64,000 nucleotides of DNA from Serratia quinivorans (lineage in GTDB: Bacteria; Pseudomonadota; Gammaproteobacteria; Enterobacterales; Enterobacteriaceae). A program made the position numbers and the translations under genes. Where the stretch lies: positions 62,001-126,000 of the forward strand of contig NZ_CAMKGL010000012.1 of NCBI RefSeq assembly GCF_946227985.1, written 5' to 3'. Positions within the stretch are counted from its first letter, which is position 1. Every line of letters starts with the position of its first letter. A model generated the notes under the pieces. That model was not told the DNA's origin. It was given only the letters and a program-made list of their open reading frames with translations, and ran no database searches. Positions 1-64,000 of this stretch are shown here, in pieces.

Positions 1-356
1 ACCAGGACGCGCTGCGCAAAGCCGTTGCCAGCGGTTCGGATCGCTTCTTCCTCGGCACCGACTCCGCACCACATGCCAAACATCGCAAGGAATCAAGCTG
101 CGGCTGCGCCGGCGTATTCAACGCCCCCAATGCGATCCCGGCTTACGCCAGTGTGTTCGAGCAACTGGGTGCGCTGGATCATCTGGAAGCCTTCTGCTCG
201 TTGAACGGCCCGCGTTTTTATGGCCTGCCGGTCAATACCGATTTCATCGAGCTGCAACGTGTACCGACGACCCAGCCGCAAGAGATCGCCATGGGCAGCG
301 AAACGGTCATTCCATTCCTGGCCGGAGAGAGTCTGAACTGGTCGGTGAAAGCATAA
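1..356 (+). CDS. pyrC: Dihydroorotase PyrC, C-terminal part (5' truncated by the window)
   Basis: The reading frame is open from base 3 and ends with TAA at 354-356, leaving about 117 C-terminal residues. PyrC is the zinc enzyme that cyclises carbamoyl-aspartate to dihydroorotate in pyrimidine synthesis. The visible stretch has the family motif [13 protein letters not shown] with the metal/substrate Asp and His region, followed by the conserved C-terminal [11 protein letters not shown] segment. As in E. coli, dinI lies directly downstream on the same strand. The start and the N-terminal HxH metal site are outside the window. Confidence 0.97.
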
Positions 357-399
357 TTATCTTTTTTTAATCCAGCCTCTTGCCCCCGCGCACGGTTAA

Positions 400-415
400 C
401 TGTATAAATATCCAG
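400..415 (+). promoter_or_regulatory. LexA (SOS) box upstream of dinI
   Basis: The sequence CTGTATAAATATCCAG fits the LexA consensus CTGT-N8-ACAG with one change (CCAG for ACAG). It starts 37 bases before the dinI ATG. From memory, E. coli dinI has a nearly identical operator with the same deviation, so LexA repression of dinI is very likely. Confidence 0.85.
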
Positions 416-436
416 TAAATCGCTTCGGGGGCAATT

Positions 437-676
437 ATGCGTGTTGAAGTCACTATAGATAAAACCAAACCGCTACCGTCAGGGGCCATCGAAGCTCTGA
501 CCGGTGAATTGAGCAAGCGGGTAAACCGCCTGTTTCCAGACACTCTGGTTCAGGTTCGTTATGCCGGTTCCAATGGGCTTTCGGTACTGGGCGGCCTGAA
601 AACAGATAAAGATCTGATCGCGGACATTCTCCAGGAAACCTGGGAAAGTGCTGACGATTGGTTTAGCGCAGAATAA
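437..676 (+). CDS. dinI: DNA damage-inducible protein I (RecA modulator)
   Basis: This 79-residue protein (about 81 in E. coli) matches DinI along its whole length, from the MRVEVTIDKTKPLP start to the acidic C-terminal helix with EESADDWF-like residues. DinI binds and stabilises RecA filaments, which tunes LexA and UmuD cleavage in the SOS response. A LexA box lies just upstream and a Rho-independent terminator just downstream, so it is a single-gene SOS unit. The ATG at 437 follows a GGGG-containing ribosome site. Confidence 0.96.
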   Translation: MRVEVTIDKTKPLPSGAIEALTGELSKRVNRLFPDTLVQVRYAGSNGLSVLGGLKTDKDLIADILQETWESADDWFSAE

Positions 677-694
677 TACTGCAATGTAGTTTTT

Positions 695-720
695 GCCGGG
701 GGTCGCTCTCCGGCTTTTTT
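695..720 (+). terminator. Rho-independent terminator after dinI
   Basis: A GCCGG/CCGGC stem closes a G-rich loop and is followed directly by TTTTTT. Confidence 0.8.
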
Positions 721-812
721 GTATTTGAAACCCGGCACAACGCGGTTTGATTTTCCGCTGGAAGAAAAGCCTTATCTGGTCTGTACTGAATGCTTTAACA
801 GGAGGTATTCAG

Positions 813-1091
813 ATGGCCCCGGACAAGGTAAAAACCGAAGAAGCGATGACCTTTGGCGAACTGCTGGCGCTGATTGCCGACCAAAAGCGGCGTTTGAGCG
901 TGCTGGAGGTGGCATTTTCCTATCTGGCGTTTAGTCTGGATGACAAAGCCAATCAATTGCTAATTCACAGTTTGAAGCTGGAATCGCAAAACCAAAATCG
1001 AGATACCGAAACCCAGCAACACTTTGCCCATTTGGCCCTCGAGCTGGAAAAACGATTGCACAGCGTTCCACTCCCTCCTGATGTTGAATGA
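813..1091 (+). CDS. Conserved small protein of unknown function
   Basis: This 92-residue soluble protein is not recognised. The ATG at 813 is chosen because a near-perfect Shine-Dalgarno (AGGAGGT) lies 6 bases upstream; an earlier ATG in frame (747) has none. The protein is mostly helical and leucine-rich, with no signal peptide or membrane segment. Its middle (TFGELLALIADQKRRLSVLE) looks like an amphipathic helix and the second half is Glu/Gln/His rich. It sits alone between the dinI terminator and bssS. No function is proposed. Confidence 0.75.
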   Translation: MAPDKVKTEEAMTFGELLALIADQKRRLSVLEVAFSYLAFSLDDKANQLLIHSLKLESQNQNRDTETQQHFAHLALELEKRLHSVPLPPDVE

Positions 1092-1289
1092 ATGTGATGC
1101 CTCCGTTCTCACGTCTTTGCGTACCGACGTGTAGAATAATCACTCAAATAAATAATTATTTTGCAAAAGAAGGCAGGAAAGTCTCCACCGCTGTAGCCAG
1201 ATGCGTATACTGTAATTGCTCACATGATGATGGGCCGCATTGATCCTCGTTAGTCACTCACGGTAGTCACTACTCAATAAGGGGTCTTT

Positions 1290-1544
1290 ATGGACAGAAA
1301 TGATGAAGTAATTCAGACACACCCGCTTGTTGGTTGGGATATCAGTACTGTCGACGCTTACGACGCCATGATGATACGCCTTCATTACCTGTCTTCACGA
1401 GATCAGACACCCGAAGATGCCCAAGTAGACAGAACGCTTTGGCTCACCACAGATGTCGCACGTCAATTAATCAATATATTAGAAGCCGGCATCGCCAAGA
1501 TAGAAGCAACGGATTACCAGGACCTTGATCGTAAAAAGCACTAA
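1290..1544 (+). CDS. bssS: Biofilm regulator BssS
   Basis: The 84-residue product matches BssS (YceP) almost residue for residue at the N-terminus (EVIQTHPLVGWDISTVD) and in the middle (TLWLTTDVARQ, ILEAGIAKIE). In E. coli BssS influences biofilm formation through indole and catabolite-related signalling, with no defined catalytic activity. It is a lone gene with a GGGG ribosome site and its own strong terminator. Gene order with dinI and solA is the same as in E. coli. Confidence 0.95.
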   Translation: MDRNDEVIQTHPLVGWDISTVDAYDAMMIRLHYLSSRDQTPEDAQVDRTLWLTTDVARQLINILEAGIAKIEATDYQDLDRKKH

Positions 1545-1564
1545 TTCACTGTACCAAAATGCCT

Positions 1565-1596
1565 AAGGCGCCAGCGATTATCTCTGGCGCCTTTTT
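1565..1596 (+). terminator. Rho-independent terminator after bssS
   Basis: A perfect 10-bp stem (AAGGCGCCAG / CTGGCGCCTT) with a 9-base loop is followed by a T run. Confidence 0.92.
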
Positions 1597-1687
1597 CTTT
1601 GTCTGCGAACGGCACAACGGGTGCATTGCAGCTTCCAACCTTTTATCATAACGAAATAAGCAACGTATAACAGAGAGGGTATCGCAC

Positions 1688-2803
1688 GTGGAATATGACT
1701 TAATTGTTGTGGGCAGCGGTTCGGTAGGCGCGGCGGCAGGTTACTATGCGACACGGGCCGGCCTGAAAGTATTAATGATCGACAGCGCCATGCCCCCACA
1801 CCGTAACGGCAGCCACCACGGCGATACCCGCATCATCCGCCATGCTTACGGTGAAGGCGAAAAGTATGTGCCGCTGATCCTGCGCGCCCAAGCCTTATGG
1901 AACGCTCTGATTAAACAAACCGGCGAAGAACTGTTCCAGGACTGCGGCGTTCTGAATATGGGGCCGCAGGATTCTGAATTTATCAACAACGCCCAACACA
2001 GCTCACAAAAATTCCGCCTCAATACGCAAAATCTTAGCGCAGAACAGATTAACCAGCGCTGGCCGGAATTCAATGCACCGGAAGGCTACGTGGGTGTGTT
2101 CGAGCCTGACGCCGGGTTCCTGCGCTCGGAGCAGGCCGTTGCCAGCTTCATCAAACTGGCTAAAGATGCCGGCTGCGGCCAGTTGTTTAATTGCCCGGTT
2201 AGCGCAGTCCAGCCGATTGACGGCGGTGTGGAAGTGATCACCCCCGAAGGTCGCTTTCAGGGGCGTAAAGCCGTGATCACCGCAGGGACCTGGGTAAAAG
2301 CCCTGCTGCCACAGTTGCCGATCGCGCCACTGCGCAAGGTTTTTTCCTGGCATCAGGCGGATGGCCGTTACAGCGTCAACAACCGTTTCCCGGCATTTAC
2401 CGTCGAAGCGCAGGACGGCAACCATTATTACGGCTTTCCTGCCGATAATGACGGCCTGAAAGTGGGTAAACACGATGGTGGCCAACCAATGGACACGCCC
2501 GAGCAGCGCAAGCCTTTTGGCAGCTTCACCACGGATGGAACTGAAGTTTTCCATTTCCTACGCCAGTTTTTACCCGGTGTAGGGGTATGTTTACACGGTG
2601 AAGCATGCAGTTATGATATGAGTCCTGATGAAGATTTCATTATCGATACCCTGCCGGGATGCGATCGTTTAATGGTTATCAGCGGCCTGAGCGGCCATGG
2701 TTTCAAGTTTGCCAGTGTGTTAGGTGAGATTGCCGCACTCTTTGCTGAAGATAAAACCCCTCCTGTGGACATCACTCCTTTCTCACTGAAACGCTTCATT
2801 TAA
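1688..2803 (+). CDS. solA: N-methyl-L-tryptophan oxidase
   Basis: This 371-residue flavoenzyme (372 in E. coli) belongs to the monomeric sarcosine oxidase family. It demethylates N-methyl-L-tryptophan oxidatively, giving tryptophan, formaldehyde and H2O2. The FAD dinucleotide fold is seen at residues 9-15 (GSGSVGA), the SHHGDTR motif near 42-48, and Cys307, matching the cysteine that binds FAD covalently in E. coli SolA. The start is GTG at 1688, preceded by GAGAGGG. The C-terminal [10 protein letters not shown] motif is intact. It appears to be a single-gene unit. Confidence 0.95.
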
Positions 2804-2823
2804 CCCTTTCTTGCTTGCTTAAT

Positions 2824-2850
2824 CGCAGCCGCCAATTCGCGTGGGCTGCG
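2824..2850 (+). terminator. Possible weak terminator after solA
   Basis: A CGCAGCC/GGCTGCG stem is followed only by a broken T tract (GTTTAGCCTTTT). It is placed correctly for solA but is weak. Confidence 0.45.
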
Positions 2851-3030
2851 GTTTAGCCTTTTAGTTACATACCGAAATCATCATAGTAAGCTGAAATCTA
2901 TCGTAAAAAAATATTTCAACGGAAATTTCTGGCGTAAGTATCCGGATTTCCGAATTGATCCCCTGTGGTGTAAGTTCTATTTTACAGCTGATATGCCCCT
3001 GCTAATTCTTCAAACAACAAGGACGTCACC

Positions 3031-3657
3031 ATGAAACTGCTTGTCGTGGACGAATGCTGCTTCACTCGGGTCGGGATCGATAACTATTTTACGGAGAATG
3101 TTTTCGCCCAGATTAAATGTTGCCACAGCCTGGAACAGGCGACTCCCCTGCTTGAGCACTACCGACCCAGTCATATCCTGGTCAACCTGACCAAACATTG
3201 CCGTCATAGTGAGGATGATGTCCAACTGCAGGCTTTTATTAAAGCCACCCCGTCGGCGTTGCTGTTTATTTACCTGGATACCCCCTATCCCTATAGCGAA
3301 GCGCCAATGCGTATTGCCGACCATGCTTTCCTGTTCAATAAAGCCACGCTGCCGGTGACATTACGCATGATGCGAGAAAAACCGGTGTCGCTGATGGATT
3401 GCAGCGTTGAACATTCACTGTTCAGCCCACAGGAACTGACGGTAATGAAGCACTGGATGGCGGAAATGCCCAATTACCGCATCGCAAAGAAGCTGCAAAT
3501 CAGCTCGCACACCGTCTATGTTCACAAGCGTCATATCACAGAGAAAATCAACGCCCGCAACCGGCTGGAGTTTTATTCGCTGTATAACGTACTGCGTTAC
3601 TTCTACCCACCAAGTGTTCCTGCCAACCCGATGTCACTGTCCCTACTGGCGGTATGA
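3031..3657 (+). CDS. RcsA/BglJ-type LuxR-family transcription regulator
   Basis: This 208-residue protein has a LuxR-type helix-turn-helix at about residues 131-183 (LSPQE-like FSPQELTVMKHW, then IAKKLQISSHTVYVHKRHI). The N-terminal domain resembles a receiver (KLLVVDECCFTRVG) but lacks the full acidic phosphorylation pocket, as in RcsA, BglJ and EcpR, which act as RcsB partners. E. coli has no regulator between solA and yceO. Its transcription appears independent, with a 227-bp AT-rich upstream gap and an AAGGACG ribosome site. Targets cannot be told from sequence; RcsB partnership is an inference from the family. Confidence 0.85.
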   Translation: MKLLVVDECCFTRVGIDNYFTENVFAQIKCCHSLEQATPLLEHYRPSHILVNLTKHCRHSEDDVQLQAFIKATPSALLFIYLDTPYPYSEAPMRIADHAFLFNKATLPVTLRMMREKPVSLMDCSVEHSLFSPQELTVMKHWMAEMPNYRIAKKLQISSHTVYVHKRHITEKINARNRLEFYSLYNVLRYFYPPSVPANPMSLSLLAV

Positions 3658-3777
3658 TAAAGGTAGGCTGATTTTAGCGGTGAAATTGGCCTATCTACAC
3701 GCTTTGCACTATCGGCAGTATTAACGCTGGCCGCAAAAATCTATACTCTGCCAGTCCCTATCTTTTGGCTGCTGAGA

Positions 3778-3894
3778 ATGCTAAACAAAATACTGTCGGC
3801 GATCGTCAACAACGTACGCGAACATTTGGTGCTCTATATCTGCCTGTGGCTGGTGTTGTTGGCGCTGGACGTCTATTTCTTCTTTATGCCTTAA
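3778..3894 (+). CDS. yceO: Small membrane protein YceO
   Basis: This is a 38-codon gene. The product has a polar N-terminus with NNVREHL, then one hydrophobic segment (LVLYICLWLVLLALDVYFFF) reaching the C-terminus. It resembles E. coli YceO as remembered (NNIREHLMLYLFLWGLL...), and it lies in the YceO position between solA and yceJ. Three bases separate it from the next gene, so the two are probably cotranscribed. Function is unknown; it is likely a single-pass inner-membrane protein. Confidence 0.8.
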   Translation: MLNKILSAIVNNVREHLVLYICLWLVLLALDVYFFFMP

Positions 3895-3897
3895 TTC

Positions 3898-4875
3898 ATG
3901 TTGCCCACTTTTCCCCGCTTGTGCTTTAACCGTTTTGGCCCCCCGGAACAGGTGATTGCCCTGGAGCATACTGCTCTTCCCAGGCCGCGTTCCCATCAAC
4001 TGCTGTTGCAGATGCGCTATGCACCTATCAATCCCTCCGATCTGATCCCGATCTACGGCCAGTATGCGCACCGTATCGCCCTGCCTCAGGTTCCTGGCTA
4101 TGAAGGCATTGGCGTAGTGGCAGATACCCGGGGGCAACCGACCGGCAGACGCGCGTTGGCGGCTCTGGGTGATGGCAGTTGGCAAACCTTTATCACACTC
4201 GACCAGGATAAAGTCATTTGGGTTCCGGACGATATTGACGACGCCAGCGCAGCGCAAATCTATATTAATCCGCTCACCTGTTGGGTATTGCTGACGCAGT
4301 GGCTACCGCTGGAGACTAATGACGTTCTGCTGATTAACGGTGGAGGGTCGGCGATTAGCCTGTTGTTCTGCCAATTAGCTACGCTGCGCGGAATTAAATT
4401 GGTCGTGGTGGGACGTAATGCAAGCCATCGGCAGGCGCTGCTGAATGCTGGTGCCTGGCGGGTCTTTGAAGAGGAGTTACTGCAGGAATATCGCCTGCAG
4501 CAGCTTACCGGTCATGCAGCGCGAGCGGCGATCGACTGCGTCGGGGGTGAAGCAGGGCTGAATCTGGCTCGTTCTGTCAGCACCAACGGTGACTTTGTTG
4601 CCCTGGGGTTACTCGGCAACCAACAGGTTGATTGGCGGCATATTGCTCATCAACTTGGTTTGCGCACCTCACTGTTCCACCTGCGTAAATGGAATGCCGA
4701 GGCAACCTCGGCTCAATGGCAGGCGGCGTTCCAACAGCTTTTCCTCCTGCTGAGGCGTGGTCAACTGGTGTTACATCCCCCTGCGGCCATTTACCCGCTG
4801 CGGCACTATAAGCTGGCACTGCAATACATCGCCGATAGTAAACCGCAGGGAAAAGTTTTCTTTACTCCGGAGTAA
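3898..4875 (+). CDS. Zinc-independent MDR-family oxidoreductase (quinone/enoyl reductase type)
   Basis: This 325-residue medium-chain dehydrogenase/reductase carries the N-terminal GroES-like domain (APINPSDLIPIYGQY, the ETR/MECR signature) and a Rossmann domain with the GGGSAISLLFCQLA nucleotide loop near residues 147-160. The zinc-ligand cysteines of alcohol dehydrogenases are missing. It probably reduces an enone, enoyl thioester or quinone with NADPH; the substrate is not evident. It starts three bases after yceO. Its last 14 bases overlap the 3' end of the opposing tqsA gene. Confidence 0.85.
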   Translation: MLPTFPRLCFNRFGPPEQVIALEHTALPRPRSHQLLLQMRYAPINPSDLIPIYGQYAHRIALPQVPGYEGIGVVADTRGQPTGRRALAALGDGSWQTFITLDQDKVIWVPDDIDDASAAQIYINPLTCWVLLTQWLPLETNDVLLINGGGSAISLLFCQLATLRGIKLVVVGRNASHRQALLNAGAWRVFEEELLQEYRLQQLTGHAARAAIDCVGGEAGLNLARSVSTNGDFVALGLLGNQQVDWRHIAHQLGLRTSLFHLRKWNAEATSAQWQAAFQQLFLLLRRGQLVLHPPAAIYPLRHYKLALQYIADSKPQGKVFFTPE

Positions 4876-5914
4876 CCGGTTTACCCGGCTGGCCATCACC
4901 GAGTATCACCGCCAATTTATGCCCACCTTCGGTGGTCTCCAGCGCGATACGGGTAATAATGGTCAGGGGCACCGACAGCAACATCCCTACCGGCCCCATC
5001 AGCCAACCCCAGAAGATCAATGACAGGAACACCACCAGCGTTGACAGCCCCAGCCCGCGCCCCATCACGCGCGGCTCCAGCATATTGCCAATCACCAAAT
5101 TGATGGTGATAAAGCCTGCGGCCACTACCAGAGCATCGCCAAATCCGTTAAATAACAGAGCCTGAATCAGCGGCGGAACGGCGGCGATCACCGAGCCAAT
5201 ATTGGGAATATAATTCAGCAGGAACGCCAGCAGCCCCCAGATAAAGGCAAAACGCACGTCAACAACCGCAAGGAAGGCCCATACGATAATTCCGGTAGCC
5301 AGACTGATCGCCGTTTTGATCAGCAGATAACGGGTAACGCCGTCCAGTGCCCGCTGAATGTTGGCAATACCTTCGCTCGGTTTATCCAATGCCTGCTGCA
5401 ATTTGTAAGGCAATAGCTGCACTTCAAACAGCATAAATACCACGGTCATAAGCAACAGGAAGATATTGGTCATCGCGCCGGAGAAACGGCTCAACAGGCG
5501 AGTGATCAGATTCATCGCCGCACTGGGATCGACGTACTGCAGCATCGCCTCGGTGGAAATGGTAATGTTGAAGCGATCGGCGTAGTGCTGCAGTTCGCTC
5601 AACTTTTCCAACATCAAGCCACGATACTGCGGCAATGAGCGAGCAAATTCGTTCAGAGATGCCCCCAACACACCGACAAACAGCATCAGCAACACCACCA
5701 CAACCACCACCAGCAAGCTCACACCCAGCACGCGGGGTATCCGCCAGCGTTCGAGCTGTGCCACAAGCGGATTCAGCACCATCGCGAGGAACAGTGCCAG
5801 CAGGAAGGGCACCACAACATCCACCGCCGCTTTCACACCGGCAAGAATAATCACCAACATCGCCAGCATAATTGCCAGCCGCAGGCTGCTATCGGTCAAC
5901 AGGGTTCGGCCCAT
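4862..5914 (-). CDS. tqsA: AI-2E family transporter TqsA (putative autoinducer-2 exporter)
   Basis: This polytopic inner-membrane protein of 350 residues matches E. coli TqsA (YdgG, 344 aa): IMLAMLVIILAGV at the start, the ALNYIPNIGS loop, and EPRVMGRGLGLSTLVVFLSLIFWGW near the end. TqsA is linked to AI-2 export and biofilm control in E. coli. The ATG at 5914 is chosen over an upstream in-frame start because AAGGA lies 5 bases before it and it aligns with E. coli. In E. coli the gene lies elsewhere, so this is a local insertion into the conserved block. Confidence 0.92.
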   Translation of the reverse strand: MGRTLLTDSSLRLAIMLAMLVIILAGVKAAVDVVVPFLLALFLAMVLNPLVAQLERWRIPRVLGVSLLVVVVVVLLMLFVGVLGASLNEFARSLPQYRGLMLEKLSELQHYADRFNITISTEAMLQYVDPSAAMNLITRLLSRFSGAMTNIFLLLMTVVFMLFEVQLLPYKLQQALDKPSEGIANIQRALDGVTRYLLIKTAISLATGIIVWAFLAVVDVRFAFIWGLLAFLLNYIPNIGSVIAAVPPLIQALLFNGFGDALVVAAGFITINLVIGNMLEPRVMGRGLGLSTLVVFLSLIFWGWLMGPVGMLLSVPLTIITRIALETTEGGHKLAVILGDGQPGKPVTPE

Positions 5915-6337
5915 ACATTTCCTTTGCGTTAATAGCACAGGCCCCAAGGGCCATCAGATGAGTGTTATGTTAGCAAACTCTCCCCTTACGCCGCAGAGGT
6001 ATTACGCCACAAATTAAAGCCCTCGTTTTCCCAATCCTGGCTGGAAATAATCGACAATTTTGACTGGGGTTTATTTGTTAAAAAAACTCACGGCACTTAC
6101 GTTACATGACAAAAGCTGACAATAATATATAAAACCTTTTATTTTCAATTCATAACATAAAAATAATATGTCAACGCAGTAATCACTTCAACGATTTCAC
6201 TGATTGACTTAACGCTATCTCAGCCAAATTCACTGATTAATATTATTAAGAAGTAACATAGTTAAATTTATTATTGATTTTATGTTTCTTAAAGTTTAAT
6301 TATTGCAGCCGGATAATGAGGATAGTAAGGAAACAGG
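5915..6337. other. AT-rich intergenic region between tqsA and yceJ
   Basis: This 423-bp stretch separates two divergent genes and must hold both promoters. It is markedly AT-rich between about 6060 and 6300, with runs such as AATAATATATAAAACC. No open frame with a ribosome site, tRNA or terminator was found. Confidence 0.6.
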
Positions 6338-6892
6338 ATGCTGTGGAAAAATACCGCCAATCGTTTTGGTCATATTTCAGTGCTGATCCACTGGCTGGTT
6401 GCACTGACGGTGTATGGCATGTTTGCCCTGGGCCTCTGGATGGTCACGCTGGGATATTACGATGTCTGGTATCACCAGGCACCGGAGATTCATAAAAGCA
6501 TCGGCACACTGCTGTTTATCGTTATGGTGATTCGGGTCATTTGGCGTTTCGTTTCACCGCCGCCCAAACCTTTGGCCAGCTACGGTCGTGTTACTCGCGT
6601 CAGCGCGATCCTCGCCCATCTGGCGTTATATGTCGTGCTGTTCAGCATTCTAATCAGCGGCTATCTGATCTCTACCGCTGACGGTCAACCGATCAGCGTT
6701 TTTGGCTGGTTCGACGTCCCAGCTACCGTCACCGGTATGGCGGAGCAGGCCGATACGGCCGGTACCATCCATCTTTACCTGGCCTGGATTGTTGTAGTGC
6801 TTTCCGTACTGCACGGTCTGGCTGCGCTTAAACATCACTTTGTTGATCGTGATGTTACTTTGAAACGGATGCTGGGTAGCAGCGCCGATTAA
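6338..6892 (+). CDS. yceJ: Cytochrome b561 homologue YceJ
   Basis: This 184-residue membrane protein has four predicted transmembrane helices and the di-heme b561 histidines: LIHWLVAL near residue 17, EIHKSIG near 52, and TIHLYLAW plus [11 protein letters not shown] in the C-terminal half. YceJ belongs to the prokaryotic b561 group, which can oxidise quinol and pass electrons to superoxide or other acceptors. It starts with GGATGCTG after AAGGAAACA. It lies 23 bases upstream of yceI, forming the conserved yceJ-yceI operon. Confidence 0.92.
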
Positions 6893-6915
6893 CCTTTGGA
6901 TTTATGGAGATTGCT

Positions 6916-7494
6916 ATGTTGAAGAAAACCGTACTGGGCCTGACCGCAGGCGCAATGCTGCTGAGCGCCGGTTCCGCGCTGGCTGCCGACTACAAGATTG
7001 ACAAACAGGGGCAGCACGCCTTTATCGAGTTCCGTATCCAGCACCTGGGTTACAGCTGGCTGTACGGCACCTTCAAGGATTTTGACGGCGGCTTCACCTT
7101 CGACGAAAAAGACCCGTCCAAGGACAAGGTTAACGTCACGATCAACACTGCCAGTGTCGATACCAACCACGCTGAACGTGACAAACACCTGCGCAGCGCC
7201 GAGTTCCTGAATGTAGAAAAGAACAAACAGGCCAAGTTTGAATCCACTGAAGTGAAAAAGAACGGCGAAGGTTATGCGGTGGTCGGTAACCTGACGCTGA
7301 ATGGCGTGACCAAACCGGTCACTCTGGAGGCCAAACTGATCGGCCAGGGTAATGACCCGTGGGGTGGCTACCGTGCCGGCTTTGAAGCCAATGGTAAAAT
7401 CAAGTTGAAAGACTTTGGCATCACCACCGATCTCGGCCCGGCATCGCAGGACGTGGAGCTGATTATTTCTGTGGAAGGCGTTCGCGCGAAGTAA
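6916..7494 (+). CDS. yceI: Periplasmic YceI-family lipocalin-like protein
   Basis: This is a 192-residue precursor with a clear signal peptide ([23 protein letters not shown], cleaved before ADYKID). The mature part matches E. coli YceI over its length: [52 protein letters not shown]. YceI proteins form an extended beta-barrel that binds polyisoprenoid lipids, and in E. coli YceI rises at high pH and high osmolarity. The ATG at 6916 is preferred because GGAG lies 6 bases upstream; an in-frame ATG at 6904 lacks one. It is cotranscribed with yceJ. Confidence 0.95.
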
Positions 7495-7510
7495 TACTAA
7501 CCCTATGAAT

Positions 7511-7528
7511 TTCAAGCTGCAGCTTGAA
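7511..7528. repeat. Perfect 18-bp palindrome between yceI and trhO
   Basis: TTCAAGCTGCAGCTTGAA is a perfect inverted repeat without a loop, just 5' of the shared terminator. It looks like part of a dispersed intergenic palindrome rather than a terminator stem, since no T run follows. Confidence 0.6.
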
Positions 7529-7543
7529 AGGCGACGGGTTTAA

Positions 7544-7565
7544 AGCGCGGCAAGGCTGCCGCGCT
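7544..7565. terminator. Hairpin between convergent yceI and trhO
   Basis: A 9-bp perfect stem (AGCGCGGCA / TGCCGCGCT) with a 4-base loop lies between the two converging genes. T residues flank it on the minus side (GCTTTAAA). It probably serves both directions. Confidence 0.65.
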
Positions 7566-7575
7566 TATCAACGAC

Positions 7576-8643
7576 TCAGTTTGACGAGTCTTCCTCTTCC
7601 GGTGCCGGAATGTGCATCGTGGTCTGCAATAACCCTTTCGACTTATTGAAAATCTTGATGCCGTTTTCACGGCCGGCTCGGCGCGCACGTTGTTCTTCGC
7701 GCGGCAATTTCAGCTCTTCGCGGCAGATCTCGCTGCAGCAACCTTCAAATTTGGCCGCGCAGCTCGGGCACTGAATAAACAGCAGATGACAGCCGTCATT
7801 CAGGCAATTAGTGTGAGTATCGCAGGGAGCACCGCACTGATGGCAATTGGCGATCACATCGTCAGAAATTCGCTCACCCATACGCTCATCAAACACAAAG
7901 TTTTTGCCGACAAATTTCAGCGGCAGCCCCTGCTCTTTTGCCTTACGCGCATACTCGATAATGCCGCCTTCCACGTGATAGACGTTCTTGAAGCCATTAT
8001 GCAACATATAGGCACTGGCTTTTTCACAGCGGATCCCGCCGGTGCAGTACATGACAATATTTTTGTCTTTCTTGTCCTGCAGCATCTCAACCGCCATGGG
8101 CAGTTGATCACGGAAGGTGTCTGACGGCACCTCAATAGCGTTTTCAAAGTGGCCGACTTCATATTCATAATGGTTACGCATATCGACAAACAGCGTATCC
8201 GGATCGTCAATCATCTGATTAACGCGATCGGCTTGCAGATACTCACCGACATTCGCCGGATTGAAGCTCTCGTCATCGAGGCCGTCGGCGACGATACGTT
8301 CACGCACTTTCAGGCGCAGCACCCAAAAGGATTTTCCATCGTCTTCCAGGGCGATATTCAACCGAACCTGGTCCAACGCCGGATGTGAGGCAAAGAGTGC
8401 GGCTTTGAACGCCTCGAATTTATTCTGCGGCACGCTGATTTGCGCGTTGATGCCCTCTTTCGCCACATAAATGCGGCCGAACACCTTCAGCGTGTCAAAC
8501 TGCACGTACAGGCTGTCACGAAACGCTTTGGGATCTTCGATGGTGAAATATTTATAAAAAGAAACTGTAGTGCGCGGCTCGGTTTCCGCCAACATGCGCG
8601 CCTTCAGTTCCTCATTAGAAATTCGGTTATGTAACACTGGCAT
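7576..8643 (-). CDS. trhO: tRNA uridine(34) hydroxylase TrhO (rhodanese family)
   Basis: The 355-residue product matches YceA/TrhO, which with oxygen makes 5-hydroxyuridine at the wobble position of tRNAs. An N-terminal ferredoxin-like domain begins [10 protein letters not shown] rhodanese domain follows, with the catalytic cysteine in [11 protein letters not shown] cysteine-rich zinc-like region ([14 protein letters not shown]...CPSC...GCCSEIC) and a basic tail with [14 protein letters not shown] complete it. The start at 8643 follows AGGAAAG and aligns with E. coli; the frame runs further upstream without support. Confidence 0.96.
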
Positions 8644-8819
8644 GGTGTACTTTCCTGTCTTTCGGGAGGTGACTGATTTAAACACGCGCCGACCGCCGGC
8701 CCACGCGCGGCGCACATAATACCCGATGATACGAAGCGCTGGCAACTTGACGCTGCTCACAAATCCCGATACTCCTAACAGGAGTTTCCCCCCTATTTAT
8801 CACGGTTCAGGAGGACGTC

Positions 8820-9917
8820 ATGAGTCAGCTATTTACCCCCATTACACTGGGAAAATTGAGTTTACCCAATCGCATTATTATTGCACCTATGTGCCAATAT
8901 TCTGCCGACCACGGCAAAGCCACCGAATGGCATACCCTGCACCTTGGGCACCTGTCCTTGTCCGGTGCAGGTCTGCTGATTGTCGAAGCCGCCTCGGTCG
9001 CGCCCGAAGGGCGCATTACGCCGAACGATCTTGGTCTGTGGGACGACGCGACCGAACAGGCACTGGCCGAGGTAGTACAGGCGGTCAAAAAACACGCCAC
9101 CATGCCACTGGGTATCCAACTTGCGCATGCCGGGCGTAAAGCCTCCTGCGCAGTGCCCTGGGCGGGCGGTGGTCAACTTAGTGCCGCCAACGGGGGCTGG
9201 CAGACGCTCTCTTCCTCCACCGTTCCTTTCGCACAGCAGGATGAACCTCCTGCAGCAATGAACCTGGAACAGATTGAGCAACTGAAAGCACAATTTGTTG
9301 ACGCGGCAAAACGCGCCGATCGGCTGGGTTTTGAATTAATTGAGCTACATGGCGCACACGGTTACCTGTTGCACCAGTTCCTTTCACCTCTGGCCAATCA
9401 GCGTAACGACCAATACGGCGGTTCATTGCAAAACCGCATGCGCCTGCTGCTGGAAATTTTCACCGAAGTACGCGACGTATTTCCGGCACACAAAGCGCTC
9501 GGCGTGCGTATTTCCGCCAGTGACTGGGTCGAAGGTGGTTGGGATGAACAGCAATCGGTTACGCTGGCAAAAGCGCTGAAAGAGCTGGGTTGTGACTATA
9601 TTCACGTTTCCAGCGGCGGCCTTTCCCCCCTGCAGAAGATCACGGTGGGGCCCAATTATCAGGTCCCCTTTGCTGAAACCATCAAGCGGGAAAGCGGGCT
9701 GCCGACCATTGCGGTCGGGTTAATTACCGAGCCGGAACAGGCGGAAGCCATTGTCGCGACCGGCCAGGCCGATATGGTAGCGCTGGCACGCGGTATCCTT
9801 TACAACCCACGCTGGCCATGGCACGCCGCGGCGAAACTGGGTGAGAAAGTCAGCGCACCACCGCAATATTGGCGCTCTGAACCGCACGTACTGAAAGGCT
9901 TGTTTAAAAACGGCTAA
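8820..9917 (+). CDS. Old Yellow Enzyme, YqjM/XenA-type ene-reductase
   Basis: This 365-residue FMN TIM-barrel oxidoreductase belongs to the thermophilic-like class of Old Yellow Enzymes. Diagnostic features are APMCQYSA with Cys25 near the flavin, substrate-binding His177 and His180 (HGAHGYLLHQF), QLAHAGRKAS, and the C-terminal ARGILYNPRWPWHAA. Such enzymes reduce activated C=C bonds with NADPH and often act on electrophile or quinone stress. GGAGG sits 6 bases before the ATG. It is inserted between trhO and lpxL, divergent from trhO; the physiological substrate is not known. Confidence 0.92.
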   Translation: MSQLFTPITLGKLSLPNRIIIAPMCQYSADHGKATEWHTLHLGHLSLSGAGLLIVEAASVAPEGRITPNDLGLWDDATEQALAEVVQAVKKHATMPLGIQLAHAGRKASCAVPWAGGGQLSAANGGWQTLSSSTVPFAQQDEPPAAMNLEQIEQLKAQFVDAAKRADRLGFELIELHGAHGYLLHQFLSPLANQRNDQYGGSLQNRMRLLLEIFTEVRDVFPAHKALGVRISASDWVEGGWDEQQSVTLAKALKELGCDYIHVSSGGLSPLQKITVGPNYQVPFAETIKRESGLPTIAVGLITEPEQAEAIVATGQADMVALARGILYNPRWPWHAAAKLGEKVSAPPQYWRSEPHVLKGLFKNG

Positions 9918-9935
9918 AGCTATCGGGGCGGATGC

Positions 9936-10097
9936 TCAGCGCCCGCCCCGGCATTCGGTAAAACCGGAAATCACCGTTCCCGCAGCCAGGGCGATACCCG
10001 CCACCAGCAGCAACGGATTAAACTGCAGATGTGCCCCCAGGCTGCCTAGCAGTGCTCCACTGACCAACAATCCCGCACTCAACCATGTAGCCAACAT
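9936..10097 (-). CDS. Small two-helix membrane protein (YgaP-TM/DUF2892-like)
   Basis: This 53-codon gene has a GGAGAT ribosome site 4 bases before its ATG. The product has two hydrophobic segments (ATWLSAGLLVSGALLGSL and LLLVAGIALAAGTVISG) and a short polar tail with one Cys. The order GxLLGS ... AGxxxAGxxISGF resembles the transmembrane tail of YgaP/DUF2892 proteins; this is a weak visual match. It is convergent with the Old Yellow Enzyme gene and divergent from lpxL. Confidence 0.55.
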   Translation of the reverse strand: MLATWLSAGLLVSGALLGSLGAHLQFNPLLLVAGIALAAGTVISGFTECRGGR

Positions 10098-10373
10098 AAG
10101 ATCTCCCTAACAAATTGCGCGAGATAATACGCGCCTGTCGAGTATGGATTTTATCCTTTAGAGCCATTTAGCTTAATTTCCAGCCACTTTATATCCGTTC
10201 ATCATTAAAAATGATGTTTTAATGCGGTGCCTTTTCACGTTCTTCGATAAAAATGCCACAATAGTCGGTTATAAACGGCAGAAAATAAAAGCTTGGTTAA
10301 AATTCCCCCACAGGAGAGACCATTCAAGAACTCTGTTATTATCATTAAATGACTGCTTCTAAGCTGAGAACAT

Positions 10374-11294
10374 ATGACTCAAGTTCCTTCTTTTAATCGT
10401 TCTTTACTGCATCCGCGTTACTGGCTCACCTGGATCGGCATCGGTTTGCTTTACCTGTTGGTCTTGCTGCCTTATCCGATTATTTATCGCCTTGGCACCT
10501 CGCTGGGCCGTTTTTCCATGCGATTTCTCAAGCGCCGCGTGGCAATAGCTCAGCGTAATCTGGTGCTGTGCTTCCCGGACATGCCGCAAGCCGAACGCGA
10601 TGCGTTGGTGGTGCAAAATTTTGAATCCGTCGGTATGGGGCTGTTTGAAACCGGTATGGCGTGGTTTTGGCCAAACTGGCGTATCGAACGCTGGTTCCAG
10701 GTTAGCGGGCTGGAACATATTCAGAAGGCACGAGACAACCATCAGGGGGTTTTGCTGATCGGTCTGCACTTCCTGACGCTGGAACTGGGTGCCCGTATCT
10801 TTGGTATTCATAATCCGGGCATCGGCGTTTATCGGCCGCACGACAACAAGCTGATGGACTGGCTGCAGACCTGGGGTCGCATGCGTTCCAACAAATCGAT
10901 GCTGGACCGTAAGGACGTAAAAGGCATGATCCGTGCGCTAAAGCAGGGGGACATCATCTGGTACGCCCCGGACCACGATTATGGCCCGCGCAGCAGTGTG
11001 TTCGCCCCCCTGTTCGCCGTAGAGAAAGCCGCTACCACCACCGGCAGCTACATATTGGTCAGGATGGGCAAACCGGCCATTATTCCCTTTACCCCGCGCC
11101 GCCTGCCGGATGCCAAAGGGTATGAGTTGATTATGCAGCCGGCGGTGGAAAACTTCCCGCTGGATAATGAGTTCGAGGCCGCCGCCTTTATGAATAAGGT
11201 CGTGGAGAAGGAAATCCTGATGGCGCCGGATCAGTACATGTGGCTGCACCGCCGCTTCAAAACCCGCCCGGAAGGCGAACCTTCACTGTATTGA
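10374..11294 (+). CDS. lpxL: Lipid A lauroyl acyltransferase LpxL
   Basis: At 306 residues it equals E. coli LpxL (HtrB), which adds the secondary laurate chain to Kdo2-lipid IVA at the inner membrane. There is one N-terminal anchor ([19 protein letters not shown]). The HX4D/E catalytic motif is His132 ... Glu137 (HFLTLE), followed by [19 protein letters not shown] and [14 protein letters not shown]. The C-terminus [13 protein letters not shown] is conserved. The upstream 270 bp hold its promoter. A strong terminator follows. Confidence 0.96.
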
Positions 11295-11300
11295 CTCGCT

Positions 11301-11323
11301 AACCCGCCCTCGGCGGGTTTTTT
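11301..11323 (+). terminator. Rho-independent terminator after lpxL
   Basis: The stem AACCCGCC/GGCGGGTT with a 3-base loop is followed by a run of T. Confidence 0.92.
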
Positions 11324-11394
11324 ATTCCGCAGATCTTGAGAATCAATGGTAACGGTGGGATGGTAAAGCCTTCGCCGTTAATTCTGGAGCCGCC

Positions 11395-11679
11395 ATGTAC
11401 ATCGTTAACCTGACCTACCACCGCCCGATAGAAGAAGTCGACAGCCACCTTGAAGGGCACATCGCCTGGCTGAAAAAATATTTCCAGGACGGTACCTTCA
11501 TCGCCTCCGGCCGTAAGAACCCACGTACCGGCGGTGTGATCCTGGTAAAAGGTATTGAGCGTGCGCAGCTGGACATCATTGTCGGGCAAGATCCTTTCAA
11601 TGCCGTAGCCCACTATGAAATTACCGATGTCGCCCTCTCCACCACCGCCAGTGGTTTTGAACTGCTTGCCGGGCTTTAA
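11395..11679 (+). CDS. YCII-domain protein (YciI-like)
   Basis: This 94-residue protein is a single YCII domain: MYIVNLTYHRP, then the conserved His in LEGHIAWLKKYFQDG, SGRKNPRTGGVIL, and a Asp-Pro-Phe motif (QDPF). The fold is ferredoxin-like with a His/Asp pair, and a few relatives are dehydrochlorinases or muconolactone-like enzymes, but most have no known reaction. It lies alone between lpxL and mdtG, each with its own signals. GGAG lies 7 bases before the ATG. Confidence 0.85.
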   Translation: MYIVNLTYHRPIEEVDSHLEGHIAWLKKYFQDGTFIASGRKNPRTGGVILVKGIERAQLDIIVGQDPFNAVAHYEITDVALSTTASGFELLAGL

Positions 11680-11879
11680 ATTCGCCTTTTTTCCGCGCGT
11701 ACAGCGCGGAATACTGCCAATATTCGATTTTTAAAACTTTATTTCATTTCCCGTATATCTCACCCCACATCAATTGATGCTACCTATAATTAAGCGCATA
11801 CTTACCAGGCTAACTTTTTTGCTTTGCCCGATTGACTGCTCATGCAAGCAAAGCCTTCTACCTTACGTAACAGGATCTT

Positions 11880-13115
11880 ATGGCTTCGGCACCCGAACTC
11901 ATCAACTGGAAACGCAATCTCTTTGTCGCCTGGCTGGGGTGTTTCCTCACCGGTGCCGCCTTCAGTCTGATCATGCCATTCCTGCCGCTGTATGTAGAAA
12001 CCCTGGGCGTCACCGGTCACCAGGCGCTGAATATGTGGTCTGGACTGGTATTCAGTATCACCTTCCTGTTCTCTGCGATTGCCTCCCCGTTCTGGGGCGG
12101 GCTGGCCGATCGCCGCGGGCGCAAGTTGATGCTGCTGCGATCGGCATTGGGCATGTCGATAGTGATGCTGTTGATGGGCATGGCGCAGAATATTTGGCAG
12201 TTTTTGGCTCTGCGCGCAGTGCTGGGCCTGCTCGGCGGTTTTATCCCCAATGCCAATGCGCTGATTGCCACACAGGTGCCGCGCAATCGCAGCGGTTGGG
12301 CACTGGGTACCCTGTCCACCGGCGGCGTCAGCGGTGCATTGATTGGGCCGCTGATTGGCGGCCTGCTAGCCGACCAGTATGGCCTGCGGCCGGTGTTCTA
12401 CATTACCGCCGGTGTGCTGCTGGCCTGCTTTGTGCTGACGCTGCTGTATGTCAAAGAACAGTTCACCCCGGTGCAGAAAAAAGACATGCTGCACGCCCGT
12501 CAGGTATTCGCGGCGCTAAAAAGCCCCAAGCTGATCCTCAGCCTGTTTGTCACCACCATGATTATTCAGATTGCCACCGGATCCATCGCGCCGATCCTGA
12601 CGCTGTACGTCCGTGATTTGGCCGGTAACATTCATAATCTGGCTTTTGTCAGCGGTTTGATCGCCTCGGTGCCGGGCGTCGCCGCACTGATGAGTGCGCC
12701 ACGGCTGGGCAAGCTGGGCGACAGGATCGGCCCGGAGCGCATTCTGGTATTTATGCTGATCGTATCGGTGCTGTTGCTGATCCCGATGGCTTTTGTGCAA
12801 ACCCCGTGGCAACTCGGCGTACTTCGCTTCCTGCTGGGCGCTGCCGATGGCGCACTGCTGCCGGCGGTACAAACCTTGCTGATCTACAACTGCACCAATC
12901 AGGTCGCCGGGCGGATCTTCAGCTATAACCAATCGTTCCGCGATATTGGCAACGTCAGTGGCCCACTAATGGGGGCCGCCGTCTCCGCCAGTTATGGCTT
13001 CCGTGCGGTATTCTGCGTCACCGCTCTGGTGGTGCTGTTCAACGCCGTTTATTCCTGGTGGTGTTTGCAACGTCGCCCGACACGAATGAGAGAAGACACC
13101 CTGCAGGAAGAGTAA
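11880..13115 (+). CDS. mdtG: MFS multidrug efflux protein MdtG
   Basis: This 411-residue twelve-helix major facilitator matches E. coli MdtG (408 aa) throughout: [22 protein letters not shown], the motif-A loop [12 protein letters not shown], and [17 protein letters not shown]. MdtG exports fosfomycin and deoxycholate when overexpressed in E. coli and belongs to the MarA/SoxS/Rob regulon there. A marbox is possible in the 200 bp upstream but could not be assigned. The ATG at 11880 has only a weak ribosome site (AGGATCTT). Confidence 0.95.
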
Positions 13116-13591
13116 TAGCCGCATTTATCACCACTTCCTTTACTTTAATGGGTCGACGGCCCGTTTCCCCTACTTTTAGTATTGATACCTTTCACCCCCA
13201 CCTTTCCAGCCACCACCAGACAATTCTTAGTTTAATTGATTGTTTTTTAAAAAGTTATTAACTTTTAGCGCAATAAACCAGCTGTCAATAACATTCCCGC
13301 CGAAACCAACATAAAAACCAGGAAAGGAGATGTTTGTCGACTTTTCATCTAAAAAATGGGATACAGGGACTAGACAAAACCACCATCCAGTTATCAAATG
13401 GTTAAATAATATCACGCCCAATGTAAAGCATTGGCCAAGTGAAAAAAGGCCGACGCGCTTTCCACGGTTAACGGGCGCTGCGGCTGCGGTTTTGTCGGGT
13501 AATCCGCACTGGGTGGATCACCTTCCTTAAATACACATACATACCACAGTATAAGCTGCATAAATGCGGCGCATTTTATTGGGAAGACGTT
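13116..13591. other. Intergenic region upstream of the peptide transporter
   Basis: This 476-bp stretch contains no supported gene on either strand. Open frames here lack ribosome sites and resemble nothing known. It is AT-rich in the first 300 bases and should hold the promoter of the POT gene. Confidence 0.55.
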
Positions 13592-15145
13592 ATGCAATCC
13601 TCTGTTAATAACCAAGAAAGCCGGACCTTCTTCGGTCACCCTTATCCACTGGGATCCCTGTTCTTTACCGAAATGTGGGAGCGGTTCTCGTTTTACGGCA
13701 TTCGCCCATTACTGATCCTGTTTATGGCCGCCACTGTCTATGACGGCGGCATGGGGCTGGCACGTGAAAATGCTTCGGCGATTGTCGGTATCTTTGCTGG
13801 CAGCATGTATCTGGCGGCCCTGCCGGGTGGCTGGCTGGCGGATAACTGGCTCGGCCAACAAAGAGCGGTTTGGTACGGCTCGATTTTGATCGCCCTCGGC
13901 CACCTGTCGATCGCACTGTCCGCCTTTATGGGCAATAACCTGTTCTTCATCGGCCTGATGTTTATTGTGTTGGGTTCCGGCCTGTTCAAAACCTGTATCT
14001 CGGTGATGGTCGGTACGCTGTACAAGAAAGGCGACAACCGCCGCGACGGTGGTTTCTCGCTGTTCTATATGGGCATCAACATGGGCTCGTTTATCGCCCC
14101 GCTGATCTCCGGCTGGTTGATCCGTTCTCACGGCTGGCACTGGGGCTTCGGTATCGGTGGCATCGGTATGTTGGTGGCGTTGGTGATCTTCCGCGTCTTT
14201 GCCGTACCGGCAATGAAACGTTATGACAGCGAGGTCGGCCTGGACTCTACCTGGAATAGCCCTGTTGCCAAGAAAAATGGCGTTGGCGCCTGGTTGATTG
14301 CACTGGCCATCGGCGTAGCCGTGGTTGTTACCCTGATTGCCCAAGGCATCATCGTGATTAACCCTGTCGCGGTAGCCAGCATGCTGGTTTATGTCATTGC
14401 CGCCTCGGTAACCCTGTACTTCATTTACCTGTTCGTGTTTGCAGGTCTTAGCCGTAAAGAACGCGCACGCCTGCTGGTATGCTTTATTCTGTTGGTGTCC
14501 GCTGCCTTCTTCTGGTCAGCATTCGAACAGAAACCAACCTCGTTCAACCTGTTCGCCAACGACTACACCAACCGTATGATTGGCGACTTCGAAATCCCTG
14601 CGGTGTGGTTCCAGTCAATCAATGCCCTGTTCATTATTCTGCTGGCCCCGGTATTTAGCTGGGCATGGCCGGCTCTGGCACGTAATAAAGTGCGCCTGAG
14701 CAGTATCACCAAGTTTGTTATCGGTATTCTGTTTGCCGCTGCAGGTTTTGGTCTGATGATGCTGGCAGCGCAGAACGTACTGGGCAATGGTGGCGCAGGC
14801 GTGTCCCCGCTGTGGCTGGTCGGCAGTATTTTGATGCTGACGCTGGGCGAACTGTGCCTTAGCCCAATCGGGCTGGCAACCATGACGCTGTTGGCACCAG
14901 AAAGAATGCGCGGCCAAATGATGGGCCTGTGGTTCTGTGCCAGCGCACTGGGCAACCTGGCTGCGGGACTGATCGGTGGGCATGTGAAAGCCGACCAACT
15001 GGAAATGCTGCCTAACCTGTTCGCACGCTGCTCGATTGCCCTGCTGATCTGTGCTGCGGTGCTGACCCTGCTGATCGTCCCGATCCGCCGGATGATGGAA
15101 AACACTCAGGGTAAAAGCGCGCAGAAACCGGCAACCAACGCCTGA
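13592..15145 (+). CDS. Proton-dependent oligopeptide transporter (POT family)
   Basis: This 517-residue polytopic protein has the POT signature ExxERF (EMWERFSFYGIRPLL near residues 28-42), which couples protons to di/tripeptide uptake. The family feature FYMGINMGSFIAPL and the EQKPTSFNLFANDY stretch in helix 7 are present. It differs clearly from E. coli DtpA, DtpB, DtpC and DtpD, so it is named by family only. It is a single transcription unit with a strong terminator, inserted between mdtG and msyB relative to E. coli. Confidence 0.92.
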   Translation: MQSSVNNQESRTFFGHPYPLGSLFFTEMWERFSFYGIRPLLILFMAATVYDGGMGLARENASAIVGIFAGSMYLAALPGGWLADNWLGQQRAVWYGSILIALGHLSIALSAFMGNNLFFIGLMFIVLGSGLFKTCISVMVGTLYKKGDNRRDGGFSLFYMGINMGSFIAPLISGWLIRSHGWHWGFGIGGIGMLVALVIFRVFAVPAMKRYDSEVGLDSTWNSPVAKKNGVGAWLIALAIGVAVVVTLIAQGIIVINPVAVASMLVYVIAASVTLYFIYLFVFAGLSRKERARLLVCFILLVSAAFFWSAFEQKPTSFNLFANDYTNRMIGDFEIPAVWFQSINALFIILLAPVFSWAWPALARNKVRLSSITKFVIGILFAAAGFGLMMLAAQNVLGNGGAGVSPLWLVGSILMLTLGELCLSPIGLATMTLLAPERMRGQMMGLWFCASALGNLAAGLIGGHVKADQLEMLPNLFARCSIALLICAAVLTLLIVPIRRMMENTQGKSAQKPATNA

Positions 15146-15167
15146 TAACCGTTTTGCTTAACCCTTC

Positions 15168-15197
15168 AGCCAGCGCCCGGTGCGCTGGCTTTTTTTA
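15168..15197 (+). terminator. Rho-independent terminator after the POT gene
   Basis: A 9-bp stem (AGCCAGCGC / GCGCTGGCT) with a 5-base loop is followed by seven T. It overlaps the 3' end of the convergent VOC gene. Confidence 0.92.
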
Positions 15198-15593
15198 TTG
15201 TTCCCACGCCCGCTGTTGCAGCACCACTCGGTAACCGTCCAGATCTTCGAACGTCTGTCCGCTATTGTCCCAATAGGGATTGTATGCCACGACATGCCGA
15301 AAACCTGCAGCCAACATGCGCCGGCAACCGGCAAGCCATTCCTCCTCATTCGGCAAGTAAAATACCAGCAAATGATCTTGCGTCGGGGCCTGTCCCACTT
15401 TTATGCCACGATGGTGAGTGAATTCCAGGTGATAACCGTGCTGTGGGTGCCCGACCATCACGCCGTCAAAACCCTGATGATCGTTAAACTCGCCCAAGCG
15501 TTCAAATCCCAACCCCTGGCAGTACATAGCCGCAATTTCCTGCAGGTGGTCGGTCGGGCGCGCAATGCGCAGCACTGCGTTGGCTATTGGCAT
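15195..15593 (-). CDS. VOC (glyoxalase/bleomycin-resistance fold) protein
   Basis: This 132-residue protein has the paired beta-alpha-beta-beta-beta layout of the VOC superfamily. Typical elements are LRIARPTDHLQEIAAMYCQGLGF at the start, HLEFTHHRG as a metal-ligand candidate, and NPYWDNSGQTFEDLDGYRVVL at the end. The reaction is unknown; relatives bind a metal and a thiol adduct or act as dioxygenases. Its start overlaps the stop of the YeeE/YedE gene by one base, so it is the last gene of a four-gene sulfur-linked operon. Confidence 0.85.
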   Translation of the reverse strand: MPIANAVLRIARPTDHLQEIAAMYCQGLGFERLGEFNDHQGFDGVMVGHPQHGYHLEFTHHRGIKVGQAPTQDHLLVFYLPNEEEWLAGCRRMLAAGFRHVVAYNPYWDNSGQTFEDLDGYRVVLQQRAWEQ

Positions 15594-16012
15594 TATTTTC
15601 TCCGTATCATGATGAACTCATACAGCGCCATGCCCACCAGCATGGCCGCCACGAACTGCCAGCCGGCCGAAGAACCGGCACCGGCGAGTACCCAGGCCGG
15701 TCCGGGGCAAATACCCGCCATGCCCCAACCGATACCAAACAGCGCGCTGCCTGCCAGCAAACGGCCATCGAGGCGGCGGTTGGCTGGGATCTGCATCTCT
15801 TCCCCCAGCAAAGTACGTTGTCGCCTGTGTGCCCAGTAAAACGCCGGGGCGGCCACCGCAATCGCACCCACCATCACCAGAGCCAATGAAGGATCCCAGT
15901 GGCCGGTAATATCGAGAAACGCCAATACCTTGGCCGGATTGGCCATCCCTGCAACGATCAGACCAAGGCCAAAAATGGCACCGCTCAGCAAAGCAAACAG
16001 GTATCTGTGCAT
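15593..16012 (-). CDS. YeeE/YedE half-transporter, DUF6691-type subunit
   Basis: This 139-residue, four-helix membrane protein has the signatures GLGLIVAGMANPAKVLAFLD near the start and the cysteine motif GICPGPAW (Cys102). Such half-size proteins pair with a YeeE/YedE partner and are thought to move thiosulfate or other sulfur compounds across the inner membrane. It follows the partner gene by 4 bases. Similar two-protein sets (PmpA/PmpB, as remembered) are controlled by the ArsR regulator PigS in Serratia sp. 39006. Confidence 0.88.
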   Translation of the reverse strand: MHRYLFALLSGAIFGLGLIVAGMANPAKVLAFLDITGHWDPSLALVMVGAIAVAAPAFYWAHRRQRTLLGEEMQIPANRRLDGRLLAGSALFGIGWGMAGICPGPAWVLAGAGSSAGWQFVAAMLVGMALYEFIMIRRK

Positions 16013-16016
16013 GCGG

Positions 16017-16451
16017 TTAGCCTCCTACCCAGTGACGGACGGCCCATACCGTGGCAAAACCCAACAGCATAAATACCTCCGTGGCCGCCAGCGAACGCGG
16101 TGCCAGTCTTGCCGTGCCGCAAACCCCATGACCGCTGGTGCAACCACCACCCAACCGGGTACCCAAGCCAACCAACAATCCGGCCAACATCAGCCACAGG
16201 CTGCTGCCGCTCACCGCCATGGCCGGTAAGGGTGCGGCGATACCATACAGCCAGGGTGAAACCAGCAACCCGACAAGAAATGCGACTCGCCAGGCTTTCT
16301 CTTTACCCTGGGGTGTCAACAGACCGCCGGTAATGCCGCTAATACCGGCGATACGGCCGTTAAACATCAGCAGCAGTACCACCGCAACGCCAATAATGCC
16401 GCCGCCGGCCAGGGCTGATATGGGCGTAAAATGCAGCCAGTCAATGGTCAT
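16017..16451 (-). CDS. YeeE/YedE half-transporter with GCTSGHGxCG motif
   Basis: This 144-residue membrane protein carries the hallmark GGGCTSGHGVCG, with Cys104 and Cys111 placed to hand on sulfur. The ATG at 16451 overlaps the ArsR stop codon as ATGA, and GGGAGAG precedes it. An in-frame upstream Met has no such support. The arrangement implies coupled translation with the regulator. With the following gene it forms a two-part transporter for a reduced sulfur species (family-based inference). Confidence 0.9.
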   Translation of the reverse strand: MTIDWLHFTPISALAGGGIIGVAVVLLLMFNGRIAGISGITGGLLTPQGKEKAWRVAFLVGLLVSPWLYGIAAPLPAMAVSGSSLWLMLAGLLVGLGTRLGGGCTSGHGVCGTARLAPRSLAATEVFMLLGFATVWAVRHWVGG

Positions 16452-16759
16452 GGTGTCTCTCCCGATGCTGGGCAATAGAGTTGGTACAGGGTGTTAAGTA
16501 CTACCAACGCCTTTTCGTCGCTAACGACGTAGTAAATTTGCTTGCCTTCACGACGTGTGGACACCAGCCCTTCCTGACGCAATACGCCCAACTGCTGTGA
16601 AAGCGTCGGCTGACGAATTTCCAACGCTTGCGCCAACTCCCCCACCGACATCTCGCCCTGGCTAAGCTGGCACAGTAGCAGTAGGCGATCCTCATTGCCC
16701 AGCGTCCGCAGTAATGTTCCGGCCTGCGCCGCTGCCTGCCGCATGCTGTCGATATCCAT
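16448..16759 (-). CDS. ArsR-family regulator, BigR/SqrR/YgaV-like persulfide sensor
   Basis: This 103-residue winged-helix protein contains the ArsR core (LRTLGNEDRLLLLCQLSQGEMSVGEL, LSQQLGVLRQEGLVSTRREGKQIYY). Two cysteines, Cys30 in LLLLC and Cys96 in YQLYCP, occupy the positions of the sensing pair in BigR, SqrR and YgaV, which derepress when they form a tetrasulfide bridge. The metal-binding ELCVCD motif of arsenic sensors is absent. GGGGGAG lies before the ATG at 16759. It is the first gene of the YeeE/YedE operon and probably represses it. Confidence 0.9.
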   Translation of the reverse strand: MDIDSMRQAAAQAGTLLRTLGNEDRLLLLCQLSQGEMSVGELAQALEIRQPTLSQQLGVLRQEGLVSTRREGKQIYYVVSDEKALVVLNTLYQLYCPASGETP

Positions 16760-16855
16760 GACTCCCCCGAACAATTTATGAAATAATATATTGTATATTT
16801 ATAAACTATATTTCCTCACCGCACCATAGGCTGGTGCGAAAGGTTTCAGCATGGC

Positions 16856-17662
16856 ATGCTGCCGTTACGATTTTTCCGCGGACAGGAGATGCCCCGAACA
16901 ATGCTGCTTTTCCATGACGCTGTGCCCGCCAACCGGTCGATTGTGCCGGTTGCCAAAGATTATCAGCACGGCGACTTCGAGCCGCCCCACTACCATGACT
17001 GCGCGCAACTGATTCATAGCCTCAGCGGTGTGGTGCAGGTCAATACCCGTCAGGGAAGTTGGGTGGTGCCCCCCGGACGCGGCGTCTGGCTACCGGCCAG
17101 GGTTGAACACAGCCTGCGCATTACCGGCAAGGTGGCGGCAAGAGCGCTGTTGGTCGATCCGCTGGCGCGTGCCGATCTGCCGGCCTGTTGTGAAGTGGTA
17201 CAGGTTTCCCCGTTACTGCGTGAGCTGATTATCTGCGCGATGGATATCACGGCTGACTACCCCGTAGGGGGACGTGAGGAGCGAATAATGGAGTTGATCC
17301 TGGATGAGCTGCGCGTGCTGCCTATTTTGCCGCTGAATTTACCTGAGCCGCGTACTGAGGCCCTGCTGACGCTGTGTCGGCATATTCAGCAATCGCTGGC
17401 CCATCCCTGGGAATTAGAGCAGGCAGCCGGTTATATCAGCGTCAGCGGCCGCACGCTGTCACGGCGCTTTCAGCGTGAGACCGGACTGCGCTTTGGTGAC
17501 TGGGTGCGCCGCGCCCGTTTGCTGGCGGCATTGAACGCCCTGGCCGCCGGGCATTCGGTGCTGGAAGTGGCGCTGGATCTGGGTTACGACAGCCCCAGTG
17601 CTTTCAGCGCCATGTTCCGTCGCCTGCTGGGCGTCGCGCCCAGTGCTTATTTCGCCAAATAA
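16856..17662 (+). CDS. AraC-family transcription regulator
   Basis: This protein of about 253-268 residues has an N-terminal cupin ([38 protein letters not shown]) and a C-terminal double HTH ([24 protein letters not shown], then [28 protein letters not shown]). This matches the NimR/YeaM-like AraC group, whose members often control a neighbouring transporter. The start is uncertain: ATGs at 16856, 16889 and 16901 are in frame, and an AGGAG ends at 16888. Its 3' end overlaps the opposing leuA-type gene by 16 bases. Confidence 0.88.
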
Positions 17663-19317
17663 CGTGCGGCAACGTTGAACAAGGCCTGCAGCGAGGCGCT
17701 GGCAGAATCGACGTCGATGCCCACGCCATAAGCCGCCTCACCGTGCGCTAGCGTACAGCGGATATAGGCAACGGCGCGACTCTGGCTCTGATGCCCCAGC
17801 GTGTGCTCGTGATAGTCCTCTATCGCCAGGCTCAGACCAAAGCGCTGGCGCAGTGCATCTACCGCGCTGGATAACAAACCGTTCCCTACCCCCAACAGCC
17901 GCTGCTGTTGCCCATCGAACAATACCCGGGCGCTGAAACTATAGGCTTCGACGCTGTGGCTCTCGGTCTGGTAGCTCAGCAATTGCAGGCGCGGCTGCTC
18001 AACCAGCCCATAGCTGAGGCGAAAAAGCCGCCACAGCTCTGCCGTGGTCATCTCTTTGCCGCTGCCGTCGGTGGCGTGTTGCACCACCTTGCTGAAATCA
18101 ATCTGCAACCCACGTGGTAACGACAACCCATGGTTCTGTTCCAGCAGCCAGGCCGCTCCGCTTTTGCCCGACTGGCTGTTAACCCGGATCACCGCTTCAT
18201 AACTGCAACCAACGTCCGCCGGATCGAGCGGCAGATAAGGCACCTGCCACAGACCGTCCTGCCGTTGCTGTTGGGCGGCGAAGCCCTTTTTGATTGCATC
18301 CTGATGCGAGCCGGAAAAAGCGGTGAAAACCAGTTCACCGGCATAAGGATGACGCGGGTGAACCGGCAGCTGGTTGCACTGCTCCACCACCTCCACCACC
18401 TGCTTCAACTGGCTGAAGTCCAGCCCCGGCGCAATGCCCTGGGTGTACAGATTGAGCGCCAACGTCACCAGATCGACATTGCCGGTGCGCTCGCCGTTGC
18501 CGAACAGGCAGCCCTCCACCCGATCGGCCCCCGCCAGCATCGCCAGTTCGGCGCAGGCGACCCCGGTGCCGCGATCGTTATGAGGATGCACGCTGATGGT
18601 CACCCTGTTACGCTGACTGAAGCGACGACAGAACCACTCGATCTGGTCGGCATAAACGTTCGGCGTACTGACCTCCACCGTCGCCGGCAGGTTGATGATC
18701 ATCGGTCGCCCTGGGCCTGGCTGCCAGACATCCGCCACCGCTTCGCAGATTTCCAGTGCAAATTCCAGCTCGGTAAAGCAGAAGGTCTCTGGTGAATACT
18801 CGAAAGTCCAGGCGGTTTCCGGCTGCTGTTCGCACTGCTGGCGAATACGCAGCGCGCCATTGACCGCCAGCGCCACCGTCGCCGCCTTGTCCTGTTTGAA
18901 GACAATGTCACGGAACATCGGTGCGGTGGCGTTATACAAATGCACAATAGCCCTTGGGGCACCTTGCAGAGCCTCAAAGGTGCGATCGATCAGATCGTCA
19001 CGCGACTGGGTCAATACCTGAATGCTGACGTCGTCCGGGATCAACTGTTCATCGATCAACGAACGGACAAAATCAAAGTCGGTTTGTGACGCCGAAGGAA
19101 AGGCCACCTCAATCTCTTTGAACCCGCACTGCAACAGCAGTTGATAGAATTGACGCTTGCGGGCGTTATCCATCGGCTCCGCCAACGCCTGATTGCCATC
19201 ACGCAGATCGCTGGAGCACCAGCGTGGTGCTTGCTGCAGGCTGCGCCCCGGCCACTGGCGATCGGGTAATGTCACCGGTGGGAATGGGCGATATTTGACT
19301 GAGGGATTGGTTAACAT
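17647..19317 (-). CDS. 2-isopropylmalate synthase, actinobacterial/fungal-type LeuA
   Basis: This 556-residue enzyme begins [19 protein letters not shown], which is diagnostic of the second LeuA type rather than the short LeuA of the E. coli leuABCD operon. It condenses acetyl-CoA with 2-oxoisovalerate. The TIM-barrel has the metal and substrate motif [11 protein letters not shown] near residues 35-45 and HPHNDRGTG, and a C-terminal regulatory domain (about 420-556) follows. AGGAG precedes the ATG at 19317. It stands alone here, so it is probably an extra, differently regulated leucine or related homologation enzyme. Confidence 0.92.
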
Positions 19318-19524
19318 GGCGGTCTCCTGGGCTGTTATAAGCAATGCCTTATTATTTCCCACCGGGAGATAGCCTGCTCTCGCCTGGCAGACAACCATCG
19401 TCGCGAAACGGACAACAAAAAAATTTGCATCTTGCGCCAGTGCAGCAACAATTAATTTTGACCTCAGTCATGGCGCTTTGGCCCCGCCAAAATGCTTTCG
19501 TTACCCTCACTACTGGAGACGACT

Positions 19525-19902
19525 ATGAGCCTGTATGCAACCCTGGAAGACGCTATTGAAGCGGCGCGCGAGGAATTTATTGAATCCGCTGAGAGCGGTA
19601 GCGACGATCAACCGCCGGCGGTGCAACAATTCAATCTGCAAAAATACGTGATGCTGGATGGTGATACCCTGTGGCAGGCCGAGTTTTTTGAGCAAGAGGG
19701 CGAGTCGGTCGAATGCCTGACACTGCGCAGCGGTGCGGCGGCCCAGGCTATTTTTGACGGTGATTATGACGAAATCGAAATTAGCGCCGAATGGATAGAA
19801 GAAAACACGCTGCACGAGTGGGAAGAAGGTGATTTCCAACTCGATCCGCCGTTGGATACCGAAGAGGGCCAGACAGCCGCCGACGAGTGGGATGAACGTT
19901 GA
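19525..19902 (+). CDS. msyB: Acidic protein MsyB
   Basis: This 125-residue, very acidic protein matches E. coli MsyB (124 aa): MYATLE-AIxAAREEF at the N-terminus, VQQFNLQKYVMLDGDTLWQAEFF, and the C-terminus ENTLHEWEEGDFQLDPPLDTEEG. MsyB suppresses some secretion (secY/secA) defects when overproduced in E. coli; its normal role is unclear. The ATG at 19525 follows GGAG and aligns with E. coli; eleven codons upstream are excluded. Confidence 0.95.
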   Translation: MSLYATLEDAIEAAREEFIESAESGSDDQPPAVQQFNLQKYVMLDGDTLWQAEFFEQEGESVECLTLRSGAAAQAIFDGDYDEIEISAEWIEENTLHEWEEGDFQLDPPLDTEEGQTAADEWDER

Positions 19903-19968
19903 ATGATAACGGGCGGGAGCAAGCAAAATCCCGCCCATAAACTCCCCCTTAATTTTCAGAGAGGCAGT

Positions 19969-20517
19969 ATGATTATCCGTCAGGCACGCCCCGAGGATTA
20001 CCCCGCCATTCTGCAGTTGCAAACACAAAATACCCCGGCCAATTTGAGCGACAGCCAGAAGCGTCAGGGTTTTATTGTTTCGAGCATGAACGAAGCGCAA
20101 CTGGCTCGTATTAACCAGGGCCTCGGTATTCTGGTGGCCGTTGAAGACCAGGCATTGGCCGGTTTTGTCTGCCTGATGACCACGAATGCACAGCCCCGTC
20201 CGCCGGTGGTGGATGCGATGCTGGAAAAGCTGGCCGACGAGTCATTCAACGGGAAACCTTTGAGTGAACAACGGGTGTTTATGTACGGGCCGGTGTGTCT
20301 GGATCCCGCCTGGCGCGGCAAAGGCATCCTGAAGCAATTATTCGCCGCCGTCAAAGCGCACACCAGGGAGAAGTTCGACGTTGGCGCCTTGTTTATTGAC
20401 GACAGCAACCCGCATTCATTAGCTGCCCATCAGCAAGGATTAAAGATGACGGTGCTGGCCCCCTTCCACTGCGGCCCACAGGGGTACCAGCTGTTGGTGT
20501 TTGCCACCCGGGAATAG
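19969..20517 (+). CDS. GNAT-family N-acetyltransferase
   Basis: This 182-residue protein has the GNAT layout: IIRQARPEDYPAILQLQ at the start, a central sheet (GILVAVEDQALAGFVCLM), and the acetyl-CoA loop CLDPAWRGKGILKQLF near residues 110-125 (R/Q-x-x-G-x-G/A form). The acceptor is unknown. GAGAGGCAG supports the ATG at 19969. It follows msyB by 66 bases and is convergent with yceK, ending 2 bases away. It is not part of the E. coli block. Confidence 0.88.
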   Translation: MIIRQARPEDYPAILQLQTQNTPANLSDSQKRQGFIVSSMNEAQLARINQGLGILVAVEDQALAGFVCLMTTNAQPRPPVVDAMLEKLADESFNGKPLSEQRVFMYGPVCLDPAWRGKGILKQLFAAVKAHTREKFDVGALFIDDSNPHSLAAHQQGLKMTVLAPFHCGPQGYQLLVFATRE

Positions 20518-20519
20518 AC

Positions 20520-20765
20520 TTACTCGTAAGGCCCGTGCTGTGCATCAAACGGCAGCATAAAGGTATCCACAACCATCGACAGCGGCACATCGATCACCGT
20601 GACATAACGCCAGGGGGTATCGCGCAGGTCCCATTGCACCCCCGGGTAATATTGATGGCCGTGTCCGGCGCCCGGCACTGTGCGGCTGATAATACTGCCG
20701 CAGCCGGTTAACAGCATCACGCCTGCTGCCAATAATGCCAGTCGAAGAAAAGAAGAGAGATTCAC
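20520..20765 (-). CDS. yceK: Outer-membrane-type lipoprotein YceK
   Basis: The product of about 81 residues ends exactly like E. coli YceK (GCGSIISRT.PG.GHG.QYYPGVQWD.RD ... HGPYE). A signal peptide with lipobox LLTGC is present, so the mature protein starts at that cysteine and is lipidated. The start is taken as GTG at 20765, because no ATG gives a full signal sequence; a TTG one codon upstream is an alternative. Function is unknown. It lies just downstream of opgH only in position; it has its own upstream region. Confidence 0.85.
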   Translation of the reverse strand: MNLSSFLRLALLAAGVMLLTGCGSIISRTVPGAGHGHQYYPGVQWDLRDTPWRYVTVIDVPLSMVVDTFMLPFDAQHGPYE

Positions 20766-20927
20766 CAAATTGACTCTTAGCCCTGGTTGTTCTGAAAGTA
20801 AACAACGCCCGGCGCGAATGTTAACATAGTTTTTTCCTTGCAGATCGTCAGCATTACCTAAGCCAATAGCCAAAAAAAACGGGGAACACGCTGTGCGCAT
20901 TCCCCGTTTGGGCTACCCGGTCAACGC

Positions 20928-23489
20928 TTAGCGCTGACCTTGCGGATGAGCCCGTTCATTATGTGGCAATTGCTGGTAATGCTCACGCCAGGCGGCCCCT
21001 TCCGGCAACAACCAAACACGCTGATGCAGACGCGACAAGGCTACGGGATCGCTCAACAGTTCCAGGCGTTTGCCCTTCACCAATTTCTCCGGCCCAAGTT
21101 GCAAGGCCTCATTCACCCGCTCCTCACGATTGCGCTCGATAGCACCGCGCAGATGGTGACGCGCGGTCGCCAGCGCAGCCGCCAAAGCATTGAACGATGG
21201 GTTAACCACGGCGTGCATAAAGCCATTGGCCAGTGCACGTTCACGGTTGAGCTGCAGATACTCTTCGGTCGCCAGCAGTACACGCGGAGGAGAATACTCT
21301 TCCGGGATCAGGAATAGCTTGGCACGCTTGCTCTTGATACCCAGCGTCGCGCGGCTCGACAGAGACGAAACGATCGGTGACAGGATCAGCGAGAAGACGA
21401 TTGGCGACAACCACCACAGGAAGCGCAGATCCAGCCAGGCCATACCACCAGCCCAGACCAGACCGAGCAACATCTGCGAACCATGGCGCTTAAAGGCTTC
21501 GCTCCACGGCGTGTCATCATCGTCACGCTGCGGAGAATTCCACACCACTTCCCAACCGAGGAAAGCGCTGACCACAAACACCGTGTGGAACAACATGCGT
21601 ACCGGAGCCAACAGCACCGAGAACAGCATTTCCAACAGCATTGACAGGAACAGACGCACGCCACCGCCGTATTCTTTGGCTCCCTTCGCCCAGATCAGCA
21701 CGATACTGAGCAGCTTGGGCAGGAACAACAGCACCAAAGTGGTAGAGAACAGCGCTATCGCCAGTTCAGGACGCCACTGCGGCCAAACCGGGAACAGCTG
21801 ACGCGGCTGCAGGAAGTACTGCGGCTCCATCAGAGTATGTACCACCTGCAACGCGGTGGACAACGCCAGGAACATAAACCACAGCGGTGCTGACAGATAG
21901 GACATCACACCGGTCAGGAACACCGCACGGTGCACCGGGTGCATGCCTTTCACCAGGAACAGACGGAAGTTCATCAGGTTACCGTGACACCAACGACGGT
22001 CACGCTTCAGCTCATCCAGCAGGTTAGGCGGTAATTCTTCGTAACTACCCGGCAGATCATAAGCAATCCACACGCCCCAACCGGCACGACGCATCAGTGC
22101 GGCTTCCACAAAGTCATGCGACAAGATGGAACCGGCAAAGGAGCCTTCACCCGGCAGCGGTGCCAGCGCACAGTGCTCGATAAACGGCTTCACGCGGATA
22201 ATCGCGTTGTGACCCCAGTAATGTGACTCACCCAACTGCCAGAAGTGCAGGCCAGCGGTAAACAGCGGCCCGTAGACCCGGGTGGCAAACTGTTGCACAC
22301 GGGCATACAACGTATCCATACCCGAAGCTTTCGGCGCAGACTGAATGATACCGGCGTTCGGGTTGGCTTCCATCAGGCGTACCAGACCGGTGAGACACTC
22401 GCCGCTCATCACGCTATCGGCATCCAGGATCACCATATAGCTGTACTCGCCACCCCAGCGACGGCAGAAGTCGTCGATGTTGCCGCTTTTACGTTTCACA
22501 CGGCGGCGGCGGCGGCGGTAGAAAATACGACCATGGCCGTCTACGTCACGGCACAGTTCCATCCAGGCTTTCTGTTCCGCCATGCAGATATCCGGATCGT
22601 AGCTGTCACTCAGCACGTAGATATCGAAATGTTCGAGCTGGCCGGTGGCCGCAACGGACTCATAGGTCGCGCGCAGGCCGGCGAACACACGTTCGACGTC
22701 CTCGTTACAGATCGGCATGATCAACGCGGTGCGGTGCGCCGGGTCGATCGGCTCATCGCCCTTGATGGTGGAGGAGATACTGTATTTGTCTTTGCCGATC
22801 AGCAGTTGCAGGAAGCCCATCAGCGCAGTCCAAAAACCGGCCGATACCCAACAGAACAGAATGGCGAACAGGATCAGAATGCCGGTTTGCAGTACATAAG
22901 GCAGCAATTGCAACACCGACTGCATCAGATCCTGGTCCAGCATCGCCATCGGGTCGATCAGCGCCCAGCCCTGATACGGCAAAATGGTTTTCATGTACCA
23001 GGTAGCGATACCGGTCTGCACCAGCATCAGCACCAACAGCACGTAACGACGCATTGAACCGACCACACGCCAACGGTTTTCCGCAGCGGCTTCCTCTTTG
23101 GAAGCATAACGATTGTGCGGCGATCGCCCCAGCAGGGAATCCCAGAAGCGCGCCACCGGATTGGTGCGCCAGGCTTCAGGGAACATGCTGGTCCGTTTAA
23201 TCGATGGCGTGGCCTTCAAAATACTGCGGCCTTCCACGTCATTGTCAAAATCGTCGTCGCTGACCGCATCCGGCCAGGCGCTTTCGATACGCGCCTTGAC
23301 CGAGGCCAGCGCCACGTCATCCGCCGACAGCGTATTGACGTTGGCATCGGTGGCGCCCATCTTGCGATGCAGCGCCTCCAGTGCCTGGGCGTCATCCGCT
23401 CCCGGCTGGGGGTTAAGCGCCTCCGACCGCTCAGCGGTCAGAGGCATTGCCGCAAGATAATCCTGGGCACGTTGAGTAGGCTTATTCAT
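20928..23489 (-). CDS. opgH: Osmoregulated periplasmic glucan glucosyltransferase OpgH (MdoH)
   Basis: This 853-residue inner-membrane protein matches E. coli OpgH (847 aa). It polymerises glucose from UDP-glucose into the linear backbone of periplasmic glucans and also acts as a nutrient-dependent cell-size regulator in E. coli. The GT2 domain carries [29 protein letters not shown], and the [10 protein letters not shown]-type [13 protein letters not shown] motif, flanked by transmembrane helices. The N-terminal 130 residues are less conserved. The ATG at 23489 overlaps the end of opgG by 8 bases. Confidence 0.97.
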
Positions 23490-25050
23490 TGGCAGGTAGC
23501 TGATAGCTCCAGGTTTCCGACAGGGTCTTATCACCATTGACCAACGCTGCGCGCATTTCTACCGGCTTCTTGTCGTCTTTCACTTTCAGACGCAGCGTCA
23601 GGCGCCAGCCTTTGGTCACTGGATTATAGCGGACATTGTTTTCTACCATTTCACCGTTATCACCGATGCTCACCTGAGCGGCGACCGGCGTAGCGCCATC
23701 CAGGCCTTTCAGTACCGGCCCCACGAAGTCGACCAGGAATGCCACGCTGCCGTCTGGCTCGCGGATCAGGTTCGACTGCTTCACGTCACCGGTAGAACGC
23801 ATGGTCTGGCTGACGTAGGCAATATCCTGTGAATGCAACTTGTCTTCATCACGGGTGAAATGCAGGCGATAGTTCAGCGCCAGCGGCGTTTTGGCATCCG
23901 GCAATACGTCCGGGGTCCAGAAAGCAACAATATTGTCATTGGTTTCATCCGCCGTTGGGATTTCTACCAGCTCAACTTTACCCTTGCCCCAGTCGCCACG
24001 CGGCTCAATCCAGGCGCTTGGGCGCAGATCGTAACGATCGTCAAGATCTTCGTAATCCTTGAAGTTGCGACCGCGCTGCAGCAGACCGAAACCTTTAGGG
24101 TTCTCGACCTGATAGGTGCTGACGGACAAATGCTTCGGATTATTCAGCGGACGCCAGATCCACTCGCCATTGCCGGCATGGATAGACAGACCGTTGGAGT
24201 CATGCAACGCCGGGCGGTAGTTCAGGGTTGGTGAAGGTTGGTTTGGCCCGAACAGGTACATGCTGGTTAGCGGTGCCATGCCCAGTTTGCCGACCTTGTC
24301 GCGCAGGAACACTTTAGACTCGACGTCCACCGTGGTATCACGGCCTGGATAGACCACAAAACGGTAAGCCCCGGTTGCGCGTGGTGAATCCAGCAGCGCG
24401 TAAATCACCAGATGCTTGTCGCCCTGTTTCGGACGTTCAACCCAGAATTCGCGGAAACGCGGGAACTCTTCACCGGATGGCAAGGCGGTATCAATGGCCA
24501 GACCACGGGCGGAAATCCCGTAAACCTGCCCTTTACCTACCACGCGGAAATAGCTCGCGCCCAGCAGGCTCATAATTTCGTCGTTCTTATCAGCACTGTT
24601 GATCGGATAAATCACCTTGAAACCGGCGAAGCCGAGGTTTTTTACCGAATCCGGATCGTGCTTCACCGAACCAAAGTTGAAGTAGTCCGGGCTGTACTTG
24701 ATCTGCTTCACGGTGGTCGAGGTGACCTCGTTGATTTTCACCGGTGTGTCGAAGTACATCCCCTGATGATAAAACTCAAGCTTGAATGGGGTTTTCAGCT
24801 TGCTCCAATAGGCTTTATCGTGATTGAACTGAATTTGCTGATAGTCCGCGAATTTCATCTCACGGAATTGAGAAGGAAGGTTGCTTTTCGGAGCCTCGAA
24901 GCCTTTCCCTGCCAGATCCTGCGCCTGCTTGGCCACATCATCAATAGAAAAAGCCCATGCCGGTGAAGTCAACAGCGTGAACAATACGGTCGCACCTAAC
25001 CAACGTACGCTCGCGGCGCGTGGTTTCTTGGATAATATATTAACTAGCAC
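23482..25050 (-). CDS. opgG: Periplasmic glucan biosynthesis protein OpgG (MdoG)
   Basis: OpgG is a periplasmic protein required to branch and process the glucan made by OpgH. The mature sequence ([26 protein letters not shown]...) matches E. coli to the last residues WSYQLPANE. The signal peptide ends LLTSPAWA. The start is taken as GTG at 25050, preceded by a GGGGGG-rich ribosome site, giving 522 residues; an ATG at 25089 in frame lacks a ribosome site. It overlaps opgH by 8 bases, as in E. coli, and is divergent from opgC. Confidence 0.95.
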
Positions 25051-25308
25051 ATCCCCCCCTATTCGTGTGCTCAAATCATTTAAATCCATATTAATGGATT
25101 ATTCAGCTTTCCGACAACATGATAAATGGATGGTTCATGTTTATGGCTCATTGTTTAAGCAGCTGACTAAACACCAGCGTAGCAAGCCCCGCAACAAGAC
25201 GCTATGGAAAAATGTGAAACGCTATAGTAGGGTTTGAGGTTCGATTTAACCATTGCCGACTTATTAAGCGTGTTAATGACCATTTGATAAAATCATCAGC
25301 GGTAAACT

Positions 25309-26439
25309 ATGACTAAAGGCAGCAACCAACGCGAGTTTTTCCTCGATTCGATCCGGGCTTATTTGATGCTGCTCGGCATCCCTTTTCATCTGTCCCTGAT
25401 CTATTCCAGCCATGCCTGGGCGGTGAACAGCGCTACCCCTTCCTTTTCGCTGACAGTGCTGAACGACTTCATCCATGCCTTCCGCATGCAGGTGTTCTTT
25501 GTGATTTCCGGCTACTTCTCATACCTGCTCTATGAACGTTATGAACGCCATAAGTGGTTGAAGGTAAGGCTGGAGCGGGTGGCGATCCCGCTGTTGAGTT
25601 CGATCCCATTAATAACGGTGCCGCAGTTTTTCATGCTGAAATACTTCACCGATAAATTAAACGGCTGGGAAAATTTTTCGCTCTATCAGAAAATAAATGT
25701 AACAGTTTGGGAGCTGGTTTCTCACCTGTGGTTTTTATTAACGCTGTCATTACTGACTACCCTTTGTTTTTATCTGTTCAAAAAAATCAAGGCAATTAAA
25801 AGTAACACCCCACCCTATCCAATAAATAAAATGACCGGATTAGGAAATATCTCACTGCTCTTTCTTATTTATGCTTTATGCTATTCGGCCGGGCACCGTA
25901 TTATTTTAATTTTCGCTCCCTATTTACTCTCCAATGGCCTGTTCAATTTCGTGGTCATGGAGACAATGTTCTACCTACCGTTCTTCATCCTTGGCGCTTA
26001 CGCCTTCAAGTACGTGTGGTTGAAAGAGATTTTCCTCAAACCCTCTGTCTGGTCGCTGCTCGGTTCACTACTGCTGTTTATTGCCTACATGCTGAATCAG
26101 AAGTATCTGACCCACAGCAGCTATATGTTTGAACTGGAAGTGCTGATCAAAACCCTGCTGGGGATCCTGATGGCCAACGTGGTTTTCTCATTCGGACATA
26201 CCCTGCTGAATTATCACTCGCCACGAATCACTTATCTGGTCAACGCCTCGCTGTTTATATATCTGGTGCACCATCCACTGACCTTGATATATGGTGCGTT
26301 TGTGACGCCATACATCAACAATAACCTGCTGGGCTTCCTGCTGGGATTGGTGTTTGTCTTCTCCTGTGCCTTCGCCTTATATGAGCTGCACAAACGCGTC
26401 CCACTACTCCGCTTCCTGTTCTCTGGAAAACCGCAATAA
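25309..26439 (+). CDS. opgC: Glucan succinyltransferase OpgC (MdoC)
   Basis: This 376-residue membrane protein belongs to acyltransferase family 3. It starts with a cytoplasmic stretch and the family signature REFFLDSIRAYLMLLGIPFHLSL, then FRMQVFFVISGYFSYLL and about ten hydrophobic segments. In E. coli OpgC adds succinyl groups to periplasmic glucans, making them anionic. It is divergent from opgGH, as in E. coli. Codon use in the middle third (25680-25930) is more AT-rich than at either end. Confidence 0.94.
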   Translation: MTKGSNQREFFLDSIRAYLMLLGIPFHLSLIYSSHAWAVNSATPSFSLTVLNDFIHAFRMQVFFVISGYFSYLLYERYERHKWLKVRLERVAIPLLSSIPLITVPQFFMLKYFTDKLNGWENFSLYQKINVTVWELVSHLWFLLTLSLLTTLCFYLFKKIKAIKSNTPPYPINKMTGLGNISLLFLIYALCYSAGHRIILIFAPYLLSNGLFNFVVMETMFYLPFFILGAYAFKYVWLKEIFLKPSVWSLLGSLLLFIAYMLNQKYLTHSSYMFELEVLIKTLLGILMANVVFSFGHTLLNYHSPRITYLVNASLFIYLVHHPLTLIYGAFVTPYINNNLLGFLLGLVFVFSCAFALYELHKRVPLLRFLFSGKPQ

Positions 26440-26758
26440 CCGATTGGCCCGGCATGCTGCTGGGCCCTTTGCTGTCATGCAGATGCACAACATAACCAAT
26501 ATCATTATTTTGCACACCAGCGCCGCCGTCTATTTCAGCCGCTGAGCACGCATTGCTCACCCCGGTGGTGAAAGTTAAGGCAAAGTTATGCTGGAGCATA
26601 TTGCCGCTAGTTGTTATAACTGCAATGCATAAGTGGAAATCCACATCCCTGCCTTACGGTAGCGATTGGGCTCAATGAACCCTGAGGGACGGCGTTGTCG
26701 TTATCATTGCGGCAACGTTTGCAGTATCTCCCTTCCGTCACGACAGAGAGGATTTTTA
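26440..26758. other. Intergenic region after opgC with a terminator-like hairpin
   Basis: This 319-bp stretch starts with a hairpin at 26446-26466 (stem GGCCCGGC/GCTGGGCC, one G-T pair) that may end opgC. The remainder holds no supported gene. It should contain the promoter of the small gene at 26759. Confidence 0.5.
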
Positions 26759-26983
26759 ATGACTGATAAAGACACTTCGGCTCCGGAAGCCGTACCAGAA
26801 AATGCCACCCTGCTGAAAATTCTTGGTCGGTTGCTTTCCGCACTGGATGCATCAATCAGCGGCAAGGACCGCAGCATTCTGGTCACCGAGCTTTCCAGCC
26901 TTAACCTTGACGGTATTTCAGAGTCAGAACGAAAACTGGCTGCCGAGCTGATCAAGCGGGCTTTGCAATCACTCGATCATTAA
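26759..26983 (+). CDS. Small conserved-looking cytoplasmic protein, unknown function
   Basis: This 74-residue protein starts at an ATG 8 bases after GAGAGG. It has an acidic N-terminus (TDKDTSAPEAVPEN) followed by three short helices (ATLLKILGRLLSALDASI, SILVTELSSL, SESERKLAAELIKRALQSL). There is no signal peptide or membrane segment. It stands alone with a strong terminator directly behind it, as expected for a real expressed gene. It is not recognised. Confidence 0.7.
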   Translation: MTDKDTSAPEAVPENATLLKILGRLLSALDASISGKDRSILVTELSSLNLDGISESERKLAAELIKRALQSLDH

Positions 26984-26998
26984 TGACACCACGCCTGC

Positions 26999-27036
26999 AA
27001 ACCATTAAGCCTCCTCACGGGGGTTTAATGGTTTTT
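26999..27036 (+). terminator. Rho-independent terminator
   Basis: A long stem (AAACCATTAA / TTAATGGTTT outer part, GCCTCC / GGGGGT inner part) closes a TCAC loop and ends in TTTTT. Confidence 0.92.
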
Positions 27037-27269
27037 CCATCCCACCGTTTTATTGCTCGCATAAAACCACAGCAAGCTGATAACTATAGATAAAAGCGAG
27101 AAGTTCGTCGTTTTCTCCCCACTTACTCACACTTCCTATCTTAAATGACAATAAATACCAAACTGTTTTCGAATCACCCTTGGCGTTTTACCTAAAAAAC
27201 AGGCTATCATCATGGGGTATCTGCGCTCGCGCGCAACGCCTTTCCCCCAGCCTGCAGGAGAACGTTATT

Positions 27270-28991
27270 TTGGATGCCAGCACCATTAACAGTTTGTTCA
27301 TCATCGGTGCCGTGTTGGTGGGAGCAAGTATTCTTCTCAGTTCATTTTCTTCCCGCCTGGGTATTCCCATTCTGGTGATCTTCCTCGCTATCGGCATGCT
27401 GGCGGGGGTTGATGGACCGGGCGGTATCGTTTTCAGTAATTACCCGGTGGCCTATCTGGTCAGTAACCTGGCACTGGCCGTGATCCTGCTCGATGGCGGC
27501 ATGCGCACCCGCGTCAGTTCATTTCGCGTGGCACTTTGGCCAGCACTTTCCCTCGCCACCGTCGGCGTGGTGATCACCGCCGGGCTGACTGGGCTGGCTG
27601 CCGCCTGGTTATTCAACCTTGATCTGCTACAGGGCATGCTGATTGGCGCCATTATCGGCTCCACCGATGCCGCGGCGGTATTTTCACTCCTCGGTGGCAA
27701 AGGGCTTAACGAACGCGTCAGTGCCACGCTGGAGATTGAATCCGGCAGCAACGATCCAATGGCGGTGTTTCTTACGATCACCCTGATTGCGATGATTTCC
27801 GCCGGTGAAACCACGCTGAGCTGGATGTTCCCCGTCCATCTGTTACAGCAGTTTGGTATGGGCATTGTATTTGGACTCGGCGGCGGCTGGCTGTTGCTGA
27901 CCTTGATCAACCACATCAAACTGGCCGAAGGTCTTTACCCACTGTTGGCCGTCAGCGGCGGCATTTTGATTTTTGCGCTGACCACTGCGCTGGATGGCAG
28001 CGGCATACTGGCGGTGTACCTGTGCGGGCTGACGCTGGGCAATCGGCCGATCCGTAACCGGCACGGCATTGTCCAAACCTTTGACGGTCTGGCCTGGCTG
28101 AGCCAGATCGGCATGTTCCTGGTGCTGGGCCTACTGCTTAACCCGCACGAGTTGTTGCCTATTGCCATCCCTGCCCTGCTGCTGTCGTTATGGATGATCC
28201 TGTTCGCCCGGCCGCTTTCGGTATTTATCGGCTTACTGCCGTTTCGCAGCTTTACCCTGCGCGAACGCAGCTTTATTTCCTGGGTCGGTCTGCGCGGAGC
28301 CGTACCGGTTATTTTGGCCGTATTCCCGATGATGGCCGGATTGCCAAACGCGCAGTTGTTCTTCAACGTGGCCTTTTTTGTGGTGCTGGTTTCGCTGTTG
28401 TTGCAGGGCACTACACTGTCCTTCGCCGCGAAGAAAGCCAAGGTTATAGTACCGCCGGCCCTGGCGCCTATATCTCGCGTCGGGTTGGACGTACACCCGG
28501 AAAACCAGTGGGAACAGTTTGTTTATCAGCTCTCGTCGGAAAATTGGTGTGTGGGTGCAGCACTGCGTGAATTGAAAATGCCACCCGGCACACGTATTGC
28601 TGCACTGTTCCGTGGCAAAGAGTTGTTGCACCCTAGCGGAAGCACGCGGTTACGCGAAGATGACATTCTGTGCGTTATTGGCCACGAGCATGACCTGCCG
28701 GTGCTGGGTAAACTGTTTAGCCAGGCACCGGTGGTTACAATGGATGAGCGTTTCTTCGGCGACTTTATCCTGCAGTCGGACGCACGCCTGAGCGATATTT
28801 CGCAGGTGTATGGGCTTAACCTGCAAGACGGCGTGGACGAACAGCAAACACTGGGCCAATTCGTCATAAAACTGATTGGCGGTGAACCCGTGGTAGGTGA
28901 CCAGGTCGAATGGGACGGTTTGACCTGGACTATCGCCGAGATGGATGGCAATGCCATCAGTAAAATCGGCGTAAGAATTGTGACGTACTGA
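27270..28991 (+). CDS. cvrA: K+/H+ antiporter CvrA (NhaP2)
   Basis: This 573-residue CPA1 antiporter matches E. coli CvrA (578 aa): [29 protein letters not shown], the ion-site region [15 protein letters not shown] and IESGSNDP, and a cytoplasmic TrkA-C/CorC-like regulatory half (about residues 385-573). It helps cells grow at low osmolarity. The start is a TTG at 27270, by alignment with E. coli MDATT and by AGGAG upstream; the frame continues 30 codons further without support. Confidence 0.93.
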
Positions 28992-29153
28992 TCCGCCCTC
29001 AACACCGGTCGCCGTGTGGCAATCCCCGCAGCGACCGCCTCAAAACTGACGGAACTTATAGACCCGGAAAGGTTCTTAAATTCTGTGATTATCAAAACCG
29101 GGCGTTTAGCCCCGACGTTTTAACCTTTACTCTGGGAACGCTGCGTAGCGGTG

Positions 29154-29273
29154 ATGGGTATTGATTTGAACAGTAAAACTCGATTTCTATCGGCCATGCT
29201 GGGTATCGCACTGACGGTCATTGTGCTGGATCTGAGTATCGCCGATTTGGTCCACAGGCTCTTAATTGGATAA
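29154..29273 (+). CDS. Candidate small membrane protein 1 (39 aa)
   Basis: This 39-codon frame encodes a polar start (MGIDLNSKTR) and one hydrophobic helix (FLSAMLGIALTVIVLDLSIADLV). The ribosome site is weak (AGCGG). It is followed after 7 bases by a second frame of the same kind, and the pair ends in a strong terminator, which supports expression. It is not recognised. Confidence 0.45.
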   Translation: MGIDLNSKTRFLSAMLGIALTVIVLDLSIADLVHRLLIG

Positions 29274-29280
29274 TTTTAAC

Positions 29281-29394
29281 GTGGCACAGCAGCAGCAAGA
29301 AAAAGACATTCTGGGCAAGATACTGATTACCGTCTCCGCACTCTGCCTGATTACCGTGGCGGCGTTGCTCATTTGGGGTTTCGTACTGGATTAA
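29281..29394 (+). CDS. Candidate small membrane protein 2 (37 aa)
   Basis: This 37-codon frame starts with GTG. The product has a Gln-rich polar head (AQQQQEKDILGK) and one hydrophobic segment (ILITVSALCLITVAALLIWGFVL) that reaches the C-terminus. It has a poor Shine-Dalgarno, but lies 7 bases after the preceding small frame and 40 bases before a terminator. Translation could be coupled. It is not recognised. Confidence 0.45.
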   Translation: MAQQQQEKDILGKILITVSALCLITVAALLIWGFVLD

Positions 29395-29432
29395 CCCCGC
29401 CTGACGAGCGCAATCTTCCCAAATTCGGACAT

Positions 29433-29459
29433 AAAAAAAACCGCCGCAGCGGTTTTTTT
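29433..29459. terminator. Bidirectional terminator
   Basis: A CCGC/GCGG stem is extended by A7-T7 pairing around a CGCA loop, so either strand ends in a T run. It separates the small plus-strand genes from the minus-strand small gene. Confidence 0.88.
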
Positions 29460-29473
29460 ATTGGCGATGGCAA

Positions 29474-29611
29474 TCAGATCTTACAGCCTTCGCAATCTGC
29501 CTCATCCTCAAGGATTTCTGGCAGTTCTTTTACTTTCTGCGCCGCTTTCTCTTCTGCTTGCGCCAATTCGGCATCGATATCGAAATCGAAATCGAAAATG
29601 TCATCACTCAT
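29474..29611 (-). CDS. Small acidic protein with C-terminal CxxC
   Basis: This 45-codon gene has GAGGAA 7 bases before its ATG. The product begins with an Asp/Phe repeat (DDIFDFDFDIDAE) encoded by tandem ATTTCG-type repeats, continues with an acidic/lysine helix, and ends DCEGCKI with a CxxC pair. A bidirectional terminator lies directly downstream. The composition suggests a metal- or partner-binding peptide, but no family is recognised. Confidence 0.6.
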   Translation of the reverse strand: MSDDIFDFDFDIDAELAQAEEKAAQKVKELPEILEDEADCEGCKI

Positions 29612-29680
29612 GGTAAATTCCTCACGCTTAACTGGCTTCAATGCGTGAGTATAATCGACAACTCTTCAGCCGCAAACCCT

Positions 29681-30184
29681 TCAGTTGAGCACCGCCACCT
29701 GTGGCTGTTCATCCTGTGGCTTCTTTGAATACGCCAGATCGTAAACGTCATAGAAATCGATTTCGCCTTTATTGGCGATGATTTCCTGCATACGCGTTTT
29801 CATCGCTGTCCCGATCGACGGTTCATCCAATAACGCCTTCACCGACTGCGGCGACAGTGCCCGAGTGAAATACCACTCGCCGTTATAGCATACGCGCAGA
29901 TCCAGCACGCCGATGTCCTCAAAGCGATACACCGGTTTGATTTCAATCAGCAGCATGGCGAACATGAACAACACGAAGGCGGTGAACGCCAGGAAGGAGA
30001 TGAACCCCATATAGGGGACCTGATACATTACGGCGATCACGGCAAAATAACCGGCAAACATGGCAAGACACAGATAACGGTGATCGCGGGCAAACTCACT
30101 GTTAAAACGAAGTTTACCGTCGCGCCCTTCCTGCCTGTTGATCCGCTCGATTTCTTTTACCAAGATGCTTTTAATCGCGTCCAT
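29681..30184 (-). CDS. ylaC: Inner-membrane protein YlaC
   Basis: This 167-residue protein has two central hydrophobic segments (LAMFAGYFAVIAVMY and ISFLAFTAFVLFMFAMLL). It then carries the YlaC signature YRFEDIGVLDLRVCYNGEWYFTR and the C-terminal KGEIDFYDVYDLA. E. coli YlaC is 156 residues with the same plan and unknown function. The ATG at 30184 is preferred over one 13 codons upstream because AAGG lies before it and it fits the E. coli N-terminus. Confidence 0.88.
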   Translation of the reverse strand: MDAIKSILVKEIERINRQEGRDGKLRFNSEFARDHRYLCLAMFAGYFAVIAVMYQVPYMGFISFLAFTAFVLFMFAMLLIEIKPVYRFEDIGVLDLRVCYNGEWYFTRALSPQSVKALLDEPSIGTAMKTRMQEIIANKGEIDFYDVYDLAYSKKPQDEQPQVAVLN

Positions 30185-30311
30185 CGCTACAACCTTATGC
30201 CTGTGGGACATTATTGCTATCAATAATCATTCCTCAAACTAACATAAGTACAGTTTGCGCAGGTAGATCAGTTAAGCAATTTTAAATGGGTAACTGTTAT
30301 ACCTCTAATGG

Positions 30312-30611
30312 CTAACGTTGCAGGGAGTTTTTGCCTTGGGCAAACATAAACATCCGCTGAGCGATATCGTCAGCCTGTTTGATTTTTTGCTTTTGCGGCT
30401 CATTGCAGCGCTGGATGGCGCGAGCATAGGCCAGCTCATGCGCCTGGTCGATCATCGCGATAATCTTGTCGCGATCCTGTTTATCCAGATTGCCGAGCAT
30501 GGTGGTGATTATCGCCTGATAGGCGTTGGAGGCGGCGGTCAGCGACTTTTCTCTGGCTTCAAGTATCGCTACGCGTTGCATTAATTCCTGTAGTTGATCG
30601 GACTCTGACAT
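30312..30611 (-). CDS. Coiled-coil protein of unknown function
   Basis: This 99-residue soluble protein begins with a heptad-like helix (SESDQLQELMQRVAILEAREKSLTAA) and continues with helical segments rich in Gln, Lys and Asp. No signal or membrane segment is seen. The start follows GGAGATCGCT, a good ribosome site. It stands alone between ylaC (same strand) and the tRNA-like gene. It is not recognised. Confidence 0.7.
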   Translation of the reverse strand: MSESDQLQELMQRVAILEAREKSLTAASNAYQAIITTMLGNLDKQDRDKIIAMIDQAHELAYARAIQRCNEPQKQKIKQADDIAQRMFMFAQGKNSLQR

Positions 30612-30798
30612 AGCGATCTCCTGTTGCCGGGCAGCATACCTGCCTGATTACAGTTTAGCAAAGATCGTTGGAACGGAAGAAAACATAAAGAAAGGAAGAG
30701 AAACGGTTACGGCAAAGCACACCCGAAAAACCCAATAAGGAGCCGATAGTGCAAATCAACCCGGGTGCACTTTACGGTAACAGTTCACGAAAGGAAGC

Positions 30799-30893
30799 TG
30801 GCGCGCTATGCAGGACTCGAACCCGCGTCTATCAATTTTGTAGCCAATAAAGCATTTTAAAACCAACCACTCTGCCAACTGAGTTAATAGCGC
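30799..30893 (-). tRNA. tRNA-like gene with enlarged anticodon arm, isotype unclear
   Basis: Read on the minus strand, the 95 nt have a perfect 7-bp acceptor stem (GCGCTAT/ATAGCGC), discriminator G and encoded CCA. There is a perfect D stem (ACTC/GAGT) with GG in its loop, and a T arm with TTCGAGT loop and 5-bp stem. The part between D and T arms is 42 nt, about 20 too long. The best pairing is GTTGGTTTT with AAAATTGAT (several G-U), giving a 19-nt apical loop. If only the first seven bases after the stem count as loop, the anticodon would be UUA. A stable-RNA-type promoter lies upstream. Confidence 0.65.
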
Positions 30894-30914
30894 ATTCCTT
30901 TGCTTCGAGGAGGC

Positions 30915-30942
30915 ATTATCCATATTAATGCTATGGATTCAA
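30915..30942 (-). promoter_or_regulatory. Sigma-70 promoter for the tRNA-like gene
   Basis: On the minus strand TTGAAT (30942-30937) is 16 bases from GATAAT (30920-30915). A GC-rich discriminator (GCCTCC) follows, as is usual for stringently controlled stable-RNA promoters. The expected start lies about 15 bases before the mature 5' end of the tRNA-like gene. Confidence 0.65.
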
Positions 30943-31143
30943 GTTATCGAACCATGAACCGCTGCATTTGCAGAGAAATCTTATATTTTTGCCTATTTAA
31001 CCCTCAGCGAAAATCACTTTCCACCGATGAACATTAGTAATGGCCATTTTATGGCCCGTCTGGGACGTGTTTATTGTTAGTTAAAGCGCTGGATGCCACT
31101 ATAGCGCCTTCTGGGATCGTCGTTTTCTGTTATGGATAACACT

Positions 31144-32325
31144 ATGAAAGTCACTCCGCGCCGCTTGGCGTTTCTCCTGACCGCAGCCCTGCTGGTCATA
31201 CTTGCATTGATAGTGCTCTCTTTACAAAGCCGCCCGCAAGCCGCCGTGGTTACCGCACCGGCTCGTCTGGGCGACATTGAAAATGCCGTACTGGCCACCG
31301 GCAAACTTGATGCGATAGAACGGGTTAACGTTGGGGCGCAAGTTTCCGGCCAGGTCAAATCCCTGAAGGTCAAACTGGGCGACAAAGTCACCAAAGGCCA
31401 ACCTATTGCCGACATCGACGATCTGCCACAACGCAACGATCTGCGCACCGCCGAAGCGGCTCTGAACGTTACCAAAGCGGATTTGCAGGCCAAACAGGCA
31501 CTGTTGAAACAGGCCGAGTCCCGCTTTAAGCGCCAGAAACGCATGTTGATTGATGAAGCCAGTTCCCGCGAAGAGTTTGAGACTGCAGAGGCCACGCTAG
31601 CCGCTACCCGCGCCGAACTGATCGCATTGAATGCACGCATCGTGCAAAGCCAAATTGAGGTGGACAAGAAAAAGGTCGACCTGAGTTACACGCGCATTCT
31701 GGCGCCGATGGACGGCATCGTCATTGCGGTGATTACTCAACAAGGCCAAACGGTGAATGCCAACCAGAGCGCACCCACCATAATCAAACTGGCACAGTTG
31801 GACGTAATGACCATCAAGGCACAGATTTCCGAGGCCGACATTACCCGCGTTTCGCAGGGGCAAAAAGCCTACTTCACCATTTTCTCCGAGCCGGACAAGC
31901 GTTACGACGCTACACTGCGCACCGTCGAGCTGGCACCAGAATCGGTGATGAAAGACGACTCTATCTCCGGTAGCAGTTCGTCCTCCGGCTCCGGTAGCTC
32001 CAATGCTTCGGTATATTACAACGCATTGCTGGACGTCCCAAACCCGGATAACCGGCTGCGGATTGCCATGACGGCCCAGGTTTCATTGCTGCTCGGTGAA
32101 GCGAAAAACACGCTGTTGGTGCCGATCCAGGCGGTACATAAAACTGCAGATAATAAACAACAGGTACAAGTGCTGACCGGGGACAACCGGTTGGACATGC
32201 GCGAGGTGAAAACCGGCATTACCAATAACGTCGATATTCAAATCCTGTCCGGCTTGAAGGCAGGTGAAAACGTGGTGCTGGTGCATGAAAATACCCGGTC
32301 AGGCGAGGAAGATCTCTCACTGTGA
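31144..32325 (+). CDS. macA: MacA-type periplasmic adaptor of an ABC efflux pump
   Basis: This protein of about 393 residues has one N-terminal membrane anchor. The HlyD/RND-adaptor plan follows: ENAVLATGKLDAIERVNVGAQVSGQV, a long coiled-coil hairpin (about residues 95-180), the lipoyl half PMDGIVIAVITQQGQTV, and a beta-barrel. A Gly/Ser stretch (GSSSSSGSGSS) near residue 285 is longer than in E. coli MacA and is typical of PvdR-like adaptors. ATG at 31144 is preferred (GGAT upstream), with 31132 possible. It overlaps macB (GTGA). It links MacB to the outer-membrane channel encoded next. Confidence 0.92.
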   Translation: MKVTPRRLAFLLTAALLVILALIVLSLQSRPQAAVVTAPARLGDIENAVLATGKLDAIERVNVGAQVSGQVKSLKVKLGDKVTKGQPIADIDDLPQRNDLRTAEAALNVTKADLQAKQALLKQAESRFKRQKRMLIDEASSREEFETAEATLAATRAELIALNARIVQSQIEVDKKKVDLSYTRILAPMDGIVIAVITQQGQTVNANQSAPTIIKLAQLDVMTIKAQISEADITRVSQGQKAYFTIFSEPDKRYDATLRTVELAPESVMKDDSISGSSSSSGSGSSNASVYYNALLDVPNPDNRLRIAMTAQVSLLLGEAKNTLLVPIQAVHKTADNKQQVQVLTGDNRLDMREVKTGITNNVDIQILSGLKAGENVVLVHENTRSGEEDLSL

Positions 32326-34262
32326 ACACTATCATTGAGCTGAAAGGTATCGGCCGCACCTACACCAATGGCAGCCAGCCGCTGACCGTCCTGAAAAATA
32401 TCAACCTGAGCATCGCTGCCGGGGAATTGGTCGCAATCATTGGTGCTTCTGGCTCCGGCAAATCCACGCTGATGAACATCATTGGCTGTCTGGACGTGCC
32501 GGACCAGGGTGACTATTACATCAGCGGCCAAAACGCGGCTCACCTATCGCCGGACCAACTGGCCAGGCTTCGTCGCGAACACATTGGTTTTATCTTCCAG
32601 CGTTATCATCTGATGCCGGATATCAGCGCGCTGGGCAACGTCGAGATCCCTGCGATTTATGCCAACAGCAAGCGAGACCAACGCCGAGTGCGTGCGGCGC
32701 AACTGTTGGCCCGACTCGGGCTGGAAGGTCGTGAACACCATAAACCCGGTCAGCTCTCCGGCGGCCAGCAACAGCGCGTCAGTATCGCTCGTGCGTTAAT
32801 CAACGGCGCTGAAATCATCCTGGCGGATGAACCCACCGGTGCCCTGGACACTCGATCAGGTCAGGAAGTGCTGGAGATCCTCAGTGAACTTAATCAGCGC
32901 GGCCATACGGTAGTGATCGTCACTCACGATATGAAGGTGGCGCAGCATGCACAGCGCATCATCGAACTGCAGGACGGTGAGATAGTCGCCGACAGTGGTC
33001 GTAAATCGGCACTTCCTCTGCCGGTAATGAAAAAGACCCCAACGGTTGCCCAAGGCTACTGGCAGAGTCTGCTCGATCGCACCCGCGAATCGTTACAGAT
33101 GGCACTGAAGGCCATGAATGCCCATCGCTTGCGTACCGCACTGACCATGACCGGCATCATTTTCGGCATTGCTGCGGTGGTGACGGTGGTCGCGCTGGGT
33201 GAAGGTGCCAAGCAGCGCACGCTGGAGAGTATTAAAAGCCTGGGCACCAACGTGGTCAGCATCTATCCCGGCCGTGATTTCTTTGATGACGCCATCGACA
33301 GCATCCGCACTCTGGTACCGGCAGATGCCGACGCGCTGGCCCGCCAAAGCTTTGTCGATAGCGTCAGCCCTGAGGTCACTGCCTCAGACAGTATCCATTT
33401 TCGCAGCAAATCAGCCAACGCGTCGATCACGGGTGTTGGACGCGATTATTTACGCGTTAACGGCCTCACTCTGCTGCAAGGTCGCAATTTCCAGGACGAC
33501 CGCAACGCCCTACAGGAAGTGATCATTGACGAGAACGCACGCCAGTCGTTGTTCAGTGATTTCGGCGTAGAGCCGCTAGGCCAGATCGTGTTTCTTGGCG
33601 CAGTACCGGCCCGGGTGATTGGCGTGGTTCAAAGTAACCAGGACTCAGCCCCCAACCGCATCAGAGTGTGGATGCCCTATACCACCGTCATGTACCGCAT
33701 GGTGGGGCAAACCAAGTTGAGCAGCATCAGCGTAAGGTTGAAAGATGACGTGGCCAACGAAGCCGCTGTCGCCGCTATTAACCAGTTGCTGACCCAGCGT
33801 CACGGCGCTAAAGACTTTATGTTGTTCAACCTCGATAAATTCCGTAAGTCGATCGAAAGAACGTCGATGACACTCAGCCTGCTGATCCTGATGGTGGCCT
33901 CAATTTCCCTGATCATCGGCAGCCTCGGCGTGATGAACATCATGCTGGTCTCGGTGACCGAACGGACGCATGAAATCGGTGTGCGTATGGCCGTCGGCGC
34001 ACGTCGCAGCGACATTATGCAGCAATTTATGATCGAGGCGGTGCTGGTCTGCCTGATCGGCGGCGTACTGGGCATTTTACTGTCTTTCACCGCCGGCTCG
34101 CTGTTCACCCTGCTGGCGGGCGGCATGCTCACTGCCATCTATTCCTGGCAAGCTGCCGCCGTGGCCTTTTGCTGCTCCACTCTGATCGGCATGATCTTCG
34201 GTTATCTCCCGGCCCGCAAAGCGGCGCGGATGGATCCGGTCGTTTCACTGGCCAGCGAGTAA
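32322..34262 (+). CDS. macB: MacB-type ABC transporter (ATPase-permease fusion)
   Basis: This 646-residue protein fuses an N-terminal ATPase to a four-helix permease. The Walker A (GASGSGKST, residues 41-49), signature [15 protein letters not shown] and Walker [11 protein letters not shown] are intact. The MacB periplasmic domain and the C-terminal FtsX-like helices ([28 protein letters not shown]) follow. It starts with GTG overlapping the macA stop. MacB works by mechanotransmission to expel substrates from the periplasm: macrolides, siderophores or peptides, depending on species. Confidence 0.95.
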
Positions 34263-34265
34263 CTT

Positions 34266-35630
34266 ATGAAAATTGTATCCCCCCTGGCGTTATGCCTCGC
34301 CGCCCTGCTCAGCACCGGCTGCGGCAATGCGTTGAAAAGCAAATATCAGCCTCCGAAGGTGGACTATCCGTCCCAATGGCAACCCGGTGCCGATGCCGCT
34401 ACGTCAGTCCCTTTTGCCTGGCATGACTTCCACGATCCCCAGCTAGATCACTGGTTACAACAGGTCATGCTGGCTAATAACGATCTGGCCGCTGCCGCGT
34501 TGCGCGTCTATCGTGCCCAGTTGGCGGCCCAACGGGTCGATATCGGCACCGATCCCAGCATAAACGCGACGCTCAATAGCGGCGCCAGCACCGCCCTGTC
34601 CAATTCGTCCCCGTGGAATAAAAACAGCAGCGCCAACCTCGGTGTCAGCTATGAAGTCGATCTGTGGGGCAAACTGGCACGACAGCGCGACGCAGCAGAC
34701 TGGGCCAGCCAGGCCACCCAGCAGGATTTGCAAAGTGCACGTTTGGCCTTGCTCGCCAGCGCCAGCAAAAATTACTGGCGTATAGGCTTTATCAATCAAC
34801 GGATCGGCGTCAGTCAGCAAAATATTGCCTATTCCCGGCAGACCCTGCAGTTGGTCAATGCCCGCTACCGTGCCGGCAGCATCTCTTCATTGGACGTGGT
34901 GGACGCCGAGCAGAATCTGATCAATCAGGAGAGCAGCCATCTGGCGCTGTTGCGTGAGCGTCAGCAAGCCTTGAACGAACAAACCGTGTTACTGGGTTCA
35001 CCACCAGGTAAGGCTTTGGTCGAACCCGCCCGTTTGCCCACCGGTCCGCTGCCGCAAATCAATGCCGGTATCCCGGTCAACGTGCTGCGCCATCGACCGG
35101 ATATCAGCGCCAAAGAGTTGCGGCTGCGTGAAGCATTGGCTAACGTCGATGTGAAGCGTACCCAGTACTATCCGGCCTTCAGCCTGACCGGTTCATTGGG
35201 TGCCAGCAGTACCGCCTTGCTGGAATTTTTGCGCAATCCGTTGGCCTCGGTGGGGGCTGGGTTGTCGCTGCCGTTCCTTGAATGGCGGCAGATGGATGTG
35301 GATATCAAAATTGCCCGCAGTGACTACGACCTGCAGGTGCTGGAATTCAAACAGGCGCTGTATAAAGCCATGGCCGATGTGGACGATGCCTTGTCGTTGC
35401 GTAGTCAATTGATAGCGCAGGAAAAACACTTACGGGCCTCGGTGGCGTTGGCGCAAAAATCTGAACGCTTGAATGAGGTCCGCTACCGGCAAGGCGCCGT
35501 CCCCATCAGCTTCTGGCTGGATGCGCAAAATCGCCGTAGGCTGGCAGAACTGGCGCTGGATGAAAACCGTTTTGGTCAATATCAAAACCTGGCACAACTC
35601 TACCTGGAATTCGGCGGCTCAGCTCAATAA
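34266..35630 (+). CDS. Outer-membrane efflux factor (OprM/OpmQ-type lipoprotein)
   Basis: This 454-residue protein has a lipoprotein signal (LCLAALLSTGC) and the NodT/OprM architecture: two repeats of beta-hairpin plus long helices, with LGVSYEVDLWGKL and VLRHRPDI as family motifs. It lies 3 bases after macB, so the operon encodes its own exit duct, unlike E. coli macAB, which uses TolC. The three-gene set resembles pvdRT-opmQ of Pseudomonas in composition. A terminator follows. Confidence 0.92.
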   Translation: MKIVSPLALCLAALLSTGCGNALKSKYQPPKVDYPSQWQPGADAATSVPFAWHDFHDPQLDHWLQQVMLANNDLAAAALRVYRAQLAAQRVDIGTDPSINATLNSGASTALSNSSPWNKNSSANLGVSYEVDLWGKLARQRDAADWASQATQQDLQSARLALLASASKNYWRIGFINQRIGVSQQNIAYSRQTLQLVNARYRAGSISSLDVVDAEQNLINQESSHLALLRERQQALNEQTVLLGSPPGKALVEPARLPTGPLPQINAGIPVNVLRHRPDISAKELRLREALANVDVKRTQYYPAFSLTGSLGASSTALLEFLRNPLASVGAGLSLPFLEWRQMDVDIKIARSDYDLQVLEFKQALYKAMADVDDALSLRSQLIAQEKHLRASVALAQKSERLNEVRYRQGAVPISFWLDAQNRRRLAELALDENRFGQYQNLAQLYLEFGGSAQ

Positions 35631-35644
35631 CTCACCACTCTCCG

Positions 35645-35670
35645 GCCTGACTTCTTCGTCAGGCTTTTTT
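35645..35670 (+). terminator. Rho-independent terminator after the efflux operon
   Basis: The stem GCCTGAC/GTCAGGC with a 6-base loop is followed by TTTTTT. Confidence 0.92.
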
Positions 35671-35910
35671 CAGCTGCAGAACGCATTAATTTTGACGGTT
35701 TTTACCGCAGTTCTTTCTATACTTAACCCATCCCCCCACCAGACAAAAAACCATCAATATGCACAAGAGTTAATCTATTTATGCGCTAAATCGGTGCAAA
35801 TTCATTAGATAAACTGCTAAATTTGATCGCCGCAAGATATAACGTTAAGCTATAGATGCAAAATAATTAGTCACCTAAATGACATATTCCCGGTGAAAAT
35901 TGAAACATTA

Positions 35911-35926
35911 CGTGATTCGCGTCACA
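35911..35926 (+). promoter_or_regulatory. CRP site upstream of proP
   Basis: CGTGA-N6-TCACA differs from the CRP core TGTGA-N6-TCACA at one base. It lies about 115 bases before the proP start, in the 409-bp gap after the efflux operon. E. coli proP P1 is CRP-controlled, so this fits. Confidence 0.75.
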
Positions 35927-36039
35927 CAAAAAATGGCAATGGCCGATCTCTGCGTATAGCGCTTTGATTAACCAAACTGATAACTGGGCAGAAGGATCGC
36001 GAATTCACGTACGACTAAAATTGATTAAGGGATGATTAT

Positions 36040-37542
36040 ATGAAGTTAAGAAAAAAACGTCATAAACCGATGCATATTAATGACATCACCATTATCGACG
36101 ACAGCAAGTTGAAAAAGGCAATAACCGCGGCGGCATTAGGCAACGCGATGGAGTGGTTCGACTTTGGTGTTTATGGCTTCGTGGCCTACGCCCTCGGACA
36201 AGTATTTTTCCCTGGCGCCACGCCCGGCGTACAGATGATTGCCGCACTGGCAACCTTTTCCGTTCCCTTCCTGGTTCGTCCGTTAGGCGGCATCTTCTTT
36301 GGTGCAATGGGCGATAAATTCGGTCGTCAAAAAGTCCTCTCCATCACCATCATTATCATGGCGGTGAGCACCTTCTGTATCGGGCTGATCCCCTCTTACG
36401 CTTCGATCGGTATTTGGGCACCGGTGCTGCTGCTGTTGGCAAAATTGGCGCAGGGCTTCTCGGTCGGTGGCGAATACTCCGGCGCGGCAATCTTTGTTGC
36501 CGAGTACTCCCCGGACCGCAAGCGTGGCTTTATGGGCAGTTGGCTTGATTTCGGCTCGATTGCCGGCTTCGTGCTGGGTGCGGGCGTTGTAGTGCTGATT
36601 TCCAGCATTGTTGGGGAAGCCAACTTCCTCGACTGGGGATGGCGTATTCCGTTCTTCATCGCTGCGCCGCTGGGCCTGATTGGTCTGTACCTGCGACACG
36701 CGCTGGAAGAAACGCCGGCATTCCAGCAGCACGTGGAAAAAATGGAGAAGGAAGACCGTAACGCTATCGAAAACCCGCCAAGGACTTCGTTCAAAGAGAT
36801 TGCTGCCAAGCACTGGAGAAGCCTGTTGGTGTGCGTCGGTATCGTGATTTCGACCAACGTGACCTATTACATGTTGCTGACCTATATGCCGAGTTACCTG
36901 TCGCATAACCTGCACTACTCGGAAGATCACGGCGTTCTGATTATTATCGCCGTCATGATCGGCATGCTGTTCGTACAGCCGGTGATCGGCATGACCAGTG
37001 ACCGCATTGGCCGTAAACCCTTTATTATTGGCGGCAGTATCGGCCTGTTGGCGCTGGCGATCCCGTGCTTTATTTTGATCAACAGTAATGTGATCGGTTT
37101 GATTTTCGTCGGACTGTTAGTCCTGGCGGTGCTGTTAAACTGCTTTACCGGCGTGATGGCTTCGATTCTGCCGGCAATGTTCCCAACGCACATTCGTTAC
37201 AGCGCATTGGCTATTTCGTTCAATATTTCGGTACTGGTGGCCGGTGCTACCCCAACGGTGGCCGCCTGGTTGGTCGAGTCGTCCGGAAACCTGTATATGC
37301 CGGCTTACTACCTGATGACAGTCGCGGTAATTGGTCTCGCCACCGGCCTGTACATGAAGGAAACCGCCAATAAACCGCTGCGCGGTGCTACCCCAGCCGC
37401 TTCGGACCGTTCGGAAGCCAAAGAGCTGCTGCAGGAGAACTACGACAACATCGAACAGAAAGTCGAAGACATCAACGAGCAGATCGCCGAGCTGGAAAAG
37501 AAAAAACAGACGTTGGTCGACCAGCATCCAAAACTGGACTAA
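36040..37542 (+). CDS. proP: Osmosensing proline/betaine:H+ symporter ProP
   Basis: This 500-residue twelve-helix MFS symporter is the same length as E. coli ProP and closely similar: ALGNAMEWFDFGVYGFVAYALG, GGEYSGA.IFVAEYSPDRKRGFMGSWLDFGS, NVTYYMLLTYMPSYLSHNLHYSEDHG. The C-terminal antiparallel coiled coil (ELLQENYDNIEQKVEDINEQIAELEKKKQTL, about residues 460-495) that tunes the osmotic set point is present. It imports proline, glycine betaine and ectoine at high osmolarity. A CRP site lies upstream and a terminator downstream; ProQ control is possible but cannot be seen. Confidence 0.97.
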   Translation: MKLRKKRHKPMHINDITIIDDSKLKKAITAAALGNAMEWFDFGVYGFVAYALGQVFFPGATPGVQMIAALATFSVPFLVRPLGGIFFGAMGDKFGRQKVLSITIIIMAVSTFCIGLIPSYASIGIWAPVLLLLAKLAQGFSVGGEYSGAAIFVAEYSPDRKRGFMGSWLDFGSIAGFVLGAGVVVLISSIVGEANFLDWGWRIPFFIAAPLGLIGLYLRHALEETPAFQQHVEKMEKEDRNAIENPPRTSFKEIAAKHWRSLLVCVGIVISTNVTYYMLLTYMPSYLSHNLHYSEDHGVLIIIAVMIGMLFVQPVIGMTSDRIGRKPFIIGGSIGLLALAIPCFILINSNVIGLIFVGLLVLAVLLNCFTGVMASILPAMFPTHIRYSALAISFNISVLVAGATPTVAAWLVESSGNLYMPAYYLMTVAVIGLATGLYMKETANKPLRGATPAASDRSEAKELLQENYDNIEQKVEDINEQIAELEKKKQTLVDQHPKLD

Positions 37543-37559
37543 ATATCGCTCTGCCAACC

Positions 37560-37583
37560 AGCCACCTTCGGGTGGCTTTTTTT
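37560..37583 (+). terminator. Rho-independent terminator after proP
   Basis: The stem AGCCACC/GGTGGCT with a TTCG tetraloop is followed by seven T. Confidence 0.93.
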
Positions 37584-37643
37584 GGGACTTTTACGCCGGT
37601 TTGTTACACTGAACCAGTGCGTTATTCAACGAGGTTCCCACCA

Positions 37644-37778
37644 ATGAGTAAAATGGATTTGCCGGTTGTGATTGGAGTGGTGTTAATGATTGCCGTATGG
37701 ATAGGCGCAATGTTTAACGTGGGTGATATCACCCCCAGTCTGGCACGTATCTTCCATTGGATAGAAAGCCTTCGCTAA
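37644..37778 (+). CDS. Small single-pass membrane protein (44 aa), unknown
   Basis: This 44-codon frame encodes a short polar head (SKMDL), one hydrophobic helix (PVVIGVVLMIAVWIGAMF) and an amphipathic C-terminal helix (NVGDITPSLARIFHWIESLR). GAGG lies 9 bases before the ATG. The gene sits between the proP terminator and the convergent eptB terminator. It is not recognised. Confidence 0.6.
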   Translation: MSKMDLPVVIGVVLMIAVWIGAMFNVGDITPSLARIFHWIESLR

Positions 37779-37801
37779 TCTGTTTACCGTCTGGTTTAGC
37801 C

Positions 37802-37823
37802 AAAAAAAACCGCCTTGCGGCGG
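37802..37823 (-). terminator. Rho-independent terminator after eptB
   Basis: On the minus strand the stem CCGCC/GGCGG is followed by eight T. It lies 20 bases after the eptB stop. Confidence 0.9.
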
Positions 37824-37843
37824 CTGATGATGCTGCTGTTGAT

Positions 37844-39508
37844 TTAGTTAACCTGGCACCAGTTATGCTGTTTCACGATCCCCCCGTCCGGCGAGGTATA
37901 GCCGATACAGCCCAGAATACTGTCGAACAGTTTCTCGTGGAAGACCGGCGTTTTCGCCTGCTGCAGCGCTTTTAACTGATTGAATGCCGCCTGATGGTCA
38001 GGCTGGCTAAGAAACTTGTCAGATGCCCAAACCATAATAGGAATGGTGCGCTGCGCCTGCGGTGCATGGTCACGCGGGGTACCGTGGAAATGCATATTTT
38101 CCGAGATCGACTCGCCGTGATCCGAGGAATAAAACACGATGGCATTACGATTACGCATCTGGTTAAAAACCTGCTCAAGGACGTAATCGGTATACAGCAG
38201 GCTATTGTCGTAAGAGTTAATCATTGATTGCGTAGAGCAAGTATCATCAATACCCTGACATTCCGGCTGGTAACGGGCAAAAGCACGAGGATAACGTTCA
38301 GTGTACATATAGTGCGAGCCCTTGGTATGCAGGATCACCAAATGCTTGCCCTGCGGGTGGCGGTCTAACGAATCTTTTAACTCGTCAATCAGCGCAATAT
38401 CATCCACAGGTTTACCGGCATTACGTTTTTCCGCCTGAATACTTTCTCTCAACTCATAATCATCCGCCTGGGTTTTGTTATAAAACCAGGCCTCGCTCTG
38501 CATTGAAAACAGTTCAGAGGAAAAACCCTGCTTTTTCAGCACGGAAAATACGTTCATTTCCTTCAGGGTTCGTTCCGGCGCTTCTGACGCGCCACCTTCA
38601 CGCACGAACATACAACGTAACGAGAGTTTGGTTGAGGTATCGCAGGAATAGCCCTGCAGCACCGCAAGATTGCTCTCCTTATCCAGATTAGGCGTGTTGT
38701 CGCGTTGGTAGCCATAAATGCCCATGTGATCGCGTCTGGCGCTTTCACCAATCACAAACACCACGTACAGATCGTTCACGTCTTTTGGCGGTTGATAGGT
38801 AAAGTGCGCCGCGGGATCAAACAGATTACGGCTGTCTTCTGCCTGGCTGTAAGAGCTGTAGGTAAACAACCCCAAGGCAGAGAGCCAGTTGGATGGCGAA
38901 TAACTGCCGGCCACCACCCCACCATAACTGGCCATCAACTGATTGCTTTCCCGATCGTGACGATCCTGTACCTGCCCCATTAGCTTCAGGGGTAGCCAGC
39001 ACAGCAGTGCGGCACTCAGCATAATGCCGCCCTTCTTGCACCACGCCCAGCCGTTGCCTTTCTTATAAGTAGCTTCGTGCATCGGGGCCAGCCAAATAAG
39101 TAGCATCGGCAACAGGCTCACCAGCAGCACCCACACGGCAAAATGCCAGCCTACCGACTCTCTGGACAAATCAACGTCAGTGGTCATCACCGCCGCCAGA
39201 ATGCCGTAGCCAATATCAACGTGGAATAACACCATGTAGTAGCTGGCGGCAACCGAACTCAACACCAATAACGATGCCAAAACACGGAACAACCTGCGCC
39301 CCAAAAACGAGATCAGCAGCGTGATAAAACACACCAGGCAGAAGGCTGCGAGCACCTCAATGCCGATCGACAAGGCGTTGTCATAATGAAGTTGCTGATA
39401 GCGGCGGTAAAATATGGGGATATTGAGCAACACACCGAGATAAAAAGCGATAAAGAAAGAGACCTGTAACTGGGTCCAGCGTCGGAACTTCTGCATTATT
39501 GATACCAT
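37844..39508 (-). CDS. eptB: Kdo(II)-lipid A phosphoethanolamine transferase EptB
   Basis: This protein of about 554 residues has five N-terminal transmembrane helices and a periplasmic sulfatase-fold domain. It aligns with E. coli EptB rather than EptA or CptA: SYGGVVA.SY.PSNWLSALGL, YSCDT.TKLSLRCMFVR.GGA with the catalytic Thr region, LHTKGSH, SSDHGES, and GCIGYTSPDGGI...NWC. It adds phosphoethanolamine to the outer Kdo of LPS, raising resistance to cationic peptides. The start is uncertain (in-frame TTG 39517, ATG 39508, ATG 39496); none has a strong ribosome site. Confidence 0.92.
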   Translation of the reverse strand: MVSIMQKFRRWTQLQVSFFIAFYLGVLLNIPIFYRRYQQLHYDNALSIGIEVLAAFCLVCFITLLISFLGRRLFRVLASLLVLSSVAASYYMVLFHVDIGYGILAAVMTTDVDLSRESVGWHFAVWVLLVSLLPMLLIWLAPMHEATYKKGNGWAWCKKGGIMLSAALLCWLPLKLMGQVQDRHDRESNQLMASYGGVVAGSYSPSNWLSALGLFTYSSYSQAEDSRNLFDPAAHFTYQPPKDVNDLYVVFVIGESARRDHMGIYGYQRDNTPNLDKESNLAVLQGYSCDTSTKLSLRCMFVREGGASEAPERTLKEMNVFSVLKKQGFSSELFSMQSEAWFYNKTQADDYELRESIQAEKRNAGKPVDDIALIDELKDSLDRHPQGKHLVILHTKGSHYMYTERYPRAFARYQPECQGIDDTCSTQSMINSYDNSLLYTDYVLEQVFNQMRNRNAIVFYSSDHGESISENMHFHGTPRDHAPQAQRTIPIMVWASDKFLSQPDHQAAFNQLKALQQAKTPVFHEKLFDSILGCIGYTSPDGGIVKQHNWCQVN

Positions 39509-39726
39509 TCTTGCCAAAGTGAATTCATAACCCTTGCCAGATACAGGTTATTATTGAGAGTTTTCTCTCTCCTGCTGCTGGAATGGTTATCTGACAGGTA
39601 ATTTAGGCAGGCGTTGCCGCGGCGGGTGAAATTAATGCTGTTATGATGTAACAATTCATGTGTGGCGATTTTTAGCTTATTTCCAGTAACGGCAGTATCC
39701 GACCACCGTTACTGGAAGAGCCCATT

Positions 39727-41088
39727 TTATGGCGTCTGCGGTTGCTCATTGGCCACGGCAGTTTTCGCTGGCTCCGCCGCCTGATTTTCTTCGCGGTACT
39801 TTTGCTTATCCCAGGCGCGGAAGAACGGATAGTAAATTGCCATTGAAATCAGCAAATTGACCACCTGGATCACCGTTCCTGAAATATGGCCGCCGGTTGC
39901 CAGATAACCACTAATGAAAATCGGCGTGGTGAACGGCAAGGCAATGCCAACCGGAGGTGTCACCAGCCCGGTGGCCATCGCGCTGTAGGTCACAATCACC
40001 AGCACCACCGGGGTCAGGATAAACGGCAGGAAGAAGTACGGGTTCATCACCAAGGGGATGCCGAACACCATGGGTTCACTGATGTTGAACAGACAACCCG
40101 GCGCAGCGATTTTCCCCAACTGTTTCATCTGGGCGCTACGGCTGCGCAACAGCATAAAGATCACCAGCCCCAACAGGGCTCCCGTCCCGCCGGGGGCAAT
40201 CCAGAGGTCGTAGAATTGCTGGGTGATAATGTGCGGGATCGGCTGATTGGTCTGAAACGCCACCAGGTTTTCAGACATATTCGCCAGCCACACCGGTTGA
40301 ATAAACACCAGTACGATGGCGTCGCCATGCAGCCCCAGCGTCCACAGCAGACCTATCAGAATGACCGAGAAAATCATCCCGGGAAGTGTCCCACCCACGT
40401 GATGCATCGGAATGCCGATAAGCGTAGCGATCATGGTGTTGATATCGCCAAACGGCGTAGCCTCAACAATCAAACGCAGCAGCAAAATCACTGCCAGCGC
40501 GCAGAACCCCGGGATCAGGGCCAGGAAGGATTTGGCTACCGCCGGCGGCACCCCTTCCGGCATGTTGATCACCAGATTACGGTTATGCACAAAACGGTAA
40601 ATTTCCGTCGATAACAGCGCCACTACAATCGCCACAAACAGCCCCTGGCTACCGATAAAATTCATCGGCAGCACGCCTTTAACAATTTGCTCTGCGGCCC
40701 CTTTCACCGGTGCAAACAGCGTATGCTGAGGAATGGTCATGATAAACGCCACCAGCGAAACCGCACCGGTACTGAGCGGATCCATCCCACGGTATTTTTC
40801 CGCCAGCCGGTAGGCAATGCCAAAGCTGGAGATTATCGCCATGATGTCGTAGGTCGCCTTGACCGGGTACAGTAGTTTATCTCGCCACGCTGCGCCAAAT
40901 ACCTCGCCCATCAGATTGGCGTAGCTGGGGATCGGTAAGTAAGCGAAAATCAGGAAAAATGACCCGATTAACATAAACGGCATGTTGAGAATTATGCCGT
41001 CCCGCACCGACAGAATATGTTTTTGCCCGGCAATTTTTAACGCCGTCGGCAACACGTAACGTTCCAGAATGCTATTTAAACCCGCCAT
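39727..41088 (-). CDS. PTS EIIC, lactose/cellobiose/diacetylchitobiose family
   Basis: This 453-residue polytopic membrane component forms the sugar channel of a PTS. Family features include SVRDGIILNMPFMLIGSFFLI near the start, the GxxG-rich core, and FNISEPMVFGIPLVMNPYFFLPFI, which holds the conserved Glu used for sugar binding. GGGGGG precedes a double ATG; the second (41088) has the better spacing. It is the last gene of a IIB-IIA-GH4-IIC operon, so the substrate should be a beta-diglucoside such as cellobiose. Confidence 0.9.
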   Translation of the reverse strand: MAGLNSILERYVLPTALKIAGQKHILSVRDGIILNMPFMLIGSFFLIFAYLPIPSYANLMGEVFGAAWRDKLLYPVKATYDIMAIISSFGIAYRLAEKYRGMDPLSTGAVSLVAFIMTIPQHTLFAPVKGAAEQIVKGVLPMNFIGSQGLFVAIVVALLSTEIYRFVHNRNLVINMPEGVPPAVAKSFLALIPGFCALAVILLLRLIVEATPFGDINTMIATLIGIPMHHVGGTLPGMIFSVILIGLLWTLGLHGDAIVLVFIQPVWLANMSENLVAFQTNQPIPHIITQQFYDLWIAPGGTGALLGLVIFMLLRSRSAQMKQLGKIAAPGCLFNISEPMVFGIPLVMNPYFFLPFILTPVVLVIVTYSAMATGLVTPPVGIALPFTTPIFISGYLATGGHISGTVIQVVNLLISMAIYYPFFRAWDKQKYREENQAAEPAKTAVANEQPQTP

Positions 41089-41143
41089 CATCCCCCCTGC
41101 CCGGCAAAGCCGGCTGTCGTGATTGTTATTATGGAATATCGAC

Positions 41144-42445
41144 TTAATTAAACTGCGGTAGATAGGCCTGGTTCAGCCTCAACACTTCGTCCAGCAAGGG
41201 TTGCGCAATGCCGACACCGCCAATCAACGGGTTCACCACCAGCGCTAACAGCGCACTCTGACGATCGCCATGCACCGCCGCCTCTATGGTCAGGCGTTCA
41301 AAATCTTTAACCTGTTGAGTCAGTCCGTTCATGGCCAGTGGCAACGGGCCGAAGCTCAGCGGATGCGCGCCCAGTGCATCGATCACACAGTTGGTTTCAA
41401 TGACCGCATCATCGGGCAAGCCCTGAATCGCACCGTTATTGCGAGTATTCACCACTAACACCTTGCCGCTGTTATTGTGAATTGCGCGGATCAATTCGAC
41501 CGCCACCTCAGAATAGAAGGCACCCCCGCGGAAACTCAGTTGCTCCGGTTTTTTATCCAGCGTCGGATCGGCATATAAGGCAAATAACTCCGCTTCCACC
41601 TTCATCACCTGCTCGGCACGGGTGCCCTGTGCAGCAGCCGCTTCCAGCTCTTCTTCCAGCATGCCGGCGGTCTGATAAAAATAGCGATGATACGGACAAG
41701 GGATTGCCCCCAGTGCCTGCAGAAATGCCGGTGGCCACGGCAGGTCTTTGATGTTGTTCATCGACAGCGTTTCGCCATTGCTTAACATTTCCAGCACTTT
41801 GGCGGTCACATCCTTACCGCTTTGTGTCACCTGATGCACCCACACCATATGGTTCAGCCCGGCAAACCGCAGGTCTACCTGATCGTGCGGCGCTTTCAGC
41901 ATATCGGCGATCATGTGATGCATGGTGATCGGCACGTTGCACAACCCAATAATCTTCGCCTTGCTGTAACGTGAAACCGCTTCGGTAACGATCCCCGCCG
42001 GGTTAGTGAAGTTGATAATCCAGGCATCCGGCGCCACCGCCTCCACCACGCGTGCCACCTCCAGCATCACCGGAATGGTGCGCAACGCCTTGGCAAAACC
42101 GCCGACACCGGTGGTTTCCTGGCCCAGTCGCTGGTATTTCAGCCCCAGACGCTCATCGGCGGCGCGGGCGGCCAGTTGCCCCACTCGCAGTTGAGTCAGC
42201 ACAAAGCTGGCACCGCGAATGGCCGGTTCCAGCGTGAAATGCACCGAAACCACTACCTGCTCCAGCCCATTGCGCTTGAGCATTCTTTTGGTCAACTCCG
42301 CAATGATGCCCACTTTCTCACGGCCGGATTCCACATCAACCAGTGCCAGTTCGGTTAACGGCACATCCTGATAATGCGCAATCAATCCTTCGACCAACTC
42401 CGGCGTGTAGCTGCTGCCCCCGCCTATTACGGTGATTTTAGTCAT
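41144..42445 (-). CDS. 6-phospho-beta-glucosidase, glycoside hydrolase family 4
   Basis: This 433-residue GH4 enzyme uses NAD+ and a divalent metal to open 6-phospho-beta-glucosides by oxidation-elimination. The NAD loop is ITVIGGGSSYTPE (residues 4-16). Metal ligands are Cys169 in GLCNVP and His199 in GLNHM, and INFTNPAG binds the phosphosugar. The start overlaps the IIA gene by 8 bases, showing a true operon. It resembles ChbF/CelF-type enzymes; whether the natural substrate is cellobiose, another glucoside or chitobiose phosphate cannot be told here. Confidence 0.93.
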   Translation of the reverse strand: MTKITVIGGGSSYTPELVEGLIAHYQDVPLTELALVDVESGREKVGIIAELTKRMLKRNGLEQVVVSVHFTLEPAIRGASFVLTQLRVGQLAARAADERLGLKYQRLGQETTGVGGFAKALRTIPVMLEVARVVEAVAPDAWIINFTNPAGIVTEAVSRYSKAKIIGLCNVPITMHHMIADMLKAPHDQVDLRFAGLNHMVWVHQVTQSGKDVTAKVLEMLSNGETLSMNNIKDLPWPPAFLQALGAIPCPYHRYFYQTAGMLEEELEAAAAQGTRAEQVMKVEAELFALYADPTLDKKPEQLSFRGGAFYSEVAVELIRAIHNNSGKVLVVNTRNNGAIQGLPDDAVIETNCVIDALGAHPLSFGPLPLAMNGLTQQVKDFERLTIEAAVHGDRQSALLALVVNPLIGGVGIAQPLLDEVLRLNQAYLPQFN

Positions 42446-42761
42446 TGCCTGCCCCCTGGGGTAAACGACGATAAAGTTCGATCATGTCAGTGGCCAGATC
42501 CTGGATCAGCATCGCATTCATCAAATGATCCTGCGCGTGCACCAAAATTAAACTGACCGGTACCCTTCCACAGCCTTCATCCATACCAATCAGCGCCGTC
42601 TGCATACTATGTGCCCGGCCAATACCGGCCTTCGCCTCTTCCAGCCTGGCGCTGGCGGCTTCAAACTCACCGCGACGCGCCAACTGCAATGCAGAAAGCA
42701 GCGAGCTACGCGCACTACCGGCATGAACCAGCAATTCCATTACGCTAGTTTCCAAATCCAT
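42438..42761 (-). CDS. PTS EIIA, lactose/cellobiose family
   Basis: This 107-residue, all-helical protein is the phosphate acceptor from HPr. The signature is VSLILVHAQDHLMNAM, with His75 as phosphorylation site and Asp78 as trimer metal ligand. GGGGGAGG lies before a double ATG; the second (42761) is taken as start. It overlaps the downstream GH4 gene by 8 bases and follows the IIB gene after a 114-bp gap that includes an imperfect hairpin. Confidence 0.9.
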   Translation of the reverse strand: MDLETSVMELLVHAGSARSSLLSALQLARRGEFEAASARLEEAKAGIGRAHSMQTALIGMDEGCGRVPVSLILVHAQDHLMNAMLIQDLATDMIELYRRLPQGAGND

Positions 42762-42875
42762 CATTACCTCCCCCGGCCTGATTCCAGACACGGCGATCCC
42801 ACCGCGGGTTAATAAAAAAGCCCGTGGTAAATCAATAAATAAATGAATATAGGGAACGGCGTCCCCAGAATGTTA

Positions 42876-43181
42876 TCAGCCCAGCAGGCTAAGCGCCTTG
42901 TCCAGCACCTTATCGCCGCGCATGGTGCCGTAATCCATCATGTCAATAACCGCCACGGCTTTTCCCAATGGTGCCGCCAGTTCGGCCAGCCGCGCATGTT
43001 CATATTTCACCTGCGGCCCCAACAGGACAATGTCTGCCCGCCCCAGGATGCGTTCAAAATCTGCCACCGGAACGGCTTCGATCTCGATATCCAGCGCCCG
43101 TTTTTGCGCTTCGTTTTTCATTTTTTGTACCAACATGCTGGTCGACATTCCTGCCGCGCAGCATAAGACGATTGTTTGCAT
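42876..43181 (-). CDS. PTS EIIB, lactose/cellobiose family
   Basis: This 101-residue cytoplasmic domain has the phosphocysteine loop CAAGMSTSMLV, with Cys8 as the phosphorylated residue, and the rest of the IIB fold (DIVLLGPQVKYEHARL, VAVIDMMDYGTMRGDKVL). It receives phosphate from IIA and passes it to the sugar in IIC. It is the first gene of the operon, so the promoter lies in the 403-bp gap shared with the divergent regulator, where twin palindromes are found. Confidence 0.92.
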   Translation of the reverse strand: MQTIVLCCAAGMSTSMLVQKMKNEAQKRALDIEIEAVPVADFERILGRADIVLLGPQVKYEHARLAELAAPLGKAVAVIDMMDYGTMRGDKVLDKALSLLG

Positions 43182-43326
43182 TTTTCAGTGTCCCGGTTGT
43201 TAGCCACCACGGCTGTTCAAATATAAAACAGCGCTGTAACACGCTTGTAAATACCTTAGAACTATACGATTTGATTATGCTTTTCACTTAATCATTTAAA
43301 AACAATAAGTTAACATTAAATTATTA

Positions 43327-43341
43327 TGAAAATTTTTTTCA
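43327..43341. promoter_or_regulatory. Candidate operator 1 (near-perfect palindrome)
   Basis: TGAAAATTTTTTTCA is a 15-mer palindrome with one asymmetric position. It lies on the side facing the PTS operon and has the TGAAA...TTTCA form often bound by RpiR-family regulators. Confidence 0.6.
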
Positions 43342-43471
43342 ACACTGTGACCGGCGATCGAATTTTTGGTTCGCAAATTGAAATACTTCTTTTAAATCGT
43401 TTAAAAACAAAAGGATAAAAATACAACGAATCAACGCTGAGATGGGTGTCGTGTTTTACAACACTGTGCAT

Positions 43472-43486
43472 TGAAAATTATTTTCA
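43472..43486. promoter_or_regulatory. Candidate operator 2 (perfect palindrome)
   Basis: TGAAAATTATTTTCA is a perfect odd palindrome and differs from operator 1 at one base. It lies 99 bases before the regulator start, so it may mediate autoregulation. Confidence 0.6.
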
Positions 43487-43584
43487 TTGATTTATTCTGC
43501 CGGTCAGGGCTTTATAGCGTGCGAAAAACAGGCTAGTTTGAAGCACCGGGCATCGGTTGGCATAACAGAAGGGACACTGCAGTT

Positions 43585-44727
43585 ATGGATCTCGTTTACC
43601 ACATTCAGTTCCGTCAGGATCCGTTCAACCGGCAGGAGGCAAAAATTGCCCGAACCATCCTGGACAATCCCGGATTCACTTCAACCGCGACTATCGAACA
43701 GTTGGCAGAACGGGCCGGCGTCAGTACCGAGATCGTTGCCCATTTTGCCCAGTCTCTTGGTTGTCAGGATCTTAACGACTTTATCTCGTTGATGCGCACA
43801 CAGCCTGTACCGGTAACCCCGCCAGCAGCCGTGGCGCAACCGGTACTGGGCGGCATGGATATCGCCTTCGCTTCCGCCGCCGGTATCGGCAAACTGCCCG
43901 GTGTCAGCCCCACGGCGTTGAGTCGCTTCGCCAAATCCATCGGTTGTGAAGATATCGGCGATATCGTCTATCAAATCCGCGCGCGGCAAAACCAACTCAG
44001 CCAGCAGGAAGCCAAGGTTGCACAGGCCATTTTGGACGATATCGCCTTCGCCTCTTCCGCGACCATAGAGCTGCTGGCCAGTCAGGCAGGGGTCAGCCCG
44101 GCAACCATCACCCGTTTCGCCAAAACCATAGGTTGTGATGATATTCGCGATCTGCGCATGAAACTGGCGCAGGCCAGCGTCAGTGGATCACGCTATTTGA
44201 CTGCCCAAACGACGCCCAATGGGCCACCTCGTTTGTGGCTGCAACGCGTCAATGACGTGGAAACCACGCTGCATCAACAGCTGCAACAGGTAGAACATTC
44301 GGCATTAATCGACGCCAGCCAACAGATAAGCCAGTGCAAAAGCGTGCATATTTTTGGCGTAAACAGCATGGCGTTGTACGTCAACGAGCTGCAACAACGC
44401 CTGGTGGGTTTGGGCTATCCCGCTTTTGCCTGCCAGGATGCGGCACTCATGCGCATGACGGCCTCCACCCTGAGTACGCAACAGTGTGTGATACTGCTCT
44501 CGCTGAGTGGGGAAAATACCGACTTGCTCAATGCCGCCAAGCTGGCCGGCGCCACCGGCGCTTATCGCATCGCGTTGACCCCAGCAGGCAGCACTCTGGC
44601 ATCACTGGCAGATAGGGTCTTGCCCCTGAGTGGTGGGAGTGCAGCACGCTACGGGTTGATGCTGACTCTGGATCTATTGCTGGCTCAGTTGCTGCCAGAA
44701 AGCCTCGGTGCGCAAGCGGAAGATTAA
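43585..44727 (+). CDS. RpiR-family regulator with three HTH repeats and a SIS domain
   Basis: RpiR regulators normally have one 77-residue HTH and a SIS sugar-phosphate domain, about 280 residues in all. This one has 380. Three related segments are seen: residues 14-72, 91-134 (lacking the first helix) and 138-197. All share a core like ...GVSxxxxxRFAKxxGCxDIxD. The third is the best HTH; in the first the RF of the recognition helix is HF. A SIS domain (CKSVHIFGVNSMALY... ILLSLSGENTDLL) covers about 240-370. It is divergent from the PTS operon, its likely target. Confidence 0.88.
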   Translation: MDLVYHIQFRQDPFNRQEAKIARTILDNPGFTSTATIEQLAERAGVSTEIVAHFAQSLGCQDLNDFISLMRTQPVPVTPPAAVAQPVLGGMDIAFASAAGIGKLPGVSPTALSRFAKSIGCEDIGDIVYQIRARQNQLSQQEAKVAQAILDDIAFASSATIELLASQAGVSPATITRFAKTIGCDDIRDLRMKLAQASVSGSRYLTAQTTPNGPPRLWLQRVNDVETTLHQQLQQVEHSALIDASQQISQCKSVHIFGVNSMALYVNELQQRLVGLGYPAFACQDAALMRMTASTLSTQQCVILLSLSGENTDLLNAAKLAGATGAYRIALTPAGSTLASLADRVLPLSGGSAARYGLMLTLDLLLAQLLPESLGAQAED

Positions 44728-44943
44728 ATCCGCAAAACACCCCTTAACTATGGCTATCACCTGAGGATTTTCCTAATTAGCCATCCAGATTGCTACTGCC
44801 TATTGATGGGAATAATCTTACTACGTTATCGTTAACATTCCACTTAGGTAGCGACCTAAGTGAAATTTGTACGACTTTAATTTTTATATGGCTTCTCTGC
44901 CAGCTTCGGCTGGCACTTTAAATTTCATCAGCGGTAAAATTCC

Positions 44944-45174
44944 ATGATCGATTATTCCCTTTACGGTCTCAACGATAGAGATATCGAGACGTACCGTGAA
45001 CAAATTTACAGCCTGCTCGGCAAGGGCGTCATTCAGGTGCTCTCCGCCAACAAGGCCATCAGCAAACAAAGTATTCTCGCCTATCTGATCAAAGAGATCG
45101 AAACACAACCCGATGACCATTGCCAAAAGCTGCACAGGGCGGCAATTGAAGTCATTGGCGTCACTGGCCGCTAA
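44944..45174 (+). CDS. YmgB/AriR-family small regulator
   Basis: This 76-residue helical protein resembles the E. coli YmgB (AriR)/YmgA/YcgZ group, small connectors of biofilm, acid resistance and the Rcs pathway. The alignable core is IYSLLGKGVIQVLSANKAISKQSILAYLIKEIETQ, with a C-terminal helix RAAIEVIGV. The ATG at 44944 has a GCGGT ribosome site of middling strength. A small membrane-protein gene follows after 8 bases, so the two form an operon. Confidence 0.75.
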   Translation: MIDYSLYGLNDRDIETYREQIYSLLGKGVIQVLSANKAISKQSILAYLIKEIETQPDDHCQKLHRAAIEVIGVTGR

Positions 45175-45182
45175 GGAACTGC

Positions 45183-45290
45183 ATGCGAAAATCGGATCTA
45201 TGCACCATCATCTCTATCATCGCCGTGGTGGCCCTGATGTGGGTGGCGAACTGTAGCGCTGATCTAGCCCCGCCGTTTGGCATTCACTAA
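45183..45290 (+). CDS. Small membrane protein (35 aa) downstream of the YmgB-like gene
   Basis: This 35-codon gene has AAGGA 5 bases before its ATG. The product has a basic start (MRKSD), one hydrophobic segment (LCTIISIIAVVALMWVA) and a short tail with one Cys. It could be an anchored peptide, or the segment could act as a signal sequence. It is probably cotranscribed with the preceding gene. It is not recognised. Confidence 0.6.
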   Translation: MRKSDLCTIISIIAVVALMWVANCSADLAPPFGIH

Positions 45291-45453
45291 TGCGGCCAGG
45301 CCTTAGGGAGAAATAGATAACAGCAGCCCCGGCTCCATCGCCGGGTATTGCGCCAGGCCAGAATGATTGTTGTCGTTTGGGAGACTGTAAATTATTTGCG
45401 CACGAATAAAATAAAGGGATATCAGGAAGGTATGGCTCAGCGGGGAACAGGCA

Positions 45454-45476
45454 CAAAAAAACCGCCTTCCGGCGGT
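45454..45476 (-). terminator. Terminator of the original tRNA-Leu gene
   Basis: On the minus strand the stem ACCGCC/GGCGGT is followed by T7. It lies 46 bases past the CCA end of the tRNA-Leu fragment, as expected for the former terminator of that gene. Confidence 0.85.
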
Positions 45477-45521
45477 CACGACATTACTGCTTATTGCTTG
45501 TTATTCTTGAATTTATTTTCC

Positions 45522-45576
45522 TGGTACCCGGGGCGGGACTTGAACCCGCACAGCCATAAGCCGAGGGATTTTAAAT
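45522..45576 (-). pseudogene. 3' fragment of tRNA-Leu(UAA): prophage attachment site
   Basis: On the minus strand these 55 nt read as a type-II tRNA-Leu from its anticodon loop (ATTTAAAATCCCT) through the long variable arm, a T arm (GCGGGTTCAAGTCCCGC) and 3' CCGGGTACCA. The 5' half (acceptor 5' strand, D arm, 5' anticodon stem) is missing; identity stops at 45576. This is what remains when an element integrates in the 3' part of a tRNA gene and restores the intact copy at its other end. The loss of the 5' half places the element to the right. Confidence 0.88.
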
Positions 45577-45829
45577 TCATCGCTTACATATTAAAAAACA
45601 ATATGTTACGTAAAAAATCAGAACATGGATTAATAATCGTATACTTTAAATTCATATGGTTAGCTCATGGTTAACCGTTATCTTCTGAAATATTTAGAAC
45701 ATAAAAAAGCATAAGTTCATGATGCGGCGGGTGGGCGCCCCTTCACTGCTTTTCTCTCACCAAAGCAGCCGCATCCCTCAGCACACCTTTGTAAAGCGTA
45801 TTGCCCACAGTCTTTCGCTTCAACTGCAA

Positions 45830-45940
45830 TTAGTCGGTAATATTGAGGCGACTAACGTCCATACCATTGGCGATAAGATCGATCACCGCGGCACCAATCT
45901 CGTTGGCTATGAACATTGCGCGTTGTTCGTCAGTTTCCAT
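45830..45940 (-). CDS. Very small protein near the prophage end
   Basis: This 36-codon frame has an excellent ribosome site (GGGGAGG, 4 bases before ATG). The product is one amphipathic helix (METDEQRAMFIANEIGAAVIDLI) and a short tail. It lies between the tRNA-Leu fragment and gtrA, on the opposite strand to gtrA. Nothing similar is recognised. The rest of the 536-bp region from 45577 to 46112 shows no other supported gene. Confidence 0.5.
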   Translation of the reverse strand: METDEQRAMFIANEIGAAVIDLIANGMDVSRLNITD

Positions 45941-46112
45941 TGTTCCTCCCCATTGCTCTGTAAGCACGTATGTATTGTGTGCCACACGTTTCTGAAAAAC
46001 TCCACATTAATCATCAATACATAATGTTCTCATGTACATGGCCTAGAAAATTTTGCCTTCAGCATGACGCAGTGGCAAAATACAGTAAATCTAATTTTAA
46101 GAATTTTGCGCA

Positions 46113-46466
46113 TTGAATACTTTTTTACGTTATGCATCAGTAGGTGTGATGAACACCTGTGCTCATTGGGCTGTTTTTGCGCTCATGCTGCTTGGCGGCT
46201 CCTCACAGTCGATCTCTAACGTTGTTGCTTTCTGCATCGCAGTAACCATTTCATTCTTTGTAAACGCTAGGTGGACGTTCAAATCAGAGGCAACAACAAT
46301 CCGGTACGTGATGTATGTGCTGTTTATGGGCGGCATGGCATTCTTGGTAGGTTGGCTAGCAGACAAAATGGATGTAAAGCCAATTATTACACTGATTACT
46401 TTCTCTGCGGTAAGCCTAATATGTGGTTTCATTTACTCTAAATTTTTTGTATTCAAGGATGATTAA
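46113..46466 (+). CDS. gtrA: Bactoprenol-linked glucose flippase GtrA
   Basis: This 117-residue, four-helix membrane protein closely follows P22/Shigella-phage Gtr[54 protein letters not shown]. It moves undecaprenyl-phosphate-glucose to the periplasmic side for O-antigen modification. The start is TTG at 46113, fitting GtrA length; no ATG gives the full first helix. It overlaps gtrB by one base (TAATG). Confidence 0.92.
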
Positions 46467-47377
46467 TGAAAGTTTCCTTGGTAGTTCCTGTGTTTAATGA
46501 AGAAGAAACAATACCTGTCTTCTATAAGTCAGTACGCGAATATAAACCAATTTCCGATTATGACATTGAGATTATTTTCATTAATGATGGTAGTTCAGAT
46601 AAAACAGAAAGCATTATATCTTCATTATCCTTGGCAGATAGCAATGTTAAATCTATAAACTTTACACGTAATTTTGGTAAGGAACCTGCCCTCTTCGCTG
46701 GATTAGAATCATCTACTGGTGATGTGATTATTCCTATAGATGTTGACTTGCAAGATCCAATAGATGTCATCCCACGATTGATTCAGCGATGGGAAAATGG
46801 CGCAGAAGTGGTTTTAGCAAAGCGCATTGATAGAAAATGTGATGGAAGAATGAAGCGTAAAAGTGCAGAGTGGTTTTATAAAGTTCATAATAAAATAAGT
46901 GAACCTGTAATAGAGGAAAACGTTGGTGATTTTAGGCTTATGTCTCGAGAGGTGGTAGATAATATCAAACTACTCCCAGAGCGGAATTTATTTATGAAGG
47001 GAATATTAAGTTGGGTCGGGGGTAAAGTTGATGTTGTAGAATACAACAGAGCTGAGCGTATCGCCGGCACAAGTAAGTTCAATGGTTGGAAGCTTTGGAA
47101 CTTGGCCATTGAAGGAATCACCAGTTTTTCGACATTCCCACTTAGAATATGGGCATATCTTGGTTTTTTCGTTGCAACCTTATCCTTCCTATATGGAACA
47201 TGGATGATTTTAGATAAAATTATTTGGGGTAACCCTGTGGCAGGCTACCCATCTATCATCGTTTCCATCCTCTTTCTTGGAGGCGTACAGCTCATAGGCA
47301 TTGGTGTCCTTGGTGAGTATATTGGCAGGATTTATATTGAAACAAAATGTAGACCACGTTATATAGTGAAAAAGTGA
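46466..47377 (+). CDS. gtrB: Bactoprenol glucosyltransferase GtrB
   Basis: This 303-residue GT2 enzyme charges undecaprenyl phosphate with glucose from UDP-glucose on the cytoplasmic face. The catalytic domain has [35 protein letters not shown] and the DVDLQDP metal motif. Two C-terminal helices ([40 protein letters not shown]) complete the family plan. Base composition is clearly more AT-rich than the chromosome to the left. Confidence 0.94.
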
Positions 47378-47390
47378 GACATAAATTCAA

Positions 47391-48833
47391 ATGATCTGCA
47401 AAAACGACAAAAAAATATTGGCACTGTACTCAGGATTAGCTCTGCTATTCATATACCCTCTTATCCAAGCTGGGGTATTTTACAGGGATGATTTAGATAG
47501 GGCTATAACAGGGCAATATGGATGGCGAGGGCTAGGAAGACCCGTGGCTGATATCCTAATGAAAATACTGTCTGCAAGCGGTCACTACAATCTTGACCTA
47601 TTCCCATACACAATGATTACGTCCTGTCTGTTCATAGGGGCGTCATCTTTATTGTTAAAAAAGCACTTAACCAAAATGGATGTTCAACATCCTATTTTCG
47701 TCGCTGCGTTTTTGATATTCAATCCTTACATGCTGCAAAATATCGCCTATAGATATGACTCGCTTGGTATGGCTTTGGCTTTTTTCCTTGCTGTTTTATC
47801 TTACACTTATAGCAACAAAAATCTAATCCACGAAGTGGCAGTAAAAATAGTTTCCGGAGTCCTTGCATTAACTCTATATCAACCATGTGCAAATATCTTT
47901 ATAGGTCTACTTGCTGTAGACATTATTATATTTGGGCTTAAGAGCTGCTTAGAGATACATCACTTTACGAAGCTTGTCGCAAGAAAAGCTTGTGAATTCA
48001 TTTCATTTTACATTGTTTATATGTTGCTATTTTCAACAAAAAGCAACTCTCGCTCGGAATTAATAACCCCAGATATTGATGGCTATAGAACGCTAGTTAA
48101 TACCGTGAAAGATTTATATGAAATGATTGCATCTTACTTTCATGGTCCTGTGTATATTTACTTCTTAATTCCTGCATTTTTTATAATTGCATTTTCAATA
48201 AAGAGGTCAGTTCAAAAAAACAACAACTTTGTTTCACTTTCAATACTGATAGTTATTTCCATATTTGTTTTTTTAATTTCACTTTTAGGCCCGACAATAT
48301 TTCTGCGGGATTCGCCCGTTTTTCCGAGAACATTAGTATCATTCTCAGTGCTGTTTGTAATTATAGCCACCTCAATCGTTGAGCTTGCACCAAAAGCAAA
48401 GCATCTTGCGTTAATACCTTTAATTACAGCCTTTGCTTTTAGCGCTCAATTAAGTAGCGCTATGAAATCGCAGCGTGAATATGAAGACTTTGTATTTGAC
48501 ATGATATCCAGAGACATCATTAGTCACCCTAATGTGAAACTTATTGGCACAATCGGTCAAGTTAACATTAATGAGAGAGCAAGGTTACTGATGGATAACA
48601 AACCATTAATAGGATATTTCCTTAGCCCCGCGGCTGAATTTCTGGCATCATTCCAATTAATTAATAAAGGGTTGCCGAAAACCCTGCATGGTTATGGTGA
48701 CGAGCAAAGCAATAAAAACAAACTTGCATATATAGTAGGTAAAGGAATCACCCCTTTTTCGTCTAACAAGGACTATTCACTTTACTTTTTCGATAATGAA
48801 GTCATAGTTTCCTTGGGTGCCAATAAAAATTAA
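47391..48833 (+). CDS. Serotype-specific O-antigen glucosyltransferase (Gtr, GtrII-like)
   Basis: This 480-residue polytopic membrane protein is the third gene of the gtr cluster, the variable one that decides which O-antigen sugar is glucosylated and with what linkage. The N-terminus GVFYRDDLDRAITGQYGWRGLGRPVADIL has the acidic D-D pair and GRP motif common to GtrII-type enzymes. About nine helices follow, with a periplasmic C-terminal tail. It starts 13 bases after gtrB and is strongly AT-rich. The exact linkage cannot be deduced. Confidence 0.85.
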   Translation: MICKNDKKILALYSGLALLFIYPLIQAGVFYRDDLDRAITGQYGWRGLGRPVADILMKILSASGHYNLDLFPYTMITSCLFIGASSLLLKKHLTKMDVQHPIFVAAFLIFNPYMLQNIAYRYDSLGMALAFFLAVLSYTYSNKNLIHEVAVKIVSGVLALTLYQPCANIFIGLLAVDIIIFGLKSCLEIHHFTKLVARKACEFISFYIVYMLLFSTKSNSRSELITPDIDGYRTLVNTVKDLYEMIASYFHGPVYIYFLIPAFFIIAFSIKRSVQKNNNFVSLSILIVISIFVFLISLLGPTIFLRDSPVFPRTLVSFSVLFVIIATSIVELAPKAKHLALIPLITAFAFSAQLSSAMKSQREYEDFVFDMISRDIISHPNVKLIGTIGQVNINERARLLMDNKPLIGYFLSPAAEFLASFQLINKGLPKTLHGYGDEQSNKNKLAYIVGKGITPFSSNKDYSLYFFDNEVIVSLGANKN

Positions 48834-48847
48834 CACCTTTTAAAACC

Positions 48848-48867
48848 GGCCCTCCCTGCAGAGGGCC
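48848..48867. terminator. Shared terminator between gtr and tail fibre assembly genes
   Basis: The stem GGCCCTC/GAGGGCC with a 6-base loop lies between convergent genes. TTGTTTT follows on plus and GGTTTTAAAA on minus, so it may serve both. Confidence 0.75.
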
Positions 48868-48873
48868 ATTGTT

Positions 48874-49395
48874 TTAAAGCGGCGGGTTGGGCCATGCGAT
48901 TTTATCTGCTAAGTGTATATCAACAGCCTGAACTTTCTGCACATACTCCATCCATGTAATTAGAGATACCTTATCAGTATCGGTAATTATCCCCAACATC
49001 AATTGAGTTTGCCAAGCCTGAGTTTTTTTATTGGCTTCGTCCAAAAGTAACTTCTTCTGAGCTTGAGCCTGCGCCTTGTATTCTTCCTTGGTGTAGGTGC
49101 GGGGAGTAATTTTTTTACCATTAAAAACCCATTCCCCGGCGTCTGATAGCCCACGCGGCGCGCTTTTCTCGCTCACTTCAACAACAGATAAATTAATTGG
49201 CCAAAGCATCGAAACATCACGCGCCACGGCCAATATGATGCCATCGGCATCATAGGCAACTTTCACAGTATCGGCGGAAAAGTCCTTTTGGCTTTCATAC
49301 CAATCATTGCCATCTTCATCACGTAGATAGGCAACCGTCTTGCCTAACGCTGGTTCATCGGGGGTGTACTTTTTGAGATTTTTTAAATTCTTCAT
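48874..49395 (-). CDS. Tail fibre assembly protein (Tfa family)
   Basis: This 173-residue protein has the Tfa plan. The N-terminus (KKYTPDEPALGKTVAYLRDEDGNDWYESQKDF) binds the fibre, and the C-terminal helices (EEYKAQAQAQKKLLLDEAN, WQTQLMLGIITDTDKVSLITWMEYVQKV) chaperone it. The fibre gene ends 2 bases upstream, so the pair is coupled as usual. The ATG at 49395 follows AGGAA. It is the last gene of the late operon. Confidence 0.92.
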   Translation of the reverse strand: MKNLKNLKKYTPDEPALGKTVAYLRDEDGNDWYESQKDFSADTVKVAYDADGIILAVARDVSMLWPINLSVVEVSEKSAPRGLSDAGEWVFNGKKITPRTYTKEEYKAQAQAQKKLLLDEANKKTQAWQTQLMLGIITDTDKVSLITWMEYVQKVQAVDIHLADKIAWPNPPL

Positions 49396-49397
49396 AA

Positions 49398-51083
49398 TTA
49401 TACCGTTCCTACAGTGGCCCATTGTCCATTAATCAAAACTTGGATGGCCGAATATGCCCCCCATGTATCGGGATTGTAGTTCGCACCAGACATGCCGGTA
49501 TAAACACAACCTGACGGTAAATCAATGCGCCCCCCTGAGTCCCTAATAACAGTTCGGCCAGAGAGCCTCACGGCATTGACTAAATTCTGATAGGCCCAGT
49601 TTTGCGCGTTATTTTGTGCGTTAGAAATATTTTGGTTAAGCCAGTTACTGAGATAGCCTCCCCATATGGAGCCAGACAGATTCCCATCTTGATAAAGTTT
49701 ACCTCCATTGCTTCCCCCTGCGCCAACAGTAGCCCCGGCACTGAATGAGCCATCATTCCTAAATTCATACCAGCCATCAGCACCACCATTAGCCACATGA
49801 ATGCCAAGAAAGTGATACTCACCCATGCGCTCAGCCTGATATATATCAACAAACAAATTTCCTGCGCCTTGAATCCGCATGCCGTTAGTTTGCCGATAGT
49901 TATTCACGGGGTCCTGTAACCCCTGCTTCACAATAAACTCCATGCCTTTAACGAAGAGCGTTCGACCAACAGTTATATCATTCCCTGTAGATAATCCATC
50001 CCTGACAGTTAGCCAATCTATCGTGTCGCCAGTCTTATAAATAAAACGACCATCCGACTCTTGTTTTGTATAAGCATTTACATCGGCAGCGGTGGGTTTG
50101 TAATCAGTAGTGTAGATGCGACTCCATTTCACACCGTTTGCAGGTGTGTTTGACGAACCGACATAGGCAGCACCATTTCCTGAAACGGCAATATATCCCG
50201 TTGAAGGTGCTGCATCACATGGCAGACTCACCACGCCGGCTGCAATATTGCCTGTAATTGGTGGCGCGTTAGCCGAAGACACATTAACGCGGTAAAATTG
50301 CGCTACGTTGCTGTAAGCGTCCGATTTAGCTACTGGCCCCAATCCCAGGCCGTACATCGGCAGCGTTACATTACCGCCGACATCTGGGCCGATTGAATTA
50401 ACCGTCCGGACGGAGCCAACATCCGTGGTTGGGTTCAGTACGATAAACCTCTCTTGCTCAGCGTTGAACACCGTCAGGAATGGTGTTTTGGCAACGATAT
50501 CCCCTGCCCGTAATGCCGTATTACTGCCCTTCACCAGCGGGTAAGTTCCCATCACACGGCCACCCATAGTCAACTGCAGCGTGCTGGCACCGGTATTGTT
50601 CAGGGTGGGGTAAATGAGGAGCGGCGTTTTTAATGCCCAGTCTGTGGAGCCGTTCAGGAAATAGGTTGCCGGCAGCGCCAGCGTTAACCCATTCGCCGTA
50701 CCGCCGGCCACCGCCGACGTGTAATGGCCGCTTTGCAATTGCTCGATCTGCACGAACTGATTTTCTGAACCCCGCGTCGCAAAGTTGGCGATCACATCGT
50801 TCAGGGACCAACCCTTAGCCGCGGTGCCTTCCTGACCCCGTACAATCGTCAGCATATCGTTGTTGACTTCCGTAAGGTGGCAAACTTCGAACACGGTTTC
50901 TTTCGCATCCGTGAGCGTAATTTTCGCGTAGGTCTTAAGAAGGTTTGAGTCGTTAGCGTAGTCGTAAGTGAGCAGACCGGCGAACAGCGCCCCCGCGCCT
51001 GGCATCACCTGTATTGTGGTCTGGGTCGCCGTAATATCTGCTGCCAACGACGACACGACGTTGTTTCCAAATCCAATAATCAT
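49398..51083 (-). CDS. Tail fibre protein
   Basis: This 561-residue protein begins with a conserved baseplate-binding domain (MIIGFGNNVVSSLAADITATQTTIQVMPGAGALFAGL). A linker carries NQFVQIEQLQSG, followed by glycine/asparagine-rich beta regions (VGSVRTVNSIGPDVGGNVTLP is a common fibre repeat). It ends in a receptor-binding tip (SGCVYTGMSGANYNPDTWGAYSAIQVLINGQW). It overlaps the preceding gene by 4 bases (ATGA) and is followed by its assembly factor. Confidence 0.9.
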   Translation of the reverse strand: MIIGFGNNVVSSLAADITATQTTIQVMPGAGALFAGLLTYDYANDSNLLKTYAKITLTDAKETVFEVCHLTEVNNDMLTIVRGQEGTAAKGWSLNDVIANFATRGSENQFVQIEQLQSGHYTSAVAGGTANGLTLALPATYFLNGSTDWALKTPLLIYPTLNNTGASTLQLTMGGRVMGTYPLVKGSNTALRAGDIVAKTPFLTVFNAEQERFIVLNPTTDVGSVRTVNSIGPDVGGNVTLPMYGLGLGPVAKSDAYSNVAQFYRVNVSSANAPPITGNIAAGVVSLPCDAAPSTGYIAVSGNGAAYVGSSNTPANGVKWSRIYTTDYKPTAADVNAYTKQESDGRFIYKTGDTIDWLTVRDGLSTGNDITVGRTLFVKGMEFIVKQGLQDPVNNYRQTNGMRIQGAGNLFVDIYQAERMGEYHFLGIHVANGGADGWYEFRNDGSFSAGATVGAGGSNGGKLYQDGNLSGSIWGGYLSNWLNQNISNAQNNAQNWAYQNLVNAVRLSGRTVIRDSGGRIDLPSGCVYTGMSGANYNPDTWGAYSAIQVLINGQWATVGTV

Positions 51084-51706
51084 TGTGCAACCACCGTTAC
51101 AGAGTAGGTATAAACAAAGGGGAGCTTGACCAGAGACTGGCTGATCGCATCTTTCAGGAAATAGCCGACGCCATCGCCATAATCGGGGATCTGGATGGTG
51201 AACACGCCGTTATTGACCGTCACACTGATATCGAAGGTGCTTTGCAACGGCGGATCGATTCCATTAGTTCCATGAATAAATCGCGCCAGGCGGCGCTTGA
51301 GCCAGTCGATGCAAAAGTGAGAACCGTCACCTTTGTAAAAATTCCAGGTCAGGATCCGTTTAAAATAATCATCGGGTACGTATGACGCCGAGCCGGGAAC
51401 GTAATTCTTCAGACCGGCATAAGGAATGGCGTTGTACTCGATGGTGTTGTAGGCACCGCGGGCGATCGCATCCTCAGATATTTGCAGTAATGGCCGCCCT
51501 TCCCCGTAAATGCCGAGCGCTATCCAGTCCAGCAGTTCCCCCGTGATGGAGGGAGAAGTCCAGCACGGCAAATTAAGCGCATTGAGATAGTCAAGATACC
51601 CCTGCGCCAACGTGTTATAGGCAGTGAAGAATGCGACGATGTTGGGATCTTCGTTATATTGCGTATACGGATAAGCGGGAATGATTTTCTCAATGAGAGC
51701 TTGCAT
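51080..51706 (-). CDS. Baseplate wedge protein (gpI/gp48 position)
   Basis: This 208-residue protein lies between baseplate J and the tail fibre, where P2 gpI and Mu gp48 lie and link the baseplate to the fibre. The sequence (YNEDPNIVAFFTAYNTLAQGYLDYLNALNLPCWTSPSITGELLDWIALGIYGEGRP) is typical of phage proteins with a DUF2612-like N-terminal part. Function rests mainly on position. It overlaps the J gene by 17 bases. Confidence 0.75.
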   Translation of the reverse strand: MQALIEKIIPAYPYTQYNEDPNIVAFFTAYNTLAQGYLDYLNALNLPCWTSPSITGELLDWIALGIYGEGRPLLQISEDAIARGAYNTIEYNAIPYAGLKNYVPGSASYVPDDYFKRILTWNFYKGDGSHFCIDWLKRRLARFIHGTNGIDPPLQSTFDISVTVNNGVFTIQIPDYGDGVGYFLKDAISQSLVKLPFVYTYSVTVVAQ

Positions 51707-52916
51707 ATTGCTTCACCTGTATTTGTGCTGCCGAGGTGGAGAAATAGGCGTAGGTGTCGCCATAAACCAGACTTGACTCTGGTGCCGGTGGTTTTATTGC
51801 GCCGTTAATCCCGATTTGAACCTGGATCATGGAAAGCAGCGACGCAGCAACCAGCCCCTCAACCGATTTCAGAAAAATATCCTGTATCTGGAAAATGTTT
51901 ATCGGCTGTCCAACAGCGACAGCATTAACGTAATCGGCAATATTCTGCTGCACCGCTTTAGCAATGCCTTCCGGATCGATGTAGGTCGTCGAGGCTGAGT
52001 TCCAGGTGATCAGCACCACCACGTTTTGCGATGAAGGCACAACGAATGGCACCTGGTAGACGTCGGGGTAGACCGTGATCGGTATGGTTTTCTTTTCCAC
52101 CTCCGCCCCCGATGGATTCGATACATCGTTGGTCAAAATGGAAATATCCGGCACGGCTTTATAAATCGCATAGGCGACTTCATAAGGATCACCACCACCG
52201 ACGACGGCTACCCATTTTCCGAGCGTCGCCTGGCGGAACGAAATCAGGTTTTCCTGTACGCCAGCCACTTTTTGCAGGGATGATCGGTAGCAATCCGGCG
52301 TACCTTGCACCCCAAACATTCCGGACTGCAACACCTGCGCACGATACGACGCGGGGCTTTGCTCGTCCGTACCCGGTAAACCGGCAGTCAGATTAGTGCA
52401 GGTTATCTTGTAAGACTCCGGAACAGAGGTTTTCACCTGGTTAACTGTCCCTGCCGGCACTGCCCATATTCCCCCCGTCGTGGCCAGACAGTACTGGGGT
52501 TCCGTCTGTCCGCTGTCGGGGATCACCGTGTCTCGCCGGACGGTATACAGATAGGTGCCATCCCCTACTGTGAACCCCTTCTGAATACCAAACCCCGGCG
52601 GCCCCGAAAATACGACATACACCGATGTATTGGTGCCTTCGCCCTGTGGCACACCATAAGTGTTACCCAACTGCGTCAGAAGGTGTACATTCGCGCCGTA
52701 GGGGCTGCATGAGTTAATCAAATCGACCCGCGCCTGGTCGCAAACCAGCAACGCACCCACGCTGGTGCTGACCATGTCCTCTATCAATGAGCCGGGTAAA
52801 TCGGTCGTGATCCCGGGTGAAAGCCGCGTTGCTGTTTCAATAACCTGCTGGCGCAACTCTTCCGCCGTTTTGGCGACCGGGCCGGAAATATCATAAATAA
52901 CGGGTAAATCGCTCAT
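51690..52916 (-). CDS. Baseplate J-like protein
   Basis: This 408-residue protein matches the baseplate J/gp47 family, which builds the baseplate wedge ring and connects to the fibres. Seen are SLIEDMVSTSVGALLVCDQARVDLINSCSPYG, the RRDTVIPDSGQ beta domain, GTDEQSPASYRAQVL and a C-terminal domain with IDPEGIAKAVQQNIADYVNA. Its ATG overlaps the stop of the previous gene (ATGA). Confidence 0.92.
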   Translation of the reverse strand: MSDLPVIYDISGPVAKTAEELRQQVIETATRLSPGITTDLPGSLIEDMVSTSVGALLVCDQARVDLINSCSPYGANVHLLTQLGNTYGVPQGEGTNTSVYVVFSGPPGFGIQKGFTVGDGTYLYTVRRDTVIPDSGQTEPQYCLATTGGIWAVPAGTVNQVKTSVPESYKITCTNLTAGLPGTDEQSPASYRAQVLQSGMFGVQGTPDCYRSSLQKVAGVQENLISFRQATLGKWVAVVGGGDPYEVAYAIYKAVPDISILTNDVSNPSGAEVEKKTIPITVYPDVYQVPFVVPSSQNVVVLITWNSASTTYIDPEGIAKAVQQNIADYVNAVAVGQPINIFQIQDIFLKSVEGLVAASLLSMIQVQIGINGAIKPPAPESSLVYGDTYAYFSTSAAQIQVKQYASSH

Positions 52917-53245
52917 ACATACACCTTCGCCACTATTTTCGAACCCGAGTTGGTGATAACCGAAATGTCGTACACCGGCGGATCAACTTCGGTCAGTGCA
53001 ATCTGAAGTGAAGAGAAATGGCCGCTGAATTGCTGTTGCAGCCGGTTCACGTAAAACGTGGGGATAATCTGCTGGATCACAGAACCGTTGGCAGGAATGC
53101 CGTGATTCGCAAAAAAGGGGGGCTCCTGCGGTGCCAGCTTGAGGTTTTGAACTAGCGTGGTGAGATAGACGGCATCGTTAAAGCCGTTCGCGTCAGTGGC
53201 GATCGTGACCCACTTGCCGGATTCATCCTGCCCGTATGTTCTCAT
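52913..53245 (-). CDS. Baseplate wedge protein (gp25/W position)
   Basis: This 110-residue protein lies between the spike and the J protein, the place of the gp25/W-like wedge component. The sequence (NGFNDAVYLTTLVQNLKLAPQEPPFFANHGIPA ... FSSLQIALTEVDPPVYDISVIT) is like a gp46-type baseplate subunit, though the EPR core motif of gp25 is absent. It overlaps its neighbours on both sides by 4 bases. Confidence 0.75.
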   Translation of the reverse strand: MRTYGQDESGKWVTIATDANGFNDAVYLTTLVQNLKLAPQEPPFFANHGIPANGSVIQQIIPTFYVNRLQQQFSGHFSSLQIALTEVDPPVYDISVITNSGSKIVAKVYV

Positions 53246-53958
53246 TCGGTAATGCTCCCGTCGAAACTTGTTGTCGGCCCTCCGGTGTCTTGCCCATCGT
53301 TACCGTTACTGTGCTGATGGGAATTCACCCAGGTAAGCAGTTGCTGCCAGCCCTCATGCATAATGGCGGGGCTGGTGCTGGCCTGACCATCAGTCAGGGT
53401 TCCGCTCTGGCCAGTCAGCGACCATGAGCCCTTTGTCAGCGTCAGCACGGTACTGCCCACCGTGACCTTGAACTGCTCAGGCGTGGCAATCGTGATGCTC
53501 TCCGGCGTTAGCAGGAACGTCGTCTTGCTGCCGGCATCGCGTATCGTGACGCCTTCCGGGCCATACAACGTGAGCACTTGTCCGTCGACGTTCTCCCATT
53601 CCGTGTGACTGATCGGCAAAAACACCAGCGCGCTGAGATTGGCCGGCGGAGTGAGATCGGCAGTGCCCCCGCCCTGTCCGCTGGCCCCACCCAGGTAGGT
53701 ATCCGCCGGGATGACAATCCCCCTGTCTCCCGGTTGCATGGGATAGCGGATGTACTGTGGGCCGAACAAGGGGATAGTGATCTGCGGCAGCATGTACGGA
53801 ATATCGCGAAGCAGGAATGACACCGTGACCATATTTCCCGAGCGGATCACCACCGATGCGGGCAGTACCTTACCGGCCATTTGCATGGCGTCCGCGATTT
53901 TTTGGTCGGCGAACCGATGCATATTGCCGCCAAAACTCAGCTTTTTATCAATGCTCAC
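53242..53958 (-). CDS. Baseplate spike protein with HxH tip
   Basis: This 238-residue protein has an OB-fold region (VSFLLRDIPYMLPQITIPLFGPQYIRYPMQPGDRGIVIPADTY). A beta-helix with repeats such as VTIRDAGSKTTFLLTPESITIATPEQ follows, then a tip with His214-x-His216 (NSHQHSNGNDG). In P2 gpV and phi92 gp138 such histidines of the trimer bind an iron ion at the membrane-piercing point. It overlaps the next gene by 4 bases. Confidence 0.88.
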   Translation of the reverse strand: MSIDKKLSFGGNMHRFADQKIADAMQMAGKVLPASVVIRSGNMVTVSFLLRDIPYMLPQITIPLFGPQYIRYPMQPGDRGIVIPADTYLGGASGQGGGTADLTPPANLSALVFLPISHTEWENVDGQVLTLYGPEGVTIRDAGSKTTFLLTPESITIATPEQFKVTVGSTVLTLTKGSWSLTGQSGTLTDGQASTSPAIMHEGWQQLLTWVNSHQHSNGNDGQDTGGPTTSFDGSITE

Positions 53959-54998
53959 GACGCCCCCAATTTCACGTCCGGGTGAGCTTCAATGACGGTC
54001 ACCCAACTATTAGCGTCCGGTTGCCGGCTGTTGCCGAGCAGACGCACCGAAGACACCAGAAAATCACCGGTAAATGCAGCGTCATCACGAAACTGGGAAT
54101 ATGAAGATGCCTGTATCATCGGCCGAGAATCCTTAGGCATTCGGATATAATCCCCCACCTGAATGTCGCTGCGCATGACGCAGGGAATACTGACCGTACC
54201 AAATTGCACCCACGTTGGCTGACCGACCAAATCGGTAAATTCTATCTGTATCGGGTTTTGTCTACGGTAACCGCTGCTTTTTTTCGACTCTTTGTCGATT
54301 TGGTTTTCAATATCATTATCGAAAACACGGATTTCTTTGCCATTCACCACTGTTATTTCCACACCGGAATATTTACCGTCTTTGATGATGTTTTTACTCA
54401 GTGTTTTTAATTTCGTCGCCAGTTCAGAAAGGCTGCCGCAAAACATGTTGCTGTCGTAGTTATTCACCAAGCGGTCACTGATGCTTATCGAGAAACGGTA
54501 ATCGCCCCCCATATTCTGAAAGCATTGTGTCAACGCAACAGACAGCTTGATCCCTTTATTCCACGGCAGTGTTAAATTGATCGGGGCCAACGGCGCGGGA
54601 TTGACCGCAGAGACCGCCCCCGCCGTCACAATGAGATCTGTCCGTAGCTCGGTTCCCTGCCAGTTTCCCAACACCTGCCACACGGTCCCCTCCAACACCA
54701 GTCCTTGCTGTGCAGGCTTCGCCAGCGGTAACCCCTTCGACATGCCCACCCACATTTTTATCGTCATGCCAAACATATTCTGTCTGGCCTGCTGCATATC
54801 CTTCGGGCCTATCCCCCAAATGGTGATGCAGCTTTGCCCCATTGGCGTCGATTCACCAAAGCGTTGAATATCAAACTCAATCATTAAATTACCGGGATTG
54901 AACACACCATTTTTCAGACTGGAATATTGCTTGAAAAGTTTTCCGGGGTTACCGTTTTTATCGGGTGGGGCAAATATCTGAATATCATAGTACCGCAT
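53955..54998 (-). CDS. Tail hub protein (gpD/gp27-like position)
   Basis: This 347-residue protein lies between the plug and the spike, where the hub that joins tube and spike is encoded. The start (MRYYDIQIFAPPDKNGNPGKLFKQYSS) overlaps the previous stop as ATGA. Features include MIEFDIQRF, WNKGIKLSVALTQCFQNMGGDY and LVGQPTWVQFGTVSIPCVMRSDIQVGDYIRMP. Assignment rests on position, size and beta-rich character. Confidence 0.75.
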   Translation of the reverse strand: MRYYDIQIFAPPDKNGNPGKLFKQYSSLKNGVFNPGNLMIEFDIQRFGESTPMGQSCITIWGIGPKDMQQARQNMFGMTIKMWVGMSKGLPLAKPAQQGLVLEGTVWQVLGNWQGTELRTDLIVTAGAVSAVNPAPLAPINLTLPWNKGIKLSVALTQCFQNMGGDYRFSISISDRLVNNYDSNMFCGSLSELATKLKTLSKNIIKDGKYSGVEITVVNGKEIRVFDNDIENQIDKESKKSSGYRRQNPIQIEFTDLVGQPTWVQFGTVSIPCVMRSDIQVGDYIRMPKDSRPMIQASSYSQFRDDAAFTGDFLVSSVRLLGNSRQPDANSWVTVIEAHPDVKLGAS

Positions 54999-55273
54999 CA
55001 GTTGATTACCTCTATTTGCCCCGATGAATATCGCCACACCATTTTCGTGGCTGTGAATGCCCCGATAAGCAAGTTAATGTCGTACCCCATCGGCGAATCG
55101 ATCATCGGCATGGTTAACAGGCGATTACCTGAGTTGTCCGTAATATTGAGATACCAGCGCTGCGCGGCAATATTCCATTTGGTCTGGCAGTTGTATACCT
55201 CACCGTCAAGCATCGGCGTAAAAACCATGCTTTTCTGCTCATTCCCGGAAAACGGATAAAGTGTTGTGCTCAT
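54998..55273 (-). CDS. Baseplate plug protein
   Basis: This 91-residue beta-rich protein (FTPMLDGEVYNCQTKWNIAAQRWYLNITDNSGNRLLTMPMI) matches the small baseplate plug family known from minimal contractile tails such as cyanophage Pam3. There it closes the tube end at the hub. It overlaps both neighbours by 4 bases. The family call is from recognition of the W-N-x5-WY-N-I pattern and gene position. Confidence 0.7.
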   Translation of the reverse strand: MSTTLYPFSGNEQKSMVFTPMLDGEVYNCQTKWNIAAQRWYLNITDNSGNRLLTMPMIDSPMGYDINLLIGAFTATKMVWRYSSGQIEVIN

Positions 55274-55986
55274 AAATTAAACGCCCCGCTTAATTTACCG
55301 ATAAGCCCGGTTACAGCATCAGAAACGCTACTGCCCAACGACGTATTCCCGAGTGCAGAAACCGTATTGGTCCAGGCGCTCTCCGTGGTTTTGTCGCCGT
55401 TATCAATCTTGCCCAAATAACTGTTAATCGCCTGCTCCGCGCCGGTTTCGGTAATCAGCGGTTGTTCAAAGTCCCACAACCATTGACGCTGCGGTAGCGG
55501 ATCATTCGACCCCGTGACGTCCCGAACGGTACGCAGGATACAACCGCTATAAATCAGCGACGGGGTGGCCACGACGAACGTACCACCAAGATTGGCATGC
55601 GCCTGCAGGACGGCCTGCAATGCGCTGAGCGTGACCAGCTTTGTCAACGCTCCGGTGTTTTCATTCACCGGTGCATCCATCAGCATGGGAATGCGCAACG
55701 GTTGCGCCAGCAGTGCGTTAGCGGCGACAGCCTGATTAGCAAAGGGGTAACGGCCGATATCGTAATCAACCATGCTGGAACCCTGTGCGGCGCGCCAGTG
55801 GCAGAAATATTTATCCAGGTCGGTCAGATTTACCGCGCCGCCCATCAGGTTGCTGACAAAACTGGCGCTCTGCGTTAGCGCAACGATCGGCAGCATTCCT
55901 CCGGGGATACTCTGCGCAACACCGTCACAAAGGATCACCGGTGAGATTTCAAACCCCAACTTATAAAGTTCGCGGGTAAATGCCAT
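55270..55986 (-). CDS. Tail/baseplate protein downstream of the tape measure
   Basis: This 238-residue protein lies between the tape measure and the plug gene. The N-terminal half reads IVALTQSASFVSNLMGGAVNLTDLDKYFCHWRAAQGSSMVDYDIGRYPFANQAVAAN. The middle contains FVVATPSLIYSGCILRTVRDVTG, with QWLWDFEQPLITE further on. Its position is that of proteins that fix the tape measure end to the hub (gp53/gp54-like). It starts one base into the previous stop (TAATG). Exact function is unknown. Confidence 0.65.
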   Translation of the reverse strand: MAFTRELYKLGFEISPVILCDGVAQSIPGGMLPIVALTQSASFVSNLMGGAVNLTDLDKYFCHWRAAQGSSMVDYDIGRYPFANQAVAANALLAQPLRIPMLMDAPVNENTGALTKLVTLSALQAVLQAHANLGGTFVVATPSLIYSGCILRTVRDVTGSNDPLPQRQWLWDFEQPLITETGAEQAINSYLGKIDNGDKTTESAWTNTVSALGNTSLGSSVSDAVTGLIGKLSGAFNL

Positions 55987-58007
55987 TAACCATATCCTCC
56001 GAGTTGCGTGCTCGAAACAATCGCGCTGCCACCGGTGTTGTTGTACACCACCACACCGGCACTTCCTCCCCGTCGCTGATTATCCAAAATCTGCTGCAAT
56101 ATCTGATCGGTTTTGCTGGAGGATTGCTGGGTGAGTTGCTGCTGGGGATTACTTTGGGTAGAACCCGGCGCGCCTGAACCGTAGAGCTTTATGAACTGCT
56201 CTCGTACTCGTCCGGGGTATTCACGATTTTCCTTGCTGCCGCGATTCTTGCCGCCGTTATACCAGCGCAGCATTTCTTCAACATCACCGCCCGCCTGATT
56301 TTTTGCCCACTTCATTACCCTGGCACCGGCCATAATGTTGTCACGGGGGTTGTAGGGGTCCTCTCCGGGTTTAAAGTTGAAAGGCATCACCTGCATCAAG
56401 CCTTGCGCTCCCGCTTTGCTGACAGCATGTGTATTCCACGATGACTCTGCACCCGTTACCGCTTTTAGCAACTTGGCATCTAATCCGTATTTTTTGGCTG
56501 CCTCTTCAAAATATCCATCGTAATCAGATGGGTTTGTACCTGAGGCTCGTTTTTTTGCTGATTGGGCGTATTGCTCCGGTTGATTCCATTTGTTGTTTAA
56601 AATGCCATCATTACCGGCGCGTAATTTCCACCAAGGTTGATTGTCATCACTACCGGAGGGGTTACCATCACTGGAGAAAAACCCTTTTACGCCTTTCAAC
56701 CATCCCCACACGCGGGGATCATCATCACTGCCTGGCGTATAGCTCTGGCCGGTCTGCGGGTCCGTCTGCTTTTCATCGCTTAGCATGGAAGAACCCGACT
56801 TAACATCATCCAATGTAATATCGGTTTTTCCGGTAACCCAATCGATCACCTTGCCAATAACCCGCGCCAGCCTTTCAACACCGGTCATAAACGACTCAAC
56901 GTCGCTTTTGAAATCCGGGGATACCAGGTAGTTACCGAACCGTCTGATGCCATCTGCCAGCCCATCAAGCCATTTGCCCAGTTCAGGTGATTTAAGGACG
57001 GTATCCACTGCCTCAGAAAATGCATCTGACAGTTTCCCTAATTCCGGAGCCAATGGCGCAAGCCCACGAATAAAGGTGTTTTCAATACTGATCTTGCTGC
57101 GATCCAACTGAATATTAAAATCCTGCCATTGTTTCAGTTGCTGGTCGGTCACCTGAAGGCGTTGTGTATCTTTCTGGGCCTGCTTCGTCATCGCCTCGAT
57201 TTCAGCATCGCTCATTTTTTTAAAGCGATTGAGATCGTCAAGGGTGAAGTAGTTAGTCAGGCCGTAAGCCTCAGCTCCCTGCTGCGAGCTGCCATTGCGC
57301 ACAAAAATATCGCGTGCGCTTTTGATCATCTGTGGCAACAGTTTCGCCGGATCCTGATCAGGGTTATCAATCCCCATTGCCTTAAACTGCCAGCGCTTGC
57401 TCAGATCCAGTTGGCTGTCACGGATGGCACCCAACGTGCCGACAGGATTGCCGAGCACCTTCTGGTAGTTAACAGCGCTAGAATTAAGGCCGCCGGCGGT
57501 AGTTCCTAACCCCATCGCAGTGAACCGCTGCGCGGAAGCCGAACCCGCCAGGCGATTCATCCCCCACAAACCACCGGCCCCGGCCAACCCAGAAAACAGC
57601 CCCAGCACAGTCCCCCACGAGAGCAAACTAGTTGTGGCGTTTTTAATGTGGCCGGCCAGATCTTTGGCATCCTTGCTGGCTTTGCTCAGAAATTTACTGG
57701 CACCGCGATTTTTTTTGTTAAATTCAGACTGCGTTTTATTGGCTTTCTCAAGGTTTCCATTCAAACGGTCAAGGCCATCATTGACAGAGGCGATGGCTGC
57801 AACCCCTTCGTTGAATGACTGGGTGATCGCCTCCGTGCTACCCAGCACCTTCTCCGTCTGTTTGGCAGAATCCCCGATCCCCTGCGCCGCGCCCCGCCAT
57901 TGCTCAGGCAAACCTTCAAGCGCCTTCTGGTACTCATTGAATTTTTCGAGGAACGCCTGAAATTTCTCGTCCTGAACATCAATTTCAACAACGGATTTAG
58001 CTGCCAT
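55986..58007 (-). CDS. Tape measure protein with lytic transglycosylase domain
   Basis: This 673-residue protein sets tail length. An N-terminal coiled-coil part (about 10-130) is followed by hydrophobic segments (SLLSWGTVLGLFSGLAGAGGLWG) and a long helical middle. A C-terminal SLT transglycosylase domain (about 496-620) has catalytic Glu521 in GAESSWN, then GAQGLMQVMP. That domain cuts peptidoglycan during DNA entry. The C-terminus is Gln/Gly rich. Its first 11 bases overlap the -1 frame extension of the tail chaperone. Confidence 0.92.
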   Translation of the reverse strand: MAAKSVVEIDVQDEKFQAFLEKFNEYQKALEGLPEQWRGAAQGIGDSAKQTEKVLGSTEAITQSFNEGVAAIASVNDGLDRLNGNLEKANKTQSEFNKKNRGASKFLSKASKDAKDLAGHIKNATTSLLSWGTVLGLFSGLAGAGGLWGMNRLAGSASAQRFTAMGLGTTAGGLNSSAVNYQKVLGNPVGTLGAIRDSQLDLSKRWQFKAMGIDNPDQDPAKLLPQMIKSARDIFVRNGSSQQGAEAYGLTNYFTLDDLNRFKKMSDAEIEAMTKQAQKDTQRLQVTDQQLKQWQDFNIQLDRSKISIENTFIRGLAPLAPELGKLSDAFSEAVDTVLKSPELGKWLDGLADGIRRFGNYLVSPDFKSDVESFMTGVERLARVIGKVIDWVTGKTDITLDDVKSGSSMLSDEKQTDPQTGQSYTPGSDDDPRVWGWLKGVKGFFSSDGNPSGSDDNQPWWKLRAGNDGILNNKWNQPEQYAQSAKKRASGTNPSDYDGYFEEAAKKYGLDAKLLKAVTGAESSWNTHAVSKAGAQGLMQVMPFNFKPGEDPYNPRDNIMAGARVMKWAKNQAGGDVEEMLRWYNGGKNRGSKENREYPGRVREQFIKLYGSGAPGSTQSNPQQQLTQQSSSKTDQILQQILDNQRRGGSAGVVVYNNTGGSAIVSSTQLGGYG

Positions 58008-58338
58008 TGAAATAGCCCTTCTGTCTTATTTCTTCCAGAATGAACCGCTGCCGGAAATGGAGCGGGCTTTTGTAGTTGCCGCAATCCAGTTCCCGACAGA
58101 GTTCGCTGAACCCCTCACAGGAGGCCCAGGTCAGGAGGGAATGTACGACAGTTCCTGCGGGGCTGACGGGGTCGGGGTATCGGTATCCGTCTTCGACGTC
58201 GGTAAAGAATCGCGAAACGCCGTAGCACTCAATGAGACGAGTTGCCCACTGTACATATCGAGCGCTTTCCCCACAGTCCCCGCTATCAAGTTGGCTTTCT
58301 GAATGGCAGAGGCGACCATAAAAAACACCACTTCGCCC
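57997..58338 (-). CDS. -1 frame extension of the tail assembly chaperone (start-less frame)
   Basis: In the -1 frame relative to the upstream gene, the minus strand is open from 58338 to TAA at 57999-57997 (113 codons). This frame contains no ATG, GTG or TTG at all. It covers the whole gap between the chaperone stop (58131) and the tape measure start (58007) and encodes a protein-like tail (LTWASCEGFSELC, KSPLHFRQRFILEEIRQKGYFNG). This is the layout of lambda G/GT and P2 E/E' tail chaperones, where a ribosomal -1 shift makes a minor longer product. Confidence 0.75.
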   Translation of the reverse strand, partial: GRSGVFYGRLCHSESQLDSGDCGESARYVQWATRLIECYGVSRFFTDVEDGYRYPDPVSPAGTVVHSLLTWASCEGFSELCRELDCGNYKSPLHFRQRFILEEIRQKGYFNGS

Positions 58339-58718
58339 TCAACTTCACGGTATTCGTCCGGAGAAATAACCGCCTGCTTAAATGCCGTTTCAAGCGGCAC
58401 AGGACGCCATACGCCGTTATCATTGAAAATTACTGTCGTCAGTCGTTGAATGTCGTCAACGAGGGTCGGTTCATCCGCCGGAACGCCCCCAGTATCCTGC
58501 CGCGCCTTGAGAATATTACGCAGCATCATCGCGGCCACACGCGGCGCGCCCGTCGCCCCCACCGAGGTGAAGAAGTTATGGAACATATTCCCCAGCATCA
58601 CGCAGTTTTCCTGCACCACTTCATACGGGAACGGCACAACGTGCAGGTAGACCAGCGATCCGTCGTCGCGCGTGATCGTGCTGACGAAATTCAGTTTTTT
58701 ATCAATTTTCATACCCAT
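58131..58718 (-). CDS. Tail assembly chaperone, short (zero-frame) form
   Basis: This 195-residue protein lies directly upstream of the tape measure gene, where phages encode the chaperone that keeps the tape measure soluble. The sequence starts KIDKKLNFVSTITRDDGSLVYLHVVPFPYEVV and ends in a Thr/Pro/Asp-rich linker (PTSKTDTDTPTPSAPQ). The ATG at 58718 overlaps the tube gene stop by one base. Slippery candidates in reach of the -1 frame are T6 at 58320-58325 and GGGGAAAG at 58265-58272. Neither sits in the textbook X-XXY-YYZ register. Confidence 0.8.
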   Translation of the reverse strand: MGMKIDKKLNFVSTITRDDGSLVYLHVVPFPYEVVQENCVMLGNMFHNFFTSVGATGAPRVAAMMLRNILKARQDTGGVPADEPTLVDDIQRLTTVIFNDNGVWRPVPLETAFKQAVISPDEYREVEGEVVFFMVASAIQKANLIAGTVGKALDMYSGQLVSLSATAFRDSLPTSKTDTDTPTPSAPQELSYIPS

Positions 58719-59155
58719 CAATCCCACATCTTGTCGTTGGTGGTGAGGTAACCGGAAATTGTCGCAACAAAGCCGGCATCCGTACCGTTGAGGGTGATTT
58801 CGTTAAAATTCACCAGGTAGCAGTTCAGAATGGTGTAGTTGCCGAAAGTGGTCGCATCCGGTGTAACTACCACCTCCCCCAATGCGGTATCAGAGGCAAA
58901 TTGCCGCTGATAACTGGCAGCCAGCCCCTGCGTTTTCAGCAGATGCACCGTCAAGGTCACTTGCTGATAGGGTGCCTGGCTGCCGACAGTACCCGTCATC
59001 GTGGGGATAATGTCAGTGGCGGGAGAATCTGGCCGCATGCTGATCCCCTCTTTGCCCAGGAATGATGCTGTAATGTTTAGCGCCGGGTTGTCGGTAATGC
59101 TGACCGCGCCACGGACGCGGTTAAGGAATCCCTGCGGAACTAATGGATTTGGCAT
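58718..59155 (-). CDS. Tail tube protein
   Basis: This 145-residue beta-rich protein lies between sheath and chaperone, the universal place for the tube of a contractile tail. The sequence (LNRVRGAVSITDNPALNITASFLGKEGISMRPDSPATDIIPTMTGTVGSQAPYQQVTLTVHLLKTQGLAASYQ) has the tube-like N-terminus with a Mu-type plan. It starts 3 bases after the sheath stop. Confidence 0.82.
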   Translation of the reverse strand: MPNPLVPQGFLNRVRGAVSITDNPALNITASFLGKEGISMRPDSPATDIIPTMTGTVGSQAPYQQVTLTVHLLKTQGLAASYQRQFASDTALGEVVVTPDATTFGNYTILNCYLVNFNEITLNGTDAGFVATISGYLTTNDKMWD

Positions 59156-59158
59156 TTA

Positions 59159-60553
59159 TTACGCCCCCACAAAATTGGTTACGTTTAAGTTGAAGGTGAT
59201 GGACTCAAAACCACGTTTCGGCGTGACAACCGCACTCAGGCCGCTATATTTTCCATCGGCATAATCGGACGGATTCAGGCTGGTGTAGTTGGCGAACGGT
59301 ACGGCGTTGATCACCGCGCTGCCGGCATAGGTCCCTTTTTCGTACTGCTCGTTGAAGGCATCCTGGCTAAGTTGCGTGTCGATCACCTGACCGAGGATTA
59401 GCCCGTAACTGATACCGGAACGAAGCGTTTTCAGTGCCCTGCGTTGCAAGCGACCGATACCTTGAGGCTCGTAATAGAGCGGGTTAACGGTAGTGTTTGA
59501 GCCGTTGATGACCTCATTCGCCAGATCCATCTCCAGGTTGATGGCACACCAGGCCACCGAGTACCAGTAGTTGAACGGCATACCGTCCAGCATATGCCCG
59601 GCGACCAGCATTTTGTTGCTTAGCCCCCCTTCGGCCGCCGTGCCGATGTAGTTGATATTGTTGTCCTGCAGGGCTTTTAGCAACTTGCCATTCCCAGCAG
59701 GCGGATACTCGGTGACGCCATACATGAAGCGGAACGCCATCGGCGGCACCATGTTCGACGAGCTTGGATCGTTGGCCAGCGACGACTGGAACGGTGCCGC
59801 CATAGAAAACTCGGTCGCGCCAATCCCCGGAGCCTCAACACCGGCAAAAACATTCGGGTATTTCCCCGACACCCACGTTTCATAGGTGGCAATGGTGGTG
59901 GTGACAAAAAACTTCACCAGCGATCCCGGCGACGTGTAGTTGTTCGCCAGCGTCTTGAATGTGGCCTCTTCGTCCCATTCGCGGGGAACCAGATAGGAGA
60001 AGAATTTTTGATAGGTGTTACCCAGCGAAATATCTTCGTCGATAAATTTGCTTAACGCCTTAATCGCGTCTGCTGCGCTCAGCTCGCCTAACTCCAGTAC
60101 ATAAACCGCACGGTTGGTCCCCTGCGCCCAGTAGGTGGTATTCATCTGCTGAATTTCGCCGGATGCCACAGACGCCACGGTACCCATCGTTGTTGCGGTA
60201 CCCGGATCGGCGCTCAACGCATAGGTAAACGCTTTGTCACCAGTCACCGTTGCCGTATGTGCGCCGTTGTACTCCACAGGCACCACACCGGAAATCACCA
60301 CCGGCACTTTGTCTCCGTTGGCCCAGCCATGCGCTTCGGATAGCGTCACAGTGACGGTATTCGTCGCCCAGGCGATCGCCGTGATCGTTTTCGCCGGCGC
60401 GACAATCGTTTTCAGGTCGTCTTTTGACGTCAACAGCTCGTAACTGCCCGGCGCTAACGTCGCCCCCCCGACAGAGACCAGCGCACCGGATTTCAGTAAC
60501 TGGCTCGGTTTCGGTGGGTTGGTGACCGAAACATTAATATTCACTATGGCCAT
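59159..60553 (-). CDS. Tail sheath protein with an inserted Ig-like domain
   Basis: This 464-residue sheath subunit ends with the conserved strand-exchange region (KRGFESITFNLNVTNF). Its core has KALSKFIDEDISLGNTYQKFFSYLVP and NNINYIGTAAEGGL. Residues about 56-132 (AKTITAIAWATNTVTVTLSEAHGWANGDKVPVVIS, YNGAHTATVTGDKAFTYAL) form an extra beta-sandwich unit of the kind found on phage surface proteins. That domain probably projects from the tail. The sheath contracts to drive the tube through the envelope. Confidence 0.9.
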   Translation of the reverse strand: MAIVNINVSVTNPPKPSQLLKSGALVSVGGATLAPGSYELLTSKDDLKTIVAPAKTITAIAWATNTVTVTLSEAHGWANGDKVPVVISGVVPVEYNGAHTATVTGDKAFTYALSADPGTATTMGTVASVASGEIQQMNTTYWAQGTNRAVYVLELGELSAADAIKALSKFIDEDISLGNTYQKFFSYLVPREWDEEATFKTLANNYTSPGSLVKFFVTTTIATYETWVSGKYPNVFAGVEAPGIGATEFSMAAPFQSSLANDPSSSNMVPPMAFRFMYGVTEYPPAGNGKLLKALQDNNINYIGTAAEGGLSNKMLVAGHMLDGMPFNYWYSVAWCAINLEMDLANEVINGSNTTVNPLYYEPQGIGRLQRRALKTLRSGISYGLILGQVIDTQLSQDAFNEQYEKGTYAGSAVINAVPFANYTSLNPSDYADGKYSGLSAVVTPKRGFESITFNLNVTNFVGA

Positions 60554-60557
60554 TTAA

Positions 60558-61499
60558 CTATTTCTCCACATAAATGGACGGGATGGCAGACGTGATCAAC
60601 TGGCGGGCGACATTTCTCATCCGCTGCTGATAGTAATTGACGCGAAATTTAATCTTCTTCCGCATGGCGATGATGTTGAGCTCGTTTTGCGTCACGCGCT
60701 CATCCTGCACCACGGGAATATTCATTACGCCCATCTCGGCATCATCGCTGAGCGTGTATTGCTGGACGTAGCGGAGAAAATCCTCTACGGATGCATTGCG
60801 CAGGCCGGTTACCGAGATCGTCACATCCTCGGAAACCAACTGGTACTGGTTGGATTTTTCATCCAGGTAAAAAGCGCCGGCGACCGGTACCGGGTCGCTG
60901 CATTTCACCGTGGCATACGGCGGGGCCAGGTTCTGCAATGACAGCATGGCCGGAAACATCGGCATGTACTGGTTCAATGACAACCAGATCGGCAGCGAAC
61001 TTGAGACCACCAGATCCGCCAGATCGATATCGTCCGGCGAGTTGATGATCTGCGACATCATGTGCGGGTAAATGGCGTGCCCGGTGTAGTGGTAAATATT
61101 GGCGGGTTCGTTCAACCCAGAACGGCGAGAAAACGCAAACCGGATACCGTAGAATTCGCCGATGTAGAGCACCTCGGAGCCAATATCATTAAAGGGATCG
61201 ATATCAGCCTGCGCGGTAAACGTCACCACGTTTTTGTCGTAGAGTTGCTCCTCATCCTGAATACTTTCCGTCGTCAGGTGCAGGTAGCCTTTTACATCCT
61301 TGGTATCCGGCTCACTGCCCGGATCATCAGCAATAATCGACGCCTTTACCCAAAACACGAAGCCATCCAGCGGAAGTACTTTCCTGATGTACTTCGTGAA
61401 GGTGACCACCTGAAAACGGCTAAGGTCGTCAAGCCCCTGCGTCAGTATGGCGTTAAGTTCGGTTTTCGCATTCTGCTGCAGTTCACTCAGGGAAGGCAT
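60558..61499 (-). CDS. Phage virion protein between neck and sheath, unknown
   Basis: This 313-residue protein is not recognised in detail. It starts with a helix (SLSELQQNAKTELNAILTQGLDDLSRF) and continues with beta-rich sequence (VFWVKASIIADDPGSEPDTKDVKGYLHLTTESIQDEEQLYDKNVVTFTAQADIDPFNDI). It ends in a basic helix. Its place just before the sheath suggests a tail-completion or neck role. It overlaps the next gene by 17 bases. Confidence 0.65.
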   Translation of the reverse strand: MPSLSELQQNAKTELNAILTQGLDDLSRFQVVTFTKYIRKVLPLDGFVFWVKASIIADDPGSEPDTKDVKGYLHLTTESIQDEEQLYDKNVVTFTAQADIDPFNDIGSEVLYIGEFYGIRFAFSRRSGLNEPANIYHYTGHAIYPHMMSQIINSPDDIDLADLVVSSSLPIWLSLNQYMPMFPAMLSLQNLAPPYATVKCSDPVPVAGAFYLDEKSNQYQLVSEDVTISVTGLRNASVEDFLRYVQQYTLSDDAEMGVMNIPVVQDERVTQNELNIIAMRKKIKFRVNYYQQRMRNVARQLITSAIPSIYVEK

Positions 61500-61917
61500 T
61501 TAACACCCCACTTACCCAGGCGCGCATAGCTGCCTGATAATTTCCTGTATCGATAAATGATTGTCGCGGATCACCTTTCTTATTTTTGAAACGCTTCGAG
61601 ATGCCAAGCAGCGCGCGTCGGGTTGGGACGCCCTGCATACCGTTCATCTCGCCGTTATCCAGAAAGGCCACAAACAAGTCGTGGATCCGCGACATGGATT
61701 CTGCAAGCGGGTCCCTTGATGGTGGTGCACCAGCCAACATATTTTCAAGATTTGCGGCGAGGTCCTTACTCATCAGGTCGGCAATGTCATTGCCATACCT
61801 ATCGAAGAAGGTCTGCATAATCTGGTATTTTCCCTCCAGATATTCAGCAACGTCGCCAGTTGTGGTGTTCTCATCCCCGTAAGGAATATCGATAACACCC
61901 AGATGGAAGGTGATCAT
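61483..61917 (-). CDS. Neck/tail-completion protein, unknown
   Basis: This 144-residue protein starts at the ATG overlapping the previous stop (ATGA) at 61917; earlier in-frame codons are ignored. It has helical parts (DVAEYLEGKYQIMQTFFDRYGNDIADLMSKDLAANLENML, DPLAESMSRIHDLFVAFLDNGEM) and a basic end (ISKRFKNKKGDPRQSFIDTGNYQAAMRAWV). The terminal motif SFIDTGxYxxAMRAWV resembles the end of HK97-gp10/Mu gpG-like neck proteins. Function is inferred from position. Confidence 0.7.
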   Translation of the reverse strand: MITFHLGVIDIPYGDENTTTGDVAEYLEGKYQIMQTFFDRYGNDIADLMSKDLAANLENMLAGAPPSRDPLAESMSRIHDLFVAFLDNGEMNGMQGVPTRRALLGISKRFKNKKGDPRQSFIDTGNYQAAMRAWVSGVLNAFPE

Positions 61918-62342
61918 GACAACCCCCACAGGCTGCCAAACTGCTGGGCAATCATCAGGTAGCGGCGTCCCCAAGGGTCCTGAAGCATCTGAAGGTCAGC
62001 AAGTGACAAATCTTTGAAGAAGTCAGGAACCAGACGCTGCGCACTGGTTGCGTTGTCCCCGGCTCCGGTAATCACGCCAGCATTGAAATCATTCAACCCA
62101 TGTTCTTTCCTGAAATCAGTAAACACCGACTCAGTGCCGTAATTGATCAGGAACGACGCCCCGAGGTTGTAAACAGCCACGGTATAGAGATTCGGCATGA
62201 CGCACGCGATTTCCTGGTTAACCCATTCGATCGCGCCGCCATAAGCCAGGGAAAATGATGGAGAGTCGTCAGGAACCTGGACAACGGTTACCTTCATGTC
62301 AGTTCGAATGAATTCAATAAATCCCGACAGGCTCGTTGTCAT
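61914..62342 (-). CDS. Head-tail connector protein, unknown family
   Basis: This 142-residue protein follows the capsid region and precedes the neck genes, the usual place of a connector. It contains IEWVNQEIACVMPNLYTVAVYNLGASFLINYG, DFFKDLSLADLQMLQDPWGRRYLMIAQQFGSLWGLS. No family is recalled with confidence. It overlaps both neighbours by 4 bases. Confidence 0.65.
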   Translation of the reverse strand: MTTSLSGFIEFIRTDMKVTVVQVPDDSPSFSLAYGGAIEWVNQEIACVMPNLYTVAVYNLGASFLINYGTESVFTDFRKEHGLNDFNAGVITGAGDNATSAQRLVPDFFKDLSLADLQMLQDPWGRRYLMIAQQFGSLWGLS

Positions 62343-62821
62343 TTTTTCTTGCTCCCGGATTTTTCAGTCACGATGGTTTCGTTAACCACGTCGGCCTCTT
62401 CGTTGTCATCGCGGCCTTTTGCCTGCTCTGCGCTGACTTCCATTTCGCCGGAATAGCCGGTACCACTTTCGCGCAACGAGCTATCAAGCGCAGCCACGGA
62501 CGCCTGGCGACGGTTGTGCGCGCCACGTGTCAGATGAATGTCGTTATCGCGGATAGTCTTTTCGATGACCGATGCTGAAACGGGCTTATTGATGCTGTAG
62601 CAAAGGCCGACAAACACCTGGCTCTGGTCGATTTTCGTCGAGTCGATCAGTCCATACACCTGGTGATGCTGAATGACTGATTCCACTTCATCCGTGGAAC
62701 CGTCGAGCACCATCATCTGGTCTCCGTGGTTAATCGGGATCTGGACAAGTCGACCGGTCTCAAGCTTGCGGTAAGCAAAGATTTGGCGTTGTTTGGTAGT
62801 GTTAGCGATAAAAAGTTTCAT
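62339..62821 (-). CDS. Head-associated protein, unknown
   Basis: This 160-residue protein begins MKLFIANTTKQRQIFAYRKLETGRLVQIPINHGDQM and ends in an acidic then lysine-rich tail (EADVVNETIVTEKSGSKKK). It lies directly after the capsid gene terminator and before the connector. The middle part (DNDIHLTRGAHNRRQASVAALDSSL) is polar. It could be a decoration or completion protein; this is by position only. GAGGGGAACC precedes the ATG. Confidence 0.6.
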   Translation of the reverse strand: MKLFIANTTKQRQIFAYRKLETGRLVQIPINHGDQMMVLDGSTDEVESVIQHHQVYGLIDSTKIDQSQVFVGLCYSINKPVSASVIEKTIRDNDIHLTRGAHNRRQASVAALDSSLRESGTGYSGEMEVSAEQAKGRDDNEEADVVNETIVTEKSGSKKK

Positions 62822-62834
62822 TGGTTCCCCTCGT

Positions 62835-62870
62835 AAAAAAGCCCCTGCTGAGTTACCCCGGCAGAGGCTT
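62835..62870 (-). terminator. Terminator-like hairpin after the major capsid gene
   Basis: On the minus strand the 10-bp stem AAGCCTCTGC/GCAGGGGCTT (one T-G pair) ends in a T run. It may reduce transcription of the tail genes relative to the capsid gene, or mark an operon boundary. Confidence 0.8.
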
Positions 62871-62888
62871 AACTACTTCAAGAATGGG

Positions 62889-63920
62889 TCAGGCGCTGTA
62901 CGCCATCGACAGGATGGTGATGGCTTCTGGACGGACAGCCCACCCAGCGGTTGAGCGCATTTCGGACAGAACATCAATCGCGCCACCAGCAATCGGTGTC
63001 GGAATTTCACGCGGCGCGGCCATGTCGCAGAACATCAGGGCGTTCGCAGCAAGAGACGGGGTCAACTTGGCGAATTCGTTGGTGTTAACGGTCGAGTTAA
63101 CCATTGGTACCTCAACCTCCGGGATGGTGATTACCACCGCATCAGTGCCGCCCGCACCAGCGCCGATTAAGGTATCGTCATACACCCAGTCAACCTGGAT
63201 GTTTGCCCCTTTCAGCACTTCTTTTACCGTGTTACCCACGGTATCAGTACCGCCGCCAGGGCGCTGGTAAGAAGTCAACTGCACGATCTGCTGAATCTCC
63301 ATTGCGCCGAGAATACGCTGAGGACCAAGGATAACGACACGCTGCTGGCGACCCAACTGCATGGTACGGGTCATAGCGGCTTGAACGTGGCCCAGCAGAT
63401 ACACAGCCATCTGGCCGTGATCATAAGTCAGCACAGTGGTGTTGTTGTTGCTGTCCGGCGGCAGAGACTCGGTGGTCGCACCCGCAGTATTCAGTAGGCC
63501 CTCACCACCCGCAGGGTTCATACCGTACAGCAGCGCAGAGCGGAGCTGCTGGAAGATGCCTTGGCGCATACCGAGACGCTGGGCCTCCGGCAGAGCAAAG
63601 TTCCAGTTACCGGCCGCTGCCATGTCGTGGTGATCGTAGATACCACGGCAGCGGAACAGATAAGTTGGGGTGGAAATCATCTTCGCATCCAGCGCCACGC
63701 TTGGAAGCTGGTTGCCGTTTCCAGACTGGCTGGAGGTGGATTGGGTGCGGATATCCAGTCGGCGCATGTAGACGTACTGGTCGCCAACGCCGAGGCGCAC
63801 TTGCGGGTTACCGCTGGCAATGGTTTCAAACGCACCTGATGCCTGCTGGTAACCGAGGATCATCTCCGGCGCAATATACGACGGATTGACGATGGTGTAG
63901 CTGGGGGTAATTGCAGCCAT
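62889..63920 (-). CDS. Major capsid protein (DUF2184 type)
   Basis: This 343-residue protein matches the DUF2184/encapsulin-like major capsid family: RRLDIRTQSTSS, RCRGIYDHHDMAAAGNWNFALPEAQRLGMRQGIFQQLRSALLYGMN, GGTDTVGNTVKEVLKGANIQVDWVYDDTL, and EIPTPIAGGAIDVLSEMRSTAGWAVRPEAITILS. It forms the HK97-fold shell. GGGAG lies upstream, a 16-base gap separates it from the preceding gene, and a terminator-like hairpin lies behind. Confidence 0.9.
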   Translation of the reverse strand: MAAITPSYTIVNPSYIAPEMILGYQQASGAFETIASGNPQVRLGVGDQYVYMRRLDIRTQSTSSQSGNGNQLPSVALDAKMISTPTYLFRCRGIYDHHDMAAAGNWNFALPEAQRLGMRQGIFQQLRSALLYGMNPAGGEGLLNTAGATTESLPPDSNNNTTVLTYDHGQMAVYLLGHVQAAMTRTMQLGRQQRVVILGPQRILGAMEIQQIVQLTSYQRPGGGTDTVGNTVKEVLKGANIQVDWVYDDTLIGAGAGGTDAVVITIPEVEVPMVNSTVNTNEFAKLTPSLAANALMFCDMAAPREIPTPIAGGAIDVLSEMRSTAGWAVRPEAITILSMAYSA

Positions 63921-63936
63921 TTAATTCAGCTCCCGA

Positions 63937-64000
63937 TTAAAGTAAGACCAGCGCGCAGCTGTCGGTGTTGTTCCAGGTCAGGAAACCCGTCGTGCTGTCA
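63937..64000 (-). CDS. C-terminal end of the gene before the capsid (partial)
   Basis: On the minus strand the last 21 codons of a frame (DSTTGFLTWNNTDSCALVLL, then TAA at 63939-63937) enter from the window edge. The gene lies just before the capsid gene, so it may encode a scaffold, protease or decoration protein. Too little is visible to identify it. Confidence 0.55.
   Translation of the reverse strand, partial: DSTTGFLTWNNTDSCALVLL

Follow-up and report, generated by a model that had tools for sequence, protein, structure and literature searches.

A tRNA-like gene conserved in Serratia and its nearest genera carries an extended arm in place of the anticodon arm and is followed by a conserved three-way-junction RNA element

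The window, i.e. the whole stretch of 64,000 nucleotides of Serratia quinivorans DNA that was analysed, contains a single tRNA gene according to ARAGORN. This gene lies at 30799-30893 on the minus strand and was returned as type '???' without an amino acid. The Rfam tRNA model (RF00005) matches 30802-30893 of the same strand with 44.3 bits at a gathering score of 29 and puts the extra bases of the gene (22 of them unshown) inside the anticodon loop. Since the 82 Rfam tRNA matches in the same genome range from 33.2 to 74.6 bits, this score is low but within the accepted range. The features considered here all lie on the minus strand and are given in 5' to 3' direction:

30915..30942, minus strand: sigma-70-type promoter-like site TTGAAT-16-GATAAT, 21 nt upstream of the tRNA-like 5' end
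30799..30893, minus strand: tRNA-like RNA gene, 95 nt, CCA encoded (ARAGORN; Rfam tRNA, 44.3 bits; 13 distinct homologous versions)
30887..30893, minus strand: acceptor stem, 5' strand, pairing with 30803-30809 (7/7 pairs, invariant in 13 versions)
30869..30884, minus strand: D arm with 4-bp stem and loop AGTTGGCA (4/4 pairs, invariant in 13 versions)
30859..30867, minus strand: extended anticodon-arm helix, 5' strand GTTGGTTTT (9 pairs possible in 13/13 versions)
30840..30858, minus strand: terminal part of the extended arm, variable region of the RNA (19 nt here, 19-21 nt in relatives)
30831..30839, minus strand: extended helix, 3' strand AAAATTGAT (pair count in homologous versions)
30810..30826, minus strand: T arm GCGGG TTCGAGT CCTGC (5/5 pairs, invariant in 13 versions)
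30799..30815, minus strand: 17-bp core common to both prophage ends in genome G006, attachment site (same letters in the window)
30706..30781, minus strand: three-way-junction RNA element (fold z, 21 distinct versions, 3 double-change pairs)
30647..30662, minus strand: putative promoter-like stretch TTTGCTAAACTGTAAT of the IraP-like gene, after both RNA elements
30312..30611, minus strand: 99-aa ORF, IraP-like, below both curated cut-offs

Read on the minus strand from 30893 to 30799, the tRNA-like gene consists of GCGCTAT TA ACTC AGTTGGCA GAGT G GTTGGTTTT AAAATGCTTTATTGGCTAC AAAATTGAT, followed after AAAATTGAT by AGAC GCGGG TTCGAGT CCTGC ATAGCGC G CCA. It thereby possesses the 7-bp acceptor stem, the D and T arms with their tertiary-contact bases and the CCA end of an elongator tRNA. 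The T stem of the window copy includes one G-U pair and carries the loop TTCGAGT, the variable loop comprises 4 nt (AGAC), the discriminator is G, and 42 nt separate the D and T arms. When numbered by eye, the core bases T8, A14, G15, G18 G19, A21, T54 T55 C56 and A58 are in place, and C48 stands opposite G15. Part of this reading of the core bases follows generally established rules of tRNA tertiary contact. Other such rules are given in a published account (PMC7609411). The initial annotation had described a tRNA-like gene with intact acceptor, D and T arms, an encoded CCA and about 20 extra bases in the anticodon arm, and ARAGORN, the Rfam score and the reading of the sequence all agree with this description.

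Several known kinds of enlarged tRNA genes were considered and rejected. A type II tRNA for Leu, Ser or Tyr does not fit, just as had been stated earlier, because Rfam sets the extra bases in the anticodon loop and the variable loop is of 4 nt only. For a self-splicing intron, the Rfam search of the window at the gathering threshold returned nothing apart from the tRNA, and the extra sequence amounts to about 20 nt. The acceptor and T stems measure 8/5 or 9/3 in tRNA-Sec and allo-tRNAs, which also carry a long variable arm; they measure 7/5 in 13 of 13 versions of the tRNA-like gene. As a whole, the 95 nt fold with ordinary energy (z -0.30), and it is for its conservation, not for this unremarkable energy, that the gene is judged to be real.

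Across three genera the gene is present in 29 of 33 genomes. In the genus of the window 26 of 30 genomes match a 211-base query in BLAST searches, and the two nearest genera carry the gene in 2/2 and 1/1 genomes. Carriers include S. marcescens, S. plymuthica, S. proteamaculans, S. grimesii, S. liquefaciens, S. rubidaea and Serratia sp. AKBS12; the 14 matching contigs found among named genomes are all from Serratia, and most overlap with genomes already counted. When a draw from the family was searched by BLAST, nine of 198 genomes matched, six of them with the real gene. The matches in G058, G127 and G136 are stretches of 21-29 nt inside ordinary Val or Arg tRNAs, with one of the two match places in G136 being a lone tRNA 3' end. 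A covariance model, R1, was built from 13 versions of the tRNA-like gene and was run with stricter filters whenever more than 40 genomes were searched. In the family, at least nine of 392 genomes scored over 116 bits, the next best score among the matches listed being 56.8 bits for matches of 76 nt; at the 11 loci sampled from these next-best matches, what R1 had hit proved to be ordinary Lys and Val tRNAs. In the class draw, two of 369 genomes passed 1e-14, that of the window itself and G698; the match in the latter spans 76 nt with 64.6 bits, and only the window's own genome reaches the strength of a real match. Phages searched with a 95-nt query, viral contigs searched with an exact pattern, and plasmids and E. 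coli genomes searched with a 199-nt query gave no match. On the basis of these draws the gene is, as far as searched, confined to Serratia in the broad sense and nearly universal there.

The four genomes without the tRNA-like gene are small (1.5 to 3.6 Mb). In these, R1 finds just matches of 76-78 nt with at most 54.8 bits, i.e. of the size and score of ordinary tRNAs. Where genomes shrink, the RNA is dispensable, since it is absent from all four while the tRNA-sized matches stay. Three of them (G025, G026 and G027; loci L173, L174 and L175) have an IraP-like gene with internal stops, and in the fourth this gene was not found; remnants of the RNA elements were sought at the three loci with the broken gene and none were detected. 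As the neighbouring gene too is broken or was not found, the loss provides no specific argument.

The versions compared differ in few places. Among the 13 distinct versions present in the loci compared, 13 of 97 columns of alignment A3 vary, and nine of these fall within the 21 loop columns. Outside columns 36-56, variation is confined to four of 76 columns (9, 27, 57 and the discriminator, 94). Measured against the window copy, eleven relatives show 0-2 changes in the 76 core positions; in the same eleven, identity is 61-85% over the 100 bases upstream of the gene and ranges from 32/39 down to 12/33 at the four-fold degenerate sites of the IraP-like gene next to it. As judged from these comparisons, the conservation pattern is that of a working RNA gene and not of a relic. 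That the locus is a decaying tRNA without function is hardly credible: a normal anticodon arm cannot form and the gene is absent from the four small genomes, but 0-2 changes in 76 core positions stand against 36-82% identical four-fold sites next door. The initial annotation had likewise argued against decay and had named random drift in the stems of related strains as the contrary outcome; such drift did not occur, the stems being nearly invariant.

What distinguishes the gene from an ordinary tRNA is the part between the D and T arms. The standard anticodon arm is made up of a 5-bp stem and a 7-nt loop, as stated in PMC7609411. In the tRNA-like gene the span between position 26 and the variable loop amounts to 37-39 nt among the versions, and a 5-bp anticodon stem with a 7-nt loop and a fixed anticodon is not seen. 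A 7-nt anticodon loop common to all 13 versions was sought by eye and none was found. Instead, GTTGGTTTT and AAAATTGAT can form a helix of nine pairs, four of which are G-U in the window copy, and dinucleotide shuffles of the 41-nt middle part reached a helix of at least nine pairs in that register in 43 of 20000 cases. This 9-bp helix can be formed in every version (13 of 13), with 100% of cells pairing. Two changes are seen in it, both of which preserve pairing (A-U to G-U), and a search for double, two-sided changes among the 13 versions found none; a shuffle control of the alignment is uninformative here, as 500 of 500 shuffles reach the same pairing. The helix belongs to the minimum-energy fold in eight of 13 versions, with other pairings preferred in five. 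Mean pair probabilities across versions are 0.01-0.62 for the extended-arm helix and 0.05-0.74 for the D stem, while the acceptor and T stems reach at least 0.95. Energy folding is weak evidence either way because the same program fails to fold the tRNA-Lys of this genome as a cloverleaf. The predicted fold of the extended arm as a 9-bp helix is therefore not proven. The enclosing helix proposed in the initial annotation thus stands as far as pairing in all versions is concerned, and lacks the double changes and the consistent best fold that would strengthen it.

The extended arm bears directly on the question of decoding. ARAGORN, when applied to five relatives, proposed the anticodons ttt (Lys) twice, ata (Tyr) once, the stop-reading tta once and '???' once. 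As its call changes between these five relatives, a UUA anticodon does not characterise the family. The UUA suppressor that had been envisaged earlier is accordingly not supported, with tta proposed in just one of the five relatives and a loop that varies in sequence and length. The idea of a small removable insert fared no better, for the extra bases occur in every one of the 13 versions, with some of them conserved, and no intron family reaches the Rfam gathering score. In fact, 12 loop columns never vary in the 13 versions; they read ATG, CTT and TTGGCT. Columns 29-31 would form three consecutive G-U pairs in the anticodon-stem part and thus a poor decoding stem.

On 36 stretches of the same genome ARAGORN called 79 tRNAs with the usual anticodon set; that this set reads all codons follows from the wobble rules. 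The ordinary tRNAs supply the usual anticodons, and therefore no codon should depend on the tRNA-like gene. A decoding or suppressor tRNA, from which the extra bases would be removed after transcription or whose large loop would present a triplet, can be reconciled with the good tRNA score, with the anticodons proposed by ARAGORN in four of the five relatives scanned and, by conservation alone, with the invariant ATG, CTT and TTGGCT, which leave room for a fixed triplet. It is nevertheless highly improbable, given that the proposed triplet differs between relatives, that the loop changes in length and sequence, that three G-U pairs would follow each other in the anticodon-stem part, and that there is neither an intron family at the gathering score nor a shortage of ordinary tRNAs with the usual anticodons. 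A non-decoding tRNA-like RNA, one of the possibilities raised in the initial annotation, is most likely because no 7-nt anticodon loop is shared and ordinary tRNAs suffice. As a separate observation, the same genome (G000) contains a 75-nt gene called tRNA-Leu(taa), which has no long variable arm and, by eye, an odd anticodon loop; it is possibly of phage origin.

In one genome, G006, foreign DNA of about 38.6 kb (L026:1646-3145, L180, L181) lies downstream of the tRNA-like gene. A tyrosine integrase gene lies 156 bases after the tRNA-like gene, and genes for terminase, portal, head, needle, ejection and tail-spike proteins are found towards the far end of the insert. All of the ten prophage proteins scanned have PHROG matches, and the gene set is read as that of a P22-like prophage. 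The last 17 bases of the tRNA-like gene, TCCTGCATAGCGCGCCA, are repeated at the other end of the prophage. The tRNA-like gene is left whole, as is usual for integration at tRNA sites. With a core of 17 bp, integration explains the conservation of the last 17 bases only. On this count it is very unlikely that the locus is a relic, a tRNA body maintained merely as integration site for mobile elements using its 3' end, even if the prophage with its tyrosine integrase and 17-bp core in one genome shows such use. The 5' acceptor strand, the D arm, the helix strands, the promoter-like site and the downstream element are conserved too, the 5' half is nearly invariant, and the match is split in only one of the 26 carrier genomes of the genus.

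The three-way-junction element begins 17 nt after the CCA of the tRNA-like gene in the window. It is composed of a long stem, an inner 7-bp hairpin with the 7-nt loop TTGCACT and a small CCU/GGG hairpin. Folding of 30650-30798 gave z -3.48, and RNAalifold predicted 27 pairs from 21 distinct versions. Counted on a 26-pair structure, 96.9% of cells pair as compared to 94.8% in shuffles (0/500 as high), seven cells carry double changes as compared to 1.7 (0/500 as high), and double changes occur at three pairs (columns 4-77, 5-76 and 7-74) as compared to 1.3 (29/500 as high). The covariation score, which like the other covariation figures is inflated by kinship among the sequences, is 0.128 as compared to 0.091 in shuffles (0/500 as high) and 0.017-0.051 in slid versions. 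Unpaired cells are found at columns 3, 4, 7, 9, 10, 21 and 22 (4, 4, 2, 3, 2, 1 and 1, respectively). The inner hairpin hardly varies, its loop TTGCACT becoming GTGCACT in two versions. BLAST matches the element at a single place in the window's genome, and Rfam gives no match to it at the gathering threshold.

The junction element and the tRNA-like gene go together. Both occur in the same six of 198 family genomes, and in 28 of the 29 carriers the inner hairpin is situated at most 120 bases downstream of the tRNA-like gene; in the 29th, G006, the element sits beyond the prophage. From distance and strand we infer that the two are co-transcribed. A pattern scan of 30600-31150 found no intrinsic terminator, and the junction element could therefore also end the transcript.

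Upstream, TTG-19-GATAAT precedes the tRNA-like gene in 29 of 29 genomes, at the same distance in 28 and one base shorter in one. The initial annotation had regarded the promoter as kept, and the site is indeed conserved throughout; its occurrence as such means less, two sites of this kind being found in 551 bases as compared to 1.1 in shuffles. In several relatives GGCGCCCC follows after GATAAT, which we take to resemble the G+C-rich discriminator of stable-RNA promoters.

Downstream of both RNA elements lies the 99-aa ORF, which matches Pfam PF10796 with E 0.00059 (20.9 of 23.2 bits) and NCBIfam PRK10244 with 25.7 of 78 bits. Its resemblance to IraP, an anti-adaptor of RpoS, is weak, and it is possibly an unrecognised branch of the family of anti-adaptors. 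The ORF is followed by ylaC. CTTTGCTARACT is kept in the 25 regions aligned, and a TGCTAnACT stretch, judged by eye, precedes the IraP-like gene in six of seven printed loci that lack the tRNA-like gene; the sequence suggests that TTTGCTAAACTGTAAT may serve as promoter of the downstream gene. Matches to the IraP-like gene, a few of them weak, were obtained in 23 of 198 genomes and 18 of 154 genera. Fourteen loci from 17 genomes with the IraP-like gene and without the tRNA-like gene contain no tRNAs and no R1 matches. A role of the RNAs as leader of the IraP-like gene is weakened by these findings, as the gene is widespread without the RNAs and the promoter-like stretch in front of it comes after both of them. 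Most likely the RNA elements came later and are a separate unit, since the IraP-like loci scanned elsewhere are without tRNA or R1 match and the gene has this promoter-like stretch of its own.

On the plus strand of the window, 31132-35630 encodes a MacA-like adaptor, which stays below its cut-off (295 of 342 bits); by eye, the ORFs after it resemble an ABC transporter of MacB type and an outer-membrane factor, and in the relative L153 the sequence of this region looks different by eye. The initial annotation mentions neither the downstream RNA element nor the IraP-like neighbour nor the use of the gene as a prophage integration site.

The tRNA-like gene very probably specifies a functional, non-decoding tRNA-like RNA. 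The wider statement, that it is a conserved non-decoding tRNA domain within a small two-domain noncoding RNA of Serratia and the nearest genera, is the one we lean towards with some reservation. The RNA is probably regulatory or structural and not engaged in reading the genetic code. A tRNA-type promoter would drive a short transcript with two RNA domains, the tRNA-like part and the three-way junction. As the acceptor stem, the D/T contacts and the CCA, on which proteins that process or bind tRNA depend, are kept, the tRNA-like domain should be recognised by RNase P and the 3' trimming enzymes, which would either cut it out or use it as a boundary. Its ribosome-facing end would have been replaced by a longer arm without recognisable anticodon loop. 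Most likely, by analogy with what has been proposed for tRNA-Other of the Bacillus cereus group, the RNA would provide a stable scaffold within a regulatory RNA, with the extended arm, the released junction RNA or both as the binding part. A more specific version is conceivable but tentative: a new noncoding-RNA family in which the tRNA domain would be a processing and stability module, tRNA enzymes would release the junction as a small RNA, and the enlarged arm would be a head for base pairing or protein binding; transcription would start from a promoter of growth-rate type, with an IraP-like stress gene next to it.

The preserved tRNA body is open to two further readings. A synthetase might charge the RNA, and a specialised tRNA that is still aminoacylated could donate its amino acid outside the ribosome, to cell-wall, lipid or peptide-modifying enzymes; this would account for a preserved body and CCA without a preserved anticodon. 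The intact acceptor, the CCA and the tRNA core in 13 versions are in line with this. Serine identity is linked to a long variable arm and alanine identity to G3-U70, neither of which is present, and the discriminator changes from G to A in one version, which is unexpected for a strong identity element. The neighbours covered by the analysis comprise the IraP-like gene, ylaC and the MacA-like adaptor. An anticodon is not always needed for charging, as E. coli tRNA-Leu stays active in variants that lack both the anticodon arm and the variable arm, according to a review (PMC9976931); the same source gives A73 as required for leucine identity, whereas 12 of 13 versions have G73. Taken together, an aminoacylated donor is unlikely. 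A decoy or sponge that imitates a tRNA and holds a tRNA enzyme, such as EF-Tu, RNase P, an enzyme of tRNA modification or, from toxin or phage systems, an anticodon nuclease, agrees with the complete tRNA body and the changed anticodon end. It leaves the accompanying three-way-junction element without a reason, and a decoy for an anticodon nuclease should keep a recognisable anticodon loop, none of which is common to the versions; we consider it quite unlikely.

Among the ordinary tRNAs of the same genome, the closest by the letters of its body is tRNA-Lys (UUU) with a score of 42, followed by Val and Arg tRNAs with 41 each. Lys and Val tRNAs are also among the next R1 matches, with at most 56.8 bits among the matches listed as compared to over 116 bits for the real gene. 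tRNA-Lys (UUU) has a normal anticodon arm, and the likeness of the body letters is no proof of descent. Natural tRNAs with non-standard arms, some of them with lengthened anticodon stems, offer another comparison; their acceptor branch is longer and their variable arm is long, whereas the Serratia gene combines acceptor and T stems of 7 and 5 bp with a variable loop of 4 nt and has no anticodon loop common to its versions. In the tRNA-microRNA transcripts of herpesviruses, a tRNA-like domain is followed by a hairpin RNA in one transcript. These belong to a eukaryotic virus and involve other enzymes, and the analogy is one of layout only.

The closest precedent is a pseudo-tRNA of the Bacillus cereus group, tRNA-Other (Rogers et al., 2012, PMC3399842). 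RNAs of this type are tRNA-like without being used for decoding, belong to a larger transcript with a regulatory effect and adjoin integrated mobile DNA. For the Serratia gene, a lack of decoding is argued from sequence (the triplet proposed by ARAGORN changes, no loop is common to the versions and the usual tRNA set is present), and the conserved structured neighbour is suggestive of a larger transcript. Integrated mobile DNA adjoins the gene in one genome in the form of the P22-like prophage of G006 with its 17-bp core. tRNA-Other resides in Bacillus and carries a Trp anticodon (PMC3399842), whereas the Serratia gene has an arm of 37-39 nt instead. The Serratia gene is also set apart by the conserved junction element that follows it and by its genus-wide spread, the comparison being one of descriptions, not of sequences. 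Among the open-access titles and abstracts searched, none describes this gene or a tRNA body that combines an enlarged anticodon arm with a conserved junction RNA. The kind as such is already known, because pseudo-tRNAs with roles outside translation are known.

To our knowledge, few bacterial tRNA-like genes with a role outside translation have been described. ARAGORN labels the Serratia gene as an odd tRNA with changing anticodons. With its fixed tRNA body and replaced anticodon arm, and its conservation throughout a genus to which common laboratory species belong, it offers a direct way to ask what a non-decoding tRNA is used for, a question that the companion element renders testable.
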